Assembly (NCBI GenBank): GCA_024638285.1
Contig: JAHEKP010000002.1
Span: forward strand, 1-64,000
DNA: 64,000 bases
Direction: 5' to 3'
From: Cryomorphaceae bacterium
Lineage (GTDB): Bacteria; Bacteroidota; Bacteroidia; Flavobacteriales; Schleiferiaceae
Shown: piece by piece, positions 1 through 64,000 of the stretch
How positions within the stretch are numbered: position 1 is the stretch's first letter
Layout: every line of letters starts with the position of its first letter
Notes under the pieces: generated by a model
Database searches by the model: none
Seen by the model: the letters and a program-made list of their open reading frames with translations, nothing else
What the model was told of the DNA's origin: nothing
Made by a program: the position numbers and the translations under genes

Positions 1-1508
1 TTCTGATCTGCCGGAGTTAAAGATTGTACTGCTTTAGCTTTATCCTCTTTTTGGTCTTTTTTAAAACGCTTATCAAAAAAGGCCATGCTAACTCCGGTAC
101 TAATATTGATTGAGCTTGTAGAAGCCCCAATACTCATGCGTCCGTTAACTACCTCATTAGCTATGGTCGCAATATCACCTACGGTAGTAGTACCAATATA
201 GAATTGAATTATAGGCGTTAATCTTAGCTGTAAGGCGGCATTGATGCGATCGCTGTGAAATTCATCCATTGCCATGTAATAACCACCTTTTAATTGAACG
301 TTACGGCCAAGCCAAAGCATAGTGTTGAATCCTAAATATGTGTAGTCATTCCAAGAATTCTTACGATTTACATAATGAGCACCTAGGTAACTGTATTTCG
401 AGACGTTGTATTTCAAGGCAACATTAGTTACTTGAGGAGTACGGAATGTTAATGATTGCGTAGCATTTACAAGCTCAGTACTAATACCATTTTGGATATT
501 TTCAGTGTAATCTGAGATAGTATTAGCTATAGCACTAGCCAATGTATCTCCCGATGCACTGGTGTAAGAAAATCCATCTATGGTGGCGTTTCCTGAAAGG
601 CTCTTACCAATAGTACTATTAAAATTTAAGTCGCTAGCTCCCAATCCGCTCATTGAAAGTTGAAGATCTAAATGTTCAATGGGGCTATACGTTACGCCAA
701 AACCAATAGTCCCGTTTGATTGGCTTCCTGTGGTAGCAAAGTTCACCAATCCAGCGATATCCCCATTACTTAATAAGGATAGGGGTAAAATAGCGTCAGA
801 TGACAATTGGTTTAAGCTATCTAGTGAAGTACCTGCAGTAAAGACCCCAGAAGTAGCTAAAGCAAAATCATAATCTACATTCAGCGCATTCATTCCTGTC
901 GTAGTGTTTTCTGTGCTAGAAATACTAAAGGCATTAGTAGTCAGCTGAGCACCTGCGACGTAGTTATTTAAATGGTAGGTAACACCTACGCGCAACTTCT
1001 CTTCGAAGATGGTCCGCTGTATTCCGAAATAAGTGGCGTTAGTCATTTGGAAACGCATAGCTAAAGCATCGAAATTCCCTGAATAATTAAGATCTAAGTT
1101 GCCGTTGGCATCTGCCATTCCTTCTTTGATGAAACTCGCAAGATCATTGTCAAGAGTGAATCCAATTCCCACAGATGTGGAGTTTCCCGCAAAAATAAAG
1201 TTGTCCCCAAATTTCAAACCTATCTGTAAGGCATCTACTTGAGTCTCATTTTCTATTGTAAATTCATCAGAAGAAAGGTTCTGAATGTTCTGTAAAATAT
1301 CTGTAGTTGCGAAGAGACTACCAGCAGTTTCACTCATGTTCAGGTCATTCTGAAGCCCAAAATATTGTAAGTGAAATTTAGTCATAGGATCAGCTCCAGG
1401 ATTTTGAAGAAGATTACCTGGATTAGCAGCTAAACCGAATGTAGTAAAGTCTTGTGCGTTACTTAAAATAGTAACCAAAGCAAAGAATAGTATTAAGGTC
1501 TTTTTCAT
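1..1508 (-). CDS. Outer-membrane protein of DUF5723 type, 3' end cut by window edge
   Basis: The reading frame is open from an ATG at 1508 down to base 1 with no stop, so about 502 codons are visible and the C-terminus lies outside. It starts with a Sec signal peptide (MKKTLILFFALVTILSNAQ, cleavage after NAQ). Alternating hydrophobic, glycine and asparagine stretches follow, as expected of an outer-membrane beta-barrel. The N-terminal arrangement (GLAANPGNLLQNPGADPMT, then an LQND stretch) resembles the Bacteroidota DUF5723 family, whose function is unknown. It begins 13 bases after the stop of the large lipoprotein gene, so the two are probably co-transcribed and both surface-located. The family assignment is by eye and moderate; that it is a secreted barrel-type protein is firmer. 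Confidence 0.6.
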   Translation of the reverse strand, partial: MKKTLILFFALVTILSNAQDFTTFGLAANPGNLLQNPGADPMTKFHLQYFGLQNDLNMSETAGSLFATTDILQNIQNLSSDEFTIENETQVDALQIGLKFGDNFIFAGNSTSVGIGFTLDNDLASFIKEGMADANGNLDLNYSGNFDALAMRFQMTNATYFGIQRTIFEEKLRVGVTYHLNNYVAGAQLTTNAFSISSTENTTTGMNALNVDYDFALATSGVFTAGTSLDSLNQLSSDAILPLSLLSNGDIAGLVNFATTGSQSNGTIGFGVTYSPIEHLDLQLSMSGLGASDLNFNSTIGKSLSGNATIDGFSYTSASGDTLASAIANTISDYTENIQNGISTELVNATQSLTFRTPQVTNVALKYNVSKYSYLGAHYVNRKNSWNDYTYLGFNTMLWLGRNVQLKGGYYMAMDEFHSDRINAALQLRLTPIIQFYIGTTTVGDIATIANEVVNGRMSIGASTSSINISTGVSMAFFDKRFKKDQKEDKAKAVQSLTPADQ

Positions 1509-1521
1509 GATAACTATAGTA

Positions 1522-3576
1522 TTATAAGGTAACGTTCACTTTGAACTGGACACCTAGATTTAAATTCAGCGTTGCATCTGTTCTGAGTTTTACTGGATCA
1601 GTTCCATTGTTGTAGGTGTCCATAGTCGCCTCAGCAGTAATATGAACTGCTTCTAGCACTGCAGTTGCTTCACTCGCATCAAGTTCCAATTCTGAATCCA
1701 AAATATTTGCCGCTACTATGATGCCGTTCGCATCGGGTATCCCACTTTCCATTAGACCAAAATCTTTAACTAGAATGGTATTCCAGTTGGCATCATAGAA
1801 CGTTAGATTTAACGCAGCATCTAATGGAAGCGTAGTGGTGGTCTGTAATAGTAGTTTTGCAGATTCTAGTGAAGCACCTTCGGGTAGTACATCCGAATTA
1901 TTTTGATTAGTAGCGAGCGTGTCGTAAAAGCCTAGTCCAGTTGCCGTGAAATAAAAGGGCATCTCCATTAATAAATCTCCAGAAATACTGCTTGTATTTG
2001 TCACAAAGTTCTCAGTACCAAACGTTGTTGTGTCATGATTAACGTTAACAGTTCCTCCGTAGGTGATGGAGTCCTTTGGTAACGTAAATACGTCTACGAT
2101 GCTCGAGTTCGTATTATCAAAGGTTAACGTTCCAGTGGCCGTATTTCCTAAGGTTGTAGGGTAGGGCAACACATAGTTCGGCCCATTTAAACCATAGGCT
2201 GTACCGTCCTTAAAGCTATTGAAGTCCAAAACCAGTTGAATGGGTAGACCTATGGAGTTGGTTATCGCCATTGCAATGCTTGGTTCTGCGAAAGAAATTT
2301 CACCATCGAAGTTTTCTAAAAAATCTATGGCTAAATCCACAGCTCCTGGATCTATGGTGATTTGTTGAGTTCCAAAGAATCCTCTAATGTGACCAAACTG
2401 TAGGTTCGTCATTTCAAAGGTCATGTCCAATGCATCTGAACTATCGATATTTACCATATTCCCGGATCCTACAAGAGTTGCTGCAACGGCAATGGGTAGA
2501 CGACTGTGGTTCTGGCTAGGATCTTGAGTAAGGTCGAGAATGCTGCCATTTAAATTAATTGATCCTGTTGTCGTGGCACCTGCGGCAATGATGATTGTGG
2601 TATCAACTTCTACACCATTTTGATCCGATCCAGGGAAATTCAAATTCAATTCTAAGTTTTCTGCTAGCGTTGAAACGAATTCATAGTCGAAGCTTGCAGT
2701 ACTGAACATTAATTCTCTCAATTCTTCTGAACCACCAGTACTCAAATCTACATATTGCGTATCAGAACTAATAGGTTGAGTACTAATCTGTGTGATGGCG
2801 TTGTAGACTTCTAAATTTGCTGATGATATAGCTAATTCTAGATTATCAGTGGTATCAATAGCAACTAAATTTGTTCCTGAGCCTGGCGATGTGAGTGAAG
2901 TGATTTTAAATCCGATATTATTTGGTAAGGTAATGTTTACCAATGATTCTGTATCACTACCGGTTCCTCCATTCGCAGCAATATTATTCATTGAATAAGT
3001 CAATAAGGTTGCACCGTTTGAAACATTTACTAGATCTATGCCTATACTAACGGGCACTGGCCAATCGTTTGTTAGACCTAATGTGAGCGTCCCGTTTGAA
3101 AACGAAGCACTAGTAAATGTACCAAAGCCACCTCCGCCATACGTTCCGACATTTGATTCGTTCATTTGTGGAAATAGTCCAATGCTGCCGTGTGCGGATG
3201 ATAATGCGGTTAAACCTGCATCTGAAGCTACTGCACCTAGCGAGATGTCCTGAGTCATCGATACGTTACTTACTGCAACTGTGCCCATTGCAATACTGCT
3301 ACTCGAAGGAGATTGAGCCGGAATACTTATTAAATCATTCACATCAATTCCGAAAACACTATCCTCTGCTACAATTACCTTGTAGACTGTATTATCATCA
3401 AAGATTAACGAACTATCGGGAATGAGCAAATGATCCATTGTTAGACCAATTTCTCCTAATGGTAAGGCAATAATAGGGTCAGCAATTATGTCAATGTTTG
3501 TTGGATCCACAACATCTGACTGACAACTACTTAAGGCCATTCCAGTTGTGAGGGCTGAAACTAAGAGCTTTTTCAT
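1522..3576 (-). CDS. Large secreted lipoprotein, function unknown
   Basis: The protein has 684 residues. I place the start at the ATG at 3576, giving a lipoprotein signal peptide MKKLLVSALTTGMALSSC with the lipobox cysteine at residue 18. An in-frame ATG at 3600 would put charged residues before the signal and lies inside the predicted -7 promoter box, so I reject it. The mature part is rich in Thr, Ser, Asn and Asp, with short beta-strand patterns and no catalytic motif. It looks like a stack of beta-sandwich-like modules anchored by lipid to the outer membrane. It leads a two-gene unit with the downstream barrel-like protein. I do not recognise a named family. Confidence 0.75.
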   Translation of the reverse strand: MKKLLVSALTTGMALSSCQSDVVDPTNIDIIADPIIALPLGEIGLTMDHLLIPDSSLIFDDNTVYKVIVAEDSVFGIDVNDLISIPAQSPSSSSIAMGTVAVSNVSMTQDISLGAVASDAGLTALSSAHGSIGLFPQMNESNVGTYGGGGFGTFTSASFSNGTLTLGLTNDWPVPVSIGIDLVNVSNGATLLTYSMNNIAANGGTGSDTESLVNITLPNNIGFKITSLTSPGSGTNLVAIDTTDNLELAISSANLEVYNAITQISTQPISSDTQYVDLSTGGSEELRELMFSTASFDYEFVSTLAENLELNLNFPGSDQNGVEVDTTIIIAAGATTTGSINLNGSILDLTQDPSQNHSRLPIAVAATLVGSGNMVNIDSSDALDMTFEMTNLQFGHIRGFFGTQQITIDPGAVDLAIDFLENFDGEISFAEPSIAMAITNSIGLPIQLVLDFNSFKDGTAYGLNGPNYVLPYPTTLGNTATGTLTFDNTNSSIVDVFTLPKDSITYGGTVNVNHDTTTFGTENFVTNTSSISGDLLMEMPFYFTATGLGFYDTLATNQNNSDVLPEGASLESAKLLLQTTTTLPLDAALNLTFYDANWNTILVKDFGLMESGIPDANGIIVAANILDSELELDASEATAVLEAVHITAEATMDTYNNGTDPVKLRTDATLNLNLGVQFKVNVTL

Positions 3577-3597
3577 GATTTGGGTTATTTGTCTGTA

Positions 3598-3605
3598 CAA
3601 AGGTA
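3598..3605 (-). promoter_or_regulatory. Predicted -7 promoter box of the lipoprotein gene
   Basis: The minus strand reads TACCTTTG, matching the Bacteroidota -7 consensus TAnnTTTG. It sits about 20 bases before the ATG at 3576. A TTG that could serve as the -33 element lies 24 bases further upstream, slightly longer than usual. Confidence 0.45.
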
Positions 3606-3637
3606 CCCAATTACGTCGAGCTGATGAGTCAATAACC

Positions 3638-4471
3638 TTAGAAAACCTTTAAAAAGCCACGGAGTGCAGAGACTTGCTGAGCCATAATATAGCCAGTGAA
3701 TAATTGTTGCATCCCTCGTAAAAGCATCAAGATTACTAGAAGTGAATTGTCCGAAATGGATACATCTAATGCGTGAGCAATAAATAAGGCAACAATGAGA
3801 GTACTAACAATAATAAACTCTCTGAGATTTTTATTTACACTATCTAGGCGCGCCGCTTTGTAGCGAGCATCGCGCCAGTTGGCTGTGATGGATTGATCCT
3901 CCTCTAATTCTGATTGAAGTGCACTTACCTGTTCATGCGCTTGGTCTTGTTGTTTTTTAAGAACCCGCATGGGCACAAGCCACAACAATAAAATGCTTAG
4001 AATAATTCCTCCAAACTCCGGAAATAATGCGATGCCCACTCCGGTGAAGAGCATGCCCGGCAACAGTTGTGACCAGCCCACCAGTAAAAAATTGATGCTT
4101 TGAACACTTTTGCCAAAAACAGTTTTAAGCTTTTGCCTTTCAGATGGGGTTGAATTCGTTCTGAAATCAGCGAGAAGTTGAATGCGTGTGGATGCATTTA
4201 TAAATTGGCTATACATACCAACGAATAGACGAAGTAGCAACAGCAGTAGTAGACTAAGCACGTAATGCACCACCTCAATCTTAGTAGCACCAAAGACTAT
4301 GTATTCAGTACTTAAAAACAACGTTCGTATCAACGGTAGCGAGAGTAAAATGGGTAGTGTTTCTAAAATACCGCTGATGCCTGTAACAGCTAGCACCCAT
4401 CCCAATGAAGGAATATTTTGTTGCTTACGATAAAAATTTATCGCCAGTGCTATGCCGTTTGAGTGATTCAT
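3638..4471 (-). CDS. Integral membrane protein resembling a solitary ABC-exporter membrane domain
   Basis: The protein has 277 residues and about five to six hydrophobic segments (roughly residues 22-50, 64-86, 130-165, 215-235, 240-262). The order is two helices, a charged amphipathic connector (residues 90-125), two helices, then a long Lys/Glu/Gln-rich segment (170-210) before the last helices. This resembles the type-I ABC exporter transmembrane domain, including the SGILETLPILLSLPL-like start. No Walker A, signature or Walker B motif follows; the frame stops directly after the last helix. Its start overlaps the ribBA stop by four bases (ATGA), so it is the last gene of the ftsK-lolA-glycosyltransferase run. 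It may partner with an ATPase encoded elsewhere or be a relic. The similarity is inferred from topology only. Confidence 0.5.
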   Translation of the reverse strand: MNHSNGIALAINFYRKQQNIPSLGWVLAVTGISGILETLPILLSLPLIRTLFLSTEYIVFGATKIEVVHYVLSLLLLLLLRLFVGMYSQFINASTRIQLLADFRTNSTPSERQKLKTVFGKSVQSINFLLVGWSQLLPGMLFTGVGIALFPEFGGIILSILLLWLVPMRVLKKQQDQAHEQVSALQSELEEDQSITANWRDARYKAARLDSVNKNLREFIIVSTLIVALFIAHALDVSISDNSLLVILMLLRGMQQLFTGYIMAQQVSALRGFLKVF

Positions 4472-5577
4472 TCCAAATTAGAATTTTTCACGATTTCAAT
4501 ACCGTAACCACTGACGCCAACCCGCTTGATTGGATTGTTTGTAAGTAAATCAACCTTTCTAATTCCTAAATAATGAATGATTTGTGCGCCTATTCCAAAG
4601 TCTCTTGTGTCTTTGGTAAAGCTTGGAGAGGTAGTGTCATTGTCTTTTTTAAACGAACGGATTCTGTTCAATAGTCGGTCACCGTTCGGTTCTTGGTTCA
4701 TGTAGATAATGGCACCGCGTTTCTTCGCAGCGATACCCTTTAATGCCTTTTCTAGACGTGAACTCTCATTACTCGTAAGTAAATGAAAGATGTCGTTTGC
4801 AACGCCGGCGCTGTGAATACGGACCGGAACAACATCATCCAGTTCCCAAGCACCCATGGTGAGTGCCAAGTGTACTTGATGGTTTGTCTTTTGTTCGAAT
4901 GCGTGCAACGTGAATTCGCCGTGGGGAGTAGTGATTTGGACCTTTTCTTCCAGTTCGATCAAACTTTCTTTAGTCATTCGATAGGCTACAAGGTCTTCAA
5001 TCGTAATGATTTTAAGATTGTGTTTCACCGCTATTTCTTTCAGTTGCGGTAAACGAGCCATGGTGCCGTCCTCGTTCATTATCTCAACAATAACTCCAGC
5101 AGGAGCAAGGCCTGCAAGGCGTGCTAAATCTACAGCCGCTTCGGTATGTCCAACGCGACGTAGGACACCGCCGTCTTTTGCTATGAGTGGAAAGATATGA
5201 CCTGGTCTGGCCAATTGGTCGGGGGTAATGGCAGGGTCTACCAATGCTTTCACCGTCATGTAGCGATCGTAGGCGCTTATACCAGTAGTACAACCTTCGC
5301 CAATACGGTCTATACTCACCGTAAAAGCGGTATTGTTAGGATCAGTATTGTTTGATACCATTGGTGGCAGATCTAATGCTTCTGCGCGCGCACGAAGGAT
5401 TGGAGTACAAATTAAACCGCGCCCTTCAGTCGCCATGAAATTGATCATTTCAGGAGATACTAATTCCGCAGCCGCGACGAAATCACCTTCGTTTTCGCGG
5501 TCCTCATCGTCAACGACAATAACAACTTTGCCTCTGGCAATATCTTCTAAAGCTTCTTCTATAGTATTAAGACTCAT
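4468..5577 (-). CDS. ribB: 3,4-dihydroxy-2-butanone-4-phosphate synthase with degenerate GTP cyclohydrolase II domain
   Basis: The protein has 369 residues. Residues 1-205 form an intact DHBP synthase (riboflavin pathway, ribulose 5-phosphate to DHBP). It keeps the acidic metal/substrate motif [10 protein letters not shown] (residues 23-32), EGRGLI (51-56) and the [11 protein letters not shown] loop (141-151). Residues 210-369 align with GTP cyclohydrolase II, but the zinc cysteines are gone: the region normally reading HSECL...RCDCG is HSAGV...LTSNES here (residues 255-272). The C-terminal DFGIGAQI and TNNPIKR segments persist. The RibA half is therefore probably not catalytic, and another GTP cyclohydrolase is expected in the genome. 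The gene overlaps both neighbours in a polar operon. Confidence 0.9.
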
Positions 5578-6709
5578 GCTGATTTCTCTTAGTGGGTTGC
5601 CAAACGCTTGATTTTACTCCTTTTAAATACCGAAGAAAGCCAATAAAAAGCGCTGCATTCATCGCGTAAAAATACATTAAAGGTGTGGCCCAACCGAACG
5701 CCAATAGGATTAACTGTGAAATAGGAAGACCAATAAGCACGCCAGCAAAGAGCACCCAATGTGAGGAGGAGAGTCCTGAGATTAGTGCAACCAGGTAAAG
5801 ATGAGGGGTCAACCAGCGCAATACTTTATGTAAAAAGAATAGAACGCCAAAGGGATAGAGATGCTTAAACAGTAAGGGATAGAATCGGATCAAATTTTGC
5901 CAATTCCCTATACTAATACGAATTTTCCTCCTGTATTCTTCTTTTAATGAAGTGCTTACGTCTTCTAGACCAATTGCAGACTCATTGAACAGCACTTTTT
6001 GATCGCGCGCAATGAGCTGTACCGTCTGAAAGAAATCCTCCATATAAGTATTAGGCGGTATGGGCTGCCAGTAGGATCTCTTCATACTGTATAAACCACC
6101 TTCCATGCCAAAACAAATTCCGTGTTTTCTACTTTCAGCACGACGTATCAAATTTTCAATGGATAGGTAAGCTTTTTCGCTAGTTGTAGTGCTATTTGAG
6201 ACCCCAGCATCTTCATAAACGAGTGAGCCTGCGACAGCTGTAGCCTTTTGAAGTGAAATAGGGCGAACTAATTCCTCAATGGTTTCCTCTTTGAATAAAA
6301 TGTTTGCATCAGTGGCAATAATCACCTCAGCAACTGTTCGATCCACTAAGGTATTAATGGTGGCCGATTTACCCGAGCGTGTTTCATTCACGTGCAGATT
6401 GAGTCTAGGAAATTCATGCTGCAGTTCTCGTATGATTTCATCCGTCCCGTCAGTACTTAAATCGCTTCCAATCCAAACTGAAACAAGATGAATAGGATAG
6501 CGGGTATGGTAGATACTCCGAATTTTAGCTTCAATGATGGAAGCCTCATTGTAGGCTGCGAAAACGATACTTACCGATGGTGGTGTGAATTCGCCCGAGA
6601 AGTCCATTGGCCGTCCAGGAAAAGTTAATTGCCACAAAGGGTACACAACATAAGTCAACGCAATCAAGCACAAGGCTGCCAAAGAAATTAACATTAGTAA
6701 ACTGACCAT
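5567..6709 (-). CDS. Membrane-bound family 2 glycosyltransferase
   Basis: The protein has 380 residues. An N-terminal membrane helix (about 5-25) precedes a GT-A domain. That domain has the [10 protein letters not shown] start (about residue 46), a GSDLSTDGT nucleotide-binding segment, the metal-binding ATDAN motif, a YMEDFFQT acceptor-site motif, and an [17 protein letters not shown] element like the Q/RxxRW box of processive synthases. Two to three membrane helices close the protein. It probably transfers sugars from nucleotide donors at the inner membrane for a surface polysaccharide or glycolipid. It overlaps the upstream glycosyltransferase by 16 bases and ribBA by 11. Donor and acceptor cannot be told from sequence. 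Confidence 0.85.
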
Positions 6710-7875
6710 GCCTTTGCTATATTTTCCTGAATAGATTCTGGACCAAAGCTACTAAGTATATGTTGGTTCGCGTGTTTACCTAGCGTATTTGCTTGATTAG
6801 GAGATTTCAAAAGTTCCACGAGCGCATGTGCGAAATCTTCGGCTGAATCCGCAAGTAATACGCCCTGGTTACTTTGGTTGAAAAGGCCTTCAGCGCCGAT
6901 TGACGTGCTGACCATTGGGATGCCCCATGAAGCATTCATGATCATCTTAATACGGACACCGGACCCTGCTAAAAGAGGCACGATTCCTATTCCATGCGAT
7001 TTCGCAAATGCCTCAGCATCTGGAACACGACCGTGAACGGTATACCTCTTTACAGCATCACTTTGAAGGTGTTTTGGTGGATTATTTCCGGCAATATGAA
7101 ACGTTGCGTTTGGAATCTTTTGAAGTACCATAGGCCAAACCGAGGTTAAGAACCAGTTCAATCCTTGACGATTCGGTTCCCAGTCCAGAGCACCCAAGTG
7201 AAAACAAGAGAGCGGTGCTAAATGGGTCAAAAGTTTTTGTGGTTGAATGGAAACGGCAATTGTTGTTGTTTTTGAACTGAATCTTTCGAACCACTTTTTG
7301 TCCTCATTACTGATACTCCAAACAGAATCAACATTATTAGTTAGTGCCTCTTCAAACTTTTTCAACCGCTTACTTTGAAGTTTTAAATACCACTGTCTTA
7401 GCGGGTTTCTATCGGCATCACTGGTGCGTTCCCAGATTTTATGCTCCAAATTATGCGCCCTCAAAGTACAATGTTGAGCAATCCGCTGTACCTCATGTAA
7501 ATAGTCGCCCATGAAGGCGCCTTCTAACAGGACAAAATCAAAGTGATTCTGCTCAAAACCACGAAGCCAATCGACCATAGGTTTGATATAAAAACGAATG
7601 GAATGGTAAGGTGCCCTTGTAAATAGTAGGTTGTTGAAGGCTGATGTAATGGTGGGAGAGGTATTTGCACTGAAAACCTTAAGGTGAATAGCGCGAGATA
7701 TTTTTTCAGGAAACTCCTCAAGGTTTTTATGGTGTTTCACTGTATTTAAGGCACCATAGGTGATTTCAAAGGTGCGAAGGGCTAATAGATTTTCAAGAAG
7801 CCTTGCCATAGCAATAGAGCTTCCGTCTTGAGAAGGATAGGGAACTTTGTTAGAAAGTATAAGAAGCTTCTTCAC
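6694..7875 (-). CDS. GT-B (GT1/GT4-like) glycosyltransferase
   Basis: The protein has 393 residues and a two-domain GT-B layout. The N-terminal domain starts KKLLILSNKVPYPSQDGSS, and the donor-binding domain (about 225-385) contains the GALDWEPNRQGL turn, FHIAGNNP, VHGRVPD, and the glycine/valine-rich GIGIVPLLAGSGVRIKMI segment typical of GT4-like enzymes. The start codon is GTG at 7875, whose first base is the last base of the upstream TAG stop. It works in the cytoplasm and with the next gene forms a glycosyltransferase pair, probably building an envelope glycan. Its sequence resembles glycosyltransferases that modify glycolipids in Bacteroidota, but the substrate is unknown. Confidence 0.85.
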   Translation of the reverse strand: MKKLLILSNKVPYPSQDGSSIAMARLLENLLALRTFEITYGALNTVKHHKNLEEFPEKISRAIHLKVFSANTSPTITSAFNNLLFTRAPYHSIRFYIKPMVDWLRGFEQNHFDFVLLEGAFMGDYLHEVQRIAQHCTLRAHNLEHKIWERTSDADRNPLRQWYLKLQSKRLKKFEEALTNNVDSVWSISNEDKKWFERFSSKTTTIAVSIQPQKLLTHLAPLSCFHLGALDWEPNRQGLNWFLTSVWPMVLQKIPNATFHIAGNNPPKHLQSDAVKRYTVHGRVPDAEAFAKSHGIGIVPLLAGSGVRIKMIMNASWGIPMVSTSIGAEGLFNQSNQGVLLADSAEDFAHALVELLKSPNQANTLGKHANQHILSSFGPESIQENIAKAWSVY

Positions 7876-9293
7876 TAGGGCTTTTTAGAGTTTAATCGGG
7901 CTAGTATTTTACTAAACCATTCACCAGATACCAGAGCAGTATCGCTTGAAGCACTTTTAGTTAGCCAAAGAGCTACTGGGGCTAAAATCATAGAAGGCAG
8001 CCAAATAGCTAGGGCAGGGTCCATTAATAGTTCTCTGCCCATTTTTTCAAATGTGGTATTTAAGATGTGAAAAATTAAAAATGCTACAGTTGAGATAACC
8101 AAAGGCAGACCAATGCCTCCTTTGCGGATAATACTGCCCAATGGAGCACCGATAAAGAACATGATTAATACACTAGCACCCAGCGCAAATTTCTTGTAGT
8201 ATTCCAAGTAATGGCGCATTCGCGTCTCTCTGCGCCAATTCATTTCGCGTTCCATTTGTTTGAGATAATCCAGATTACTTCGGGCCAATCGAATGGCATT
8301 TTGAGAAGCGCGTATTCGCATGCCACTCAGAAGGTTTTTCATAACATTATCGTTGGAAACATTTGAGGATTGTCCGCTTGCAACGTCGATGTAATCAAAC
8401 TTGTATTTACCCTTAAGGTTTTTGGTAAAATTCTCTTGACGTTCAGCGATCTGTTCGGCAAGGGTATCAGCAGTTTCTTTTAGTTGCAGCGTATTCATCA
8501 TCATGAAATCTTTACGGCGCGTTTTATATAAATCTGCGTTACTGAAATTGGTCAAAGCAAATCGGAGATAGGCTGTATCAAAAGCACTTCTCGCCCAAGG
8601 CATTTTCTGTCGTTCTTCAACTAGTTTGCGATCAATGTCTTCGTAAGTAGCCCCGTTGTGTAATTCGATCTCTAGGTATTGGTCATCTGCCACGGGACGC
8701 ATGATTCCAGTTGCTGCAGTCAATACTTTTAGATTCCCCTTTTTTGCTTCCTTGTGATCATAGATGTAGATGTCACTGAGTAGCTGCTCACCTTCACCTT
8801 CTTTACTGCCTATTTTAATGCTGTAGCCTTGAAAACCATTATAAAAGATGCCCGGTGTTATGTGGAATGCGGGCTTACTTTTAGAAATGTTAATGAGTAG
8901 ACTCTGGCCTTTTAAATTAGCCACAGGAATTACATTATTGTAGAAGTAAAAGGCTCCAAAAGCGATGGCAATGTTGAGTATAATCAGTGAGCGAATTCCT
9001 CTGAAAAGTGAAATTCCAGAGCCTTTCATCGCGGCAAGTTCATAATGTTCACCAAAATTCCCAAATGTGAGTAGCGAAGCAAATAATACGCTGACAGGAA
9101 GTGCAAAGGGAACCACGCTCGCCGCCCAGTAAAAGAGCAACTCTAACAACACGTACCATTCGATTCCTTTACCCGCGAGATCATCAACATATTTCCAAAC
9201 CATTTGCATCAAAAAGAAAAAGACCATGATTCCTAGGGTAGGTATCAATGGTCTGATAAAACTTTTTAAGACATAAAGGTCTAGTTTTTTCAT
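7875..9293 (-). CDS. LptF/LptG family permease of the LPS exporter
   Basis: The protein has 472 residues, longer than the roughly 360 of the proteobacterial proteins, as is common in Bacteroidota. It has three N-terminal membrane helices (about 15-36, 55-80, 100-120) with the family's ELAAMKGSGIS coupling-helix motif near residue 85. A large periplasmic beta-rich domain follows (about 125-360), then three C-terminal helices with the conserved IGAPLGSIIRKGGIGLPLV segment. The family (YjgP/YjgQ) draws LPS from the inner membrane with the LptB ATPase. Its position next to lolA and ahead of glycosyltransferases fits an envelope-assembly operon. I cannot tell LptF from LptG. Confidence 0.9.
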   Translation of the reverse strand: MKKLDLYVLKSFIRPLIPTLGIMVFFFLMQMVWKYVDDLAGKGIEWYVLLELLFYWAASVVPFALPVSVLFASLLTFGNFGEHYELAAMKGSGISLFRGIRSLIILNIAIAFGAFYFYNNVIPVANLKGQSLLINISKSKPAFHITPGIFYNGFQGYSIKIGSKEGEGEQLLSDIYIYDHKEAKKGNLKVLTAATGIMRPVADDQYLEIELHNGATYEDIDRKLVEERQKMPWARSAFDTAYLRFALTNFSNADLYKTRRKDFMMMNTLQLKETADTLAEQIAERQENFTKNLKGKYKFDYIDVASGQSSNVSNDNVMKNLLSGMRIRASQNAIRLARSNLDYLKQMEREMNWRRETRMRHYLEYYKKFALGASVLIMFFIGAPLGSIIRKGGIGLPLVISTVAFLIFHILNTTFEKMGRELLMDPALAIWLPSMILAPVALWLTKSASSDTALVSGEWFSKILARLNSKKP

Positions 9294-9299
9294 GGGTTC

Positions 9300-9938
9300 T
9301 TAGAGACGATAAAAGCCTTCAAATTCTTTGGAGTTAATATTAAACATCTCTTTATCTAATGGAGTATTAACTTGGTAGGAATCAACACTAAACACTGTTT
9401 TTACACCGTTGGTACCGTATTGCGTGTAGTTTTCTAAAAGAAGGCTGTTCACGTCTATTCCAATAAGTATTTCTTTGACCTCTTCACTAGCAACGGGACG
9501 AAGCGCTACATATTGTATGGTTTTACCATTTTCTTGCGCTTTTCCAGCCATTTTGTAACTGTATCCGCTTTGGTAATTTTTTAAGATATCTGCGGGACTC
9601 AAAGAAGTTTCTTCATCAGAGGCCGTAGTTTCTATCTCTTCATCTTCAGGATAAATTAAATACGCTTTTGATCCGTCAGAAAGAAATTCAAATGCATCTG
9701 TCTTTACACGTACTTTCTCTCCTAAAGCAAAGAGTTCGCCTTTAGAAGACCGCTCTTTCATTTGTCCATTACTGGGGGCTCCTATGGTATTTGTAAATGC
9801 GATGTGTTGTGTTTCTAGCTGCAGCGTGTGCTCGTAAACATCATTGAGCAAGCTTTTCGCTGTATTGTGCGTTTGTGCTTGCGTAAAAAAGGGTAAAAGA
9901 AGTAAAGCGAATAGTTTCATAACGGCGAATTTACGCAT
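9300..9938 (-). CDS. lolA: LolA-like outer-membrane lipoprotein carrier
   Basis: The protein has up to 212 residues. It has a signal peptide ending FFTQAQ and a periplasmic LolA-type beta-sheet fold with the VRVKTDAFEFLSDGSKAYLIYPEDEE segment and the late INSKEFEGFYRL end. LolA family proteins carry lipoproteins across the periplasm to the outer membrane. The gene directly follows ftsK, the same neighbour order as in Escherichia coli, which supports the call. Two ATG codons are possible: 9938, overlapping ftsK by eight bases, or 9920, giving MKLFALLLLPFF as a more standard signal start. The second is at least as plausible. Confidence 0.85.
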   Translation of the reverse strand: MRKFAVMKLFALLLLPFFTQAQTHNTAKSLLNDVYEHTLQLETQHIAFTNTIGAPSNGQMKERSSKGELFALGEKVRVKTDAFEFLSDGSKAYLIYPEDEEIETTASDEETSLSPADILKNYQSGYSYKMAGKAQENGKTIQYVALRPVASEEVKEILIGIDVNSLLLENYTQYGTNGVKTVFSVDSYQVNTPLDKEMFNINSKEFEGFYRL

Positions 9939-12348
9939 CTCCTTTCAATTTCTGTTCCAAAGCGAATTCATCCGGAATTAAAACTTGACGAGCCTTTGAG
10001 CCTTCAAAAGGACCGAGGATCCCTGCAGCTTCTAATTGGTCCACAATACGTCCCGCTCTATTGTAGCCCAATTTTAATTTTCTCTGAATCATCGAGGTCG
10101 ACCCTTGTTGGGTTTGCACAACCAATCGAGCAGCATCTTCGAAAAGCGCATCTCGATCAGAAGGGTCTATATCGTTAATGCCACCGCCTTCTTCGCCTGC
10201 ATATTCCGGCAACTGGTAGGCCATAGGGTAGGCTTGCTGATTTCCAATAAAATCACAAATTTCTTCGACCTCCGGAGTATCCACGAACGCACATTGTAGT
10301 CGCACAAGGTCAGAACCTTGTGAGAAAAGCATATCACCTTTACCAATGAGCTGATCCGCGCCCCCTGCATCTAGAATAGTTCGAGAATCAATTTTAGAGG
10401 TTACTCTAAACGCAGCCCTGGCTGGGAAATTAGCTTTAATAATACCCGTAATGACATTAACAGAAGGTCTTTGTGTAGCCACAATCAAATGAATACCAAT
10501 GGCTCGAGCAAGTTGCGCCAACCGCGCAATAGGCATTTCTACTTCTTTTCCTGCGGTCATGATCAAATCTGCAAATTCGTCAATCACTAGAACGATGTAC
10601 GGCAAGAATTTATGCCCTTCTTCAGGGTTTAGCTTTCTTGAGATGAATTTAGTGTTGTATTCTTTGATGTTCCGCACCATCGCAGACTTCAGTAGCTCGT
10701 AACGGTTATCCATTTCAATACACAATGAATTCAGCGTGTTGATCACCTTCGTGGTATCTGTTATAATGGCTTCGTCTGTATCAGGAAGCACAGCTAGATA
10801 ATGACGTTCGATTTTATTGTAAAGCGTCAATTCTACCTTCTTTGGATCCACCAAAACAAATTTCAATTGGCTCGGGTGCTTCTTATATAGGAGTGAGGTT
10901 AATATCGCATTCAAACCAACCGATTTACCTTGACCAGTAGCACCCGCCATAAGCAGGTGTGGCATTTTGGCTAAATCAAAAATGAAATTTTCATTGGTAA
11001 TGGTTCGTCCCATAGCGACGGGCAGTTCCATATTGGATTCTTGAAACTTCTTGCTGGCAATCACCTGTCGCATACTTACGACTTGTGGATTTGCATTCGG
11101 CACTTCGATACCTATGGTTCCTTTGCCCGGAATAGGTGCGATAATCCGTATGCCAAGGGCAGCTAAACTCAACGCTATATCGTCTTCAAGATTTTTAATC
11201 TTCGATATACGAATGCCTGCGGCCGGTACAATTTCGTACAAAGTAACAGTAGGACCTATGGTGGCTTTGATTTCTTTAATCTCAATATTGTAGTTCTTTA
11301 AAGTGTCTACAATTCGGTCTTTGTTGGCCTCAATTTCTTCTTTATCAAATGTGATTTTGCCATCACCATACGGTTGCAATAGCTCAATCTTCGGTAATTG
11401 GAATTTACTCAAGTCAAGCGTAGGGTCGTATTCACCGAAATCCTTGACTTTCTTATTAATAGACTTTTCGTCTTCAACTGCTTCTTGATGTACCTCTACT
11501 ACAACATCTAGTGCAGATGTCTGTTCCTTCTTCGGTTCCTTTGGCGTTGTGTTTGTCGCTTCAATTGGCGTTGAAACTAAAACGGGTTCAGGAATGGATT
11601 CCTCCTCCGTTGCCATAACCAATTCAATGGGCGACCCTGTGGAATCTTCCTCCGGTTCTGGAGAGTGTACAGTAGAAGCCTCAAGGTCACTTTCTATGGA
11701 TTGAGTAGTACTTGAATCCATATGTTTCGGCGCGCGCACATTGAACGTGAGCGACCTAATTTTAAAGGTGACAACCACATATAAAATCAAGCCCGTAAAG
11801 AGCACAAGTAAAACGCCCATGCGTCCTAAATATAGAGCAAGCTTCAAATAAAGATAAAAGCCTGAGAGTCCAGAGAAAAGGGTAGGATGTTCGTTCGCGT
11901 ACCAACCAAAGAATATGGAAACTAAAAGTGTTAAGACTAAAAAGTGGTTAAAAAGCGTCCAAGGTTTGATTCGATTTAGCGTGAAGGCATGTTTGAGACC
12001 GTAAAGCATTAGCCAAACCGGTACGAACATACCAACTAGCCCAAAGCCTTTAAGAACTAATAGACTTCCTAGTGCGTTACCGAAGCGTCCAAAAACGTTT
12101 CCGACATACCCTGGATTCACGAATCCTCCTGTTGAAGTTGTGGACAAACTATAGTCCTGCGCCCAATTTTGGTAGTAGCTAACCATTGCTATACTAACAA
12201 AAAAGCCAAACATCACGAGTAAGAGAGCACTGAATATCTTTGTCGTAGGATCACCTGTAATTTCCTTAGTATCAGCAGTTAGCTGCTTGAACTGAACGGA
12301 GAACTTAGACGGTTCCTTTGGTATCTTCTTCGTGGATTTTTTCGCCAT
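9931..12348 (-). CDS. ftsK: DNA translocase FtsK
   Basis: The protein has 805 residues. A basic N-terminus precedes four membrane helices (about 38-57, 95-117, 132-150, 172-192) and a variable acidic linker (205-310). The alpha/beta motor follows, with Walker A GATGQGKS (about 467-474), FVLVDPKKVEL, the Walker B stretch YIVLVIDEFADLI, and ATQRPSVNVITG. The C-terminal gamma winged helix (about 735-800: MIQRKLKLGYNRAGRIVDQLE) reads KOPS sites. FtsK pumps chromosome ends through the septum and supports XerCD dimer resolution at the divisome. It is the first gene of the run ftsK-lolA-lptF/G-glycosyltransferases-ribBA and has a recognisable -7 box upstream. Confidence 0.97.
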   Translation of the reverse strand: MAKKSTKKIPKEPSKFSVQFKQLTADTKEITGDPTTKIFSALLLVMFGFFVSIAMVSYYQNWAQDYSLSTTSTGGFVNPGYVGNVFGRFGNALGSLLVLKGFGLVGMFVPVWLMLYGLKHAFTLNRIKPWTLFNHFLVLTLLVSIFFGWYANEHPTLFSGLSGFYLYLKLALYLGRMGVLLVLFTGLILYVVVTFKIRSLTFNVRAPKHMDSSTTQSIESDLEASTVHSPEPEEDSTGSPIELVMATEEESIPEPVLVSTPIEATNTTPKEPKKEQTSALDVVVEVHQEAVEDEKSINKKVKDFGEYDPTLDLSKFQLPKIELLQPYGDGKITFDKEEIEANKDRIVDTLKNYNIEIKEIKATIGPTVTLYEIVPAAGIRISKIKNLEDDIALSLAALGIRIIAPIPGKGTIGIEVPNANPQVVSMRQVIASKKFQESNMELPVAMGRTITNENFIFDLAKMPHLLMAGATGQGKSVGLNAILTSLLYKKHPSQLKFVLVDPKKVELTLYNKIERHYLAVLPDTDEAIITDTTKVINTLNSLCIEMDNRYELLKSAMVRNIKEYNTKFISRKLNPEEGHKFLPYIVLVIDEFADLIMTAGKEVEMPIARLAQLARAIGIHLIVATQRPSVNVITGIIKANFPARAAFRVTSKIDSRTILDAGGADQLIGKGDMLFSQGSDLVRLQCAFVDTPEVEEICDFIGNQQAYPMAYQLPEYAGEEGGGINDIDPSDRDALFEDAARLVVQTQQGSTSMIQRKLKLGYNRAGRIVDQLEAAGILGPFEGSKARQVLIPDEFALEQKLKGDA

Positions 12349-12370
12349 GGGAGTCGGTGTGTTATACTTT

Positions 12371-12378
12371 CAAAAATA
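12371..12378 (-). promoter_or_regulatory. Predicted -7 promoter box of ftsK
   Basis: The minus strand reads TATTTTTG (TAnnTTTG consensus), 22 bases before the ftsK ATG. It would drive the seven-gene run down to 3638. No clear -33 TTG is visible. Confidence 0.45.
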
Positions 12379-12437
12379 AGCCTGTAGTCGTTAGTAAACT
12401 CGGGCCTTTCGATAGCGTTATCAACACATTAAAGCCT

Positions 12438-12445
12438 TATTTTTG
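12438..12445 (+). promoter_or_regulatory. Predicted -7 promoter box of the arginine-deiminase-like/argS operon
   Basis: TATTTTTG matches TAnnTTTG, 18 bases before the ATG at 12464. An in-frame TTG at 12443 lies inside this box, which argues that translation starts at 12464. The box faces the ftsK promoter across a divergent intergenic region. Confidence 0.5.
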
Positions 12446-12463
12446 TCATTCAAACAGATTTTG

Positions 12464-13378
12464 ATGCAAATTCTTCCAGAAATTCATAATGAATACGGCC
12501 GCTTAGACACTGTAGTTGTGGGATTAGCTATGCGCATGGGAGGTGTCCCTAAAGTAGAAGAATGCTATGATGCGCGGAGCTTCGAGGCTGTTAATCAAGG
12601 GGTTTTTCCTGAGGAAAAATACTGCATGGCGCAATTAAAAGGGTTGATTGAAATCTTAGAGAACAATGGTGTGAAGGTTTTACGTCCATCATTAATTCAT
12701 TCATTGAACCAGGTATTTGCGAGAGATATTGCCTTCGTGATTGAAGATCAGTACATTATACCAAATGTAATTTCTGACCGCGCAGAAGAACGCAATGCAA
12801 TGGCCGAACTAGAAGAGACCATTCCATCGGGCAATATTATCATGATGCCCACAGGTTGTTTTGCAGAGGGCGGAGATGTTATTGTGGACAATGACTATGT
12901 TTTAGTTGGTGTGAGCGATGACCATACGTTTAATCGCTTTAAAACGGCTCGGACCAACTTCAGAGGAATGGAGTATTTAGCAGATGAATTTCCTGCAAAA
13001 GAATTTAAAGGGTTTGAGTTGCATAAGGATGATCGGGACCCTCTAAAAGGATCCTTGCATTTAGATTGTGCCTTTCAGCCTATCGGTGGTGGAGCACTTA
13101 TCGCACCGCATTTATTTAAAAACGAATCAGATGTGGATTGGTTAGTTGAGCGGTATGGAACATCTAATATTTACCGCTGTTCGCCTGAAGAGGCGTACTA
13201 CCTTGCTACGAATGTATTTAGTTTTAGCCCAAAGGATGTTATAGTTTCGGCTAAATGCGAGTCCATGCAGCACTGGCTCAAAGAACGAGGATATAATGTA
13301 CACAGTATTGTGTATGATGAAATAGTAAAAATGGGCGGTTTACTGCGTTGCACAACCATGCCTCTAAAGCGCATATAA
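12464..13378 (+). CDS. Dimethylarginine dimethylaminohydrolase / arginine-deiminase superfamily hydrolase
   Basis: The protein has 304 residues from the ATG at 12464 (MQILPEIHNEYGRLDTVVVG). It keeps the guanidine-modifying catalytic set: the QVFARDIAFVI substrate loop, the CFAEGGDVIV acidic motif, the catalytic histidine in SLHLDCAF, and the C-terminal nucleophile cysteine in GGLLRCTTMPL. Members hydrolyse arginine, methylarginines, agmatine or similar guanidines through a Cys-amidino intermediate. The stop codon abuts the ATG of a second enzyme of the same superfamily, and argS follows. The exact substrate is not determined by sequence; arginine or a methylated arginine is a reasonable guess from context. 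Confidence 0.8.
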   Translation: MQILPEIHNEYGRLDTVVVGLAMRMGGVPKVEECYDARSFEAVNQGVFPEEKYCMAQLKGLIEILENNGVKVLRPSLIHSLNQVFARDIAFVIEDQYIIPNVISDRAEERNAMAELEETIPSGNIIMMPTGCFAEGGDVIVDNDYVLVGVSDDHTFNRFKTARTNFRGMEYLADEFPAKEFKGFELHKDDRDPLKGSLHLDCAFQPIGGGALIAPHLFKNESDVDWLVERYGTSNIYRCSPEEAYYLATNVFSFSPKDVIVSAKCESMQHWLKERGYNVHSIVYDEIVKMGGLLRCTTMPLKRI

Positions 13379-14314
13379 ATGACACAAAATGCGACGAATA
13401 CATTGTTGATGGTGCGGCCTGTTGCGTTCGCTTTAAATGAACAAACGGCCGTTGATAATTTTTATCAAAAAAAGGGACCGGTTGACCAGAATGCCCAAGG
13501 ATTGGCGCTTAAGGAATTTGATGGATTTGTAAAAAATCTACGAGATAAAGGCATTACAGTAGAAGTTTTAGAAGATACGCTGGTACCCCATACTCCAGAT
13601 AGTATTTTTCCAAACAATTGGATCAGTATGCACCAAGATGGTAGAGTAGCACTGTACCCAATGAAAGCCGAGAATAGACGATTGGAACGTCGTTCCGATA
13701 TTTTTAAAGAATTACACACTCGCGGTTACGAAATAGCGACAACGGTAGATTATACATCTGCCGAGCAGGAAGAACTATTCCTCGAGGGCACTGGATCTAT
13801 GGTGTTAGATCACGATTCAAGAATTGCATACATGGCTCGTTCGCAACGGGCTGACGAGGGATTATTCCATGCGTTTTGTGCGGATTTTAAGTACACGCCA
13901 GTAGTTTTTACTGCGTATCAAGAAACTCCTGACGGGATTGGTCAGATTTACCATACTAACGTCATGATGTGTGTAACAGATGCGTATGTATTGGTTTGTT
14001 TGGATACCATTCACGATTCCAGTGAACGCTTTGAAGTAGCGTCTGCCATTCGAAATAGTGGTAAACAGGTTTTAGAAATAAGCGTGGCACAAAAGAGTAA
14101 TTTTGCGGGTAATATGTTGCTGGTTAAAGGAACCGCTGATCAATTAATTTTGGTGATGAGCTCAAGTGCTTACAGCGCACTGACTCCAGAACAGATTGAT
14201 TTTATAGAGCAATACCATACTATCCTTCACAGTGATCTACATACAATTGAAACCCTTGGTGGAGGCAGTGCACGATGCATGTTGGCCGAAATATATTTGA
14301 CAAAAACGGCATAA
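13379..14314 (+). CDS. ctlX: CtlX-like citrulline/arginine hydrolase (amidinotransferase superfamily)
   Basis: The protein has 311 residues. Diagnostic features are MVRPVAFALNEQTAVDN at the start, FPNNWISMHQDG (residues about 78-89), the LEGTGSMVLD acidic motif, the catalytic histidine in QIYHTNVMM, and the nucleophile cysteine in GGGSARCMLAEIY near the end. This pattern matches the family often annotated as citrulline utilization hydrolase CtlX, within the arginine-deiminase fold. The gene sits exactly between the preceding arginine-deiminase-like enzyme and argS, with zero-base gaps on both sides, so the three are co-expressed. Known family activity is hydrolysis of a C-N bond of citrulline-like guanidino or ureido compounds; the role beside argS is inferred. 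Confidence 0.75.
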   Translation: MTQNATNTLLMVRPVAFALNEQTAVDNFYQKKGPVDQNAQGLALKEFDGFVKNLRDKGITVEVLEDTLVPHTPDSIFPNNWISMHQDGRVALYPMKAENRRLERRSDIFKELHTRGYEIATTVDYTSAEQEELFLEGTGSMVLDHDSRIAYMARSQRADEGLFHAFCADFKYTPVVFTAYQETPDGIGQIYHTNVMMCVTDAYVLVCLDTIHDSSERFEVASAIRNSGKQVLEISVAQKSNFAGNMLLVKGTADQLILVMSSSAYSALTPEQIDFIEQYHTILHSDLHTIETLGGGSARCMLAEIYLTKTA

Positions 14315-16069
14315 ATGAGTTTAGAACAACATATTCACACAGCCCTAAATGAGCTCTATAGTGTTCAGGTACAGCCGGAGCTGCAAGAAACGCGAAAAGA
14401 ATTTGATGGAGATCTGACGCTCGTAGTTTTTCCATTCGTTCGTGCAGCTAAAAAAAAGCCGGAAGAAGTTGCTGAAGAATTAGGGGCTAAGCTTCTTGAA
14501 ATGAAAGCAGTAGCGGGCTATAATGTAGTAAAAGGATTCCTGAATTTAAGCTTAGACCGTGGGGTGTATGTGGACCAATTCAAAACCTTCGTTTCTGATC
14601 CGCATTTTGGTTTGCCAAGCCCTGAATCGAAAGGTGCATACATTGTTGAATACAGCTCGCCAAACACGAATAAACCCCTTCATCTGGGACATATTCGCAA
14701 CAATCTTCTAGGCTATTCGGTTGCTCAGATTTTAAAGGCAAATGGCGTTTCCGTAACTAAGGTTCAGATTATAAATGACCGAGGCATTCATATTTGTAAG
14801 TCCATGTTGGCTTGGCAAGAATATGGAAATGGCGAAACTCCGGATTCTACAGGATTGAAAGGGGATCATTTAGTAGGTAAATATTACGTCAAATTTGACC
14901 AGGTTTATAAAGAAGAAATCAAAGCATTAATTGCTGAAGGCAACACTGAAGAGGAAGCTAAGAAATATGCACCTTCATTACTGAAAGCACAAGAGATGCT
15001 TTTGAAATGGGAGCAAGGAGATACCGATGTAGTTACGCTTTGGAAAAAGATGAACGATTGGGTGTACAGTGGCTTTAATACTACGTATACCAAATTGGGA
15101 GTAGATTTTGATAAGAATTATTATGAAAGCCAGACGTATGTTCTTGGTAAAGACGATGTGGCCAAAGGCCTCGAATCAGGTGTCTTTTACAGGAAAGAAG
15201 ACGGCTCCGTTTGGATTGATCTTGAGAGCGAAGGATTAGACCACAAGCTCGTATTACGAAGCGACGGTACTAGCGTCTATATGACTCAAGATATTGGAAC
15301 AGCCATCCAGCGGTTTAAAGACTTCGATGCGAGAGGAATGACTTATGTGGTTGGAAATGAGCAAGATTACCATTTTAAGGTGCTCTTCTTGATTCTTTCA
15401 AAACTGGGGTATGCATGGGCGGAGCAACTCCATCATTTGAGTTATGGGATGGTCGATCTGCCCTCAGGAAAAATGAAGAGTAGGGAAGGTACTGTCGTGG
15501 ATGCTGATGATTTGATAGATGGAATGGTAGCGGATGCAGAAACTATTTCGAAAGAACTCGGCAAATTGGACGGTCTAGAGGTGACGGAGCAAAAGCAACT
15601 GTTTACTACTCTAGGATTGGGAGCATTGAAATACTTTATTCTAAAAGTGGACCCCAAAAAGCGCATGTTGTTCAATCCAGCGGAAAGCATAGATTTTAAT
15701 GGACATACGGGCCCGTTTATTCAGTATGCGTATGCCCGGATACAAAGCCTCCACCGCAAGGCTCCGCAATGTGAAGCTTTAGATTGGACTGCTCTCACTC
15801 CGAATGAAGATGAAACGGTAGTTATTAAGGCTCTGTTGCAATTCCCGGAAGTAATTGACCAAGCGGCTCGAAACTTCTCTCCGGCTGTCTTGGCAAATTA
15901 TACGTATGAATTGGTAAAGAAATACAACGGGTTTTATCAAAACAATAGCATATTAAAGGCAGAAACCGAACAAAGTATTGCCTTCCGTTTGTTGTTGAGT
16001 AAGAAAGTAGGCGAAGTAATCAAGGCTTCGATGAATTGCTTGGGTATCCAAGTGCCAAATAGAATGTAA
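14315..16069 (+). CDS. argS: Arginyl-tRNA synthetase
   Basis: The protein has 584 residues, normal for class I ArgRS. An N-terminal additional domain (about 1-105) precedes YSSPNTNKPLHLGHIRNN carrying the HIGH-type motif (about residues 121-128). The KMSKS-like loop is GKMKSREG (about 385-392), and a C-terminal DALR anticodon-binding domain runs from about 465 to the end (YAYARIQSLHRKA...). It charges tRNA-Arg with arginine. It starts immediately after the ctlX-like stop and is followed two bases later by pepD. Linkage to two arginine-hydrolysing enzymes suggests a shared arginine theme. Confidence 0.97.
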   Translation: MSLEQHIHTALNELYSVQVQPELQETRKEFDGDLTLVVFPFVRAAKKKPEEVAEELGAKLLEMKAVAGYNVVKGFLNLSLDRGVYVDQFKTFVSDPHFGLPSPESKGAYIVEYSSPNTNKPLHLGHIRNNLLGYSVAQILKANGVSVTKVQIINDRGIHICKSMLAWQEYGNGETPDSTGLKGDHLVGKYYVKFDQVYKEEIKALIAEGNTEEEAKKYAPSLLKAQEMLLKWEQGDTDVVTLWKKMNDWVYSGFNTTYTKLGVDFDKNYYESQTYVLGKDDVAKGLESGVFYRKEDGSVWIDLESEGLDHKLVLRSDGTSVYMTQDIGTAIQRFKDFDARGMTYVVGNEQDYHFKVLFLILSKLGYAWAEQLHHLSYGMVDLPSGKMKSREGTVVDADDLIDGMVADAETISKELGKLDGLEVTEQKQLFTTLGLGALKYFILKVDPKKRMLFNPAESIDFNGHTGPFIQYAYARIQSLHRKAPQCEALDWTALTPNEDETVVIKALLQFPEVIDQAARNFSPAVLANYTYELVKKYNGFYQNNSILKAETEQSIAFRLLLSKKVGEVIKASMNCLGIQVPNRM

Positions 16070-16070
16070 A

Positions 16071-17522
16071 ATGAGTAATGAAGTAAGAGCCTTAGAACCA
16101 AATACCGTTTGGAATCACTTTGCAGATTTAAATGAAGTACCTCGTCCTTCGAAAAAGGAAGAGCGCGTGATCCAATTCATGGTGGATTTTGGCCATAGTT
16201 TGAACCTACCCACTGAGGTAGACCATATTGGTAACGTGTTTATCCGAAAGCCCGCATCCGCTGGAATGGAGGATAGAACGGCGGTAGTTTTACAAGCGCA
16301 TCTTGATATGGTACATCAAAAGAATAACGACACCTCGTTTGACTTTGATGCGGAAGGAATTAAAATGTTAGTCGATGGAGATTGGGTAAAGGCACAAGGA
16401 ACCACATTGGGAGCAGATAATGGTATGGGCGTAGCCTTCATCATGGCTATTTTGTCGTCAGATACCATAGCCCATCCCGCTATTGATGCTCTTTTTACGA
16501 TCGACGAAGAGACAGGAATGACTGGAGCGCTGGAACTCAAAGGAGGAATGTTAAACGGCAAGATTCTTTTGAATATTGATACAGAAGATGATGACGAACT
16601 GACCATTGGTTGCGCAGGAGGAATAGATGTTACCGCTACGCATTCTTTTGAGATGGAGCCGGTGCTAGATGCTGCATTAGCTTATGAGATTACCATTAAG
16701 GGATTAAATGGTGGTCATAGTGGTATGGATATTCATAAAGGTTTAGGCAATGCAAATAAGCTCATGAACCGTTTGCTTGATCGTTTAGGCCATGAGGTCC
16801 AGTTGGTCCTTTTAGATGGTGGAAGTCTTCGCAATGCTATTCCAAGAGAAAGTGTTGCCCATGTATTGTGGCACGGCAGTGAGGAATCCTTTGAAGCGAT
16901 TATTACTGAGGTTGGAGAGGAGTTTGTAGATGAACACGCAACAACGGATGCTGATATTGAAATCAGTTGTGAATCTATAGAACGCCCCGCGGCGGCACTA
17001 TCTGCAGCATCAAGCCAATCTATTATTACTGGAATTTACGCCTGTCCAAACGGAATTTATCGCATGTCACCAGATATAGCGGGCTTAGTGCAAACGTCAA
17101 ACAACCTCGCTCGAGTAGCGTTAAAGGATGGCGATTTTACCGTCATGTGCCTAACTCGTAGTGCTGTTGAAACAGAGAAGATGGATCTAGCGCGTAGTAT
17201 TCAGAGAATATTTGAATCTACAGGATGTACAGTAGATCTAAGTGGCGATTACCCAGGTTGGGCACCTAATCCAAAGAGTAACATACTGACAACCATGAGT
17301 GGGTTGTACCGTGACCTATTCAAAGCTGAACCAAAAATTCAAGCCTGTCACGCGGGTTTAGAATGTGGAATATTAGGAACCAATTATCCCGAAATGGAAC
17401 TCATTTCTTTCGGACCAAATATTCGTGGTGCACATTCACCTGATGAGAAATGTCAAATCAGTTCCGTTCAGAAAAGTTGGAGCTTCTTTTTAGCGACTTT
17501 AGAAAATATACCAAACGTTTAA
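16071..17522 (+). CDS. pepD: Aminoacyl-histidine dipeptidase (M20 family)
   Basis: The protein has 483 residues, the standard PepD length. Zinc-ligand motifs are in order: QAHLDMVHQ (His/Asp near residues 77-79), TLGADNGMG (bridging Asp near 117), TIDEETGMTGA (catalytic and metal Glu near 147-148), NIDTEDDDELTIGCAGG, GLNGGHSGMDIHKG in the dimerisation/lid domain, and a late HAGLECGIL. It cleaves dipeptides such as Xaa-His and beta-Ala-His in the cytoplasm, for peptide nitrogen use. It is embedded in the argS-ffh operon with gaps of one and four bases. Confidence 0.93.
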   Translation: MSNEVRALEPNTVWNHFADLNEVPRPSKKEERVIQFMVDFGHSLNLPTEVDHIGNVFIRKPASAGMEDRTAVVLQAHLDMVHQKNNDTSFDFDAEGIKMLVDGDWVKAQGTTLGADNGMGVAFIMAILSSDTIAHPAIDALFTIDEETGMTGALELKGGMLNGKILLNIDTEDDDELTIGCAGGIDVTATHSFEMEPVLDAALAYEITIKGLNGGHSGMDIHKGLGNANKLMNRLLDRLGHEVQLVLLDGGSLRNAIPRESVAHVLWHGSEESFEAIITEVGEEFVDEHATTDADIEISCESIERPAAALSAASSQSIITGIYACPNGIYRMSPDIAGLVQTSNNLARVALKDGDFTVMCLTRSAVETEKMDLARSIQRIFESTGCTVDLSGDYPGWAPNPKSNILTTMSGLYRDLFKAEPKIQACHAGLECGILGTNYPEMELISFGPNIRGAHSPDEKCQISSVQKSWSFFLATLENIPNV

Positions 17523-17526
17523 GCCC

Positions 17527-18858
17527 ATGTTTGAAAGTTTAAGTGACCGTTTAGAAGGCGCCTTTGACCTACTCAAAGGGAACCATAAAATAACAGAATT
17601 AAACATCGCGGACAGCGTCAAGCAGATTCGTAGAGCTCTAGTTGAGGCAGATGTTAGTTTTAAAATAGCAAAAGACTTTACCAATACGGTTAAAGCAAAA
17701 GCTGTGGGTCAAGGTGTAATTACTGCGGTTAAGCCAGGCCAGGCTATGGTGAAAATCGTACGTGATGAGATGGCCGAATTGATGGGCGGTCAGGCTGAAG
17801 GTTTGAACCTTACTGCATCACCTTCCATTATACTAATGGCAGGTCTTCAAGGTTCTGGGAAGACGACGCATAGCGCGAAATTGGCCAATTACTTATTACG
17901 TAAAAAATCACGTAAGCCTTTATTGGTGGCCTGTGATGTCTATAGACCTGCCGCAATCAATCAATTGCAGGTATTAGGAGAGCAACTAGGTATCGAAGTC
18001 TATGCTGAAGTTGGAAATCAGGATCCCGTTAGCATTGCGGAGAATGCTGTCAAGCATGCCAAGAGCAAAGGGTATAATACAGTCATCGTTGATACGGCCG
18101 GTCGTTTGGCTGTTGATGCGGCGATGATGGATGAAATAGGGCGTATTCACAAAGCTGTAGCTCCTCAAGAAACCCTGTTTGTAGTCGATGCAATGACGGG
18201 TCAAGATGCTGTAAACACCGCAAAGGCATTTAACGATGTGCTCGATTTTGAAGGTGTTATACTTACTAAACTTGACGGAGATACTAGAGGTGGTGCAGCG
18301 TTGACCATTAAATCGGTAGTCAATAAACCCATTAAGTTTATTGGTACTGGCGAGAAAATGGAAGCTTTAGATGTCTTCTATCCAGACCGTATGGCAGACC
18401 GCATCTTAGGAATGGGGGATGTTGTGAGTCTTGTGGAGAAAGCACAGGAACAATTTGATGAGGAGAGTGCTCGGAAAATGAGTAAGAAAATCTCTCAAGA
18501 TGCCTTTGGTTTCGATGATTTTATGGAGCAAATCCAGCAAATCAAGAAGATGGGGAATATGAAGGATTTAATGGGAATGATTCCGGGTATGGGCAAGGCG
18601 TTGAAAGACGTGGATATTGACGACGATGCCTTCAAGCACATTGAAGCAATGATTAATTCCATGACTCCTACAGAACGACAGCAGCCGGATACCATTAACG
18701 GATCACGAAGAAAACGCATAGCTTCGGGCTCTGGACGCACCGTGCAGGATGTTAATAACCTATTAAAACAGTTTACAGACATGCGTAAAGTCATGAAGAT
18801 GATGCAAAGTGGCGGCGGTAAACGTGGAATGATGAATATGATGCGTGGAATGCGCTAA
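17527..18858 (+). CDS. ffh: Signal recognition particle GTPase Ffh
   Basis: The protein has 443 residues. The N domain is a helical bundle (1-90). The G domain has Walker A GLQGSGKTT (about 105-113), DVYRPAAINQL, DTAGRL (about 190) and TKLDGDTRGGAAL (about 247-259). The methionine-rich M domain (about 300-443) binds 4.5S RNA and signal sequences; its tail is mostly Met, Gly, Lys and Arg. Ffh directs nascent membrane proteins to FtsY and the Sec translocon. No SRP RNA gene is evident nearby. Confidence 0.97.
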   Translation: MFESLSDRLEGAFDLLKGNHKITELNIADSVKQIRRALVEADVSFKIAKDFTNTVKAKAVGQGVITAVKPGQAMVKIVRDEMAELMGGQAEGLNLTASPSIILMAGLQGSGKTTHSAKLANYLLRKKSRKPLLVACDVYRPAAINQLQVLGEQLGIEVYAEVGNQDPVSIAENAVKHAKSKGYNTVIVDTAGRLAVDAAMMDEIGRIHKAVAPQETLFVVDAMTGQDAVNTAKAFNDVLDFEGVILTKLDGDTRGGAALTIKSVVNKPIKFIGTGEKMEALDVFYPDRMADRILGMGDVVSLVEKAQEQFDEESARKMSKKISQDAFGFDDFMEQIQQIKKMGNMKDLMGMIPGMGKALKDVDIDDDAFKHIEAMINSMTPTERQQPDTINGSRRKRIASGSGRTVQDVNNLLKQFTDMRKVMKMMQSGGGKRGMMNMMRGMR

Positions 18859-18868
18859 ATACTAAACT

Positions 18869-19744
18869 ATGGTAGTTTTAGACGGTAAAGTAACCTCAGC
18901 CAAAATCAGACAAGAATTGGCTATAAAGGTCAAAGAATTAAAAGTACAAGGAAAAAAAGTCCCGCATTTGGCAGCAATTCTGGTAGGAGAGGATGGTGCC
19001 TCTCGAACCTATGTAAATGCCAAAGTGCGTGATTGCGAAGAAGTCGGCTTTGGTTCAACGTTGATTAAGCTTCCTACAGAAACTACAGAGGCTGAGCTTC
19101 TGAAGGCCATTGGTAAACTTAACAATGACGAAGATATTGACGGTTACATTGTACAACTACCTTTACCAAAGCATATTGATGAAACAAAGGTCCTATTAGC
19201 TGTAGATCCTAAGAAAGATGTGGACGGTTTTCATCCACAAAATGTTGGCAAGATGACGCTAAATCTCCCAACATACATCCCAGCAACCCCACAAGGAATA
19301 GTTGAATTATTACGTCGTTATGAAGTCCCTACTGAAGGGAAAAATTGTGTCGTTATTGGTCGATCACATATCGTTGGTTCGCCCATGTCTATTTTGCTAA
19401 GTCAGCACAATTACCCTGGAAATTGTACCGTAACCTTGTGCCACAGTCGTACTCAAAATCTTGAAGAAGTTTGTCGAAATGCAGATATTATCGTTGCTGC
19501 TTTAGGTCGTCCTGGATTTGTAACGGCAGATATGGTTAAAGAGGGTGCATGTATCATTGACGTTGGGATCACTCGAATAGACGACAGCACCAAGAAAAAC
19601 GGTTTTAGATTGCTGGGTGATGTAGATTATGAGGCAGTCGCACCCAAATGTAGCTTTATAACACCTGTGCCAGGCGGAGTGGGTCCTATGACCCGTGCTG
19701 CTTTGATGATGAATACAATGAAGGTAACGGAGTTAGGGGATTAA
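18869..19744 (+). CDS. folD: Bifunctional methylenetetrahydrofolate dehydrogenase/cyclohydrolase
   Basis: The protein has 291 residues. The N-terminal catalytic domain has [16 protein letters not shown] (catalytic Tyr and Lys) and [12 protein letters not shown]. The Rossmann domain has the signatures [29 protein letters not shown] and a C-terminal [16 protein letters not shown]. It interconverts methylene-, methenyl- and formyl-tetrahydrofolate using NADP, feeding purine synthesis and the initiator formyl group (fmt lies at 28-29 kb). It lies ten bases after ffh and directly abuts queE. Confidence 0.97.
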
Positions 19745-20392
19745 GTGAAGGATATTCAAACGTCAGCAAGTTACCAGCAATCGGATATTAGAGACGGGTT
19801 AGTCGTTCCTTTAATGGAAGAATTCTATACTATTCAAGGTGAAGGGTTCCATACTGGAAAGGCCGCTTACTTTATACGAATAGGAGGCTGTGATGTGGGT
19901 TGCCACTGGTGTGATGTGAAAGAAAGTTGGAATCCAGATCGTCATCCTCCAACGCCCATCGAGGCTATTGTTGCAAATGCGAAGAAGTACAGTTCAACCG
20001 TAGTGGTCACTGGAGGTGAACCGTTGACGTGGAACATGGAACCTTTAGTTTCTGCATTGAAAACACAAGGGATGCAGGTATATGTTGAAACATCCGGTGC
20101 TTACAGCCTATCTGGCGATTGGGATTGGATTTGTCTAAGTCCAAAGAAAACAGCAAAGCCTAAGGAAGCTTACTACAGGGCGGCGCATGAATTGAAGGTC
20201 ATCATTTACAATCAAAATGATTTTAAGTGGGCAGAAGAGCATGCTGCTAAGATGCATGAAGGCTGTCAATTGTTTTTACAACCTGAATGGAGTAAACGCG
20301 AAGAAATGATGCCCTATATTGTTGATTATGTGATGGCTAATCCGAAATGGAAGGTGAGCTTACAGACCCATAAATACATGCATATTCCTTAA
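19745..20392 (+). CDS. queE: 7-carboxy-7-deazaguanine synthase, radical SAM
   Basis: The protein has 215 residues. The radical-SAM cluster motif Cx3Cx2C is seen as CDVGCHWC (Cys49, Cys53, Cys56), preceded by FYTIQGEGFHTGKAAYFIR and followed by VVVTGGEPLTW. These are QueE hallmarks. The enzyme contracts the ring of 6-carboxytetrahydropterin to 7-carboxy-7-deazaguanine in queuosine (tRNA) biosynthesis. The chosen start is GTG at 19745, directly after the folD TAA; the next ATG, in LMEEFYT, would cut the conserved N-terminus closely. The other queuosine genes are not in this window. Confidence 0.92.
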   Translation: MKDIQTSASYQQSDIRDGLVVPLMEEFYTIQGEGFHTGKAAYFIRIGGCDVGCHWCDVKESWNPDRHPPTPIEAIVANAKKYSSTVVVTGGEPLTWNMEPLVSALKTQGMQVYVETSGAYSLSGDWDWICLSPKKTAKPKEAYYRAAHELKVIIYNQNDFKWAEEHAAKMHEGCQLFLQPEWSKREEMMPYIVDYVMANPKWKVSLQTHKYMHIP

Positions 20393-20395
20393 AGT

Positions 20396-21346
20396 ATGGG
20401 GAAGGTACTTTCAATTACAGAAGCAGTTAAAGCGTTATGCAATGGGCAGATAGTGGGTTTGCCCACAGAGACTGTTTATGGTTTAGGGGCAGATGCTTCC
20501 TGCGAGTCTGCGGTTGCTGAAGTATTCAAAGCCAAGAACAGACCCAACTTTGACCCACTAATAGTTCACGTTCCTACTTTGGATGCCGTTAGAGAGATCG
20601 CAGAGTTATCTAAGGCAGCGGAGCAGCTATTCCTTGCTTTCAGTCCAGGTCCATTAACTGTTGTTTTACCAAAAAAGGAAACGATTCCGGATCTAGTAAC
20701 CAGTGGACATCCTACTGTTGCAGTTAGGATTCCGGCGCATCCTGTAATGTTAGACGTACTCCATTCTAGTGGTCTTTACATCGCCGCACCTAGCGCAAAC
20801 CCATTTGGTTTTACTTCCCCTACTTCAGCACAGCACGTATTGGATCAGTTAGGTGCAAAGATTTCCGGCGTAGTAGATGGAGGTCCGTGTAGTGTTGGAA
20901 TTGAGAGTACCATAGTTGATATGAGTGTTGGTATACCTAAGGTATTGCGCCTAGGAGGAATGGCGTTGGAACAATTGGAACATGTTCTAGGTCCCCTTTC
21001 CACACAGTTAAGTTCTTCAAATCCAAATGCCCCTGGCATGCTTAGTTCGCATTACAACCCAGGTATGCCCGTCCAGTTATTCCTGGATAGAGATGCACTC
21101 TTGGCTGCTTTAAAGATGAATGGTTCAAAAGACATAGGTGTTCTCTACTGGGGTGAATCTATCGCTCATGGCAGCAGTTTCAACCTAAGTGAGCAATGCA
21201 ACGACACTGAGGCAGCTTCAAATCTTTTTAAAGGCTTACGCTTACTAGGCCATTCGCAGGTAACTCAAGTGTATGCACATTTATTGCCTGAAAGTGGCCT
21301 AGGAAGAGCAGTAAACGATAGGCTTCAACGTGCTGCTAACAAATAA
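20396..21346 (+). CDS. Threonylcarbamoyl-AMP synthase, Sua5/YwlC type
   Basis: The protein has 316 residues. The N-terminal YrdC domain (1-200) holds GLPTETVYGLGADA (about 20-33), the basic patch KAKNRPNFDPLIVH, PGPLTVVLPK, VAVRIPAHP and APSANPFGFTSPTSA. A linker with the family motif SPGM/APGMLSSHYNP joins the C-terminal Sua5 domain (about 225-316). It makes threonylcarbamoyl-AMP for the t6A37 tRNA modification, which TsaD (encoded at 37.6-38.7 kb) transfers to tRNA. It is the last gene of the operon beginning at 12464. Confidence 0.93.
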   Translation: MGKVLSITEAVKALCNGQIVGLPTETVYGLGADASCESAVAEVFKAKNRPNFDPLIVHVPTLDAVREIAELSKAAEQLFLAFSPGPLTVVLPKKETIPDLVTSGHPTVAVRIPAHPVMLDVLHSSGLYIAAPSANPFGFTSPTSAQHVLDQLGAKISGVVDGGPCSVGIESTIVDMSVGIPKVLRLGGMALEQLEHVLGPLSTQLSSSNPNAPGMLSSHYNPGMPVQLFLDRDALLAALKMNGSKDIGVLYWGESIAHGSSFNLSEQCNDTEAASNLFKGLRLLGHSQVTQVYAHLLPESGLGRAVNDRLQRAANK

Positions 21347-21351
21347 GTTAG

Positions 21352-21376
21352 AATAAGAGGTAAAGGCACCCTTATT
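21352..21376 (+). other. Imperfect hairpin between the Sua5-type gene and the TonB-dependent receptor
   Basis: AATAAG and CTTATT pair, then GGT with ACC around a six-base loop, with one bulged A on the left arm. No T-run follows, so it is not a textbook terminator. It may lie in the receptor gene's leader. Confidence 0.25.
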
Positions 21377-21403
21377 AATCGAAAATCTTTCTACTTTAAG
21401 GGT

Positions 21404-24175
21404 ATGAATAAGACCTTTATTTTTATCGCACTTCTTTGCGGGGGTTCACTTTATGCTCAATTGAGCGGAGTTGTTGTTGATCCGCGTGGTGAATCTGTTG
21501 TTGGCGCGAGCGTGGTACTATTAAGTCAATCGATGCCTACAACTATTGGGACGGTTACAGATTTCGACGGCAACTGGTCACTAAATATTTATGGAAAGAA
21601 TGCGGAGGGTGCAGTTGTTCAAGTAAAAAGCATGGGTTATCAGTCCTTAGATTTTAGGACAACAAAAACCACAGGTAACCGTATAACGCTTCAGCCGGAT
21701 CAAAACCTTCTTAAAGAAGTGAGTGTAGTTCAGCAGCGGCTTAGTGCTCAACAAGAGAAAAGTGCACTTACTGTAGAGAGTATGGATGCACTCGCCATAA
21801 AGGAGAGTCCTAGTGTGAGTTTTTATGATCATTTAGGCACCTTAAAAGGTGTTGACTTAACTAGTGCAAGTATTGGGTTTAAAATCATTAATACGAGAGG
21901 TTTCAATAGCACGTCTCCAGTACGATCGCTGCAACTTATTGATGGAGTAGACAATCAGAGTCCAGGGTTGAATTTTAGTTTAGGTAATTTTTTAGGTGCA
22001 CCAGACTTGGATATAGTTACTGTCGATGTTATTGCAGGCGCGAGTACCGCATTTTACGGCCCTAGTGCTTTCAATGGGGTAATTGCCATGCAAACGAAAG
22101 ATCCGTTTCAATTCACAGGATTGAGCGCAAGCTTGAAGGCTGGAGAGCGTAATCTTACTGAGTTTTCTTTACGTTGGGCGGCAAAAGTAAATGAAAAATT
22201 TGCCTACAAAATCAACGTATTCGCACTGAAGGCGGATGATTGGGAGGCGAACAATATGAATCCCACGGAGGTAAGCAGAGATGATGAATTCAACCCTGGC
22301 GGTTATGATGCAGTGAATCGCTACGGAGATGAGGATTGGTGGGATGATGGTGGTGATGTTAAATTCTACGCTGGAATGGGTAGGTTTTATCGCCCCGGAA
22401 TAGAAGAAAAACATCTGGTAGATTACGATACTGAAAATTTGAAGTTGACCACAGCATTGCACTACAAATTGACGGATGAAATTACGGGGATTTATGCATT
22501 GAATTTTGGTGCGGGAACTACGGTATACCAAGGTGATAACCGGTATAGCCTTAAGGATATATTGTTCTTGCAGAACCGCATAGAGTTAAGGAATGAAGGG
22601 AAGTGGTTTTGGCGAGCCTATTCCACTCATGAAGATGCGGGAAATAGTTACGATGCTTATTTCACTGCTTTGCGAATGCAGGATAGTATTGTTACGAATC
22701 AATTTTACAGTAATCAATACCGCACTTTTTGGCAGATTTTTTCAAAACCTCAAGTTCGAGCGCTTCCCGGAGCACCTGCAAACAATCTACCGGTCAATGA
22801 ATATTTGGACCAAATGAATCTGCTCATTGAGGATAATTTAGACTTCTTCCATGAGCTGCACGATTCAACGAGCAGTACTGTTTTAAATTTTATGGAAGCC
22901 GTCTATGGTTTTCCAGTACGCAATTATTTAATCCCTGGTAAAGCAGATTTTGAAAGTTTAAAAAATCATATCACTTCGACGCTATTCACTGAAGGGGGCA
23001 GTAGGTTTTACGATAAGTCAGCCTTGTACCATACTCAGGGAGAGCGAACCTTTACTTACGAAAATGGGGCAGTATTGAGAGTTGGTGGGAATTTTCGTTT
23101 GTACACTCCAAAATCCGCAGGTACGATATTCTCAGATACAGCAGGTACTGTCATTACCAATAGAGAAGCTGGTCTTTACGGAGGGTGGGAACAATCCTTT
23201 ATAGACGAACGTCTGAAATTAAGCGCAACAGGAAGAATCGATAAAAATCAAAATTTTAAAGCATTGATTTCTCCTGCAGTTTCATCTGTCTACAAGGCCA
23301 CTGAGAATCAAACCTTCCGCATAAGTTTTTCAAGCGCCATTCGCAACCCAACGTTGGCCGATCAGTATCTAAACTATAATGTTGGCAGAGCAGTACTTCT
23401 AGGCAACTTAGACGGCTTTGATTCTTTGGTGACCTTAGATAATATTGTGGACTATTTGGGCAAACCAGCGAATGAAAGGCTTTCACATGATTTTGGTTAT
23501 TTCAACGTAGATGCTATACGACCTGAAAAAGTCAAAACAGCGGAAGCGGGTTACAGAGCGACAATTGGAACACGTGTTTTTGTAGATGCTAATTACTACT
23601 ATAGTGTATACGATGATTTTATAGGCTACATTATTGGAGCTGAGATAGATGAGGGGACTACGGCTATTGACCGATTAAAGTCTTTGCAGGTTTACCGTGT
23701 AGCAGCGAATGCAACTGAACAAGTAACGACACAAGGATTTAGCATTGGAATGAACACTTTTGTAGGTGATTACCAAACGCTTACGGGTAATTACAGTTGG
23801 AACAAACTCACGTCTGCCGTTACAGACCCTATAGTCCCAGCATTTAATACGCCAGAGCACAAATTTAATCTAGGATGGAACATTCGTAATTATCCATGGA
23901 ATAATGACGATTCAAAACTGATTGGGGCAGGTGTGAATTACAAATGGGTGCAAGGTTTCGTATTTGAAGGTTCGCCGCAGTTCACCGGTTCCATTCCTTC
24001 TTATGGACTCTGCGATGCGCAGGTATCGTTGACACGTATCAAGGAAAAATCGAATAATAAACGTACCATTACTTATAAGTTAGGTGCAAGTAATGTCTTG
24101 AATAATAAAGTATATCAAGTATTTGGGGGGCCTTTAGTTGGGAGGTTGGCCTACCTAAGTATTCAAATTAATTAA
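21404..24175 (+). CDS. TonB-dependent outer-membrane receptor with carboxypeptidase-regulatory-like domain
   Basis: The protein has 923 residues. A signal peptide (1-18, ending LYAQ) precedes a CarboxypepD_reg-like beta-sandwich (about 20-100, with GVVVDPRGESVVGASVVLL). The plug domain (about 115-225) contains KIINTRGFNS, VRSLQLIDGVDNQSPG, VDVIAGASTAFYGPSAFNGVI, and then a 22-strand-type barrel ends at the C-terminus. It imports a ligand using TonB energy. No SusD-like gene is present; the next gene, 15 bases downstream, encodes a T9SS-secreted hydrolase-fold protein, suggesting a two-protein surface system. The ligand is unknown. Confidence 0.9.
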   Translation: MNKTFIFIALLCGGSLYAQLSGVVVDPRGESVVGASVVLLSQSMPTTIGTVTDFDGNWSLNIYGKNAEGAVVQVKSMGYQSLDFRTTKTTGNRITLQPDQNLLKEVSVVQQRLSAQQEKSALTVESMDALAIKESPSVSFYDHLGTLKGVDLTSASIGFKIINTRGFNSTSPVRSLQLIDGVDNQSPGLNFSLGNFLGAPDLDIVTVDVIAGASTAFYGPSAFNGVIAMQTKDPFQFTGLSASLKAGERNLTEFSLRWAAKVNEKFAYKINVFALKADDWEANNMNPTEVSRDDEFNPGGYDAVNRYGDEDWWDDGGDVKFYAGMGRFYRPGIEEKHLVDYDTENLKLTTALHYKLTDEITGIYALNFGAGTTVYQGDNRYSLKDILFLQNRIELRNEGKWFWRAYSTHEDAGNSYDAYFTALRMQDSIVTNQFYSNQYRTFWQIFSKPQVRALPGAPANNLPVNEYLDQMNLLIEDNLDFFHELHDSTSSTVLNFMEAVYGFPVRNYLIPGKADFESLKNHITSTLFTEGGSRFYDKSALYHTQGERTFTYENGAVLRVGGNFRLYTPKSAGTIFSDTAGTVITNREAGLYGGWEQSFIDERLKLSATGRIDKNQNFKALISPAVSSVYKATENQTFRISFSSAIRNPTLADQYLNYNVGRAVLLGNLDGFDSLVTLDNIVDYLGKPANERLSHDFGYFNVDAIRPEKVKTAEAGYRATIGTRVFVDANYYYSVYDDFIGYIIGAEIDEGTTAIDRLKSLQVYRVAANATEQVTTQGFSIGMNTFVGDYQTLTGNYSWNKLTSAVTDPIVPAFNTPEHKFNLGWNIRNYPWNNDDSKLIGAGVNYKWVQGFVFEGSPQFTGSIPSYGLCDAQVSLTRIKEKSNNKRTITYKLGASNVLNNKVYQVFGGPLVGRLAYLSIQIN

Positions 24176-24190
24176 CCTCTCAAAAAGAAC

Positions 24191-25783
24191 ATGCCTATGA
24201 AAAAGTTTACACTTTTAATCTGCTCGTTGCTCGTATCATCCAGTGTAATTGCACAACGCTACACCACGGAGATATTCAACGACAATGAAATTGCCGTAAT
24301 GTCCGATGTGAGTTACGGTGTTAATTTCAATCCTTATGTGGATTCAGCAATGCTCGGTGGTACTAACCTACAACCATTACAAGCTGATTTTTACATGCCG
24401 TCACCTACGGCAGATACCACGACCAACCGTCCAGTGGTTATTGTTTGGCATACGGGGTCATTCATTCCTAAAGGGTTGAATGGTTCGCCTTTAGGAACCC
24501 GTCAGGACAGCGCTGTAGTAGAAATGTGTCGCCGTTTTGCAAAGATGGGATACGTAAGTATAGCAGCGTCATACCGTTTAGGTTGGTTGGCAAATAGCAC
24601 CAACCTTGACGTACGTCGCGGGAGTAACCTACTCGCAGTGTATTATTCCATTCAAGATGCAAAAGCGCTTGTTCGCTATTTGAATCTTACCCAAATGGGT
24701 GCGGGTAATCCTTACGGCATCAACGCAAGCAACACGATTATGGTTGGTCAAGGTTCAGGTGGGTACATTACATTCGCCTATGCTACCATTGACAAGCATT
24801 CAGAAGTGACTGCACCAAATAAATTTAAATACCAGGATTCTACAGGAATCTTTGGTCAACCTGTTTTACCTGGTGATTCTTATGTAGATACTTCTATTGT
24901 TGGAGATATTGATGGATTCGGTGGTGAAGTTGTGGTTACGGGTCAGAACACTTTAGGTCTGCCAACTATGGATTACAGTTCACCTGGGCGTAACTTTATC
25001 AATCACGCAGGTATGCCAGATGATATTTTGATGGCTATAAACATGGGTGGTGCACTAGGTGATGGTGCATGGTTGGAGCAAGGTGATGTTCCTATGTTAA
25101 GTATACATAGCAAATACGACTTCTTCGCACCCTATGATACCGGTATGGTTTACGTACCTATAGGACAGCAATTCTTTCCTGTAGTTAGTGTTACTGGTTC
25201 ATACGGAGCAATCAAGAAGGCAAATGACTTTGGTAATAACGATATCTTCCTAAATGCCAACTACACCGACCAAATCTGGGTAGATCAGCAATCCACTAAT
25301 CCAAACGGAGAAGAGTGTTTGTACACTGTAGAGATCGCACCTCCGAGTGCGACGATGCCTTGGGTGGTAAACACCGCACCTTGGAATTGGTATGATTCAA
25401 ATGATCCGTATGCCAGTCAGAATCCAGCGAACCCAAATAATGAGGCTACTTCGCAGGCTTGGATTGATACGGTTATGGCCTTTATCATTCCACGTATGGC
25501 AACTGTGCTTCAAGCTGAAGGTGTACCAGCAGGTATTGTTGAGACGTCGCAATCGTTCAAGGTTTATCCAAACCCTGCATCTAATGTCCTGGCCATTAGA
25601 GGTGCTAACGGAAGCACATTTACTAGTATAAAGGCGTTCGATATTACAGGTAGAGTAGTTTACGCTTCAGATGCAACTGGTAACAGTTTGAGCATTGATG
25701 TATCGAATTGGAACAATGGAATTTATTTGGTGCAAATAGCTACCGAAAATGGTGTCCAAGTCAAACGCATCGTTGTAAACTAA
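24191..25783 (+). CDS. T9SS-secreted alpha/beta-hydrolase-fold protein lacking the expected catalytic residues
   Basis: The protein has 530 residues; an ATG six bases downstream at 24197 (MKKFTLLICSLL) is an equally good start. The signal peptide ends IAQ near residue 22. An esterase-like alpha/beta hydrolase domain (about 60-430) shows VVIVWHTGSF (oxyanion-loop position, normally HGG), YVSIAASYRLGW, IQDAKALVRYL, and a nucleophile elbow reading GQGSGG (186-191), where GxSxGG is expected. The Asp region MLSIHSKYDFFAPY is present, but no histidine occurs after it. A T9SS type A sorting domain ends the protein (about 455-530, starting YPNPASN). It follows the TonB receptor and precedes a terminator. 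It is probably non-catalytic. Confidence 0.85.
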   Translation: MPMKKFTLLICSLLVSSSVIAQRYTTEIFNDNEIAVMSDVSYGVNFNPYVDSAMLGGTNLQPLQADFYMPSPTADTTTNRPVVIVWHTGSFIPKGLNGSPLGTRQDSAVVEMCRRFAKMGYVSIAASYRLGWLANSTNLDVRRGSNLLAVYYSIQDAKALVRYLNLTQMGAGNPYGINASNTIMVGQGSGGYITFAYATIDKHSEVTAPNKFKYQDSTGIFGQPVLPGDSYVDTSIVGDIDGFGGEVVVTGQNTLGLPTMDYSSPGRNFINHAGMPDDILMAINMGGALGDGAWLEQGDVPMLSIHSKYDFFAPYDTGMVYVPIGQQFFPVVSVTGSYGAIKKANDFGNNDIFLNANYTDQIWVDQQSTNPNGEECLYTVEIAPPSATMPWVVNTAPWNWYDSNDPYASQNPANPNNEATSQAWIDTVMAFIIPRMATVLQAEGVPAGIVETSQSFKVYPNPASNVLAIRGANGSTFTSIKAFDITGRVVYASDATGNSLSIDVSNWNNGIYLVQIATENGVQVKRIVVN

Positions 25784-25807
25784 ACGATCACGCTGAATGT
25801 TAATAGA

Positions 25808-25839
25808 GTCCTCATACGAACGTATGGGGACTTTTTTTT
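25808..25839 (+). terminator. Rho-independent terminator after the receptor/secreted-protein unit
   Basis: GTCCTCATACG pairs with CGTATGGGGAC (one T-G wobble) and is followed by eight T bases. It ends the 21.4-25.8 kb unit. Confidence 0.9.
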
Positions 25840-25843
25840 GCCC

Positions 25844-25851
25844 TAGCTTTG
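25844..25851 (+). promoter_or_regulatory. Predicted -7 promoter box of the class IV aminotransferase gene
   Basis: TAGCTTTG matches TAnnTTTG and lies 22 bases before the ATG at 25874, right after the preceding terminator. No convincing -33 TTG is seen. Confidence 0.45.
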
Positions 25852-25873
25852 CTTACCCTTAAAGAAATAATAC

Positions 25874-26719
25874 ATGATCAATTTCAATACGCAACTACAA
25901 GATCTGGAACAATTGCCCATTAGCGCTTTAGTACGTGCAGCCCGTTATGGCGATGGTGTTTTTGAAACCATTAGAATGCGTGAGGGTAAGCTACTCTTTA
26001 TTGAAGATCATTATTTTCGATTAATGGCCAGTATGCGAATTCTTCGCATGTCGATACCAATGGAATTTACTCCAGAGTTTATTGTTGATCAATCCCTGCG
26101 CCTCGCTGAAGAATGCGGTTTTGAAAATGGCAAGTTGCGATTGCAGATCATTCGAAGTGGTGGAGGTACCTATACGCCCAATAACAATAGCGTAGATTGG
26201 TGGATGGAATTGGATCCTTTGGAGCAAAAGGATTATGTCTTAAATGAACAAGGGCTTACTGTTGAACTCTTTAAGGATCATTACGTGCAACCTGGACTAC
26301 TCTCCACATTAAAAAGTAGTAATGCGCTACCTTACGTATTAGGGAGCATCTATGCTCAAGAGAACGATTATGATGCAGTCCTTTTGGTCAATGACGCAAA
26401 GCAATTGGTCGAAGCGAATTATGGAAACGTATTCCTAGTACAGGGGAATACGCTGCGTACAGCCCCCTTAAACGATGGAGCACTACGTGGGGTTTTTAGA
26501 AAGAATGTGCTTGAATGGGCAAAAGATGTACAATTGGAATTACAGGAAGCCTCAATCAATCCATTTGACCTTCAAAAGGCGGATGAAGTTTGGATTACCA
26601 ATACTATTCGGGGTATAGAGTGGGTAGGGCAGTACCGTAAAAAATCTTACCATAATGCGAAAGCAAAAGAAATGATTGCAATGATTAACCGAAAACTGAA
26701 TGTTTTAGGCGCACTCTAA
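25874..26719 (+). CDS. Class IV aminotransferase, aminodeoxychorismate lyase-like
   Basis: The protein has 281 residues with fold-type IV PLP-enzyme features: YGDGVFETIRM near residue 35, LFIEDHYFRL, the catalytic lysine in STLKSSNALPYV (about 146), the VEANYGNVFLV segment (about 180) and a late EVWITNTIRGIEWVG. These suit 4-amino-4-deoxychorismate lyase (p-aminobenzoate for folate) or a branched-chain/D-amino-acid aminotransferase; the length and TNTIRG-type end favour the lyase-like group. The 3' end overlaps the convergent yqgE gene by four bases. Confidence 0.75.
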   Translation: MINFNTQLQDLEQLPISALVRAARYGDGVFETIRMREGKLLFIEDHYFRLMASMRILRMSIPMEFTPEFIVDQSLRLAEECGFENGKLRLQIIRSGGGTYTPNNNSVDWWMELDPLEQKDYVLNEQGLTVELFKDHYVQPGLLSTLKSSNALPYVLGSIYAQENDYDAVLLVNDAKQLVEANYGNVFLVQGNTLRTAPLNDGALRGVFRKNVLEWAKDVQLELQEASINPFDLQKADEVWITNTIRGIEWVGQYRKKSYHNAKAKEMIAMINRKLNVLGAL

Positions 26720-27279
26720 TTCATCCACGGATCCTCTGGAGCATTGGCCCATAGGGCAAACTCACCGCCCAATGTCTTCATATAGATTCTCCATGCCTCA
26801 CCTGAGAGTGTTAACGGTTCTATTTCAAACGGGGGAGTTAATACGATCCAAGTCCCGTTTTTGATTTCTTCTTCTAGCTGGCCCTCAGCCCAACCACTAT
26901 AACCTAAGAAAAATTTACAACGGGCTTCTTCAAGTTTTAATTCTCGAGCCGTTTTAATTGCCTCTTGCAAGACGGAATAATCACCACCTAAATACAGGCC
27001 GTTTCCTGCAGGTATAGCTCCGTGTAGCGTATCCATCGTATGCAAATAGAAGAGTGCATCTTGTTCCACTGGTCCACCATAATAGATAGGATCTTCACCT
27101 GGCAGTTGATTCATAAAATCTTGAGCGAGCAGCGAAGAGTTCTTATTCAAGGTAAATCCGAGCGAACCGTCTTTATCGTGTGTTGTTAGATAAACTACCG
27201 ATTGCTCAAAAAAGCCATCACCAATAAGCGGTTTAGAAATTAAAAGTGCGCCTTTTTGAGGACGGTTTTTGTTTTGCAT
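26716..27279 (-). CDS. YqgE/AlgH family protein
   Basis: The protein has 187 residues. Family hallmarks are KGALLISKPLIGDGFFEQSVVYLTTHD at the N-terminus, GSLGFTLNK, IYYGGPVEQDALFYLH, and FFLGYSGWAEGQLEEEIKNGTW. Function is unknown; the family (DUF179) is widespread and often sits near housekeeping genes. It is cytoplasmic, with no signal or membrane helix. It shares a 17-base divergent gap with pdxH and overlaps the convergent aminotransferase gene at its 3' end. Confidence 0.92.
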   Translation of the reverse strand: MQNKNRPQKGALLISKPLIGDGFFEQSVVYLTTHDKDGSLGFTLNKNSSLLAQDFMNQLPGEDPIYYGGPVEQDALFYLHTMDTLHGAIPAGNGLYLGGDYSVLQEAIKTARELKLEEARCKFFLGYSGWAEGQLEEEIKNGTWIVLTPPFEIEPLTLSGEAWRIYMKTLGGEFALWANAPEDPWMN

Positions 27280-27296
27280 TACACTAATTTAGTACT

Positions 27297-27935
27297 ATGG
27301 ATTTACACAACATACGTGAAGATTATAAGTTCGACTCACTGCTAGAAGCGAATCTACATCAAAACCCGTTCGACCAATTTAAAGATTGGTTTGAGAGCTA
27401 TCAACATTTAGGGGTAAAAGATGCCAACGCTATGGCCATTGCTACTGTAGGGGAAGATGGAATACCGCAGAATAGAATTGTCTTGCTAAAAGAGGTACGT
27501 CAAGATGGATTAGTGTTCTACACTAACTATGCATCAGACAAAGGACAGCAACTTATACAGAACCCAAATATCAGCGCACTCTTTTTTTGGCGTGAACAGG
27601 AACGGCAGATTCGCATTACTGGAACTATTAGTAAAATAGATGATCAGGAGAACGAAAGTTATTTTAGTACACGTCCTTATCTCAGTAAGATTGGTGCAGC
27701 AGCGTCAGATCAAAGTAGTCCAATCAAAGACAGAATGGCATTAGAGGCTAAATTTGAAGCATTTCAACAACAATATCCTGAGGGTAGTGTAGTTCCCAAA
27801 CCGGAATCGTGGGGAGGCTTTCTAATCACTCCCAAATCCTTTGAATTCTGGCAAGGCAGGTCAGGTAGACTACATGACCGTATTATCTATACTTCTAAGG
27901 ATGGAGATTGGCTCACCAAACGTTTACAGCCATAG
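27297..27935 (+). CDS. pdxH: Pyridoxamine 5'-phosphate oxidase
   Basis: The protein has 212 residues. FMN- and substrate-binding motifs are NRIVLLKEVRQDGLVFYTNY, the RQIRITG segment, SYFSTRPYLSKIGAAASDQSSPI, and the C-terminal PKSFEFWQGRSGRLHDRI...WLTKRLQP. It oxidises pyridoxine and pyridoxamine phosphate to PLP. The neighbouring PLP-dependent aminotransferase may benefit but is on a separate transcript. A symmetric terminator closes the gene. Confidence 0.97.
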   Translation: MDLHNIREDYKFDSLLEANLHQNPFDQFKDWFESYQHLGVKDANAMAIATVGEDGIPQNRIVLLKEVRQDGLVFYTNYASDKGQQLIQNPNISALFFWREQERQIRITGTISKIDDQENESYFSTRPYLSKIGAAASDQSSPIKDRMALEAKFEAFQQQYPEGSVVPKPESWGGFLITPKSFEFWQGRSGRLHDRIIYTSKDGDWLTKRLQP

Positions 27936-27949
27936 CGTAAAGGCAAAAA

Positions 27950-27977
27950 AAAATGCCTTCCAATTGGAAGGCATTTT
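27950..27977. terminator. Perfectly symmetric bidirectional terminator between pdxH and the HU gene
   Basis: AAAATGCCTTCC and GGAAGGCATTTT form a perfect 12-base inverted repeat around AATT, with A and T runs at both ends. It can end transcription from pdxH (plus) and from the HU gene (minus). Confidence 0.9.
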
Positions 27978-27998
27978 GATAAGGTATAAGTCTTAAGA

Positions 27999-28268
27999 TT
28001 AGAGCTTACCGTTTAGGTCAGCGCCAGCTTTAAACTTAGCTACTTTCTTAGCAGCAATTTTAATAACTGCACCAGTTTGTGGGTTACGACCATCACGAGC
28101 TGCACGCTCAGAAACAGAGAAAGAACCGAAACCTACTAAAGAGATACGGCCACCTGAAGCTAGGGTAGAACCTACGTTACCAGTAAATGAGTCTAAAGCT
28201 GATTTAGCTTGTGCTTTAGAGATGCCAGCGTCTGCTGCCATTGCGTCGATCAATTGTGCTTTGTTCAT
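27999..28268 (-). CDS. HU family DNA-binding protein
   Basis: The protein has 89 residues, a normal length. The N-terminal [22 protein letters not shown] helices and the signature [22 protein letters not shown], which forms the DNA-wrapping beta arm with its Pro, are intact. It is a nucleoid protein that bends DNA as a dimer. It has its own two-part promoter and a terminator, so it is probably a strongly expressed single-gene unit. HU versus IHF cannot be separated from sequence alone, but the small size and arm sequence favour HU. Confidence 0.96.
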
Positions 28269-28311
28269 TGCAATTAGTTTTTATTAATTAATCATTTTAA
28301 CGAATGCTTCT

Positions 28312-28341
28312 CAAATATAGAGGAAAAATGCTTGTATGCAA
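28312..28341 (-). promoter_or_regulatory. Complete Bacteroidota promoter of the HU gene
   Basis: On the minus strand TTG (28341-28339) is separated by 19 bases from TATATTTG (28319-28312), matching the TTG-19-TAnnTTTG model. A leader of about 40 bases follows to the ATG at 28268. The rest of the 28269-28421 gap shows no gene; a weak ACTAAG/CTTAGT dyad lies just before the fmt stop. Confidence 0.75.
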
Positions 28342-28421
28342 GTGTTTTCGGGCCTTCAGCTAAAAAAAGTTAATAACTAGCAGAAATTATTCACAATCCC
28401 CTTTAAACTAAGATTTAATAC

Positions 28422-29354
28422 TTAGTAATTAAGGGTTAATTCGTCCATTTTCATACCGTTAGCGAAGTCTTTTCCTGTCATCAGACGCTTCCCATTTGGT
28501 TTAATTGCTGTGATTTCTATCGTTCCTTGCGAATATTTAAGGAACAAACCGCCCTTTAATCGGTATAAAAGAGGATCCGTGCAACGCGTTTCGTGCGTAG
28601 TTATTGACGCATTTATAAATTTATAGGCACCGAAATAGGCCCCAGGAAAAGGACTAAGACCTTTAATTTGTTGAACCAATTCGGAAGGCGACTTCGTAAA
28701 GTCTAATAGACAATTGTCTTTATTTAACTTTGGTGCATGTGTGGCAAGTTCACCTTTCTGAGTACTTACAGTACATTGCCCAGTAAATATTGAACGAACG
28801 GTATTGACAACTAATGAAGCGCCTAGAGGCATCATTGCGTCATGAAGATCGCCTGCAGTCCATTCATTATGGATTTCCAGTTCTAACTGTTGAATGATTG
28901 ATCCAGTGTCGATTTGTTCATCAAGGAAGAACGTTGTTACGCCGGTCTTTGATTCACCATTCACTACGGCCCAATTGATGGGTGCTGCACCTCGATACGC
29001 AGGTAATAATGAACCGTGAAGATTGAAAGTCCCGAGCGGAGGCATTTTCCATACTTGTTCCGGTAACATTCGAAATGCGACCACTACAAATAAGTCCGCC
29101 TTAAACGAAGCCAGTTCTTCAAGGAACACTGAATCTTTTAGTGATGTGGGTTGGAGCACTGGAATACCAAAGTCATTTGCCGCTTTCTTCACGGCACTTT
29201 CATTCAGCTTTCTGCCCCGACCCGCTGGTTTATCTGCCACAGTCACTACAGCGACTACGGAGATATTGGCTTGAATCAATGCCTTCAAAGGGGCTACCGC
29301 AAATTCTGGCGTCCCCATGTATATTATGCTTTTAACCAAATTTTCTGAGCTCAT
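28422..29354 (-). CDS. fmt: Methionyl-tRNA formyltransferase
   Basis: The protein has 310 residues. The N-terminal formyl-transfer domain contains IIYMGTPEFAVAPL, KPAGRGRKL, the catalytic FNLHGSLLPAYRGAAPINWA (Asn-His) and FFLDEQIDTGSI with the catalytic Asp. The C-terminal OB-like domain (about 205-310) binds tRNA. It formylates initiator Met-tRNA. The start used (29354) lies inside the end of recQ, a 23-base overlap, and adds about ten residues before the usual family start; the sequence offers no other close ATG. Confidence 0.95.
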   Translation of the reverse strand: MSSENLVKSIIYMGTPEFAVAPLKALIQANISVVAVVTVADKPAGRGRKLNESAVKKAANDFGIPVLQPTSLKDSVFLEELASFKADLFVVVAFRMLPEQVWKMPPLGTFNLHGSLLPAYRGAAPINWAVVNGESKTGVTTFFLDEQIDTGSIIQQLELEIHNEWTAGDLHDAMMPLGASLVVNTVRSIFTGQCTVSTQKGELATHAPKLNKDNCLLDFTKSPSELVQQIKGLSPFPGAYFGAYKFINASITTHETRCTDPLLYRLKGGLFLKYSQGTIEITAIKPNGKRLMTGKDFANGMKMDELTLNY

Positions 29355-31137
29355 CTACCGAACAATTTAAATCAAACCAAATATCGTCAATTGTATTTCC
29401 TTTGGAGAGGAGCTGTTTTACTCTATGCTCGTCGGGATAATGGTCATGCAAACACCTACTGCATTTGCTGCAAGGTTGCACATTAGTATCCTGGCCAAAG
29501 TACTTTGATAATTCAATAAAGATGCATTCCTCGCTATTTAATAATGATAGCATAGCCTTAGCTCTTTCAACTTTACTTTCAAGCCAGCGGTCTAAAAAAG
29601 ATTTAGGAAAATGAAGGTGCTTCTTATGGGGCCTAGGCTCCATTAGAGTTAAAGAACTACCCGATGTTTCGGGCAGATACTTTATTAAACCTTTCTCTTC
29701 TAAGTCAGAAAGTTTATGTTCAAACTGCTGTGGGGTTAGCATGGCCGCCGCCGCACATTTATTGAGGTGAATACGAGCGGGTTGGTCTGTGGCATGCGGA
29801 TAAAGTCGCAATAATTGTATGAGCAATTCTTCTTCTTGCCGCTCCAATTTCTCCCATTGTAAGGGTTTGCTAATAAATTCTAAAGCGGGCCAAACTTGAC
29901 TACTTTCTTGAAATTGCCAATAGCCCCTATGCTGAAGTAATTTTATATAAGATAAGGCCACTGGCACACTGATGTTAAAATCATTCGATAAAGCAACGAT
30001 ACTAAAGGGATAAGTAGTGTCCTCACCGGTACCTATCGCAATTTGAAACCTGCTGCAAAATCTGTTATAGAATTCCAGAGCATTTTTAGGATCAGGTAAA
30101 TCTGTTATTCCCTTCTTTAATCTCGCTACATCCTGCTGATGGAAAAGTAAGTATGCCGAAGCTTCTTGTCCTCCTCGACCACCTCTACCCACTTCTTGGT
30201 AATAACCTTCTAACGTGTCGGGTACGTCCCAATGCACAACCCAGTTGACATCGCTTTTATCGATTCCCATACCGAAAGCCGTGGTGCTAACAATTATTTT
30301 AAGGTCATTCGAAAGCCAGTCATTCTGTCGCTGTTCCTTTTCATCTGGTAATAAGCCAGCATGATAGAAGTCCGCAGAGTGACCATTGTTCTTAAGTAAT
30401 GCTGCTAAAGTTTCACAATTGCGTCGAGTTTTAGCATAAATGATTCCTGTACCTTCTAAACGCGACAACAGTCGAAACAGCTGACGTTCTTTATTAGGTG
30501 TAAATTTTATGTTCAAATGAAGATTATCTCTACGAATAGAGTCTTCAAAAACCTTCGCATCCGGAATCAACAAAGCCTCTGCCAAATCGTTTTTTACGCG
30601 AGGAGTAGCTGATGCCGTTAAGGCCAGAACAGGAACATCAGGCTTCAACGTCCTTAGAATATGAACGTTTAAGTATGATGGTCGAAAGTCGAAGCCCCAT
30701 TGTGAAATACAATGCGCCTCATCAATAGCTATTAAGCCAATATCCGCATGCTTTATGTATTCTTGAAACAATTCACTATTCAGTCGCTCGGGTGCAACAA
30801 AAGCAAACTTATACTGTCCGAACCGTATGTTTCTAAAAGCTTCGTCTAGTTTACGTGGCGTGTAGGAGCCTTTAAAATGATAGCTTTTAATTCCTCTATC
30901 CTCAAGGCCTTTTTGTTGGTCACTCATTAAAGCCACTAAAGGGCTAATCACTAAGGTAACACCTGGTAACACTAAACCAGGAACTTGATAACATATAGAT
31001 TTTCCACCACCTGTGGGCAGCAGACCTATTGTATCATTCCCGCTTAGGACATTATTAATGATATCCTCTTGTAATCCACGAAATCCTGGATAACCCCAAT
31101 ACGTTTTTAGTACATCAAGTGCTTTTTGTTTACTCAT
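29332..31137 (-). CDS. recQ: RecQ family ATP-dependent DNA helicase, short form
   Basis: The protein has 601 residues. Helicase motifs are GFRGLQEDIINNVLSGNDTIGLLPTGGGKSICYQ (motifs 0 and I), LVISPLVALMSDQ, motif II IDEAHCISQWGFDFRPSYL, ALTASATP, GIIYAKTRRNCE, and VSTTAFGMGIDKSDV...YYQEVGRGGRGG (V-VI). A RecQ zinc-binding region follows, and the end carries a cysteine cluster CSKCSRC. There is no clear HRDC domain. It unwinds 3'-5' in recombination and repair. Its ATG overlaps the stop of an AAA ATPase gene by four bases; fmt overlaps its other end. Confidence 0.92.
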   Translation of the reverse strand: MSKQKALDVLKTYWGYPGFRGLQEDIINNVLSGNDTIGLLPTGGGKSICYQVPGLVLPGVTLVISPLVALMSDQQKGLEDRGIKSYHFKGSYTPRKLDEAFRNIRFGQYKFAFVAPERLNSELFQEYIKHADIGLIAIDEAHCISQWGFDFRPSYLNVHILRTLKPDVPVLALTASATPRVKNDLAEALLIPDAKVFEDSIRRDNLHLNIKFTPNKERQLFRLLSRLEGTGIIYAKTRRNCETLAALLKNNGHSADFYHAGLLPDEKEQRQNDWLSNDLKIIVSTTAFGMGIDKSDVNWVVHWDVPDTLEGYYQEVGRGGRGGQEASAYLLFHQQDVARLKKGITDLPDPKNALEFYNRFCSRFQIAIGTGEDTTYPFSIVALSNDFNISVPVALSYIKLLQHRGYWQFQESSQVWPALEFISKPLQWEKLERQEEELLIQLLRLYPHATDQPARIHLNKCAAAAMLTPQQFEHKLSDLEEKGLIKYLPETSGSSLTLMEPRPHKKHLHFPKSFLDRWLESKVERAKAMLSLLNSEECIFIELSKYFGQDTNVQPCSKCSRCLHDHYPDEHRVKQLLSKGNTIDDIWFDLNCSVDELRKFG

Positions 31138-31661
31138 AAATGTGCCTCAATAAAGGCGACACGCTCCTCAACACTAACCATGGGAACTTCAATCAAATGA
31201 TATCCTTTTTCACGGTATGCTCGTTTTAAGTAACCGTCTACTTCGATACAATCCTCTAACGATTCCATGCGCTGTTTGTCCAGACTATGAATCTCAGGCC
31301 AAACAGGCAAAAAGAACACTGCATCAAAATGCATTTGCTCCAATTCCTCTGACCATTGTTCTTTCAACTGCGTTTCACCTTTTAAAAGATACGCGTATGC
31401 ATCGAGGTTAGTACGATCGTAGAAATTAATCTTTCCTAACACGGCGTTTGAATATTGTTGGTTGCGTAGCTGCCATACCACCTCCGTAAAGGCATTTAAG
31501 TCTTTCCAAGGCAAAACATCTGTTCCATTGTCCAGACTTTGTTGAATGATCTCTCGCGCCTGTTCATGAAAAACAGGGTGGCCCAATGCCTCCAAAGATG
31601 CGCTAAGTGTTGTTTTTCCGGTAGCGGGCGCACCCGTTATTGCAATTCGCTTCGTTTTCAA
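31134..31661 (-). CDS. AAA_28-type (NadR-like) P-loop ATPase
   Basis: The protein has 175 residues if translation begins at TTG 31661 (KTKRIAITGAPATGKTTL), placing the Walker A GAPATGKTT at the N-terminus as usual for this family. An in-frame ATG at 31733 would give 199 residues but lies upstream of the -7 box at 31689-31696 and inside the divergent OmpA gene. Other features are HEQAREII, FYDRTNLDAYAYL and a C-terminal VEERVAFIEAHL. Relatives are small nucleotide or cofactor kinases and uncharacterised ATPases. Its four-base overlap with recQ suggests translational coupling. Function unknown. Confidence 0.8.
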   Translation of the reverse strand: MKTKRIAITGAPATGKTTLSASLEALGHPVFHEQAREIIQQSLDNGTDVLPWKDLNAFTEVVWQLRNQQYSNAVLGKINFYDRTNLDAYAYLLKGETQLKEQWSEELEQMHFDAVFFLPVWPEIHSLDKQRMESLEDCIEVDGYLKRAYREKGYHLIEVPMVSVEERVAFIEAHL

Positions 31662-31688
31662 TAGGATTGAGATATCTTCGTAGAACCT

Positions 31689-31696
31689 CAAAAATA
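31689..31696 (-). promoter_or_regulatory. Predicted -7 promoter box of the ATPase-recQ-fmt unit
   Basis: The minus strand reads TATTTTTG. It leaves about 27 bases to the TTG start at 31661 and makes the upstream ATG at 31733 untranscribed from this site. Confidence 0.4.
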
Positions 31697-31702
31697 CTTC
31701 TA

Positions 31703-33625
31703 ATGCGCCGAATTCTTTTTGTCTTGTTGTCACTTATTCTTCTAAGCTTTTCCACATACGGACAAAGTAGAGCAGCAATTCAACAATTTCAAAAAGCCCA
31801 AGAAGCGTTCAGGAATGGAGATTCAGACCAAGGTTGGAACCATTTGAATAAAAGTATGAGTAAAGGGAAAGGTGTCTATTACCAGCCGTATATCTATGCT
31901 GGAGATCAATCTTTCCGAAACGGCGTGTACAATGCTGCACTTGAGTACTATGCAGAAGCCTTGGCTATTCAAGAGCTTTCAAGCATTTATTTAAAAATGA
32001 GTATCGTACATAAATACTTGTTTCAATGGGAGCAAAGCGTTCGTTCAATGGAGCTTTATTTGAATAAGGCAAGATTATCGCGAGATCGATTGGCCATGGC
32101 TCAGAATGAATTCGACAATCTAAAGTTTACGCAGAGAGAATACGAGGCATACAAAGCGCAGAACTTTAATTACAATATTCAAAAATTAAGTTTTTCAACA
32201 GACGAACTCGAATATTTTCCGACTATTCCGGGAGATTCGGAGTATCTCATTTATACTCATAGAGATATCAGTGGTAGCAGGCCAACAGATGAAAACCTAT
32301 TTATGGGAACCCTTGATGGAATCGCTCGAAACGGACAGCCTTTAGAAGGAAATTTAAATTCAGTATTGAATGAAGGCGCTGCAAGTATTAGTGCAGATGG
32401 CCAATTCATGGTGCTTACGGTCTGTAATCGTCCCGACGGTAAAGGCAAATGCGATTTGTATTACAGTCATTGGAACCCAAATTTTGGTTGGGAAGTTCCT
32501 AAGCCATTGCCAGGTAATATCAACACAGGAAGATGGGAGAGTCAGCCCAGTTTAGGACCGGATGGGCAAACGATTTATTTTGTTCGTGGTGAGAACAACG
32601 TGAGTGCGGATATGGACATATTCGTATCTACTATGGGAACGGATGGAAATTGGAGTAAAGGAAAAAAATTACCAGAATCGATTAATACTTCGGACCGCGA
32701 GAGCAGCCCTTTCATTCATTTTGACGGTAAAACCCTTTATTTTAGATCGGAACGTAGCCCATCTTTAGGCGGCTCTGATTTTTTTAAGTGTACTCGTCTG
32801 ACCGATTCTACCTGGTCTGAGGCTGTGAATCTAGGATTCCCGTTAAACAGTTTTGGAGATGAATTTTCAATGGTCATCGATAAGTCCGGTAGCTTTGGTT
32901 ACCTAGCTTCCGATCGGGGGAATGAGATTTTACCGGATTACACTACTATGACCGCACTGGATCTTTACAGATTTGAATTGCCTGAACATTTACAACCCGA
33001 AGCCCGCGAGAATTATGATATTGTTATTGTAGATAGCTTGAGTAATAGAGCCATCGGAAATGCTACTGTACAGCTGTACAATGATGAAGGTGTCCAATTT
33101 TTCAATGGCATCAGTAGTCAAAACACAGGTATGGTACGACTCATGACGGATGGTTCGCCCATCAGGATTACCGCCTACAAAAAAGGCTATGTTCCTTATT
33201 CTGGAGGTATTTCTGGCTTAGATTACATCGCAAGACCACTGCACGGCCCAAAAACTGCATATATAAAGTTGGTGCCTATCAAAACCGGAGGAAGGTTCGC
33301 GTTAAAGAATATATTGTTCGAACTGGACGAAAGCACGTTGTTAGTAGAGAGTGAAAAAGAATTGACCTCGCTCCTTAGAATGTTAACGGATGAACCCGAA
33401 CTACAAGCGACTATTATTGGCCACACGGACAATCAAGGGGCTCGTTCGTACAATCAATGGCTCAGCGAGGCTCGGGCAGAGGCCGTTGTTCAATGGTTGG
33501 TGACGCGCGGAATACCCTTGACAAGGTTGCAATCAGAAGGCCGTGGTATGGATGAGCCAATTGCTTCAAACGATACGGAATGGGGTAGAGCACTGAATCG
33601 ACGAACAGAAGTGCTATTGCGTTAA
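31703..33625 (+). CDS. PorE-like protein: TPR, PD40 propeller, CarboxypepD_reg and OmpA domains
   Basis: The protein has 640 residues from the ATG at 31703 (MRRILFVLLSLILLSFSTYGQS, signal peptide). TPR-like helices (about 22-135) are followed by a five-bladed PD40/WD40-like propeller (about 165-375; repeats such as SLGPDGQTIYFVRGE and FDGKTLYFRSERSPSLGGSDFF). A small beta-sandwich regulatory domain (about 400-460) and a C-terminal OmpA peptidoglycan-binding domain (about 500-640; IIGHTDNQGARSYNQWLSEARAEAVV) complete it. This order is that of PorE, the T9SS component that anchors the secretion machine to peptidoglycan. Unlike PorE it lacks a lipobox cysteine. Bacteroidota carry several paralogues, so the T9SS role is plausible, not proven. 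Confidence 0.85.
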   Translation: MRRILFVLLSLILLSFSTYGQSRAAIQQFQKAQEAFRNGDSDQGWNHLNKSMSKGKGVYYQPYIYAGDQSFRNGVYNAALEYYAEALAIQELSSIYLKMSIVHKYLFQWEQSVRSMELYLNKARLSRDRLAMAQNEFDNLKFTQREYEAYKAQNFNYNIQKLSFSTDELEYFPTIPGDSEYLIYTHRDISGSRPTDENLFMGTLDGIARNGQPLEGNLNSVLNEGAASISADGQFMVLTVCNRPDGKGKCDLYYSHWNPNFGWEVPKPLPGNINTGRWESQPSLGPDGQTIYFVRGENNVSADMDIFVSTMGTDGNWSKGKKLPESINTSDRESSPFIHFDGKTLYFRSERSPSLGGSDFFKCTRLTDSTWSEAVNLGFPLNSFGDEFSMVIDKSGSFGYLASDRGNEILPDYTTMTALDLYRFELPEHLQPEARENYDIVIVDSLSNRAIGNATVQLYNDEGVQFFNGISSQNTGMVRLMTDGSPIRITAYKKGYVPYSGGISGLDYIARPLHGPKTAYIKLVPIKTGGRFALKNILFELDESTLLVESEKELTSLLRMLTDEPELQATIIGHTDNQGARSYNQWLSEARAEAVVQWLVTRGIPLTRLQSEGRGMDEPIASNDTEWGRALNRRTEVLLR

Positions 33626-34887
33626 TTCTCGTACTTCGCTTTCCAAAGCGCATGTTGATGAGCGCTGAGCTGCTGTTCCTTAGGGTTGCCAGAAGCCTTC
33701 CATAAAGTAGTGCCAGAAATCTCCTTAGGTAAATATTCCTGTTCGACAAAGTTGTTTGGGTAATCGTGCGGATAGAGGTAGCCTTTACCATGGCCTAAAT
33801 CACGGGCCAATGCACTTGATGCGTTTTTCAAATGGTCTGGAGTTTCTAAATTCCCCGTTTGTTGTACTAATTTTTGAGCTGCACCAATGGCTGCATAGGC
33901 ACTGCTTGACTTTGGTGAGGTAGCTAGGTAAATCACACACTGGCTTAAAATGATTCTGCTTTCAGGCCAGCCGACGCGTTCAACAGCGCTAAAGGTTTCG
34001 TTTGCCAGCATTAAAGCGTTTGGATTAGCTAATCCCACATCCTCTGACGCTGATATGATTAATCGGCGTGCAATAAACTTCACATCTTCGCCACCTTCTA
34101 TCATACGTGCCAAATAATACACGGCCGCTTGTGGATCTGACCCACGAATAGATTTTATAAACGCGGATATGATATTGTAGTGCTCATCACCTCCCTTGTC
34201 GTAACGAATCTGGGCATTTGTAAGTACGCTTTGAGCAAATTCTTCATCGATAGGAACACCTGATTTTCCTTGTTGAAAACAGAGCTCAATAAGATTGTAG
34301 AGCTTTCTCGCATCCCCCATACTTTGACGGATGAGGAACTCGTGAGCGGTTATTTTTAACTGTTTTTTTGTTGCGAATTCCGTCCCATTCGCCAGATCGA
34401 TCATTTTTGACAAGTCCTTTTTCGCATGCGAATTCAAGACATATACCTGCATTCGAGAGAGTAGGGCAGCATTGATTTCAAACGAAGGGTTTTCAGTTGT
34501 TGCACCGATCAATGTAATCCAGCCGCGTTCCACAGCATGCAACAGACTGTCTTGTTGTCCTTTATTAAAGCGATGTATTTCGTCTATAAATAAGATAGGG
34601 CGTTTGTTGTCAAAGAGATTCTTCTTTTCGGCCGTAGCCAGCACTTCACGAACATCCTTAACACCTGCATTCACTGCGCTCAATTGATATAACGGCGCTT
34701 CTAATTCTTTTGCCAAAAGTAAAGCTAAGGTGGTTTTACCTACGCCAGGAGGTCCCCAAAGTACAATAGAAGGCAGCCTTCCTACGTCCAAGCTTTTGCG
34801 TAAGGCGCCATTTTGACCTACTAAATGGTCTTGGCCTAAATATTGGTCTAGTGTTTGGGGTCGGAGCTGTTCTGCAAGCGGTTTCAT
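33622..34887 (-). CDS. rarA: Replication-associated recombination protein RarA (MgsA)
   Basis: The protein has 421 residues. The AAA+ module has LAEQLRPQTLDQYLGQDHLVG, Walker A GPPGVGKTT (about 46-54), Walker B ILFIDEIHRFNKGQQD and the sensor IGATTENPSFE. C-terminal helical tetramerisation domains follow (SAFIKSIRGSDPQAAVYYLARM and KGYLYPHDYPNNFVEQEYLP). It acts at stalled replication forks and at single-strand gaps. It converges with the OmpA gene, overlapping by four bases, and its 5' end is close to the divergent rhomboid gene. Confidence 0.95.
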   Translation of the reverse strand: MKPLAEQLRPQTLDQYLGQDHLVGQNGALRKSLDVGRLPSIVLWGPPGVGKTTLALLLAKELEAPLYQLSAVNAGVKDVREVLATAEKKNLFDNKRPILFIDEIHRFNKGQQDSLLHAVERGWITLIGATTENPSFEINAALLSRMQVYVLNSHAKKDLSKMIDLANGTEFATKKQLKITAHEFLIRQSMGDARKLYNLIELCFQQGKSGVPIDEEFAQSVLTNAQIRYDKGGDEHYNIISAFIKSIRGSDPQAAVYYLARMIEGGEDVKFIARRLIISASEDVGLANPNALMLANETFSAVERVGWPESRIILSQCVIYLATSPKSSSAYAAIGAAQKLVQQTGNLETPDHLKNASSALARDLGHGKGYLYPHDYPNNFVEQEYLPKEISGTTLWKASGNPKEQQLSAHQHALWKAKYEN

Positions 34888-34913
34888 CCACCGAAAGTAA
34901 CTATCTTTTCGCT

Positions 34914-35660
34914 ATGTCAGGTTGGTCGAAATATGGAATTCACAAAGGGCTGTTTTTATGGCCAACTATTTGGGTTGCCTTTACCGCATTTGTTTATGGC
35001 TTAGAACAACTCATGCAGACCAATTTCGCTGCGCTTGGTCTCTATCCCGGCCAACTTTCAGGTGCATGGCACATTCTTACGTTTCCGTTAATCCATGGTG
35101 ATTTTAATCACTTATTCTCTAACGCCATCAGCTTGTTTTTCGTCGGGACATTATTGCGTTATTCCTTTCCTACAATCTTTGATCGCGTTTGGATGCTTTC
35201 ATTTCTATTACCGGGAATAGGCCTTTGGTTTATTGGTCGACCCAGTTTTCACATTGGCGCAAGTGCATGGCTTTATGCGCTCGTGAGTTTTATATTTTTC
35301 AGTGGAATTCTTAGGTTTCACGTTAAACTGCTGGCGCAAAGCATGCTAATGGTATTTCTCTACGGTTCGTTTGTTTGGGGGGTCTTGCCGCACGATCCTA
35401 CCATCAGTTGGGAAGGACACCTTAGTGGAGCTGCAGTTGGGTTGATCTTAGCATTTTATTATAGAGCCACGGAACCTATAGCTGCATTACGTGATGAGCC
35501 TATACAGCATGAAGAGGTAGCCTGGGAGGACTGGAAAGATCCTTTAGATAGGGAAGTAGACTACGAAGAAGTTAAAGGTGCGCAGCATACACCATTGAAA
35601 CCACCGTTAAAGCAGCAGTTTCGGTACGAAGACGGCTCTGCCCCAGATGAATGGGTTTGA
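34914..35660 (+). CDS. Rhomboid family intramembrane serine protease
   Basis: The protein has 248 residues from the ATG at 34914 (MSGWSKYGIHKG); a longer frame would run into rarA. Six membrane helices are visible. Catalytic features are His66 and Asn70 in HGDFNHLFSNA, nucleophile Ser117 in HIGASAW (GxSx), and His169 in WEGHLSGA. A charged, Glu/Pro-rich tail of about 65 residues follows the last helix. Its last 29 codons are antisense to the end of rsmE, an 89-base overlap. The substrates are unknown. Confidence 0.9.
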   Translation: MSGWSKYGIHKGLFLWPTIWVAFTAFVYGLEQLMQTNFAALGLYPGQLSGAWHILTFPLIHGDFNHLFSNAISLFFVGTLLRYSFPTIFDRVWMLSFLLPGIGLWFIGRPSFHIGASAWLYALVSFIFFSGILRFHVKLLAQSMLMVFLYGSFVWGVLPHDPTISWEGHLSGAAVGLILAFYYRATEPIAALRDEPIQHEEVAWEDWKDPLDREVDYEEVKGAQHTPLKPPLKQQFRYEDGSAPDEWV

Positions 35661-36267
35661 AACCAGCCCTTTGTGCTCCTGAAATTTCATTCGGCGTAAA
35701 GTCGCCTTCAGGACCAATTAGAACAATCAATTGATCATCAGAAGCTGCTTTTGAGAATGCAGTACGCTCAGAATCTTCACAATGTGCAATACAACGCGTT
35801 CCTTCCAGATCCATTGCAATAAAGTCATTAAAAGAGGTGAGGGAATCTATTTTAGGCAAACGGCCCTTCAAACTCTGTTTGGCTGCGCTCAATGCCACCT
35901 TAAACAATCGGTCTTCTTTGATTACTTTGCGTTCACTGCGGTCGCAGCGTAATGGAATGATGCGTGAAATGCCTAATTCAATAGATTTTTCAAGAAACCA
36001 TTCAAAGCGATCCATGTTTTTGGTAGGTGCAATAGCAATAGTAAGCTCATATGGCACATTGCCCCAACTACTCTCCGTTACTGTAAATAACCCCTTGACT
36101 TCACGTTTTGAAGCGACTTCAATGATTCCGGAATACAAATTCCCGTCCCCTGTAATGAAGTGGATAGTATCACCTGCATTCTTTCTAAGAACACGCACAC
36201 AATGGTTGATTTCACTCTCGTGTAGGTAAAAAAATTCTGCTGCGATATGTCCATAGAAAAGCTGCAA
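35572..36267 (-). CDS. rsmE: 16S rRNA (uracil1498-N3)-methyltransferase
   Basis: The protein has 231 residues, a normal RsmE length. The N-terminal PUA-like part starts MQLFYGH and contains HCVRVLRKNAGD. The SPOUT-fold part has IAIAPTKNMDRFEWFLEKSIELG, PLRCDRSER, the SAM knot LIVLIGPEGDFTPNEI, and HLGQSRLRTETAAL near the end. The start codon is TTG at 36267, immediately after the rimK stop (TAATTG). It methylates U1498 of 16S rRNA. The knot-forming C-terminus lies within the 89-base overlap with the rhomboid gene. Confidence 0.95.
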   Translation of the reverse strand: MQLFYGHIAAEFFYLHESEINHCVRVLRKNAGDTIHFITGDGNLYSGIIEVASKREVKGLFTVTESSWGNVPYELTIAIAPTKNMDRFEWFLEKSIELGISRIIPLRCDRSERKVIKEDRLFKVALSAAKQSLKGRLPKIDSLTSFNDFIAMDLEGTRCIAHCEDSERTAFSKAASDDQLIVLIGPEGDFTPNEISGAQRAGFKPIHLGQSRLRTETAALTVVSMVYAAHL

Positions 36268-37179
36268 TTAAACGCCTACTTTATCTTTTGTTTTGACAAT
36301 CGGGCGTTCGATTTGTGTTTCTACAAAGGCAATGATTTGGTCTGCAACATCAACTCCCGTAACACGCTCAACGCCCTCAAAACCGGGTGAACTGTTTACT
36401 TCCAATACGAGCGGACCACGCTCGCTTCGAAGCATATCGACTCCTGCAATATTCAAACCCAGTGCCTTAGTGGCTGCGATAGCGGTCTTCTTTTCAATCG
36501 ATGATAATTTCACTTTCACACCTTCGCCGCCACGGTGCAGATTGGAACGGAATTCACCTTCTTGACCTTGACGTTTGTAAGCAGCAATTACTTTTCCACC
36601 AACCACAATAACGCGGATGTCTGAACCTCCGGCCTCTTTGATAAACTCTTGAACAAGAATGTTGGCATTTAATCCATAGAATGCCTCAATAACACTTTTC
36701 GCAGCAGTTTTTGTTTCAGCTAAAACGACACCAAGCCCTTGAGTTCCCTCTAGTAATTTGACAATCAGAGGAGGGCCACCAACCGTCTTTATTAAATTTT
36801 GGACATCGCGTGGTTGTTTTGCAAAAACCGTTTTAGGTATTCCAATATCATTTTTTGCGAGCACTTGTGTTGCACGCAGCTTATCCCTACTTCGGACTAG
36901 TGCCAAAGAGCTGAGCGTTGTGTAAACGTGCTTTACTTCAAATTGGCGAATTATAGAACTGCCATAAAACGTGACAGAAGCACCAATTCTTGGAATTATG
37001 GCATCATAATCTACGAGTTCATGGTCACCTAAATACACATTGTTATTGTTGGTTTCCATTCCCACATAGCAGTGGTTGTGATTGATGACATCCACTTCAT
37101 GTCCGCGTTTCTGTGCGGCTTCTACCAGTCTTGATGTGCTGTAAAGAGATGGGTTGGCGCTTAGTATAGCTAATTTCAT
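36268..37179 (-). CDS. rimK: RimK family ATP-grasp glutamate ligase
   Basis: The protein has 303 residues. The N-terminal RimK-type domain ([29 protein letters not shown]) precedes the ATP-grasp fold: [61 protein letters not shown], and the metal site [23 protein letters not shown]. In E. coli RimK adds glutamates to the C-terminus of ribosomal protein S6. Its neighbour 7 bases upstream is the retropepsin-like RimB partner, and rsmE is directly downstream, so the three form a ribosome-modification unit. Confidence 0.93.
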
Positions 37180-37186
37180 TCCTAAT

Positions 37187-37597
37187 TTATTTAGTGACGT
37201 CGACGATGAAGCCTAGTTCAAGTAAGTTACGACCTATGAGCATATCATAGGTAAGCTTTGAGCGGTTTGAAAATCCAATTAAGATGGTGTGACTGATTTT
37301 ACTTAACACTATCTCCGTTTCGATCATCGGGCGTTCTTGTTTTGAACCAAATGAGTTACGCACATTTCGAAGGATGAAATCGTCGAAAATCAACTTTTTA
37401 CCGGTGTAAAATTCATTGTCCGGGTCAAAGAGAATTACCGCTAGTTTAGGTCCTTCTTCATCTTCATAGACATCTATAAAAGAAGCACTTAAGGCGCAAC
37501 TAGCAGCTCCAGAGTCTACTCTGGCTGGGAGATTGAAGACACCTAATTCAGGTAAATTGACCTTTGCCGTGGCCCCAACGGTAACTTTGTTTTTCAT
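37187..37597 (-). CDS. RimB-like retropepsin family protease (ATP-dependent zinc protease family)
   Basis: The protein has 136 residues from the ATG at 37597; a GTG at 37615 could add six. It has the single-domain aspartic protease motif [14 protein letters not shown] (DSGA near residue 27) and the fold-closing [15 protein letters not shown]. The PF05618 family is named ATP-dependent zinc protease but is retropepsin-like. In pseudomonads RimB works with RimK and RimA in processing poly-glutamylated S6. Adjacency to rimK here supports that pairing. RimA is not visible. Confidence 0.85.
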
Positions 37598-37650
37598 GGC
37601 GCGAATAAAAGACACTTAATTGGTCCACACAATAGCAAAACGAAACTTCA

Positions 37651-38670
37651 CTAAAATTTAATTCTAGCTTGAGCACTAGTGCTTAATGGCGCATTAGCAC
37701 CTTCAAGGTATTGATAATAACCAGCGATTCCAATCATCGCGGCATTATCCGTAGTATATTGAAAAGGAGGTAGATAGATGGAGAGTGCTTTTTTTGAACC
37801 CCATAGGGTCAATGCTTCTCTTAATCCTGTATTAGCACTGACGCCTCCAGCTATTGCAATATTTTTAATGCCAGTGGACTTTTGAGCAGCCATCAGCTTT
37901 TTCATTAAGACTTTTATAAGTGCCTGCTGATAGCTTGCACAAATATCATTCAAATGGTCGCTGATAAAATTCGGGTTGATTTTCATTTCTCTCTGTAAGG
38001 CATAAAGGAAACTAGTTTTCATTCCAGAGAAACTGAAATTGAAATCGGGTAAATTACTTTCATTAAAAGACATGAAAGTTGGATCTCCTGTAGCACTTAA
38101 TCGGTCAATATGCGGTCCTCCAGGGTAGGGTAGACCTAAAATTTTAGCCGCTTTATCGAATGCCTCACCCACAGCATCATCAATAGTTTCACCCAATACG
38201 GACATGGCATTAGGTGAACGGACTTCAATGAGTTGCGTATGTCCGCCGCTCACTGTTAAACAGAGAAATGGGAATTCGATCGGTCGGGGATGCGCATCGT
38301 CAATCAAATGTGCTAAAACATGGGCATGCATGTGATGTACAGGTAGGAGTGGAATAGCTAATGCCAGTGCCATACTCTTTGCAAAAGAGGTGCCGACGAG
38401 TAAACTACCTAAAAGACCAGGACCGTTAGTAAAAGCTATGGCATTTAGTTCCTGAGGACCGATATTTGCTACCTTTAACGCACGATCAATGACCGGAACG
38501 ATATTTTGTTGGTGTGCCCGTGAAGCCAATTCAGGGACCACTCCTCCAAAAGCTTCGTGCACTGCTTGAGAGGCCACCTCATTAGACAATACTTTGGTGC
38601 CTAATAAAACTGCTGCACTAGTGTCGTCGCAGGAACTTTCGATCGCTAATATGTAAGGTGCGTTTTGCAT
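37651..38670 (-). CDS. tsaD: tRNA N6-adenosine threonylcarbamoyltransferase
   Basis: The protein has 339 residues from the ATG at 38670 (MQNAPYILAIESSCDDTSAAVL), the usual family start. A frame extension to 38811 overlaps tamB and adds an unlike sequence, so I reject it. The metal histidines sit in PVHHMHAHVLAH; other motifs are TNGPGLLGSLLVG, SGGHTQL, GEAFDKAAKILGLPYPGGP and AGGVSANTGLRE. It transfers threonylcarbamoyl, made by the Sua5-type enzyme at 20.4 kb, to A37 of ANN-reading tRNAs. Its start codon shares bases with that of divergent tamB. Confidence 0.96.
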   Translation of the reverse strand: MQNAPYILAIESSCDDTSAAVLLGTKVLSNEVASQAVHEAFGGVVPELASRAHQQNIVPVIDRALKVANIGPQELNAIAFTNGPGLLGSLLVGTSFAKSMALALAIPLLPVHHMHAHVLAHLIDDAHPRPIEFPFLCLTVSGGHTQLIEVRSPNAMSVLGETIDDAVGEAFDKAAKILGLPYPGGPHIDRLSATGDPTFMSFNESNLPDFNFSFSGMKTSFLYALQREMKINPNFISDHLNDICASYQQALIKVLMKKLMAAQKSTGIKNIAIAGGVSANTGLREALTLWGSKKALSIYLPPFQYTTDNAAMIGIAGYYQYLEGANAPLSTSAQARIKF

Positions 38671-41600
38671 GAAGGAGTCAAAAATACAGCAAAGTTCACG
38701 TGGACGGGGTAAAAATATCCGGTTAGGCGCCTTGGTGACGTTATTAGCACTTCTTCTTTTGGTCGTAGTTGTTATAACCGCTCCAGGAGTACAGCGAAAA
38801 TTATGGTTCACTTTCGTGGAGCCACAATTGGAAAAAGTGAATTTACACTCTGAATTTCAGGGATTTAAATACATTTTCCCAAATTCATTTGAAGTGCAAC
38901 CGCTAAAATTGTTTTCTGATGAGGCTGTCCTGATTAACAGCGAAATCATGGAGGTAACTGAGCTCATGTATTCGAACGGTTGGAAACTTTCAGCATTCGA
39001 AGCATCGGGATTAGAAATTAACTTAGCTGCATTAGAGCTCTTTTTAGCAGAGCAGCGGGATTCTACTATTACTCAGGATTTCAGCATAGCGGTGAGTGAA
39101 CTGCGACTGCCAAAAGTCACTTTGATTGGTGATACTGTGTTATCTGCTATAGCCTTGCAATGCAGTGGTTTGCGCTACAACCGGACGTTGATCATTGATC
39201 ATTTAGCGCTGGAAGGACAATGGGATACCATTCCATTTCAGTTCCAAGGGGCCAGTATAGGCTACGAGATGGACTCTATTCGTGGTAGTGCACAATTAGA
39301 TGCACCAAACATCGGCCGAATGAAAGGTGCCGTTTCTGGTACAATGAATGAATTAAGTTTCGATGGCTCAGTAGAGTTTGATCCTAATTTCAATCGTTTA
39401 CCCACTCAAGTTATAGAATACGATCTTCCACTTTATTTTGATGTCGAAGGGTATTTTCAGGCTTTAGATTCTATTCATAGTACATTCACTTTTAAGAGTT
39501 CAACACTATCCGGAGAAATAGTATGCAACGGCTCGCTCACTCAGGAAATGGCGGTTACTATGCAATTGGATGTATTAGAGAACGGCCGTAAGTATTTTCC
39601 GTCCACTATCCCGCGTGAATTAGTACCGATTGCATGGAATATAAAGGGATTACTAGTTGATGGTAGCGCCAAGAATGTACATGTAGATGCGCGATCAAAT
39701 TACGGATTATATGTATTGAATTTCAATGATTTAAACAGCCCTGGTTATATAGATGCTTTAATAAAAAATACCGGTCTTAAAAATTTAAAAGCGCTTACTT
39801 TTAAATCTGCTGTTAAACCAAATATTTCTTCCATTCTTACGGAGGATTGGAATGCCACTGGCGTTTTTCCAAGTCTTGAATTTTCCACTCATACCAGCAA
39901 GGGGTTAAGTTTTGATTTGCATCACAGCAGTTTTACTGATTCCGTTTGGCTTTCCTGTTTGGATACCCTGCTCGATCTGGAAGGGTATGTGATGAAGGAG
40001 AAAGCGGACTATACCATAGACTTCGAGGCCAATGCTGTTGGTTTAGATTTATTTGATCCTTTAGATTCCGGTCAGGTGATTAGTGGACAATTTCACGGAA
40101 ACTACCGATTCAACACCACAGGAAGTTTAGCAATCAATGAACTTTTACTGCAGCGCCCAAACGATGCAGTTTTCTTACGTTCTCTTCTTGCTGAACACCA
40201 TCTAGAGCATGAGGTAAGAACACTAAGTATACAAAGCGATGTAGCTAATGGCAGGCTAGTTGGAGCCTGGGAATTCCAATCGCTTCCAAAAATCATGGAG
40301 GTAATGATTGCATCTTCATACGACGATGGTACTGTAAAAGTATGGCCAAAAGCTAAGTTGGAAGGGTACCTCAGAGTAGGAGAGGTCAACTGGCTAGCGG
40401 ATTTACTGCATATACCGCTCGCTGTTGAGCCGGGAAGTACCTTAAAATGGGACTATAACAATAGCGGAAGAAACTGGTCAATTGAAAGTAGTATTCGTTC
40501 AGGCGCTTTCGGTCCTTATGCTTTAACGGGTTTAGATCTTACCATGCAACATCAGGGCGCATACTTTGATGCGTTGGTAGCTGTGGATCAAACGCAAATC
40601 GCACAAACCGTTGTGCATTCCTTTAAAGCAGAATCGCACGGTAGTGGCAAGGTTAGAGCCGTTCGATTTACAGGAAGTTTGGCAGATAGTATACCCACTG
40701 TACTAGCAGGCGCATTTAATTATGTACCCGGTCGTGCTACCTTAGATAATGCCCAGTTCAATATAGGTTTAGATACATTCTCGCTTGCTTCAAATAAACC
40801 TATTGAGTGGAATAAGAATTTTATCCAAACCCAAGCATTGGAATTCACCGGGAGCGGAGGAACAATTCATATTGAAGGACGTAGGTCTCTTGCAGATGAA
40901 TTTAGACATAAGGGAATCCTCAGCGCTGAATTGAAAGCACGTCCTTTAAATTATCTCTTAAGAACACCTGAGGCTGTTCTTGGGGGCGTATACGCTTTGG
41001 AATTTCAGTTTAGCGATAATGCAGGAATGGACTGGTCTGCAGCGGCATCCATTACTGAGCTATCCTTAAACGGTACTTCATACGGATCGTTCAAAGGTCA
41101 CTTGAATTTTGCGCCTTTACATTCTGATGTATTCATTTCAGGTAAACTGTTTGATGAAACCAAGTCTTTGGCACTGGTGCGTGGTCATTACAATACTGGT
41201 CGAGATGATCTAGACTTAAGTTTGAGTGTGGATGCATTGAATGTAGCTTCATTAAACCCGTTTTTCCATGAGGCCATAGCTGGTTTAGAGGGCAATTTAG
41301 AGGGTGGCGTACAGATTTATGGTCCACTCAACGGTTGGAATGCAAGGGGAGAGGTTTATTGGAGTGATGGAGCTTTAGGAATACCGCTTTTAGGTGCCCA
41401 ATTTTTGGTTGCTGAAGAGTCGTTGATCTCCGTCTCAGATAAGGGATTTGAATTGGACTCCATCGTGCTGGAATCTAAAGAAGATCAAACTCAGGCAGTA
41501 GCTTGGGGAGGCATACAACACAGCCAATTGAAGGATTTTGGTTTAGACATTCGCGTATCTACAGATAGTTTGCTTGCCATGAATAAGGTACGAAATGTAG

Positions 41601-42811
41601 AAGATATGTTCTACGGTACCGCTGTGGCAGCTGGTGAAATGCATTTGAAAGGACCGGTTGAACAACTGCAATTAACTGTTCAAGCAAGAACGAAAGCGGG
41701 TACACTACTTAAAATACCACTGGATAATCCCACCGCAGTTGAATTACCCGGTTTTATTCGGTTTGTGGATGCTGAATTACCACGAGATACGACACGGTCG
41801 TTTGAGGGGGTCCGTGATTACTTTGGTGCAGATCTAGGAATAGAGGTGACCCCAGAGGCTAAAATTGAATTGGTTCTGGATGAAGTACTGGGAGATATAA
41901 TTCGCGCGCAAGGGAGCGGTTCAATGCGATTAAAAATACTAGAGGATGAGAGTGTTGAGCTTTATGGTGTCTACAAAGTTGATGAGGGAGACTACTTATT
42001 TACCCTACAAAACATCATTAATAAGCAATTTAAATTATTGCCAGGTGGAACAATCGCATGGAGCGGCGATGTCTATCAAGCAGAGCTCGATCTAAAGGCA
42101 GTGTATTCCGTTAATACAGATCTCACAGGACTAGTCACCAGTGCGAACTACAAAAATGAAAAGGTCCCTGTGGATCTGATTATTTCACTTACCGGTCCAT
42201 TACTCTCTCCGCAAATAGGATTTGCCCTAGACTTACCAGAAAGTCCCGCTTCCTATCAACAGGAACTGAACCGCCATTTTTTAAACGAGGAAGCTCTCCA
42301 TTATCAGGCCTTTTCGCTTCTGATGTTGGGCGATTTCTTTCAGCAAAACCTGGGTATACAAGAGAGTATAAACTTTGAATCCTCGCTTGGTAATACTACT
42401 TCGGAATTATTGGTCAGTGAGTTTGGGAGTTGGTTGGCTGCAGGTATAGGAGATTATGTAACCGTTGATTTTGATTATACCACCGGAGCTAATTCTTTAG
42501 CCAATTTCGCCAATCAAGGAGATCATCTAAATCTAGGAGTATCAAAGAATTTCTTCGACGGCAAATTAAAATTGAAATCCTCGTTTGATGTTCCTATCGG
42601 ACAGGAGCAAGCTTCTACCTTACTACTGGGAGATACAGAGGTATCCTTAGACTTATCTAAAGAAGGTACGGTAGTGCTTAAAGCGTTCAATAGAAGCAAT
42701 CGAAATGACCCATTGTTACAGAGTACAGGTCCCTACACCCAAGGCGTGGGCATCCAATTCAAAAAGGATTTTGATCGGGTAACTACTGCGCCAAAAACTG
42801 ATCTTCAATAA
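38669..42811 (+). CDS. tamB: TamB-like translocation and assembly protein
   Basis: The protein has 1380 residues. A short basic N-terminus and one membrane anchor (about 19-40) are followed by a very long periplasmic beta-helical (AsmA/taco-shell-like) region. The C-terminal TamB/DUF490 domain (about 1000-1370) contains ELYGVYKVDEGDYLFTLQNIINKQFKL, LDLKAVYSVNTDLTG and LGNTTSELLVSEFGSWLAA. TamB bridges inner and outer membranes and aids barrel assembly or phospholipid transport. No TamA gene is beside it. Its ATG overlaps the tsaD start codon, and its last 29 bases overlap the convergent gmhB-like gene. Confidence 0.9.
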   Translation: MKESKIQQSSRGRGKNIRLGALVTLLALLLLVVVVITAPGVQRKLWFTFVEPQLEKVNLHSEFQGFKYIFPNSFEVQPLKLFSDEAVLINSEIMEVTELMYSNGWKLSAFEASGLEINLAALELFLAEQRDSTITQDFSIAVSELRLPKVTLIGDTVLSAIALQCSGLRYNRTLIIDHLALEGQWDTIPFQFQGASIGYEMDSIRGSAQLDAPNIGRMKGAVSGTMNELSFDGSVEFDPNFNRLPTQVIEYDLPLYFDVEGYFQALDSIHSTFTFKSSTLSGEIVCNGSLTQEMAVTMQLDVLENGRKYFPSTIPRELVPIAWNIKGLLVDGSAKNVHVDARSNYGLYVLNFNDLNSPGYIDALIKNTGLKNLKALTFKSAVKPNISSILTEDWNATGVFPSLEFSTHTSKGLSFDLHHSSFTDSVWLSCLDTLLDLEGYVMKEKADYTIDFEANAVGLDLFDPLDSGQVISGQFHGNYRFNTTGSLAINELLLQRPNDAVFLRSLLAEHHLEHEVRTLSIQSDVANGRLVGAWEFQSLPKIMEVMIASSYDDGTVKVWPKAKLEGYLRVGEVNWLADLLHIPLAVEPGSTLKWDYNNSGRNWSIESSIRSGAFGPYALTGLDLTMQHQGAYFDALVAVDQTQIAQTVVHSFKAESHGSGKVRAVRFTGSLADSIPTVLAGAFNYVPGRATLDNAQFNIGLDTFSLASNKPIEWNKNFIQTQALEFTGSGGTIHIEGRRSLADEFRHKGILSAELKARPLNYLLRTPEAVLGGVYALEFQFSDNAGMDWSAAASITELSLNGTSYGSFKGHLNFAPLHSDVFISGKLFDETKSLALVRGHYNTGRDDLDLSLSVDALNVASLNPFFHEAIAGLEGNLEGGVQIYGPLNGWNARGEVYWSDGALGIPLLGAQFLVAEESLISVSDKGFELDSIVLESKEDQTQAVAWGGIQHSQLKDFGLDIRVSTDSLLAMNKVRNVEDMFYGTAVAAGEMHLKGPVEQLQLTVQARTKAGTLLKIPLDNPTAVELPGFIRFVDAELPRDTTRSFEGVRDYFGADLGIEVTPEAKIELVLDEVLGDIIRAQGSGSMRLKILEDESVELYGVYKVDEGDYLFTLQNIINKQFKLLPGGTIAWSGDVYQAELDLKAVYSVNTDLTGLVTSANYKNEKVPVDLIISLTGPLLSPQIGFALDLPESPASYQQELNRHFLNEEALHYQAFSLLMLGDFFQQNLGIQESINFESSLGNTTSELLVSEFGSWLAAGIGDYVTVDFDYTTGANSLANFANQGDHLNLGVSKNFFDGKLKLKSSFDVPIGQEQASTLLLGDTEVSLDLSKEGTVVLKAFNRSNRNDPLLQSTGPYTQGVGIQFKKDFDRVTTAPKTDLQ
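38679..38686 (-). promoter_or_regulatory. Predicted -7 promoter box of tsaD inside the tamB start region
   Basis: The minus strand reads TATTTTTG, eight bases before the tsaD ATG, implying a very short leader. The box lies within the first codons of tamB on the other strand. Confidence 0.4.
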
Positions 42812-44084
42812 GGTCGACAGCCGCCACTAAATCAGCAACATAGTGTGCTGGATTCTCTGTGTGTGGCTTCAAACCATGACCCGTTTTTACACGAATGGTC
42901 TCTACGCCAGCGCGAGCACCTGCCTCAATATCTCTAGGGCTATCACCCACAAGATAACTTTTTGTTAAGTCGATATTGAATCGGTCAGCGGCCTCAAGGA
43001 GCATGCCAGGCTTTGGCTTACGGCAGCTGCATTCGACCTTGAACTCCTTAACCTCACCTTCATACCCACTGTGGGGGTGATGAGGACAGAAATAAATGGC
43101 CTCCACAAACGCACCTTCTTGTCCCAATTCCGTTTCCATTTTTTTATGGATTTCATCCAGGGTAGCGATAGTGCAAAGTCCTCGTGCGATCACACTTTGA
43201 TTGGTAACCACCACCACTAAAAAGCCCAGCTTATTCAATCTACGAATACTGGCAGCAGCATAGGGGTACAATTCTAGATCCTCTGGTCGATCTATAAGGT
43301 CAGTATCGATATTGATTACACCATCCCGATCAAGAAAGACGCAACGTTGCTTCTTATTTAAGTTCCGCGCGGCAACCTTTCCGCTTATTAATGCCTCTTC
43401 CACTTTTTCTAATCGGTCCGGCGTGCCCATATCCTTCAGGTATTCAGGTGTATTGTATGCGAACACCGGTAATTTTTCATGTAGGGTAGGGAAAATATTC
43501 TTTCCAAAGTCCGCTTTAACCCCAGGTTCCAAATGTTCAAGTACGACAGGATTAAAAACGTATGCCGCTGCATTTACTAGGTTTCTGTAGCGTAGACCTT
43601 CTGGATGCGGTTTTGCATAGAATGCAGTAACACGATCTTTCTCATCTACTGCTAGCAAATCGCTATCATAAGGATGGTCGTTCGGGTGTACTACTAAGGT
43701 TGCATCTGCGTTTTTATTTTTATGAAAGGCAATCAGTCGACTGAGGTCCATATCCATTAAAACATCTCCATATAGAACTAAGAAGGGTTCTGTTAAATGC
43801 GCTTCGATGGCTTTTACGCCACCCACGGTACCTAAGGGTTGTTCTTCGATATAATAATTGATTTCAATCCCAAAATCTTCACCATTAGCGAAATAAGCTT
43901 CTATATGCTCATACATGTGATTCACAATGAGCCATACCTTCGAAAAGCCATGCACTTTGAGTAAATCTATTTGGTAGGCTAAAAGCGGCTTACCTAAGAC
44001 GGGCATCATTGGCTTAGGCACATCTGATCTAATCTCTGCAAGTCGAGTTCCTTTTCCTCCAGCAAGAATTACGGCTGTTTTCAT
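42783..44084 (-). CDS. Fused sugar nucleotidyltransferase / D-glycero-manno-heptose-1,7-bisphosphate 7-phosphatase
   Basis: The protein has 433 residues. Residues 1-235 are a nucleotidyltransferase: AVILAGGKGTRLAEIRSDVPKPMMPVLGKPLL, GTVGGVKAIE, LYGDVLMDMDL. Residues about 245-425 are a GmhB-type HAD phosphatase: CVFLDRDGVINID, VVVTNQSVIARG, the zinc loop CPHHPH...CSCRKPKPG, and YLVGDSPRDIEAG. Separately these make NDP-heptose or NDP-mannose-like precursors for LPS. Fusion suggests consecutive use of a sugar-1,7-bisphosphate and its 1-phosphate. It overlaps the tamB 3' end by 29 bases. Confidence 0.88.
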   Translation of the reverse strand: MKTAVILAGGKGTRLAEIRSDVPKPMMPVLGKPLLAYQIDLLKVHGFSKVWLIVNHMYEHIEAYFANGEDFGIEINYYIEEQPLGTVGGVKAIEAHLTEPFLVLYGDVLMDMDLSRLIAFHKNKNADATLVVHPNDHPYDSDLLAVDEKDRVTAFYAKPHPEGLRYRNLVNAAAYVFNPVVLEHLEPGVKADFGKNIFPTLHEKLPVFAYNTPEYLKDMGTPDRLEKVEEALISGKVAARNLNKKQRCVFLDRDGVINIDTDLIDRPEDLELYPYAAASIRRLNKLGFLVVVVTNQSVIARGLCTIATLDEIHKKMETELGQEGAFVEAIYFCPHHPHSGYEGEVKEFKVECSCRKPKPGMLLEAADRFNIDLTKSYLVGDSPRDIEAGARAGVETIRVKTGHGLKPHTENPAHYVADLVAAVDLIEDQFLAQ

Positions 44085-44100
44085 TTTATCATATTTGCCT

Positions 44101-44108
44101 CAAACCTA
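44101..44108 (-). promoter_or_regulatory. Predicted -7 promoter box of the nucleotidyltransferase-GmhB gene
   Basis: The minus strand reads TAGGTTTG (TAnnTTTG), 16 bases before the ATG at 44084. No matching -33 TTG is clear. Confidence 0.35.
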
Positions 44109-44180
44109 AGAAACTACATTGGGCTTTTTTCGAAAGATTCATAAAGTTTCAAAAAGACGATATTTTTTTGGTCAAAGGTG

Positions 44181-44210
44181 TTGTAGATTTCAAAAACGCT
44201 ATTACATTTG
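44181..44210 (+). promoter_or_regulatory. Complete Bacteroidota promoter of tRNA-Asp
   Basis: TTG (44181-44183), a 19-base spacer, then TACATTTG (44203-44210), 18 bases before the mature tRNA. This is one of the two best promoter matches in the window. Confidence 0.75.
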
Positions 44211-44228
44211 CAACCCAATCAGGAACAC

Positions 44229-44305
44229 GGTCCGGTAGTTCAGTTGGTTAGAATACAAGCCTGTCACGCTTGGGGTCGCGAGTTCGAGTCTCGTCCGGAT
44301 CGCCA
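44229..44305 (+). tRNA. tRNA-Asp (GTC), CCA encoded
   Basis: A cloverleaf can be drawn by hand. The acceptor GGTCCGG pairs with CCGGATC, the D arm is GTTC/GAAT, the anticodon stem is CAAGC/GCTTG with loop CTGTCAC (anticodon GTC), and the T arm is GCGAG/CTCGT around TTCGAGT. A discriminator G and CCA end it. It is a single-gene unit with its own promoter and terminator. Only tRNA gene seen in the window. Confidence 0.97.
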
Positions 44306-44310
44306 ACAAA

Positions 44311-44349
44311 AAAAGCCCTAAGAGCATTGCTCTTGGGGCTTTTTCTTTG
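44311..44349 (+). terminator. Rho-independent terminator of tRNA-Asp, possibly bidirectional
   Basis: AGCCCTAAGAGC and GCTCTTGGGGCT pair (one wobble) around ATT, with five T bases after and an A run before. It could also end the opposing small gene that stops at 44369. Confidence 0.9.
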
Positions 44350-44368
44350 CACATCATAAAAATGTCGA

Positions 44369-44794
44369 TTATCTTCTCCCTTTAGGTTTCTTGGCCCGGC
44401 TCTTATGCAACTCACAATAACGATGATCAGTCAATGCTTCTCGTTCACATTTTGCACCAGTTTTTGTTTTAAAGACGCATTTACGGAATGCCTTGGGTCT
44501 AGAAGTGGTGCTTTTGGTTCGTAGGAACGGCAACGCACTTGCTCGATCAGGTAAACACACGGAACAGGGTAAAAGACCTCTATCCAATGCCTGGCGTTCA
44601 TCAACTTTAATTTGACCGTTTTTTAGGTACCTGCATCCGTCAATATGGTAACGTGCACCTGAAGGATTAATTCCTCTAGTTGAGAAAACCACTATTTCTT
44701 CGACCAGAGCTGAATCGATAGCTTCCTGCGCATTAACTTTAATGCTGACTAAACTAAGCAAGACCAATGCCTTTATGATTCTTCGAAACTTCAT
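44369..44794 (-). CDS. Secreted small Cys/His-rich protein with two putative zinc sites
   Basis: The protein has 141 residues from the ATG at 44794 (MKFRRIIKALVLLSLVSIKVNAQ, signal peptide); an ATG at 44812 is possible but lies before the -7 box. Two metal-site patterns are visible. The first is His50-x3-Cys54 with Cys77-x2-Cys80 (YHIDGCRYL...GLLPCSVCLPD), resembling the Ada-like module attached to secreted nucleases. The second is Cys106-x9-Cys116-x10-Cys127-x2-His130 (KTGAKCEREA...YCELH), followed by a very basic tail. No enzyme domain is present. Function unknown; a periplasmic or surface nucleic-acid or metal role is only a guess. Confidence 0.7.
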   Translation of the reverse strand: MKFRRIIKALVLLSLVSIKVNAQEAIDSALVEEIVVFSTRGINPSGARYHIDGCRYLKNGQIKVDERQALDRGLLPCSVCLPDRASALPFLRTKSTTSRPKAFRKCVFKTKTGAKCEREALTDHRYCELHKSRAKKPKGRR

Positions 44795-46133
44795 ACGAGC
44801 AAAGCTATTCATTCTGTTTTTTGTCTGCGCATTTTTGACAGGATTCTCGCAATCTACAAGTATCGATTTTGATTACCTGCAAGTAATAGAGGCGCCTAAA
44901 GGTCCAATTGGCTTCATTGGTACTTCTGCAAACTATCATATTAATGATGGAAGTACTTATTTCGGAATTCGATTAAACAACGCTGCAGTAGGCACTCGCG
45001 CTGGGTATTACACCTTTGGTTACCAGTTAGGTAGTAGGTTTATGGTGACTGAGGCACTCAGTCTTCACCCGAAATTAATGTTTACTACAGGAGGCGGCGC
45101 AGAGAGCAATGACGGCTCAGGAGGATTTTTAACCTCAGCATTGCTTTTGAACTATGCTCAAGGCCAATTTAACTTGGGTTTAGGCGGACAATACAGCTAC
45201 GTAAGTACAGGCGTCATCCAAGGATGGAGTCCTATGTTTAGTCTAAGTTTTATGCCGGATTTCAGTCGTAAGCCGTATGAGGTGTCTGAAGCACAGGTGT
45301 TTACGAATATCATATATTCCGTTTGGAATGAGCACAATCGAAATACAGGTTTTGTAGGGGTAGGAGGAAGGCTCTTCGCTGACCGAACGTATAAAAGCGT
45401 TTATCTCACTGCCGCCGTTACGGATCTAGGTGGATATATGGATGTTTATGGCGGATACGGCGTATATCAAAATATTGGAGATTTTAGAGCATTAGCAGAA
45501 ATTAACTTAGGCACAGGGGGCGGGGGTCGCGCTCCCGCCGGTGGTGGTGTACTAACAGGGATTCAAGGTGAATTGCAATGGCATACAAGAGGAAAATTTA
45601 TTGGCTTAAGTTCCGGTCTGCTTAAATGGGTAGATGGACCATTCTACTTTGGCTTTACAGGAGTCCATACAGGAATTGACTTTAACTATACATCGACACA
45701 AAACGAGAACGGCTTTTTGCCTATGGATCTGAGTATCGAGAATAGTATTCGTACGTACTTAGGTGAATCTGGCTTCTCAAATCTAGGTGTTGCATTTAGG
45801 TTGTTTAAAAAAGGCGTTGTTCAACTCCGGGGCGAGAGTTACTGGGCCTTTACAGACGGTAGGGGTGCTTATGCGGAAGGATTGTTTGGCCTGCGCATCC
45901 AACCAAACTATTTGTTCGTAGAAACTCAGGTGGGCGCTGGAGCAGGGGGTGGAATTAACCTATGGGGCGCTGCTGCGCTAGCCTTTGTCAATGCGGGTTT
46001 TGAAATACCTGTAAACGATTATTGGGATGTGACAGGCCGCGGTATCTATAACGTATATTCCTCTCAGGCATTTCCTACTTACGGGTGGCAATTGGGCATG
46101 ACCTTTAATATTCCTTTTAATACCCAATTCTAA
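44775..46133 (+). CDS. Threefold-repeat glycine-rich surface protein A
   Basis: The protein has 452 residues from the ATG at 44775 (signal peptide ending GFSQ, residue 26). Three repeats of about 142 residues are recognisable by their glycine cores: TTGGGAESNDGSGG (104-117), GTGGGGRAPAGGG (246-258) and GAGAGGGINLWG (387-398). Each core is preceded by a strand pair (for example GRGAYAEGLFGLR) and followed by amphipathic strands, giving an all-beta protein, probably outer-membrane or extracellular. No T9SS domain is seen. Its stop overlaps the ATG of a paralogue (TAATG). I know no named family. Confidence 0.8.
   Translation: MILRNFIRAKLFILFFVCAFLTGFSQSTSIDFDYLQVIEAPKGPIGFIGTSANYHINDGSTYFGIRLNNAAVGTRAGYYTFGYQLGSRFMVTEALSLHPKLMFTTGGGAESNDGSGGFLTSALLLNYAQGQFNLGLGGQYSYVSTGVIQGWSPMFSLSFMPDFSRKPYEVSEAQVFTNIIYSVWNEHNRNTGFVGVGGRLFADRTYKSVYLTAAVTDLGGYMDVYGGYGVYQNIGDFRALAEINLGTGGGGRAPAGGGVLTGIQGELQWHTRGKFIGLSSGLLKWVDGPFYFGFTGVHTGIDFNYTSTQNENGFLPMDLSIENSIRTYLGESGFSNLGVAFRLFKKGVVQLRGESYWAFTDGRGAYAEGLFGLRIQPNYLFVETQVGAGAGGGINLWGAAALAFVNAGFEIPVNDYWDVTGRGIYNVYSSQAFPTYGWQLGMTFNIPFNTQF
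44800..44807 (-). promoter_or_regulatory. Predicted -7 promoter box of the Cys/His-rich gene, near-leaderless
   Basis: The minus strand reads TAGCTTTG, five bases before the ATG at 44794, so the transcript would have almost no leader. The box lies inside the divergent surface-protein gene. Confidence 0.4.
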
Positions 46134-47566
46134 TGCGCAGGTTGTTGCTCCTCCTTTTCGTTGTAGCCCATCAATACGTTTTGGGTCAGGGGACTTCCAT
46201 GACTCTTATGTTTGAGCCGTTGGAACCCTCTAATGACATGATGTGGGTGACCCAGCGCTTTGAGTTAGTTAAGGATTATACGAAGACAAAAACCTCTATC
46301 TCTGGGGGTTTAGAGACCCAAAGTGCCATTTTGGGTAATTATGGTGGTTTCTATGCCTTCGGATTTACAGGAGGTGTTTATCAATATTTACGTCCATGGG
46401 TATTCGCTCATATAGGCGGATCTATAGCCTCAGGAGGTGGTGCAGGTGCCCCGGACGGCGATGGATTAATGTACCGTGGGTTTGCGGGAATGAGTATTAA
46501 GAGTAAATACGGGATTGTGGATGTAGCCTACAATCACATTAATTTTCCTTCAGGAGCTATTACCTCGAATCATATATCCATCGGCTACACATATGTATTG
46601 CCTTATCGAATAGAATACAGCGGCCACAACAGGTATTATCCAACCTACTTCGAATTAGTCACTGGTCTTTGGTTCTTAGGGCCGGAAGATGCTTCCCGCA
46701 ACAGTGAACCCGTGCAAAGTGCTTATGCAGGTGTGCGTGTTGGGCAGTATTTGAACACCATTCATACCGTTGGAGCTGAACTGCAACTAGGGGCCGGTGC
46801 ATTAGGCAACATTGACGGGTATATGAATTATTCCATGGGGTTACGATTCAATACACCTTCACAACGCCTTTTCTTCCGCACCCATCTAGGCTCCGGCGGC
46901 GGTGGCGGCGTATACACAGGTGGCGGGATATCTACAATGGTAAGTGCTGGGGCCCAGTTTGGTGGGCACCAATTCAGCGTAGGACAATGGACGGCGCTAA
47001 GCGATGAAGCTTCTATTCCCTTCGTTTCCTACAGTCGACATATAGATTTCAAGAGCTCTTTAGGTTTTCATTATGGAGGTGCGGAAAGCACTTATAAAGA
47101 CTCACGCGAGATAGCCTTAAAAGTGTTGGCAGGAGTGGGACAACAGCGTTCTCCTGGAATAGATAGAAACGGTTATCCTTACAATCCTATGTCAGGTATA
47201 TCCATGGGGCTAGGCATTGAGGCTTGGAGCAATGAGAACTATTCATTGGATACCTATGGTCATACGTTCTGGGCGGCCAGTGGCGGTTACGGTGCCTATG
47301 CAGAGGGGTTGTTCAGTGCAGCCTTTATGAAAAACAGCGAGACTTTTAGATACGGAGTAGACTTAACTTCTGGCATTGCGGGTGGTGGTGGAATAGAGGT
47401 GGGTTCTGGCCTGATGATTGCACCTGGAGTACAGGTGGAATGTAAAATTGGCCCCTTATCAAATCTCAAAATGAACCTCAGACAAAAATACTTCCCAGGA
47501 GGAACCTACATTCCCGTATATTTTGGTGTGGAACTAATTCAATCCTTGCCTGTTCACTTGTGGTAA
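46133..47566 (+). CDS. Threefold-repeat glycine-rich surface protein B, paralogue of A
   Basis: The protein has 477 residues; the signal peptide ends VLGQ (residue 19). The same three-core design as its upstream neighbour is seen: ASGGGAGAPDGDG (99-111), GSGGGGGVYTGGG (253-265) and GIAGGGGIEVGSG (414-426), with spacing of about 155-160 residues. The phrase GGYGAYAEGLF (384-394) closely matches GRGAYAEGLF of protein A at the equivalent place before the third core. Sequence identity elsewhere is low, so the duplication is old. Translation is coupled to A by a one-base overlap. It is probably a beta-rich outer-membrane protein; function unknown. Confidence 0.8.
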   Translation: MRRLLLLLFVVAHQYVLGQGTSMTLMFEPLEPSNDMMWVTQRFELVKDYTKTKTSISGGLETQSAILGNYGGFYAFGFTGGVYQYLRPWVFAHIGGSIASGGGAGAPDGDGLMYRGFAGMSIKSKYGIVDVAYNHINFPSGAITSNHISIGYTYVLPYRIEYSGHNRYYPTYFELVTGLWFLGPEDASRNSEPVQSAYAGVRVGQYLNTIHTVGAELQLGAGALGNIDGYMNYSMGLRFNTPSQRLFFRTHLGSGGGGGVYTGGGISTMVSAGAQFGGHQFSVGQWTALSDEASIPFVSYSRHIDFKSSLGFHYGGAESTYKDSREIALKVLAGVGQQRSPGIDRNGYPYNPMSGISMGLGIEAWSNENYSLDTYGHTFWAASGGYGAYAEGLFSAAFMKNSETFRYGVDLTSGIAGGGGIEVGSGLMIAPGVQVECKIGPLSNLKMNLRQKYFPGGTYIPVYFGVELIQSLPVHLW

Positions 47567-47571
47567 GTGCC

Positions 47572-47579
47572 TAAATTTG
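47572..47579 (+). promoter_or_regulatory. Predicted -7 promoter box of the YwqK-like gene, near-leaderless
   Basis: TAAATTTG, five bases before the ATG at 47584. A TTG at 47546-47548 gives a 23-base spacer. It may add to read-through from the upstream pair. Confidence 0.4.
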
Positions 47580-47583
47580 TACT

Positions 47584-48285
47584 ATGAAAAAACTCCTACT
47601 ACTCTTCGCCCTTTTCACAGGTTTTGCTGCTGTGGCACAAGTGAATCACATAGACCATAATGGCATGAAGCAGGGAAAATGGGTGAAAACATATGAGTCC
47701 GGTAAGAAACGTTATGAGGGTTATTTTAAAAATAATGTACCCGTTGGAACGTTCACATACTACTTCGAGCGCGAAGGTGGTATTATGTCGGAAATCAATT
47801 ACCGCGGCGAAACAGGGATAGGATTCGCAAATGCGTTCCACACGAACGGTACGTTGCAGGCGGAAGGATTGTATAGAAATCAATTGCGTGACAGCACTTG
47901 GCGTTATTTTGATAAACAAGGTGTTCTCACACAAAGTGAAGCATTTTCTGCGGGTGTCTTAGATGGAGCGCAAGTAACCTATTATGAAAACGGTAAAATT
48001 GCTGAGAAGAAAATTTACGAGAAAGGCGCGCTCGAAGGCATTTGGCTCCGAAAATGGGAAGATGGCACGCTGCGCACGAAAGGTTTGTATAAAAACGGTA
48101 AGCTGAATGGCGAATGCACCTATTACAATGAGGAAAGTAAACTGGTAGCAAAGGGATCGTATAAAAACGACAAGAAACACGGGACTTGGTTTTATTTCGA
48201 AGACAATAGAGTAGAACGTACAGAGGAATACCGTTACGGAGAATTGGAAAGTGAAACCACGTATGACGCTGAAGGAAAAGAGTAA
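47584..48285 (+). CDS. Secreted YwqK-like MORN-repeat-variant protein
   Basis: The protein has 233 residues. A signal peptide ends AVAQ (about residue 19), then about seven MORN-variant repeats of 22-24 residues follow. They have the pattern YxNGKxxGxWxxYxxxGxxxxxxxY, for example [20 protein letters not shown] and [13 protein letters not shown]. The family is often called a YwqK antitoxin, but no toxin gene is nearby and this copy is exported, so that label should not be taken as function. Such beta-strand repeats probably serve as surface or periplasmic binding scaffolds. Its 3' end overlaps mnmA. Confidence 0.8.
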
Positions 48286-49453
48286 AACTACTGTTGTAGT
48301 AGGACTTAGTGGTGGTGTGGATAGTTCGGTCACCGCGTACCTTCTAAAAGAAGAGGGGTACAACGTCATAGGCTTATTCATGCGTAATTGGGTGGATGAA
48401 TCCGTTACTATTCATGATGAATGCCCTTGGGTAGAAGATAGCAATGATGCTATGCTGGTTGCTGATAAATTAGGTATTCCTTTTCAAGTCATAGATATGA
48501 GTGCGCCGTACCAAGAACGTATCGTGGACTACATGTTTAGCGAATACGAACGCGGACGCACGCCAAACCCAGATGTACTGTGTAACCGAGAAATAAAGTT
48601 TGATTTGTTCCTAAAGACGGCTATTCAGATTGGTGCAGACTTTGTGGCAACGGGGCATTATGTGCGTAAAGCAATTACTGTATCTAAGGGTAAAGAAGTA
48701 CACCACCTTTTAAGTGGCTTAGATTCGAACAAGGACCAGAGCTATTTCTTATGTCAGTTGTCTCAAGATCAGTTGGCCAAAGCATTATTTCCTATAGGTC
48801 ATCTCCAAAAGTCTGAAGTAAGAGAAATTGCGAAATCGGCGGGATTAGTCACTGCAGAAAAGAAGGACTCTCAGGGTCTTTGTTTTATAGGAAAAGTTCG
48901 ACTGCCTGATTTTCTCCAACAAAAATTAGCCCCGAAACCAGGAACCGTCTGGGAAATACCGCGTGATGCAGATTTTCTTTCAACGCCAAGGACTACTTTA
49001 TCTGAAAAAGCAGCGCCTTTTGACTTTCATCCTAAGCATGGTTTCAAGAGGGGCAAGCACAATGGCGCACATTATTACACTACTGGACAACGAAAAGGTC
49101 TGAATATTGGTGGAAGCCCCTTGCCGCTGTTCGTTTTAGGTGTGAATACAGAATATAACGCCATTTATGTAGGTCAAGGTGAGGATCACCCAGGTTTGTA
49201 CAGAAAGGCCTTATTTATCAAGAGTTCTGATTTGCACTGGGTCCGAGAAGATTTAAGCGTATCCATTGGCGAATCTTCTTGCTTTGACGTGCGTATTCGC
49301 TACCGTCAACCCTTAGTTAAAGCAACTTTACACAGAATAGAAGAAGGTGCATTTTTAGTATTTGATATGCCTGAAAAGGCCATAACACCTGGACAATTTG
49401 CGGCTTGGTATGATGGAGAAGAATTGATTGGTTCAGGAACAATATTTGAATGA
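48263..49453 (+). CDS. mnmA: tRNA-specific 2-thiouridylase MnmA
   Basis: The protein has 396 residues from the ATG at 48263; a GTG at 48251 is a weaker choice. The PP-loop is [17 protein letters not shown]. The first catalytic cysteine lies in [13 protein letters not shown] and the second in [26 protein letters not shown] and the C-terminal beta-barrel [17 protein letters not shown] also fit. It thiolates U34 of Glu, Gln and Lys tRNAs. The start overlaps the YwqK-like gene by 23 bases, and the stop overlaps the next ATG (ATGA). Confidence 0.96.
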
Positions 49454-51051
49454 AGAAAATCATTAGCATAGCAGTACTCCTTTTCCTTATCAGTCCAATT
49501 GGATTATTGGGGCAGGTAACAACTTCTGCTTATGCCGTTTATTTCATTCCTAAAACCGTCCATATGGACTCGGTTGACTTCGACACTGTTTTATCCCAAA
49601 GAGCTTTGGAAAGACGTACGCGTCAAAGAATACCTTTTTCAAAGGCCGATATTCCTGTGTCAAAAGCGTATGTATCTGCTATTCAGTACGTTGCTAGTTA
49701 TACAGGAGTGACCAGTAAGTGGTTGAATGTGACTTACGTAGAAGCTACTCCGGGCGAACTTCAACAAATTCAGTCTTTACAGTGCGTAGACCGAGTTGTT
49801 CCTTTGAAAGGTGGCATGACTAAACTGGAGACTTCAGAATTACCCTACGGCTATGCAGAAAGTCAAACAAAACAGATCTCTTTGCACAGCCTACACGTTC
49901 ATTCGGTTAACGGTTATGATGAAAAAGTCGCTTTAGGCGAGGGTATGCTGATCGCAGTACTTGATGCAGGATTCGTTGGAGCGAATACAGTTATCATTAA
50001 CGACCAATTACAAACAACAGCAACGAAGAACTTCGTTGAAGGTGGCAGTAACGTCTACCAAGGTTCTTCGCATGGTTTTAGCGTGCTGAGCACGATGGCT
50101 GCGTATCAGCCTGAAGTGTTTATTGGTACGGCACCGCAAGCAAGTTATGCACTCATTAAAACAGAGAAGGAGCTTAGCGAAACACCGGAAGAGATGATTA
50201 ATTGGATTGCTGGCGCAGAATATGCCGATTCAATAGGGGCAGATATCATTAATTCTTCTCTTGGTTACAGCACTTTTGACGACCCGGCAGATGATTATTC
50301 TGTTACAGACCTTGATGGTAGAACTAGTATCATCTCATTAGGCGCCTTGGCTGCAGCACGTACTGGTATGCTAGTAGTTACAAGCGCAGGGAATGCGGGT
50401 GGCAGTAGTTGGGATAAACTCACTTTCCCTGCAGATGCAGACAGTATACTCACCGTCGGAAGTGTGAACCAGTACGGTGTGGCGAGCAGTTTTAGTTCCC
50501 GTGGGTATACTTCTGATGGAAGAGTAAAACCCAATGTTTGCGCTAGAGGTGAAGGCGCTGTTGTTTATCGTCCAGATGGCACGGTGGCATATGCAAATGG
50601 CACTAGCTTCAGTTCTCCTATAATGGCTGGTGCTGCTGCTTGTCTGTGGAGTACAGCGCCTAATGCAACTGCACAAGAAGTGATAAAGGCTTTAGAAATT
50701 AGTGCTTCTCACTATTATCAGCACAACCCACGAATAGGCTATGGAATACCAAATCTTGGCTTTGCACGGCGTTATCTTTCTGCTGTTGTAGAAGGGACGA
50801 CCCCAGAAATAGTGATTTATCCTAATCCATTTGCTGACTACATTTCTATATTTCTACCAGATGGGGAAGCGTTAGACATTCATTTAGAGTTGAGGGATCT
50901 CAACCAGCGTACGGTTGCTGTCGCCACACTAGAATCTAAGCGTTACAAAGCGCTTTGGTCACCTGGCGATAATATCGCAGCGGGAATGTATATCCTGTAT
51001 ATTGAACGGGGAGGCAGCACACAAATGCAACGTGTGATTAAACTGTTGTAA
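49450..51051 (+). CDS. T9SS-secreted subtilisin-like serine protease (S8)
   Basis: The protein has 533 residues; the signal peptide ends LLGQ (about 22). An N-terminal propeptide-like region (25-150) precedes the S8 domain: Asp172 in IAVLDAGF, His208 in SSHGFSV, the oxyanion Asn region VTSAGNAGG, and nucleophile Ser386 in NGTSFSSP. All three catalytic residues are present. A T9SS type A sorting domain ends it (about 455-533, starting YPNPFADY). It is secreted to the surface or medium as a peptidase. Coupling to mnmA by an ATGA overlap is probably only compaction. Confidence 0.92.
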
Positions 51052-51264
51052 TTAGTCTCCGAAGAACCCGCGGAGGATTTGACGCAAGCCCAATACCACA
51101 AGACCTATACCGCTCAGCATCAAAACCATAGATAATGCCGTCCAATACCACGCGCCGGATGTTCCTTTTCCTATAAATAGAGCTGGACCTGCGAAAATGA
51201 AGGGAAAAGACCAAGCCAGTTTAAATAAGCCTGCAACTATTTGATCTTGATTACTCTTGCTCAT
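51052..51264 (-). CDS. DUF6095-like small membrane protein
   Basis: The protein has 70 residues and two membrane helices (about 15-32 and 40-62), with FAGPALFIGKG between them and a basic end RQILRGFFGD. This resembles the flavobacterial DUF6095 family, which commonly follows murQ. It overlaps murQ by 14 bases, and its stop abuts the stop of the convergent protease gene with no spacer (TAATTA). Function unknown. Confidence 0.8.
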   Translation of the reverse strand: MSKSNQDQIVAGLFKLAWSFPFIFAGPALFIGKGTSGAWYWTALSMVLMLSGIGLVVLGLRQILRGFFGD

Positions 51265-52069
51265 TAGAAGATTGTATAGCGTTTACTGCTGCACGCACAC
51301 TGCCATGCCTTAAAAGCATGTTTTTAGCGTATTCTAGCGTAACCTTAGTAGACTCTGCAATCATTAGAGTACCGCGCTCAACTAGTTTGGCATTGGATAG
51401 CTGCATATCTACCATTTTGTTTCCTTCCACTTTACCTAATAAAATCATCGCGCTCGTGGAAATCATATTTAACACCATCTTTTGGGCAGTGCCACTTTTC
51501 ATTCGAGTAGAACCCGTAACAAATTCAGGCCCTACGACCACTTCAATAGGATGTTCTACAGCTTGTGCCAACGAAGATCCCAAATTACAAGTGATACAAG
51601 CGGTAAGTAACCCTTTTTGTCGCGCCTGATTAACTCCGCCAATTACATAAGGAGTAGTCCCACTTGCAGCGATTCCAACAATCGTATCTTTTTTTGAAAG
51701 CGAATAAGGAGCCAAATCTTTCCACGCACCTTTCCAATCATCTTCGGCATACTCAACGGCTTTACGAATAGCTGAATCTCCTCCGGCAATAAGTCCAATA
51801 ACTGTTTCGTGGTTTACTCCAAAGGTTGGCGGGCATTCGCTTGCATCCAATATGCCTAATCTGCCTGATGTTCCGGCACCAATATAGAACAATCGACCGC
51901 CCATTTTCATACGATCAACAAGGGCCTCCACAAAAGAACTGATCTCTGAAATCTTATTAGCGACAGCTGCTGCAACTTTAGTGTCCTCTGAATGGATTCC
52001 TTGCACCAATTCTAAGGCACTCATATGCTCTAGGCCGTCGTAAAGGGAGTTAGATTCAGTGGTTTTCAT
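51251..52069 (-). CDS. murQ: N-acetylmuramic acid 6-phosphate etherase
   Basis: The protein has 272 residues. The SIS domain has RLFYIGAGTSGRLGILDASECPPTF (about 60-84), VGIAASGTTPYVIGG and a GPEFVTGSTRMKSGTAQKM segment, all MurQ signatures. It cleaves the lactyl ether of MurNAc-6-phosphate to GlcNAc-6-phosphate and lactate in peptidoglycan recycling. It shares a four-base overlap with the upstream RsmB-like gene. The MurNAc kinase or transporter that would supply its substrate is not in the window. Confidence 0.95.
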   Translation of the reverse strand: MKTTESNSLYDGLEHMSALELVQGIHSEDTKVAAAVANKISEISSFVEALVDRMKMGGRLFYIGAGTSGRLGILDASECPPTFGVNHETVIGLIAGGDSAIRKAVEYAEDDWKGAWKDLAPYSLSKKDTIVGIAASGTTPYVIGGVNQARQKGLLTACITCNLGSSLAQAVEHPIEVVVGPEFVTGSTRMKSGTAQKMVLNMISTSAMILLGKVEGNKMVDMQLSNAKLVERGTLMIAESTKVTLEYAKNMLLRHGSVRAAVNAIQSSNEQE

Positions 52070-53280
52070 GCTAGCTTTTTTAATTTTGCCATGTAAAAGC
52101 CATCATTATGATGTGATGGATCTACTGTACGGTCTTCTAACAACTCAAATTGCGCACCGGCTGGATGTGCTAGAAACGCATCGACTTGACGTTTGTTTTC
52201 TTTAGGAAGAATACTACAGGTTGCATAAACCATGATGCCACCCATTTTTAATAGGCTAGAATAATCACGGATTATACTAAATTGGACTGATTCCAATCGA
52301 TCTAAATGCTCTGGCTGCAACTTCCATTTCGTATCCGGCTCTCGCTTAATGACGCCAGACCCAGAACAAGGCACATCAAGAAGCAGATAATCCGCACTGT
52401 TTGACAATTCGTCCAGCACACCAGGTTCTTCCCAAGCTCTAGTTTTAACTATACTCAATCCGCTGCGTTGTGTTCGCTTTAATAGTTCACCTAATTTTCT
52501 ACCTTCTACATCCATCGCGATAAGAGTACCCTTATTTTCCATTAGAGCACCTAAGTGCAATGTTTTACCACCAGCACCAGCACAAGCGTCAATAACCGTG
52601 CTGCCTGGCTTTGGATCTAAGAAAGGTGCAATGGACTGAGAACCGGCGTCTTGAACCTCAAATTTACCTGTTTTGAAACCTTCAAGATTATTTAGTCGAG
52701 GATGTCCCGCTAATACAAGGGCACTAGGAAAGGTAGGGTGTTCACTCACTTCTAAACCTGCCTGCTGCAATTCAAGCCGTACTTCTTCTTGATTTGATTT
52801 GAGTGTATTTACGCGGAGATTAACCGCATTGGGTATGTTCATGGCACAAGCTATGACATCCCATTTCGAACCCAATTGATTCCGGGCTTCTTCGTCAAAC
52901 CATTTAGCATAGCTTTCTAAAGTTGCGGTTCCACTTAAACCTTTTAAACGCTCTTCAATATTAACGTCGCGAACAGCATCAAATTTTGGCCAATCGGGAA
53001 GTTCAAAACCTCTCCAGAGCCAGTATATGCCAAAAAGTTTCTGCAGGTCTTTCCGCTTTGTTGTTGGTTCTTGCGCTAGAAGTCCCCACAATAAGCCCCA
53101 CCAACGCACTATTTCGTAAGTGTGCTCTGCGACAAAGCTTCGGTCTCGAGATCCCCATTTTTTATTTTGGCGCAACAAACGCTCAACGACCTTGTCCGCA
53201 TAGAGTCCCTTGCCAAAAGACATTTCCAGCGCTTCTAATACTCCTGCAACCGTATTTGGAAAAAGCTTAGGGGTTCCCAT
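52066..53280 (-). CDS. RsmB/NOP family RNA cytosine-5 methyltransferase
   Basis: The protein has 404 residues. An N-terminal NusB-like helical domain (about 1-140) precedes a Rossmann methyltransferase: VNLRVNTLKS, VQDAGSQSIAPFLDPKPGSTVIDACAGAGGKTLHL (SAM binding), LLLDVPCSGSGVIKREPD with the motif IV cysteine, and VYATCSILPKENKRQV with the motif VI catalytic cysteine. Both cysteines needed for m5C formation are present. It probably modifies 16S rRNA. Its ATG overlaps the E1 stop (TAATG). Confidence 0.9.
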   Translation of the reverse strand: MGTPKLFPNTVAGVLEALEMSFGKGLYADKVVERLLRQNKKWGSRDRSFVAEHTYEIVRWWGLLWGLLAQEPTTKRKDLQKLFGIYWLWRGFELPDWPKFDAVRDVNIEERLKGLSGTATLESYAKWFDEEARNQLGSKWDVIACAMNIPNAVNLRVNTLKSNQEEVRLELQQAGLEVSEHPTFPSALVLAGHPRLNNLEGFKTGKFEVQDAGSQSIAPFLDPKPGSTVIDACAGAGGKTLHLGALMENKGTLIAMDVEGRKLGELLKRTQRSGLSIVKTRAWEEPGVLDELSNSADYLLLDVPCSGSGVIKREPDTKWKLQPEHLDRLESVQFSIIRDYSSLLKMGGIMVYATCSILPKENKRQVDAFLAHPAGAQFELLEDRTVDPSHHNDGFYMAKLKKLA

Positions 53281-55676
53281 TAAATAGCAGGGTAGGTCTG
53301 CGGATCTTTCTCATGCATTACAGCATACAACTGTTCTACGATATCATCGTGAGAGGGTTTAGAGAAGTAATCTCCGTCAGATGCAAAAGCGGGACGATGA
53401 TCTTTAGAAGTAATGGTGACTGGCGCTCCGTCCAGATATTGATACCCTTTCTGATCCTCCAAAATGTGCTGCATTAAGAACGCTGAGGCGCCACCTCGAA
53501 CATCTTCATCCAGAATAACTAAAGTATTCGTTTTTGCTAAACTCTCAACTACATCGTGGTTTAGGTCAAAAGGAATAAGTGATTGAATATCAATTAATTC
53601 TACACTTATCCCCATAGTTGAAAGTTCTTGTACAGCGGCAACTGCTATCGTACAGTTCGAACCATAAGTAACCAGGGTAATGTCCGTTCCTTCTTGCATG
53701 ATTTCAACTTCACCAATAGGTACCGTGAATTCACCTAAGTTGGAAGGCAGTGCTTCTTTTCTTCTGTATCCATTTAAACATTCAATAACAATGGCAGGGT
53801 TATCTAGCTGCATTAACTTATTGTAGAATCCAGCAGCTTTGGTCATGTTTCTAGGGACGAGCACATACATTCCTTTAATCGTATTGATGATGGTGCCCAT
53901 AGGGGATCCAGAATGCCAGATACCCTCTAGTCTGTGCCCACGTGTACGAACAATGGTTGGTGCTTTTTGTCCACCCACAGTACGGTAGTGCACTGTCGCT
54001 AAATCATCTGACATGATTTGAAGGGCATAGAGCAGATAGTCTAAATATTGGATTTCAGCAATGGGGCGCAAACCGCGCATAGCTAAACCAATACCTTGCC
54101 CCATAATAGTGGCCTCGCGGATACCTGCATCTTGGACTCTTGTCTCGCCATATTTAACCTGCATTCCTTCTAGCCCTTGATTGACATCGCCAATTTTACC
54201 AGAATCCTCTCCAAAGACCATTGCTTCAGGATACTTTGCGAAGAGCGCATCAAAATTATCTCTAAGCACGATTCGGGCATCAACCTTCTCCTGGGTAGCA
54301 TACGATGCGGGTATATGATCGAGCAATGCCGCCTCAGATTGTACACTGTATAGATGAGAACTGTAACGTTCGCTTTGAACAGCATTTTCTTTATTCAACC
54401 AAGCTTTAAGGGGAGCAACGTCTATTTTACTATCTCCAACAACCATACGCAACGCTTTACGTACTGCTTTAAAAGAATGTGCGACCTCAAGATCTTCATG
54501 CGCTTCAAGTTCTTTGATGATATTGGTAATGAAAATACCTTTCTCACCCTGTGTTTGAATAGCCTTTAACAATGGTAAAACTTCATGTTTTAAACCAATA
54601 GGATGGCTTTGGTAAATAGTCCAAGCTTCTTTTTTGCCCTCACGAGCAAGCTTTTTAGCTTCTTTTACTATTTCGTCCAATTCTTCTTCGCTGGCCACAT
54701 CATGGGCCACAATCCATTCACCAAATTTTAAGATACAGTCGTAATCCTTCTCCCATTGTAAACGCTCCGCACTTTTGTAGCGTTCATGCGACCCGGAAGT
54801 ACTGTGTCCTTGCGGTTGAGTCATTCCTTTTACATGAATCATTACGGGTACGTGCTCTTCACGAGCTACACGCCCGGCATGTAGAAATGTGTTTATTAGT
54901 GCAGGATAATCCCAGGCTTCTACTACGAATATGTCATAGCCATTGCCTTTTTCATCCCGCTGAAAACCTTTGAGAATTTCGCTAATATCTTGCTTCGTGG
55001 TTTGATATTCAGCACCTACAGATATTCCGTATTCATCGTCCCAGACAGAAATAACCATAGGAACCTGTAATACACCCGCAGCATTTATAGTTTCAAAAAA
55101 TAGTCCTTCAGAGGTAGATGCATTACCTATGGTTCCCCAAGCGACTTCTTTACCGTTCTGCGAGAATTTCTCACTGCCGTCAAAAGAAACTTCTTTATAC
55201 ACCTTTGAAGCTTGCGCTAATCCTAAAAGTCGTGGCATTTGCCCAGCAGTAGGACTGATGTCAGAGGAGCTGTTATATTGTTCTGTAAGGTTTACCCAAT
55301 GGCCATTATCATCAAGCGATCTCGTTGCAAAATGGCCGTTCATTTGACGGCCACCTGCCATAGGTTCCTCTTTGATGTCGGTTACGGCATAAAGTGAGGT
55401 AAAGAAGCGTTTAGCATCCATTTCTCCCAAAGCCATCATAAAGGTTTGGTCTCTGTAATACCCACTTCTGAAATCACCTTTTTCAAAGGCCTTCGCCCAT
55501 GCGATCTGGGCCAATTCTTTTCCAGCACCAAAAATTCCAAACTTAGCCTTTCCAGTAAGTACTTCGCGACGCCCCATAAGTGAGCATTCCCGGGAAAGAA
55601 CGGCAATCTTATAATCTTGGAGTACTTCGGTTTTGTACTCCTGGTAACTGATCTCTTTTTTCTGCTTTTCTGTCAT
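53280..55676 (-). CDS. Fused alpha-beta 2-oxoacid dehydrogenase E1 component (branched-chain type)
   Basis: The protein has 798 residues. The alpha-like half (about 1-380) carries TPP-binding elements GTIGNASTSEGLFFETINAAG and WDDEYGISVGAEYQ, plus THGxxTSGSHERYKS-type residues. The beta-like half (about 455-798) has VFGEDSGKIGDVNQGLEGM, IREATIMGQGIGLAMRGLRPIAEIQYLDY, SGSPMGTII, and the C-terminal ferredoxin-like domain VTYGSNCTIAVAA...LDEDVRGGASAFL. It decarboxylates a 2-oxoacid and acylates the E2 lipoyl group; branched-chain oxoacids are likely. E2 and E3 are not nearby. It leads the unit with rsmB-like, murQ and DUF6095. Confidence 0.88.
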   Translation of the reverse strand: MTEKQKKEISYQEYKTEVLQDYKIAVLSRECSLMGRREVLTGKAKFGIFGAGKELAQIAWAKAFEKGDFRSGYYRDQTFMMALGEMDAKRFFTSLYAVTDIKEEPMAGGRQMNGHFATRSLDDNGHWVNLTEQYNSSSDISPTAGQMPRLLGLAQASKVYKEVSFDGSEKFSQNGKEVAWGTIGNASTSEGLFFETINAAGVLQVPMVISVWDDEYGISVGAEYQTTKQDISEILKGFQRDEKGNGYDIFVVEAWDYPALINTFLHAGRVAREEHVPVMIHVKGMTQPQGHSTSGSHERYKSAERLQWEKDYDCILKFGEWIVAHDVASEEELDEIVKEAKKLAREGKKEAWTIYQSHPIGLKHEVLPLLKAIQTQGEKGIFITNIIKELEAHEDLEVAHSFKAVRKALRMVVGDSKIDVAPLKAWLNKENAVQSERYSSHLYSVQSEAALLDHIPASYATQEKVDARIVLRDNFDALFAKYPEAMVFGEDSGKIGDVNQGLEGMQVKYGETRVQDAGIREATIMGQGIGLAMRGLRPIAEIQYLDYLLYALQIMSDDLATVHYRTVGGQKAPTIVRTRGHRLEGIWHSGSPMGTIINTIKGMYVLVPRNMTKAAGFYNKLMQLDNPAIVIECLNGYRRKEALPSNLGEFTVPIGEVEIMQEGTDITLVTYGSNCTIAVAAVQELSTMGISVELIDIQSLIPFDLNHDVVESLAKTNTLVILDEDVRGGASAFLMQHILEDQKGYQYLDGAPVTITSKDHRPAFASDGDYFSKPSHDDIVEQLYAVMHEKDPQTYPAI

Positions 55677-55702
55677 GCGATAGGGTTGAGTTAAACTCTA
55701 CA

Positions 55703-55710
55703 CAAATATA
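55703..55710 (-). promoter_or_regulatory. Predicted -7 promoter box of the E1 gene
   Basis: The minus strand reads TATATTTG, 26 bases before the ATG at 55676. No -33 TTG at usual spacing. Confidence 0.45.
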
Positions 55711-55724
55711 CGACAGAATTGGTG

Positions 55725-55916
55725 CTACATTAGACGCTTAAAAACAAACAGAACGAACAAGGTAATTACAATAAATAGTAAGACTTGAATTCCGCCACTT
55801 CGGTAATGAATCTTGTGTAATTGCAGGTCCTTGCGGTAGCTAACAAAGAGGTAAATGAGAAAAGAGATCGCGAAAATAGCCGCGAAAATCCAATGCCCTG
55901 TGGTAATGTTTTCCAT
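55725..55916 (-). CDS. Small two-helix membrane protein, function unknown
   Basis: The protein has 63 residues. Hydrophobic helices at about 8-25 and 42-58 flank a positively charged loop SYRKDLQLHKIHYRSGG, and the end is basic (FKRLM). The coding frame fits between the divergent mazG-like gene and the E1 gene and looks real because of its ordered charge pattern. Similar short proteins occur in Bacteroidota without assigned function. Confidence 0.6.
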   Translation of the reverse strand: MENITTGHWIFAAIFAISFLIYLFVSYRKDLQLHKIHYRSGGIQVLLFIVITLFVLFVFKRLM

Positions 55917-55956
55917 AGTGTAAATTTACAATGCAATCGTTCATAAAAAGCACAGT

Positions 55957-56346
55957 ATGCAAAAACAGCTAAAACATGTGGAAAAGTTCCATGACACTTT
56001 TGGAATTACTAATAAATACGAGCCAACAGCAACAACCTCAAAAGACATTATTGAATTGAGACATAGGCTTATGGCGGAAGAAAACGAAGAGTACCTTGAG
56101 GCAGCCTTAAATAGTGACACAGTAGAAGTTGCTGATGCCCTAGGTGATATGATGTACATTTTATGTGGAACTATTCTAAGTCACGGTATGCAACACATTA
56201 TTGAAGAAGTTTTCGATGAGATTCAGGCAAGTAATATGAGTAAACTAGGGGAGGATGGGAAACCTATTTACAGGGCAGATGGAAAAGTCATGAAAGGCCC
56301 TGCATATTTTAGACCGAACATAAAAGCGATTCTCGAACGTTCTTAG
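55957..56346 (+). CDS. MazG-like nucleoside triphosphate pyrophosphohydrolase family protein
   Basis: The protein has 129 residues, all-alpha. The magnesium motif EExxE is seen in LMAEENEEYLEA (about residue 43-54), followed by VEVADALGDMMYILCGT with the ExxD element (about 65-81). The late YRADGKVMKGPAYFRPNI segment is typical of a MazG-like group that hydrolyses NTPs or dNTPs to monophosphates. The likely role is cleaning of modified nucleotides. It converges with ostA, overlapping by four bases. Confidence 0.85.
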   Translation: MQKQLKHVEKFHDTFGITNKYEPTATTSKDIIELRHRLMAEENEEYLEAALNSDTVEVADALGDMMYILCGTILSHGMQHIIEEVFDEIQASNMSKLGEDGKPIYRADGKVMKGPAYFRPNIKAILERS

Positions 56347-57839
56347 TTAGGAGCAGTCGGTGCGGATTTTTTCGGCCGTAGCTCAAAAGACGGTTGACAG
56401 CCTGGCAGCCATTCAGGAACAGCTGAAGTCTTGGGAGTATAAATTGCTTCTACATCTCGTGCCATCTTAATGCGCTCCAAGGCCTCATTGTTGAATGTAA
56501 TCTTCATCCACGAGCAACTGCTTTTGTTCGAACCTTCGATACGACCGGAATTACTTACATTGTGAAGTAGTGCTTGGGTATTCCCATCAATACGAACATT
56601 TCTTAAGGTATTGTCTGTAAAACTACCTTCTAATACCGTCCCGGTGGTTTGATCAAAAAACAACGAATCCTTCGTCTTCGTCGTGATGGTTACTTTGTTG
56701 ATCATAAATAAACTGTCCAATCTATTCGCATCTAGTTTCAATGCTGTTGAGTCTGCACCAAATTCACTGGAACCACTCCACAAGGTAGGAGAAGGGTACA
56801 ATGCCAATTCTTCAGCTGCTTCATGAAATAGAAAATTAGGACTGATACCCTGAAAATCATAACTAAAAAAGGATGTCTGACCAAACAAGTGAACGATTTT
56901 TGATGAATCCGCTATCGAACGTATCCTTAAGCTATCACCTCTTGCGTAGATGGTATCTTGTTCCATGCTCTGCTCATAGAACACTGGATAATAAGCATCT
57001 ACGTATACGGGATTCTTTTTATAGTCGATAAAAGTACTGCTAAGTACAAAACCTTCAGTAGAATCGGCCACCGTGGCGTTACCATGCAAGGTTCCATCTT
57101 CAGTTCTCAAAAAGTAATACAAGCTATCCGCTTCAATATAACGGTTCGGTGCCTTCATTACAGCACCTCCATACAATTCTAGTAGTGTAGCATCTGCTGA
57201 ATACGTCCCTTTAGAACAAAACAATTCCGTGCTGTCCCTTACGAGCTTTGTTGGACCTGCAAAAGAATAACTATTTCTATTTGGATAGTATAATAAGGTA
57301 TCTGTATTCATTTGAAATGCCGAATCCACAGCTAAGACATTGCCTCGCAACCGAACCACTTCGTATTCCGTGTTGTAATTACCGACATTAGAGGTAATAC
57401 GTAAATTTTTACGCTCTAAGGTTGATCTAGTTAGATAATAGGCCGTGGAAGTGTTTCTGTCGTATTTCAACACACTTGTCGCCAATTTTGAAGATGGCGT
57501 TTTAAGCACCACCCGCTCAGAAATGGTGAACGTCCTTTCATCCCCAAGATACGTTAGTTGCTCCCCGGTGATGAGAACGGTGTCGGCTTGTCTTACTCTG
57601 ACATTTCCGAAAGCTTCAAAAGTATTCTGGGGACGATACAAAACCGCAGAATCGCAATACATTAACGCTACGTCCTGCTTTAGAGTCACATTACCTTTCA
57701 AATAATACGTCTGCGCACCATTATCTCCTTTGATAAAGTCAGTAGTATCGCTTCGTATTATTTGAATTTTCGTTTGACTCCACCCCGATTGAGGGGTAGA
57801 GAAAAAAAGGGCCACACAAATTAGTATGGCCTTTTTCAT
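56343..57839 (-). CDS. OstA-like (LptA/LptD N-domain) periplasmic protein
   Basis: The protein has 498 residues. A signal peptide (1-21, ending GWSQ) precedes many OstA repeats, for example TYYLKGNVTLKQDVALMYCDSAVLY, EAFGNVRVRQADTVLITGEQLTYLG, VRLRGNVLAVDSAF and LYGGAVMKAPNRYIEADSLYYF. This beta-jellyroll fold binds LPS in LptA, LptC and LptD. It has no barrel, so it is closer to a long LptA-like bridge protein. It functions in LPS transport together with the LptF/G permease at 8-9 kb. Its ATG overlaps the purA stop by one base. Confidence 0.87.
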   Translation of the reverse strand: MKKAILICVALFFSTPQSGWSQTKIQIIRSDTTDFIKGDNGAQTYYLKGNVTLKQDVALMYCDSAVLYRPQNTFEAFGNVRVRQADTVLITGEQLTYLGDERTFTISERVVLKTPSSKLATSVLKYDRNTSTAYYLTRSTLERKNLRITSNVGNYNTEYEVVRLRGNVLAVDSAFQMNTDTLLYYPNRNSYSFAGPTKLVRDSTELFCSKGTYSADATLLELYGGAVMKAPNRYIEADSLYYFLRTEDGTLHGNATVADSTEGFVLSSTFIDYKKNPVYVDAYYPVFYEQSMEQDTIYARGDSLRIRSIADSSKIVHLFGQTSFFSYDFQGISPNFLFHEAAEELALYPSPTLWSGSSEFGADSTALKLDANRLDSLFMINKVTITTKTKDSLFFDQTTGTVLEGSFTDNTLRNVRIDGNTQALLHNVSNSGRIEGSNKSSCSWMKITFNNEALERIKMARDVEAIYTPKTSAVPEWLPGCQPSFELRPKKSAPTAPN

Positions 57840-59110
57840 TAATCTCTTAGAATCGTTTGAGCGCGATCGGGACCTACACTTACTAGTGTGATTGGAACAC
57901 CAACTTCTGCTTCAATAAATGCGATATAGTCTTTAAAGCTTTGCGGGAAAACTTCTTCTGAGGTCATCTGCATTAAATCTTCATCCCAGCCAGGAAGTTC
58001 TGTGAAAATGGGCTCAATGAGATCCTCGTGCAGTTTGTATGGCAAGTGCTTAACAACCGCTCCTTTGTACTTATATGCCGTACAAATTTTGATAGGTCCT
58101 ACGCCACTTAAAACGTCCGCTTTCATCATCATTAGCTCAGTAACGCCATTTACGTTGATAGCGTATTTTAATGCGGGTAAATCTAACCAACCGCATCTTC
58201 TAGGACGTCCAGTAGTTGCACCGAACTCATGGCCATTTGTTTGTATCGTTGCGCCTACTTCATCAAATAATTCTGTAGGGAAGGGGCCAGAACCTACACG
58301 CGTACAATACGCTTTGAAAATACCATAGACGTTTTTAATTTTGTTTGGTGCAATACCCATACCTGTACAAGCTCCCGCACATGTTGTATTTGAGGAGGTT
58401 ACAAAGGGATAAGTACCAAAATCAATGTCAAGTAAAGTACCTTGTGCACCCTCCGCCAATATTGTCTGACCTTCTGCTATAGCATCGTGGAAGTACGGTT
58501 CACTATCTATGATGTCGAGAGAACGGAGGTATTCTACTGCAGCAAACCAGTTCGGTTCAAGCGCACCTAAATCGTATTCAAATCCTTCGTAACCCGCTAG
58601 TAGTTGTTTGTGTTTATCTACTAAGGCATTGTAGAGTTCACTAAAATTATCCAACTGAATATCGCCAACACGCAATCCGTTACGCCCTGTTTTGTCCATA
58701 TAGGTTGGGCCAATTCCTTTTAATGTAGAACCGATTTTTTTCTTTCCCTTTGCGGCCTCACTAGCCGCATCAAGCAATCGATGTGTAGGCAAAATCAAGT
58801 GTGCCTTGCGGCTAATTTTTAATCGGCTTAGTACGTGCGGCTCTTGATCAATCAGCTTGTCCAATTCAACCTTAAAAATGACTGGATCTATAACTACGCC
58901 GTTACCCACAACATTCATAACATTCTCATGAAAAACGCCAGAGGGTATGGTATGAAGTACGTGCTTCTTGCCTTCAAATTCTAAAGTATGACCCGCGTTG
59001 GGGCCACCTTGAAAGCGAGCGATAATATTGTATTTACGCGTCAATACATCGACTATTTTTCCTTTTCCTTCGTCTCCCCATTGGAGACCTAAAAGCACAT
59101 CTACTGCCAT
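57839..59110 (-). CDS. purA: Adenylosuccinate synthetase
   Basis: The protein has 423 residues, normal length. GTP/IMP motifs are GLQWGDEGKGKIVD (about 8-21), FQGGPNAGHTLEF, HTIPSG, IGSTLKGIGPTYMDK, AEGAQGTLLDIDFGTYPFVTSSNT, GATTGRPRRCGWLD, and SVGPDRAQTI at the end. It joins aspartate to IMP, the first step to AMP. It sits two bases after the fur-like gene and is coupled to ostA-like. Confidence 0.97.
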   Translation of the reverse strand: MAVDVLLGLQWGDEGKGKIVDVLTRKYNIIARFQGGPNAGHTLEFEGKKHVLHTIPSGVFHENVMNVVGNGVVIDPVIFKVELDKLIDQEPHVLSRLKISRKAHLILPTHRLLDAASEAAKGKKKIGSTLKGIGPTYMDKTGRNGLRVGDIQLDNFSELYNALVDKHKQLLAGYEGFEYDLGALEPNWFAAVEYLRSLDIIDSEPYFHDAIAEGQTILAEGAQGTLLDIDFGTYPFVTSSNTTCAGACTGMGIAPNKIKNVYGIFKAYCTRVGSGPFPTELFDEVGATIQTNGHEFGATTGRPRRCGWLDLPALKYAINVNGVTELMMMKADVLSGVGPIKICTAYKYKGAVVKHLPYKLHEDLIEPIFTELPGWDEDLMQMTSEEVFPQSFKDYIAFIEAEVGVPITLVSVGPDRAQTILRD

Positions 59111-59112
59111 AA

Positions 59113-59562
59113 TTAATTGTTGCTCGACTCTTTTCTTTTTGCGTAGAAATAAAGACTGTGGCTTTCTACTTCTACACCGAAAATTTCTTCGATGGTTTGT
59201 TTAATGTTTTGAATGCGTGGATCACAAAATTCGAATACTTCACCCGTATCCGTTAATATGACATGATCGTGTTGTTTGTTGAAATACGACTTCTCATAAA
59301 AACTTTGATTTTGACCAAACTGATGCTTGCGAACCAATCCACACGTCAAAAGTAACTCAATGGTATTGTAAAGAGTTGCTCGAGAAACGCGGTAATTCTT
59401 GTCTTTCATATTAAGGTATAAGGTTTCCACGTCAAAGTGGTCTTCGTTTTCGTAGACCTCCTTTAAAATAGCAAACCGCTCTGGAGTTTTGCGTTGATTA
59501 TGCTCTTCCAAATAGCGGCCAAATACGTCTTTTACCTTATTGTATGCTTCTTGTGTACTCAT
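59113..59562 (-). CDS. Fur family transcriptional regulator
   Basis: The protein has 149 residues. The winged helix is N-terminal: [53 protein letters not shown]. The metal-sensing dimer domain contains [22 protein letters not shown], but a C-terminal CxxC structural zinc pair is absent. It responds to iron, zinc or peroxide in related proteins; the metal here is not clear. The neighbours spoT and purA suggest no specific target. Confidence 0.92.
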
Positions 59563-59590
59563 GAGAAGTAAAACGCTAAAATACGTCGTA

Positions 59591-61807
59591 TCAATTGAAT
59601 TTACCTACACGAGACACACTACTAATGCCCTCTAAATTCTTGATATTGTTAATAGTGTCCGTTAAGCCCAATTTATCCGCGACTTCAATGGTCAATTTCC
59701 CTGTGAATAACCCGTCGTCAACGCTGAAAGCAATGGCCTTTATGTTGATACTAAGCTCGTTCGATACAACTTTCGTTACATCATTTACGATACCAATTCT
59801 ATCCATTCCTTTTATTAATAGATTAATGGTTGAGAAGGCACCTTTCTTGTCTACCCATTTCGCTTTCAATGTTCTATTCGCAAATCTACTTTGCAGTAAA
59901 ACCGCATTAGGGCAATCATCACGGTGTACTTTTAATCCATCAGCGGTAGTCACAAACCCAAAAACTCTATCGCCTGGTAATGGATTGCAGCACTTCGCGA
60001 GCGTGTAATCCATCTCGTGTTCATCGGTATCGAACACAAGCATTAAATGGTCCGTAGCCAGTTTAGCTGATTTTTCGTCTAGTTTCGTCTTCGCGTAGTT
60101 GCTCTTTACTATGCGCTGCTTGAAATAATTTACTAAACCTGATGTTTCTCGCGCATATTCCCTGAGTTTGCCGTTATCAATAACACCAAGCCCTACTTTA
60201 TAGTACAACTCCTCTGGGTTTTTTAACCCAAAGAAATTAACGAGTTTATGTTTATTGCTATGGGTCGCCTTTAGTTTAAGCACCTTTAGTTTGCGTTCAA
60301 GGATGAATTGGCCTTGGCCAATAATCAACTGCTTTTCCTTCTTCAAACTTTGCTTAATCCGCTGTTTGGCTTTGCCTGTTTTTACAAAGCTCAGCCAATC
60401 TTCCTTAGGCTCTTGTTTCACAGAGGTCAACACTTCTATTTGATCACCAGATTTAAGTGGCGTACTCAAAGGAATGAGTTTACCGTTGACCTTTGTACCC
60501 AAACAATGGGCGCCTACCTCCGTGTGTATATCAAAGGCAAAATCTAGTGCCGTGGCTCCTTTTGGTAAGGTCAGCATCTCACCTTTGGGCGTAAACACGA
60601 AAATTTCAGATGAAAAGAGATTCATCTTAAAGTTATCAATAAAGTCTTCGCTATCGTTTTCAGGATCATCTAGAAACTCTCGTATACGAAGCAACCAACG
60701 GTCCAATTGATTACTGCCCGAACTATCCTCCTTGTATTTCCAGTGCGCGGCGAAACCGTTTTCAGCGATATCATCCATACGCCTGGTTCTGATCTGTACT
60801 TCGACCCAATGTCCTTCTGGACCCATTACGGTAGTATGAAGGGATTCGTATCCATTACTTTTTGGTGCACTGATCCAGTCTCTTAGACGCGCTGGATTAG
60901 GGTTGAAATTCTCAGTAACAATGGAGTAGGCTTGCCAACAGATCGCTTTCTCTCGTTCTTTATCTGCTTCAAGAATAATTCGAATCGCGTATTTGTCATA
61001 TACTTCTTCAAAGCGCACTTTTTGGTTCTTCATTTTACGCCGAATAGAGTAAATACTTTTAGTACGCTTCTTAATTTCAAAGTTGAGATTAGCATATGAG
61101 AGTTCTTCCGAAACCTTTCTCTCAAATTTATTTAAATATTCAAAATCCTTTCTCTGAAGGGTTTCCATATGGTCTTTGATTTCCTCAAACACCTCAGGTT
61201 CAGTGTACTTTAAGGATATGTCCTCTAATTCAGTCTTGATACTAAATAATCCCAATCGATGCGCAAGGGGCGCGTAGATAAACAACGTTTCCGATGCTAT
61301 TTTGAGTTGTTTATGCGCCGGCATACCCGACATGGTGCGCATATTATGTAATCGGTCCGCTAGCTTTATGAGTATGACTCTTACATCATCTGAAATAGTG
61401 AGCAGCATCTTTCGGTAATTCTCAAGCTGCATACTGCTTTCCATGCCAACCACCCCAGAAATCTTAGTCAAACCGTCTATAAGTCGAGCGATACTGGGAT
61501 TAAACATGTTTTCGATATCAACAAGCGTATAGTCTGAATCTTCAACAACATCATGCATCAAAGCAGTTGCAATACTTGTTGGTCCTAAACCTATTTCGGT
61601 TGCAACAATCTGAGCAACAGCTAAAGGATGAGTGATGTAAGGCTCGCCACTTTTACGGTGAACCCCCTTGTGCGCGTCTTTAGCTAAGGAAAAAGCGCGC
61701 TGTATTAATTTTTGATCAGACGCATCAGTTTTATACTCAATACTGTTTAACAGTTCATTGAATATTCCCTCTACTAGTTTTCTATCCTTATCGTCGTTAG
61801 CCGTCAT
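59591..61807 (-). CDS. Bifunctional (p)ppGpp synthetase/hydrolase, RelA/SpoT family
   Basis: The protein has 738 residues. Domains in order: HD hydrolase (about 40-195; [22 protein letters not shown]), synthetase (about 240-360; [46 protein letters not shown]), TGS (about 395-460; [26 protein letters not shown]), a zinc-finger/CC domain ([15 protein letters not shown]) and a C-terminal ACT domain. With HD and synthetase motifs intact it probably both makes and degrades the stringent alarmone. It is co-transcribed with the fur-like gene and purA, linking nucleotide supply and starvation response. Confidence 0.95.
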
Positions 61808-61813
61808 ACGGAT

Positions 61814-62509
61814 TTAATCTATCAAAAAAATCGCTGGTCGTTTGTGTAATTCTGGCAAATCTAGACTCCATTGTGCTACTGTTTGGGTCTGAATCATCTC
61901 CGTATCTAAGGTAATATCTGCAGCAATACAAAGTTTAGTCTCTGGATGTAAGGTGGCGACCAATTCCTCTAACAGTTTACCGTTTCGATAGGGCGTCTCC
62001 ATAAAGATTTGAGTTATCCCATCACGAATGTCTTTTTGCATTGCCTGAAAGACTCTTTTTCGAATGGGTTTGTCGTGCGGTAAATAACCTCTGAAAGTAA
62101 ACTGCTGACCGTTAAACCCACTTGCCATTAAAGCAAGAAGTATTGAAGAAGGACCCACGCATGGGCGTACCTGTATTCCTTTTCTATGCGCAATACTGAC
62201 AATAGTAGCACCTGGATCCGCAACACACGGAACACCTGCTTCAGATAAGATACCAATAGAATGCCCTTTTTTAATAGGATCTAAAAAATGAGGAAGATCA
62301 AGCGGATCAGTCTGCTTATCTAGTATTTCAAGCCTTAATTCACGCTGATTCTTTTCAGGCAATAAATGCTTGATGTAGGCGCGGGCTGTTTTTTCATTTT
62401 CAACAATGAAATACGTCAGGTTATCTATAATATTGACGACATCTTTGGGTATGATGCTGTCAAAATTATCTTGACCTAAAGTATTAGGCAATAAGTAAAT
62501 AGCAGCCAT
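61814..62509 (-). CDS. RsmI-like SAM-dependent methyltransferase (tetrapyrrole methylase fold)
   Basis: The protein has 231 residues. The start IYLLPNTLGQDNFDSIIPKDVVNII, then IGILSEAGVPCVADPGATIVSIAHRKGI, VGPSSILLALMASGFNGQQFTFRGYLPHDK and IFMETPYRN match the RsmI fold (16S rRNA C1402 2'-O-methylation). The N-terminal PxTLGD-like motif is altered, as in a second group of Bacteroidota RsmI-like proteins, so exact specificity is open. Its start shares one base with the phosphatase stop. Confidence 0.85.
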   Translation of the reverse strand: MAAIYLLPNTLGQDNFDSIIPKDVVNIIDNLTYFIVENEKTARAYIKHLLPEKNQRELRLEILDKQTDPLDLPHFLDPIKKGHSIGILSEAGVPCVADPGATIVSIAHRKGIQVRPCVGPSSILLALMASGFNGQQFTFRGYLPHDKPIRKRVFQAMQKDIRDGITQIFMETPYRNGKLLEELVATLHPETKLCIAADITLDTEMIQTQTVAQWSLDLPELHKRPAIFLID

Positions 62510-62952
62510 TAGTGCGTTTTTAAAAAAGATTGAATAGCCTCGTCAAGAAGTGCATAAACTTCCGTAAATCCCTGCTGTCCACCGGTATACGGATCGGGTA
62601 CTTGACGATTTTCACCTGGATAGGATTCATTTAAAATGAGCCGTACTTTTTGTTTAGCTGCTTGAGACGGGGCCAATTGGATAAGATTTGAATAGTTAGA
62701 ACTGTCCATTGCAAAAAGGATATCAAAGTCTTCAAAATCTGCTATAGTCACCGTTCGTGAACGTTGTTGGTCAATGTTAATACCACGCTCTTTAGCAGTT
62801 AAAATACTTCTTGTATCCGGACGCTCGTCAGCATGCCATCCAGAGGTGCCGGCAGAATCTATGACCCAATCATTAGGCGCATACTTCTCAAGTATACCTT
62901 GAGCTAGGGGAGAACGGCATATATTGCCCAAACAAACCATGAGGATTTTCAT
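62509..62952 (-). CDS. Low-molecular-weight protein-tyrosine-phosphatase
   Basis: The protein has 147 residues. The P-loop CLGNICRSPLA (Cys7, Arg13) and the general-acid motif PDPYTGG near residue 119 are intact, with DSAGTSGWHADERPDTR between them. It acts on phosphotyrosine of proteins or small phosphates in the cytoplasm. The dnaA terminator T-tract abuts its ATG, and no -7 box is visible in the gap, so its expression signal is unclear. Confidence 0.93.
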   Translation of the reverse strand: MKILMVCLGNICRSPLAQGILEKYAPNDWVIDSAGTSGWHADERPDTRSILTAKERGINIDQQRSRTVTIADFEDFDILFAMDSSNYSNLIQLAPSQAAKQKVRLILNESYPGENRQVPDPYTGGQQGFTEVYALLDEAIQSFLKTH

Positions 62953-62956
62953 AAAT

Positions 62957-62985
62957 AAAAAAGTCAGTACCCGAAGATACTGACT
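62957..62985 (-). terminator. dnaA terminator with UUCG tetraloop
   Basis: The minus strand reads AGTCAGTATC-TTCG-GGTACTGACT, then six T bases. The stem has ten pairs including one T-G wobble, closed by a C-TTCG-G loop of unusual stability. It ends four bases before the phosphatase ATG. Confidence 0.85.
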
Positions 62986-63009
62986 CTAAAACATTCGTTA
63001 AACTGTTTT

Positions 63010-64000
63010 TTATGCGAGTGTTAGGCGTTTTTGTAAATCGTCCACATAGGTACGGAAACGCTTGTCTGTTTCCTTTAAATTATTCACGGTTCTGCATGCA
63101 TGAAGCACAGTCGCATGGTCTTTATTTCCACATTGCTGTCCAATGCTCGCTAGACTGTTTTTTGTGAGTTGTTTAGAAAAATACATACTCAACTGTCTTG
63201 CTTGAACTATTTCACGTTTTCGCGTCTTTGATTTCAGTAATTCTAGAGGCATATCGAAATAATCACAAACGACCTTTTGTATAAAATCGATAGAAATCTC
63301 ACGAGTAGTGCTTTTTACAAATTTATCGACCATGGATTTCACTAACTCCATTGTGATTTGCTTCTTATTCAAACTACTTTGTGCGAGTATACTGATCAGC
63401 GCACCTTCGAGCTCTCTTATATTTGAGTTTATGGAATAAGCAATGTATTCAATAATGTCTTGTTCTATCTCAATACCATCATTATAGAGCTTCTTGCCTA
63501 ATATCGCAACACGAGTCTCTAGTCCGGGCTTTTGGAGATCTGCACTTAAGCCCCATTTGAATCGACTCAATAGACGCTGTTCCATACCTTGTAACTCCAC
63601 GGGAGCACGGTCAGAAGTCAAAATGATTTGCTTACCGTTTTGATGAAGGTGGTTGAATATCTCAAAAAATACATCCTGTGTTTTCTCTTTACCAGAGAAA
63701 CTTTGCACATCATCAATAACCAAAACATCAATCATTTGATAGAAGTGCACGAAGTCGTTCTTGGTATTGTTACGTATACTATCTATGAACTGTTGCGTAA
63801 ATTTTTCTGCACTTACATACAGTACAGTTTTTTCCGGATAGTTGTCTTTGATTTCAACTCCTATAGCATGTGCCAAATGGGTTTTTCCTAAACCGACTCC
63901 TCCATAAAGCATGAGTGGGTTAAAAGACGTCCCGCCAGGATTTTTACTTACGGCATAACCTGCAGATCTTGCAAGTCTGTTGCAATCTCCTTCAATGAAG
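63010..64000 (-). CDS. dnaA: Chromosomal replication initiator DnaA, 5' end outside window
   Basis: About 330 C-terminal codons are present and the frame stays open to base 64000. The AAA+ domain has FIEGDCNRLARSAGYAVSKNPGG, Walker A GGVGLGKTHL, LVIDDVQSFSGKEKTQ (Walker B), and the arginine-finger region GMEQRLLSRFKWGL. The C-terminal domain IV carries the DnaA-box signature CGNKDHATVLHACRTV. Domains I-II lie beyond the edge. It opens oriC; no DnaA-box cluster or AT-rich origin-like stretch is visible within the window. It ends in its own strong terminator. Confidence 0.97.
   Translation of the reverse strand, partial: FIEGDCNRLARSAGYAVSKNPGGTSFNPLMLYGGVGLGKTHLAHAIGVEIKDNYPEKTVLYVSAEKFTQQFIDSIRNNTKNDFVHFYQMIDVLVIDDVQSFSGKEKTQDVFFEIFNHLHQNGKQIILTSDRAPVELQGMEQRLLSRFKWGLSADLQKPGLETRVAILGKKLYNDGIEIEQDIIEYIAYSINSNIRELEGALISILAQSSLNKKQITMELVKSMVDKFVKSTTREISIDFIQKVVCDYFDMPLELLKSKTRKREIVQARQLSMYFSKQLTKNSLASIGQQCGNKDHATVLHACRTVNNLKETDKRFRTYVDDLQKRLTLA

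Follow-up and report, generated by a model that had tools for sequence, protein, structure and literature searches.

The window, a stretch of 64,000 nucleotides of bacterial DNA, carries on its forward strand a gene for a hydrolase-like protein that we call the dead hydrolase, and the gene of a TonB-dependent receptor ends 15 bases before its start. The features of this gene pair are as follows.

21404..24175, + strand: TonB-dependent receptor, 923 aa, the conserved partner gene (PF00593, PF07715 and PF13715; adjacency; co-occurrence)
24191..25783, + strand: dead alpha/beta-hydrolase, 530 aa, predicted to be exported by the T9SS (ORF with ATG start, PF18962, sub-threshold BD-FAE match, family comparison)
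24449..24457, + strand: HTG (residues 87-89) at the oxyanion-loop position, where the sister family has HGG
24746..24766, + strand: elbow GQGSGGY (residues 186-192), from family counts and profile alignments
24752..24754, + strand: Gly188 at the nucleophile position, from family counts and profile alignments
25118..25120, + strand: Asp310, the retained acid residue (Asp in 75 and Glu in 3 of 78 unique members)
25265..25267, + strand: Thr359, aligned with the catalytic His of the sister family (family alignment)
25562..25780, + strand: type A T9SS C-terminal sorting domain (PF18962 and TIGR04183)
25805..25834, + strand: terminator-like hairpin of 13 pairs with a T tail, just 3' of the dead hydrolase, its position being suggestive only

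Terminator-like matches across the region did not exceed the chance level in total; the promoter-like matches and most of the terminator-like ones, being no more frequent than chance, were dropped. The order of the next three genes (281, 187 and 212 aa; positions 25874-27935) is conserved in many genomes from the same family; elsewhere, these genes vary.

The C-terminus of the dead hydrolase matched PF18962 over residues 458-529 (E 1.2e-16; 61.1 bits against a cut-off of 27) and TIGR04183 (E 4.6e-15), which bears out the sorting domain claimed in an earlier note on this DNA. The N-terminus, judged by eye, resembles a signal peptide ending in ...VIAQ. The earlier note had also proposed that the catalytic triad of an esterase was lost here, with Gly standing at the Ser position of the elbow and a Ser shifted by one, HTG in place of the oxyanion HGG, and no His after the acid motif SKYDFFAPY. 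All three readings of the sequence are correct: the elbow and the HTG lie where listed above, and His occurs in the 530 residues only at positions 87, 203, 272 and 306, with none after H306. Its statement that the fold is otherwise well preserved went too far. As a single sequence, the body of the protein scored 20.3 bits against BD-FAE (PF20434), under the curated cut-off of 26.8; only its N-terminal half aligned well with esterases, and the C-terminal part that should carry the catalytic His consists of a different, Trp-containing sequence. A PDB search with the single sequence returned matches to the sorting domain only, and AlphaFold2 predictions reached pLDDT values of 40.7 (10-row alignment) and 37.8 (7 rows, domain alone), both too low for use. 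No second hydrolase of the dead type was found in the 1.7-Mb draft genome of the source, where five other matches covered the C-terminal part only, mostly the sorting domain.

Profile comparison placed the protein more firmly. The profile of the dead family (A2, 34 rows) and that of an intact sister family (A3, 32 rows) matched each other over 256 columns in HHalign with a probability of 100% (E 8.7e-58), and all 34 aligned dead members matched BD-FAE at E <=0.01, the window protein staying below the curated cut-off. Against solved structures, the intact profile found the esterase 5ao9 (E 5.7e-27) with elbow and acid aligned; the dead profile gave weak but correctly aligned matches, the best being neuroligin-4 (E 9.8e-6), followed by esterases. 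In these alignments, the Gly of the dead elbow is matched by Gly in the neuroligin motif GSGAGA and by the elbow Ser in the esterases. These results indicate, at the level of sequence profiles, that the dead and intact families form one superfamily.

We then surveyed the order. Matches were present in 129 of 296 genomes, and 100 matching ORFs were extracted from matched loci and 60 further fetched regions, weaker matches that were unfetched or unlisted being left out; removal of two fragments shorter than 300 aa left 98 ORFs for classification. The check on elbow conservation proposed earlier was borne out in 78 of these 98 relatives, which form a dead class with the elbow G-x-G-[ST]-G-[GA]-Y and no equivalent of the catalytic His. 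The other 20 belong to the intact sister class, which is shorter and has a G-x-S-A-G elbow; its Ser, the second position of HGG, the Asp and the His were each present in 20 of 20. In the dead class, position 188 is Gly throughout (78/78), position 189 is Ser in 53 and Thr in 25, position 88 is Thr in 76 and Ser in 2, and the column of the sister's His holds Thr, Asn, Ser and other residues, never His. The Gly count alone is circular, because the dead class was defined by its elbow motif. Support free of this circularity comes from the absence of any ORF intermediate between the classes among the 98 and from a tree of 66 rows, in which the dead class lies on one side of a single branch (SH-aLRT 100). 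A scan of viral contigs found no further relatives. In two distant dead members (L180 and L183), His87 of HTG is also replaced (GTG and PTG), with TGNFLP kept, and one ORF (L124, 8927-15364) encodes 2145 aa, with the dead hydrolase domain first and a long extra part after it.

With six members from other orders added, the dead set comprised 84 ORFs, of which 78 were unique. Among these, the acid position 310 is Asp or Glu without exception. The claim of a lost triad therefore stands for two residues, the Ser (now Gly) and the His, and fails for the third, since the acid is kept. On sequence grounds this loss is well supported, and the dead hydrolase is very probably not a classical serine esterase. 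One way of keeping esterase activity would be for residue 189, displaced by one position, to act as the nucleophile. A Ser or Thr does follow Gly188 in 78 of 78 unique members, a count that is partly built in, as the motif used for choosing them allows only these two residues, and Thr takes the place in 31 of 78. Hydrolase elbows follow the pattern small-x-nucleophile-x-small, which a nucleophile at 189 would break, the residue two positions before it being Gln, Glu, Leu, His or others. Furthermore, His is absent from the His column, and nowhere after the acid is it shared by more than 15 of the 78 in one column. We therefore regard a shifted nucleophile as highly improbable.

Loss of triad residues would also be expected of a decaying gene, but this explanation is refuted by conservation, and we give it practically no weight. 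Intact dead ORFs of about 490-590 aa occur in many families, the elbow is conserved, and so is the sorting domain (32 of 34 aligned members). For the dead domain, dN was 0.051-0.082 and dS 2.2-3.6 in three close pairs, giving dN/dS near 0.02-0.04, a value to be read with the saturation of dS in mind. A lone mutation, a pseudogene and a frame error were likewise discarded, as the same elbow is found in relatives that are 97% and about 31% identical.

The class as a whole shows how the triad may have been lost. In a search with the full-length profile A5 (E <=1e-60), a dead-family member was found in 111 of the 247 sampled genomes, about 45%. We fetched 40 of these wider-class loci, picked across many family codes and not drawn at random; their 45 superfamily ORFs comprised one intact sister and 44 dead relatives. 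The nucleophile position in the 44 is Gly in 35, Ser in 5, Asn in 3 and Tyr in 1, and His is absent from the catalytic column in all of them. Ser is found in four members of f106 and one of f124 (L215, L217, L223, L224 and L230), which read H[AS]GSFLP and GSSSG[AG]Y and lack the GxxH that follows the acid in the sister. In a tree of 78 rows, built by a quick method and rooted on the intact sister, these five and two Asn members of f111 (L216 and L218, elbow GSNSGGY) branch first (support 92), and the remaining dead members group together (support 97) inside a dead clade with support 100; 17 of the 78 rows are unlabelled, all of them A2 and A3 rows of known type, with which their places in the tree agree. 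All seven basal members lack the catalytic His and have no receptor adjoining. Since basal dead members keep Ser or have Asn without the His, the simplest reading of these sequences suggests that the His was lost first and the Ser afterwards. The series from an intact triad through Ser without His to Gly without His would make a turn from enzyme to binder testable in living relatives. Tandem copies of the dead hydrolase occur at four loci (L228, L231, L232 and L233), and some of the second copies have further-decayed elbows (GEYTGGD, GVGFGGR and GTNSGGY).

In the dead family, N45, P93, R129, G131, W132, Y192 and W294 are kept in 78 of 78 unique members, and several of these vary or are missing in the intact family. 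Among the residues invariant in the 34 aligned members are also T88, G89, G186, G188, K211, N284, D310 and W398. Several invariant residues sit in motifs that form the esterase active site. Active sites and binding sites alike typically show such a pattern, which underlies the strongest rival explanation, namely that a rebuilt pocket gives the protein a new, non-serine chemistry, making it a true enzyme that acts on the substrate of the receptor before uptake. In favor of this are the kept acid and the large number of polar residues, close to the motifs of the former active site, that are invariant in 34 of 34, and Asp310, Tyr192, Lys211, Arg129, Asn45 and Asn284 would be the residues of that pocket. 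Gly, Asn, Tyr and Ser are, however, all tolerated at the nucleophile position across the clade, and one tandem copy has Phe just after it. To our knowledge, there is no hydrolase-fold chemistry that uses this set of residues. We consider such a new chemistry unlikely.

The paired TonB-dependent receptor, which the earlier note overlooked, is the most informative feature of the locus. The receptor adjoins the hydrolase on the same strand in 49 of 52 dead ORFs with enough flanking sequence (48 of 51 loci, as L008 is the same locus as L145), usually at a spacing of 15-50 bases. L180 and L183, checked by hand, are also adjacent, so that the pair is present in 50 of 53 distinct loci. Two of the exceptions (G253 and G025) have the receptor on the same contig but unlinked, at a distance of about 36-41 kb; in the third (G199), the copy concerned is a fusion of 2145 aa, and that genome has a further copy adjoining the receptor. 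The genes flanking the pair vary between lineages.

Over the 296 genomes, and uncorrected for phylogeny, both genes occur in 94, the hydrolase only in 3, the receptor only in 5 and neither in 194. Among the receptor-only genomes, the receptor match is cut near a contig start in three (G053, G100 and G229) and is a distant one (37%) in G196; G046 has no explanation. In two hydrolase-only genomes (G050 and G073), the gene lies no more than about 1.3 kb from the end of a contig; the third, G077, is unexplained. In the window's own family, both genes are present in 44 of 50 genomes and neither in 6, a count in which adjacent genes would drop out of drafts jointly. In the wider class, the receptor adjoins in 24 of the 40 fetched loci: 22 were identified by script, three of them with the receptor downstream, and the others are L235, judged from its coordinates, and L229, which has only an antisense ORF between the two genes. 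In each of the remaining 16 genomes, a receptor match of 455-897 bits lies elsewhere, and lesser full-length receptor matches in these genomes reach about 397 bits. A related receptor was not found within three genes of the intact-sister gene at any of 13 loci examined. At one locus (L202 of G757, ORFs at 3851 and 2529), the receptor, a dead form and an intact form (HGG, GSSAG and GxGH) follow one another on the same strand; the dead and intact forms there may serve one substrate. A term-based search of a limited literature collection returned no title or abstract on such a pair of receptor and dead hydrolase.

These data also bear on whether the protein is an adhesion or scaffold protein of the neuroligin kind, with the receptor merely a neighbour or co-regulated. 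This is the next rival after a new chemistry. It draws on neuroligin-4 as the best solved-structure match of the dead profile, a protein that itself has Gly at its nucleophile position. The receptor is retained, however, even in genomes where the two genes are unlinked, and conservation centres on the former active-site motifs, where a scaffold would be likelier to conserve its outer face. On balance, we think that such a role is improbable.

The loss of the triad, the strong conservation and the near-constant receptor pairing together suggest that the dead hydrolase catches a molecule for its receptor and does not cut it. The earlier note had proposed selection for binding, and we infer the same: purifying selection, conserved residues in pocket motifs and a fixed receptor partner all fit it. 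In the mechanism that we favor, an alpha/beta-hydrolase would have ceased to be an esterase before many Bacteroidia lineages radiated. To judge from its sorting domain, the protein would be exported by the T9SS to the cell surface, where the former active-site pocket may bind, but leave uncut, the ligand of the receptor, perhaps a molecule with an ester or acyl group. The ligand would then pass to the adjoining receptor for TonB-driven import, by a handover modelled on that of SusD to SusC and BtuG to BtuB; the binding and lid roles are proposed from this analogy. Against the mechanism are that the receptor is not a canonical SusC, that 16 of 40 wider-class loci are non-adjacent, that the co-occurrence is uncorrected for phylogeny, and that neighbouring genes drop out jointly from draft genomes. 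Taken whole, this reading, in which a non-hydrolytic binding protein exported by the T9SS works as partner to a TonB-dependent transporter, has, in our judgment, about an even chance of being correct.

A broader proposal is more tentative, and we hold it to be somewhat less likely than not. The pair may represent a further class of capped TonB-dependent transporter whose lid is a dead esterase delivered by the T9SS, and which arose, through loss of the His and then of the Ser, as cutting gave way to capture of an ester-bearing nutrient or metallophore for import. We know of no precedent for a T9SS-delivered lid. If the proposal is true, capped outer-membrane import in Bacteroidota would gain a lid fold and an export route that are both new to it, and this in environmental lineages rather than in the gut models.

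The dead hydrolase shares with BD-FAE and the bacterial carboxylesterases (PF20434, PF00135 and PF07859) the N-terminal half of the fold, the order of motifs and the position of the acid. It differs from them in having Gly for Ser, HTG for HGG and no catalytic His; it also has an insert near residues 205-275, a C-terminal part unlike theirs and a T9SS domain. The nearest relatives by profile and tree are the intact Bacteroidota sister proteins (about 370-540 aa; HGG, GxSAG and GxxH), which, unlike the dead family, keep the triad and had no related receptor adjoining in the 13 loci, L202 being a later exception.

According to PMC13404110, neuroligins have no enzymatic activity because their triad has degenerated. 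The dead hydrolase resembles them as a catalytically dead hydrolase fold outside the cell, its own location being predicted, and in the Gly found at the nucleophile position of neuroligin-4; the Ser-to-Gly changes in the two groups are presumably independent. In contrast to neuroligins, it is bacterial, transporter-linked and ends in a T9SS domain. The neuroligin architecture consists of a cholinesterase-like domain, a membrane span and a cytoplasmic tail, and the dead family shares with it a profile match to the domain alone.

Like SusCD and BtuBG, the locus joins the gene of a TonB-dependent receptor and that of a partner directed to the surface in a two-gene unit, as read here from the genes alone. 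Unlike the partners in those systems, the dead hydrolase has a T9SS sorting domain and not a lipobox, and a hydrolase fold in place of SusD or a beta-propeller. No SusD family was among its Pfam and NCBIfam matches up to E 1, and no Cys was seen by eye near the end of the signal peptide. The receptor also departs from SusC, scoring 97.8 bits against the model TIGR04056, below the cut-off of 368.25. In BtuBG, the surface protein BtuG, which is not a SusD, is described as a lid on a TonB-dependent transporter (PMC10404256). By analogy, BtuBG would be the nearest working model for the receptor and the dead hydrolase.

Follow-up and report, generated by a model that had tools for sequence, protein, structure and literature searches.

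A probable family of outer-membrane barrels built from a triplicated eight-strand unit, with one paralogue apparently moving between marine species

Introduction

The origin of large outer-membrane beta-barrels is an open question, and a natural triplication of an eight-strand unit gives a direct test of it. The stretch of DNA analysed here (the window, 64,000 nucleotides) comes from an uncultured marine bacterium and carries two adjacent genes, A and B, that had been predicted from the letters alone to encode threefold-repeat, glycine-rich surface proteins. The locus raises the question of what these proteins are, and the direct test posed by their family is whether each chain forms one 24-strand pore or three small barrels; if true, either the single 24-strand form or the three-barrel form would be a kind of repeat unreported among solved prototypical barrels. 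Here, we report that an eight-strand unit has probably been triplicated within the chain, giving a pseudo-threefold 24-strand barrel or three barrels, and that one of the two paralogues moves between species.

The gene pair and its neighbours

A and B are both intact and co-directional, and the stop codon of A and the start codon of B overlap in TAATG with one base common to both. Each product has a hydrophobic, signal-peptide-like N terminus, which is modelled as a helix by AlphaFold2. Thus, the coupled genes with signal peptides in the original prediction are real on both counts, the overlap and the N-terminal helices being seen. An alternative start of A is the upstream ATG at 44742, which would give a protein of 463 aa.

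44775..46133, + strand: gene A, 452 aa, predicted 24-strand outer-membrane beta-barrel
44775..44852, + strand: signal-peptide-like N terminus of A, residues 1-26 (sequence; helix 2-19 in the model)
46133..47566, + strand: gene B, 477 aa, predicted 24-strand outer-membrane beta-barrel
46133..46189, + strand: signal-peptide-like N terminus of B, residues 1-19 (sequence; helix 2-14 in the model)

The pair is flanked on one side by a TamB gene and a nucleotidyltransferase/HAD gene and on the other side by a MORN-repeat gene, beyond which lie genes that we take to be mnmA and then a subtilase gene (from reading the sequence, not from a profile run); the gene order around A/B is maintained throughout the genus. 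The gene directly downstream of B (47584-48282, + strand) encodes a MORN_2-repeat protein that partly resembles the LIC20035 adhesin model (E 2.9e-12, far under the cut-off of the model). A gene for a secreted-looking protein of 147 aa (44369-44812, - strand) overlaps the start of A head-to-head by 38 bases, so that the two signal-peptide coding regions are mutually antisense; this open reading frame is conserved from residue 1 in 12 genus genomes with 59-97% identity. Between it and the nucleotidyltransferase gene, the stretch at 44235-44296 has a 60-bp match to other contigs of G063 and G069 (78-80%) and is possibly a small dispersed repeat.

The internal repeat

The glycine cores and the GAYAEGLF element were found at the positions predicted: GGG runs are present at residues 106, 248 (and 256) and 391 of A and at residues 101, 255 (and 263) and 417 of B, and GAYAEGLF is present at A364 and B387, with the third core coming after it in both proteins. 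By contrast, the predicted strand-turn-strand order around each core understated the repeat, i.e. each module is predicted to have eight strands.

44853..45263, + strand: A module 1, residues 27-163, eight strands (model, module profiles, module-only search, self-alignment)
45090..45098, + strand: A glycine core 1, strand 5-6 loop of module 1 (sequence, model)
45264..45698, + strand: A module 2, residues 164-308, eight strands (model, module profiles, module-only search, self-alignment)
45516..45527, + strand: A glycine core 2, strand 5-6 loop of module 2 (sequence, model)
45699..46130, + strand: A module 3, residues 309-452, eight strands (model, module profiles, module-only search, self-alignment)
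45864..45887, + strand: A GAYAEGLF, in the strand 3-4 loop and the start of strand 4 of module 3
45945..45953, + strand: A glycine core 3, strand 5-6 loop of module 3 (sequence, model)
46190..46603, + strand: B module 1, residues 20-157, eight strands (model, module-only search, self-alignment)
46433..46441, + strand: B glycine core 1 (sequence, model)
46643..47050, + strand: B module 2, residues 171-306, eight strands (model, self-alignment)
46895..46909, + strand: B glycine core 2 (sequence, model)
47105..47560, + strand: B module 3, residues 325-476, eight strands (model, module-only search, self-alignment)
47291..47314, + strand: B GAYAEGLF (sequence)
47381..47392, + strand: B glycine core 3 (sequence, model)

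In alignments of the family profile (92 sequences) with itself, the eight-strand shift, i.e. module n against module n+1, extended over 282 columns with an E-value of 2.8e-31, and the sixteen-strand shift, i.e. module 1 against module 3, had an E-value of 5.5e-12; two-strand shifts were not significant (E 0.06 or worse). The predicted triplication of a beta-module of about 140-160 residues is borne out by these two shifts. Moreover, module profiles matched each other pairwise with a probability of about 98% (E 2e-12 to 6e-17). Among single sequences, same-number modules scored 5.7 (A1-B1), 5.7 (A2-B2) and 8.8 (A3-B3) sd over shuffles compared with at most 3.9 sd for off-diagonal pairs, and thus A and B are colinear across all three modules; within a protein, single-sequence similarity was weak (A1-A2 3.0 sd, A2-A3 below zero).

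In the pooled unit alignment, a G-aromatic motif precedes strand 4, the glycine core lies between strands 5 and 6, and an aromatic-glycine strand and then the closing strand follow the core. GAYAEG is invariant among 46 aligned relatives; the glycine cores, DGxG and GAYAEG are invariant in the members from Flavobacteriales, and similar loops are present in those from green sulfur bacteria. Three units were detected in 92/92 relatives, a set that was gathered with full-length profiles and is therefore biased. In a module-only search of 295 genomes, units again came in threes and no other unit count was found, with five of the six units in the window's own two genes above the threshold. The traits of a triplicated eight-strand family, i.e. 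three units, a strand 5-6 glycine core and a G-aromatic motif before strand 4, are all present. In total, these observations support an internal triplication of a beta-module of 140-160 residues that predates the split between A and B.

The internal repeats of solved prototypical outer-membrane barrels are all two- or four-strand shifts (Franklin et al. 2018, PMC6340704). The A/B family resembles these barrels in that strands were amplified by duplication and the repeats are visible in profile self-alignment; it differs from them in that its repeat consists of eight strands and occurs three times. Weak hairpin similarity is common to outer-membrane barrels (PMC6340704) and 2/92 reversed sequences matched the module profile, as might be expected if A and B were ordinary barrels grown by hairpins and their threefold pattern reflected generic hairpin similarity and a glycine-rich composition. 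However, the self-alignment is significant at eight- and sixteen-strand shifts only, and every pair lines up both in the order of its motifs and at the module ends, making growth by hairpins extremely unlikely.

The predicted fold

AlphaFold2, supplied with 46 window and locus sequences, predicted 24 strands arranged as 8+8+8 in A (mean pLDDT 81.4, pTM 0.69) and 24 strands arranged as 8+8+8 together with two three-residue bridges in B (pLDDT 84.8, pTM 0.73). In the models, each GGG core sits in the strand 5-6 loop of its own module, and the predicted structure is one of 3 x 8 strands rather than a barrel free of internal threefold order, in line with the original prediction. Coevolution pooled over the three units recovered all seven within-unit hairpins (0.9 to 5.5 sd) and, because it draws on the same family as the AlphaFold alignments, is only partly independent of the models.

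On the alternating faces of the strands, charged residues account for 1-4% of the outward positions compared with 18% of the inward positions, and this inside-outside contrast was larger than in all 1000 shuffles. Both proteins have an even number of amphipathic strands, 24 each. In Foldseek searches against the PDB, the matches listed were outer-membrane barrels (E about 1e-6); superpositions on known large barrels were poor (TM 0.2-0.3, rmsd 17-25 Å), possibly a sign that the overall shape is unusual. Based on the amphipathicity of the strands and the matches to outer-membrane barrels, A and B are very probably integral outer-membrane beta-barrels.

This assignment departs from the original prediction of a surface module of an adhesin-like kind. 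Signal peptides, a beta-rich and glycine-rich composition, repeats, and the MORN-repeat protein directly downstream of B would all suit a soluble or cell-surface adhesin-like repeat that forms no membrane barrel, but such a module is very unlikely, given the amphipathic strands with an almost chargeless outward face and the outer-membrane barrels that make up the listed structure matches. Moreover, Pfam and NCBIfam scans detected no surface-anchoring or sorting domain.

Comparison with known families

As predicted, the proteins fall in no recognised family: a Pfam search with A and B gave no match, and neither A, B nor their relatives matched a curated Pfam or NCBIfam family. Similarly, sequence searches of Pfam, NCBIfam and the PDB returned no meaningful family, whether the query was a single protein, the profile of the whole family or that of the module, and the open-access literature on 24-strand or multi-barrel relatives contained nothing about the A/B family. 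Pfam OMP_b-brl (PF13505) matched 4/46 relatives weakly (best E 1.2e-5) and did not match A and B; it is a model of a single small barrel, whereas members of the A/B family are three units long.

TonB-dependent receptors, which are 22-strand barrels, gave the best Foldseek E-values (about 1e-6), but with TM values of 0.2-0.3. These receptors have a plug domain before the barrel; by contrast, the strands of A and B start right after the signal peptide, 452-477 residues leave no room for a plug, and neither protein had a Pfam match. The fimbrial ushers FimD and PapC are 24-strand outer-membrane barrels with a plug and soluble domains. They have the same number of strands as A and B but lack such a threefold repeat, and the superposition was poor (TM 0.21); no Pfam family was found on A or B and no usher family on their relatives.

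As summarised in PMC6340704, duplication of OmpX by design gave a larger working pore (Arnold et al. 2007). That eight-strand doubling was made in the laboratory, whereas the A/B family is natural and has three copies; no match to OmpX was found. To our knowledge, barrel growth by eight-strand duplication is otherwise represented only by the engineered OmpX.

One barrel or three

On balance, we lean towards A and B being old paralogues in an unnamed barrel family, with three-unit chains that most likely each form a single 24-strand barrel. The module count of three, both in all 92 relatives and in the module-only search, speaks for a single closed unit rather than beads on a string, and the pTM values suggest that the modules of the models are placed fairly confidently relative to each other.

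Alternatively, each unit could close on itself, in which case one chain would place three separate, adjacent eight-strand barrels in the outer membrane, connected by periplasmic linkers. Compared with the turns within units, the stretches between units are longer and of low confidence (pLDDT about 60-75), and the end strand of each unit resembles a terminal strand in sequence; moreover, the superposition on single large barrels is poor, and with three small barrels there would be no unplugged wide pore to explain. Yet the unit number is always three, pTM values of 0.69-0.73 suggest that the placement between units is confident, and strands 1 and 8 of a unit do not coevolve. Coevolution of the closing strand was at background both ways, i.e. 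-0.1 sd within the unit and +0.3 sd to the next unit. We consider three separate barrels to be unlikely, though a serious alternative.

For the preferred single barrel, the three head-to-tail eight-strand units of each chain would close into one 24-strand barrel. As a rule, the N and C ends of outer-membrane barrels are in the periplasm. With both ends periplasmic, the glycine-rich strand 3-4 and strand 5-6 loops, which are short and nearly invariant, would face outside, and six such loops, two per unit, would ring the mouth of the barrel with pseudo-threefold symmetry. The barrel could function as a wide channel or an export/import portal for a large or unusual substrate, with the glycine loops forming or gating the entrance. 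As the chains cannot accommodate a plug domain, a partner or a gate would be required if the 24-strand pore were open. Finally, A and B may be produced together and act as a pair, as suggested by their overlap in one transcript-like unit and by several Flavobacteriaceae keeping two copies. Neighbours, family matches and papers gave no clue to the substrate.

Distribution and age of the family

Relatives were identified in other families of the order (f11 and f15), in other Bacteroidota (f36 and f92) and in 13/399 genomes of Flavobacteriaceae; the family includes named Polaribacter and Wenyingzhuangia strains. They are also present in 15/86 genomes of green sulfur bacteria (family f32). The FMO bacteriochlorophyll protein, which identifies f32 as green sulfur bacteria, was found in the two f32 genomes checked and had no match in the f36 genome, the f92 genome or 14 controls. 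The search for the tandem pair in other Flavobacteriales found relatives but not the arrangement: in the 8 of the 13 Flavobacteriaceae carriers with two copies, these lie at separate chromosomal sites or on different contigs, and the tandem A/B pair was only seen in the window's genus.

In the family tree, B groups with f11 and f15 to the exclusion of A (support 98), while A is on a long branch and its exact placement is unsure. Because B groups with f11 and f15 and not with A, the A/B split predates the genus and a recent tandem duplication is unsupported. The original prediction that the module was triplicated and the gene then duplicated was therefore right about the order but does not hold as a recent tandem event: the triplication precedes the A/B split, which in turn precedes the genus.

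Chromosomal neighbours differ from family to family, with no neighbour shared among Polaribacter, other Flavobacteriaceae, green sulfur bacteria and f36, and thus there is no hint of a function from outside the genus. A paralogue of Polaribacter sp. Hel1_85 (L097:4852-6387) is located after genes that read as fdhD and formate dehydrogenase-like genes.

Replacement of B between species

The comparison of genus members revealed a pattern beyond what the original prediction could see, i.e. one paralogue, B, moves by gene-sized homologous replacement.

45900..47565, no strand: exchanged tract, comprising the last part of A and the whole of B, with its left edge about 45,850-45,950 and its right edge where B ends

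In six distant genus members (G085, G078, G065, G074, G069 and G075), B is 91-96% identical to the window's B at the protein level compared with 59-79% for A and 37-79% for the neighbours; divergence at fourfold sites is 19-34% for B and 55-80% for A and the flanking genes. By contrast, B of G066 and G077 has diverged from that of the window (42-44%). Sliding identity is about 60-70% up to a point near 45,900 inside A, exceeds 90% beyond it and drops again at the end of B, and these abrupt edges are common to several assemblies; in G075, in which an additional gene, X, intervenes between A and B, the left edge is close to the start of B. Tested on the B alignment, the flanking-gene tree is rejected (delta lnL 128, AU p 1.8e-59). 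The 3' end of A likewise rejects this tree (AU p 0.0005), but it does not reject the one built from the remainder of A, and for this end the evidence of exchange is therefore the jump in identity. Altogether, these sequence comparisons indicate that homologous recombination between species of the genus repeatedly replaces B and the 3' end of A.

The genomes of the genus all come from metagenome or single-cell assemblies and several contigs end inside B, as would be seen if the exchange were an artefact of metagenome-bin assembly; alternatively, B could be a highly expressed gene under strong codon constraint. However, contigs from separate projects, 58 to 116 kb long, carry B in their interior, and the shared left edge is inside A, the other part of which is saturated. 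Moreover, the fourfold sites of B itself have reached saturation in G066, G077, G067 and G082, which excludes a general codon constraint. We therefore regard artefact or codon constraint as highly improbable.

Simple loop variation driven by phages or grazers was considered as the driver of exchange and is disfavoured, because B is conserved on its outer side, where the loops are less variable than the periplasmic turns (0.07 vs 0.17). The spread of a favoured form of B between species would fit these data better than selection for variable loops, and gene-sized exchange of B among marine species suggests selection for sharing one protein form across species. Searches of plasmid and phage collections, with one query each, gave no match.

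Gene X encodes a secreted-looking protein of 151 aa, lies between A and B in four genomes (G075, G067, G066 and G077) and is absent from the window. A Pfam search with it gave no match. The idea that it is a lone unit of the A/B family was unsupported (1.9% probability against the module profile); its 52% probability against the whole-family profile came mostly from the signal peptide and one weak stretch. Judging from its size and sequence, it is possibly a small barrel. Its copies are as follows.

L053:7444-7896, - strand: gene X
L054:1014-1466, + strand: gene X
L055:7522-7974, + strand: gene X
L056:4298-4750, - strand: gene X
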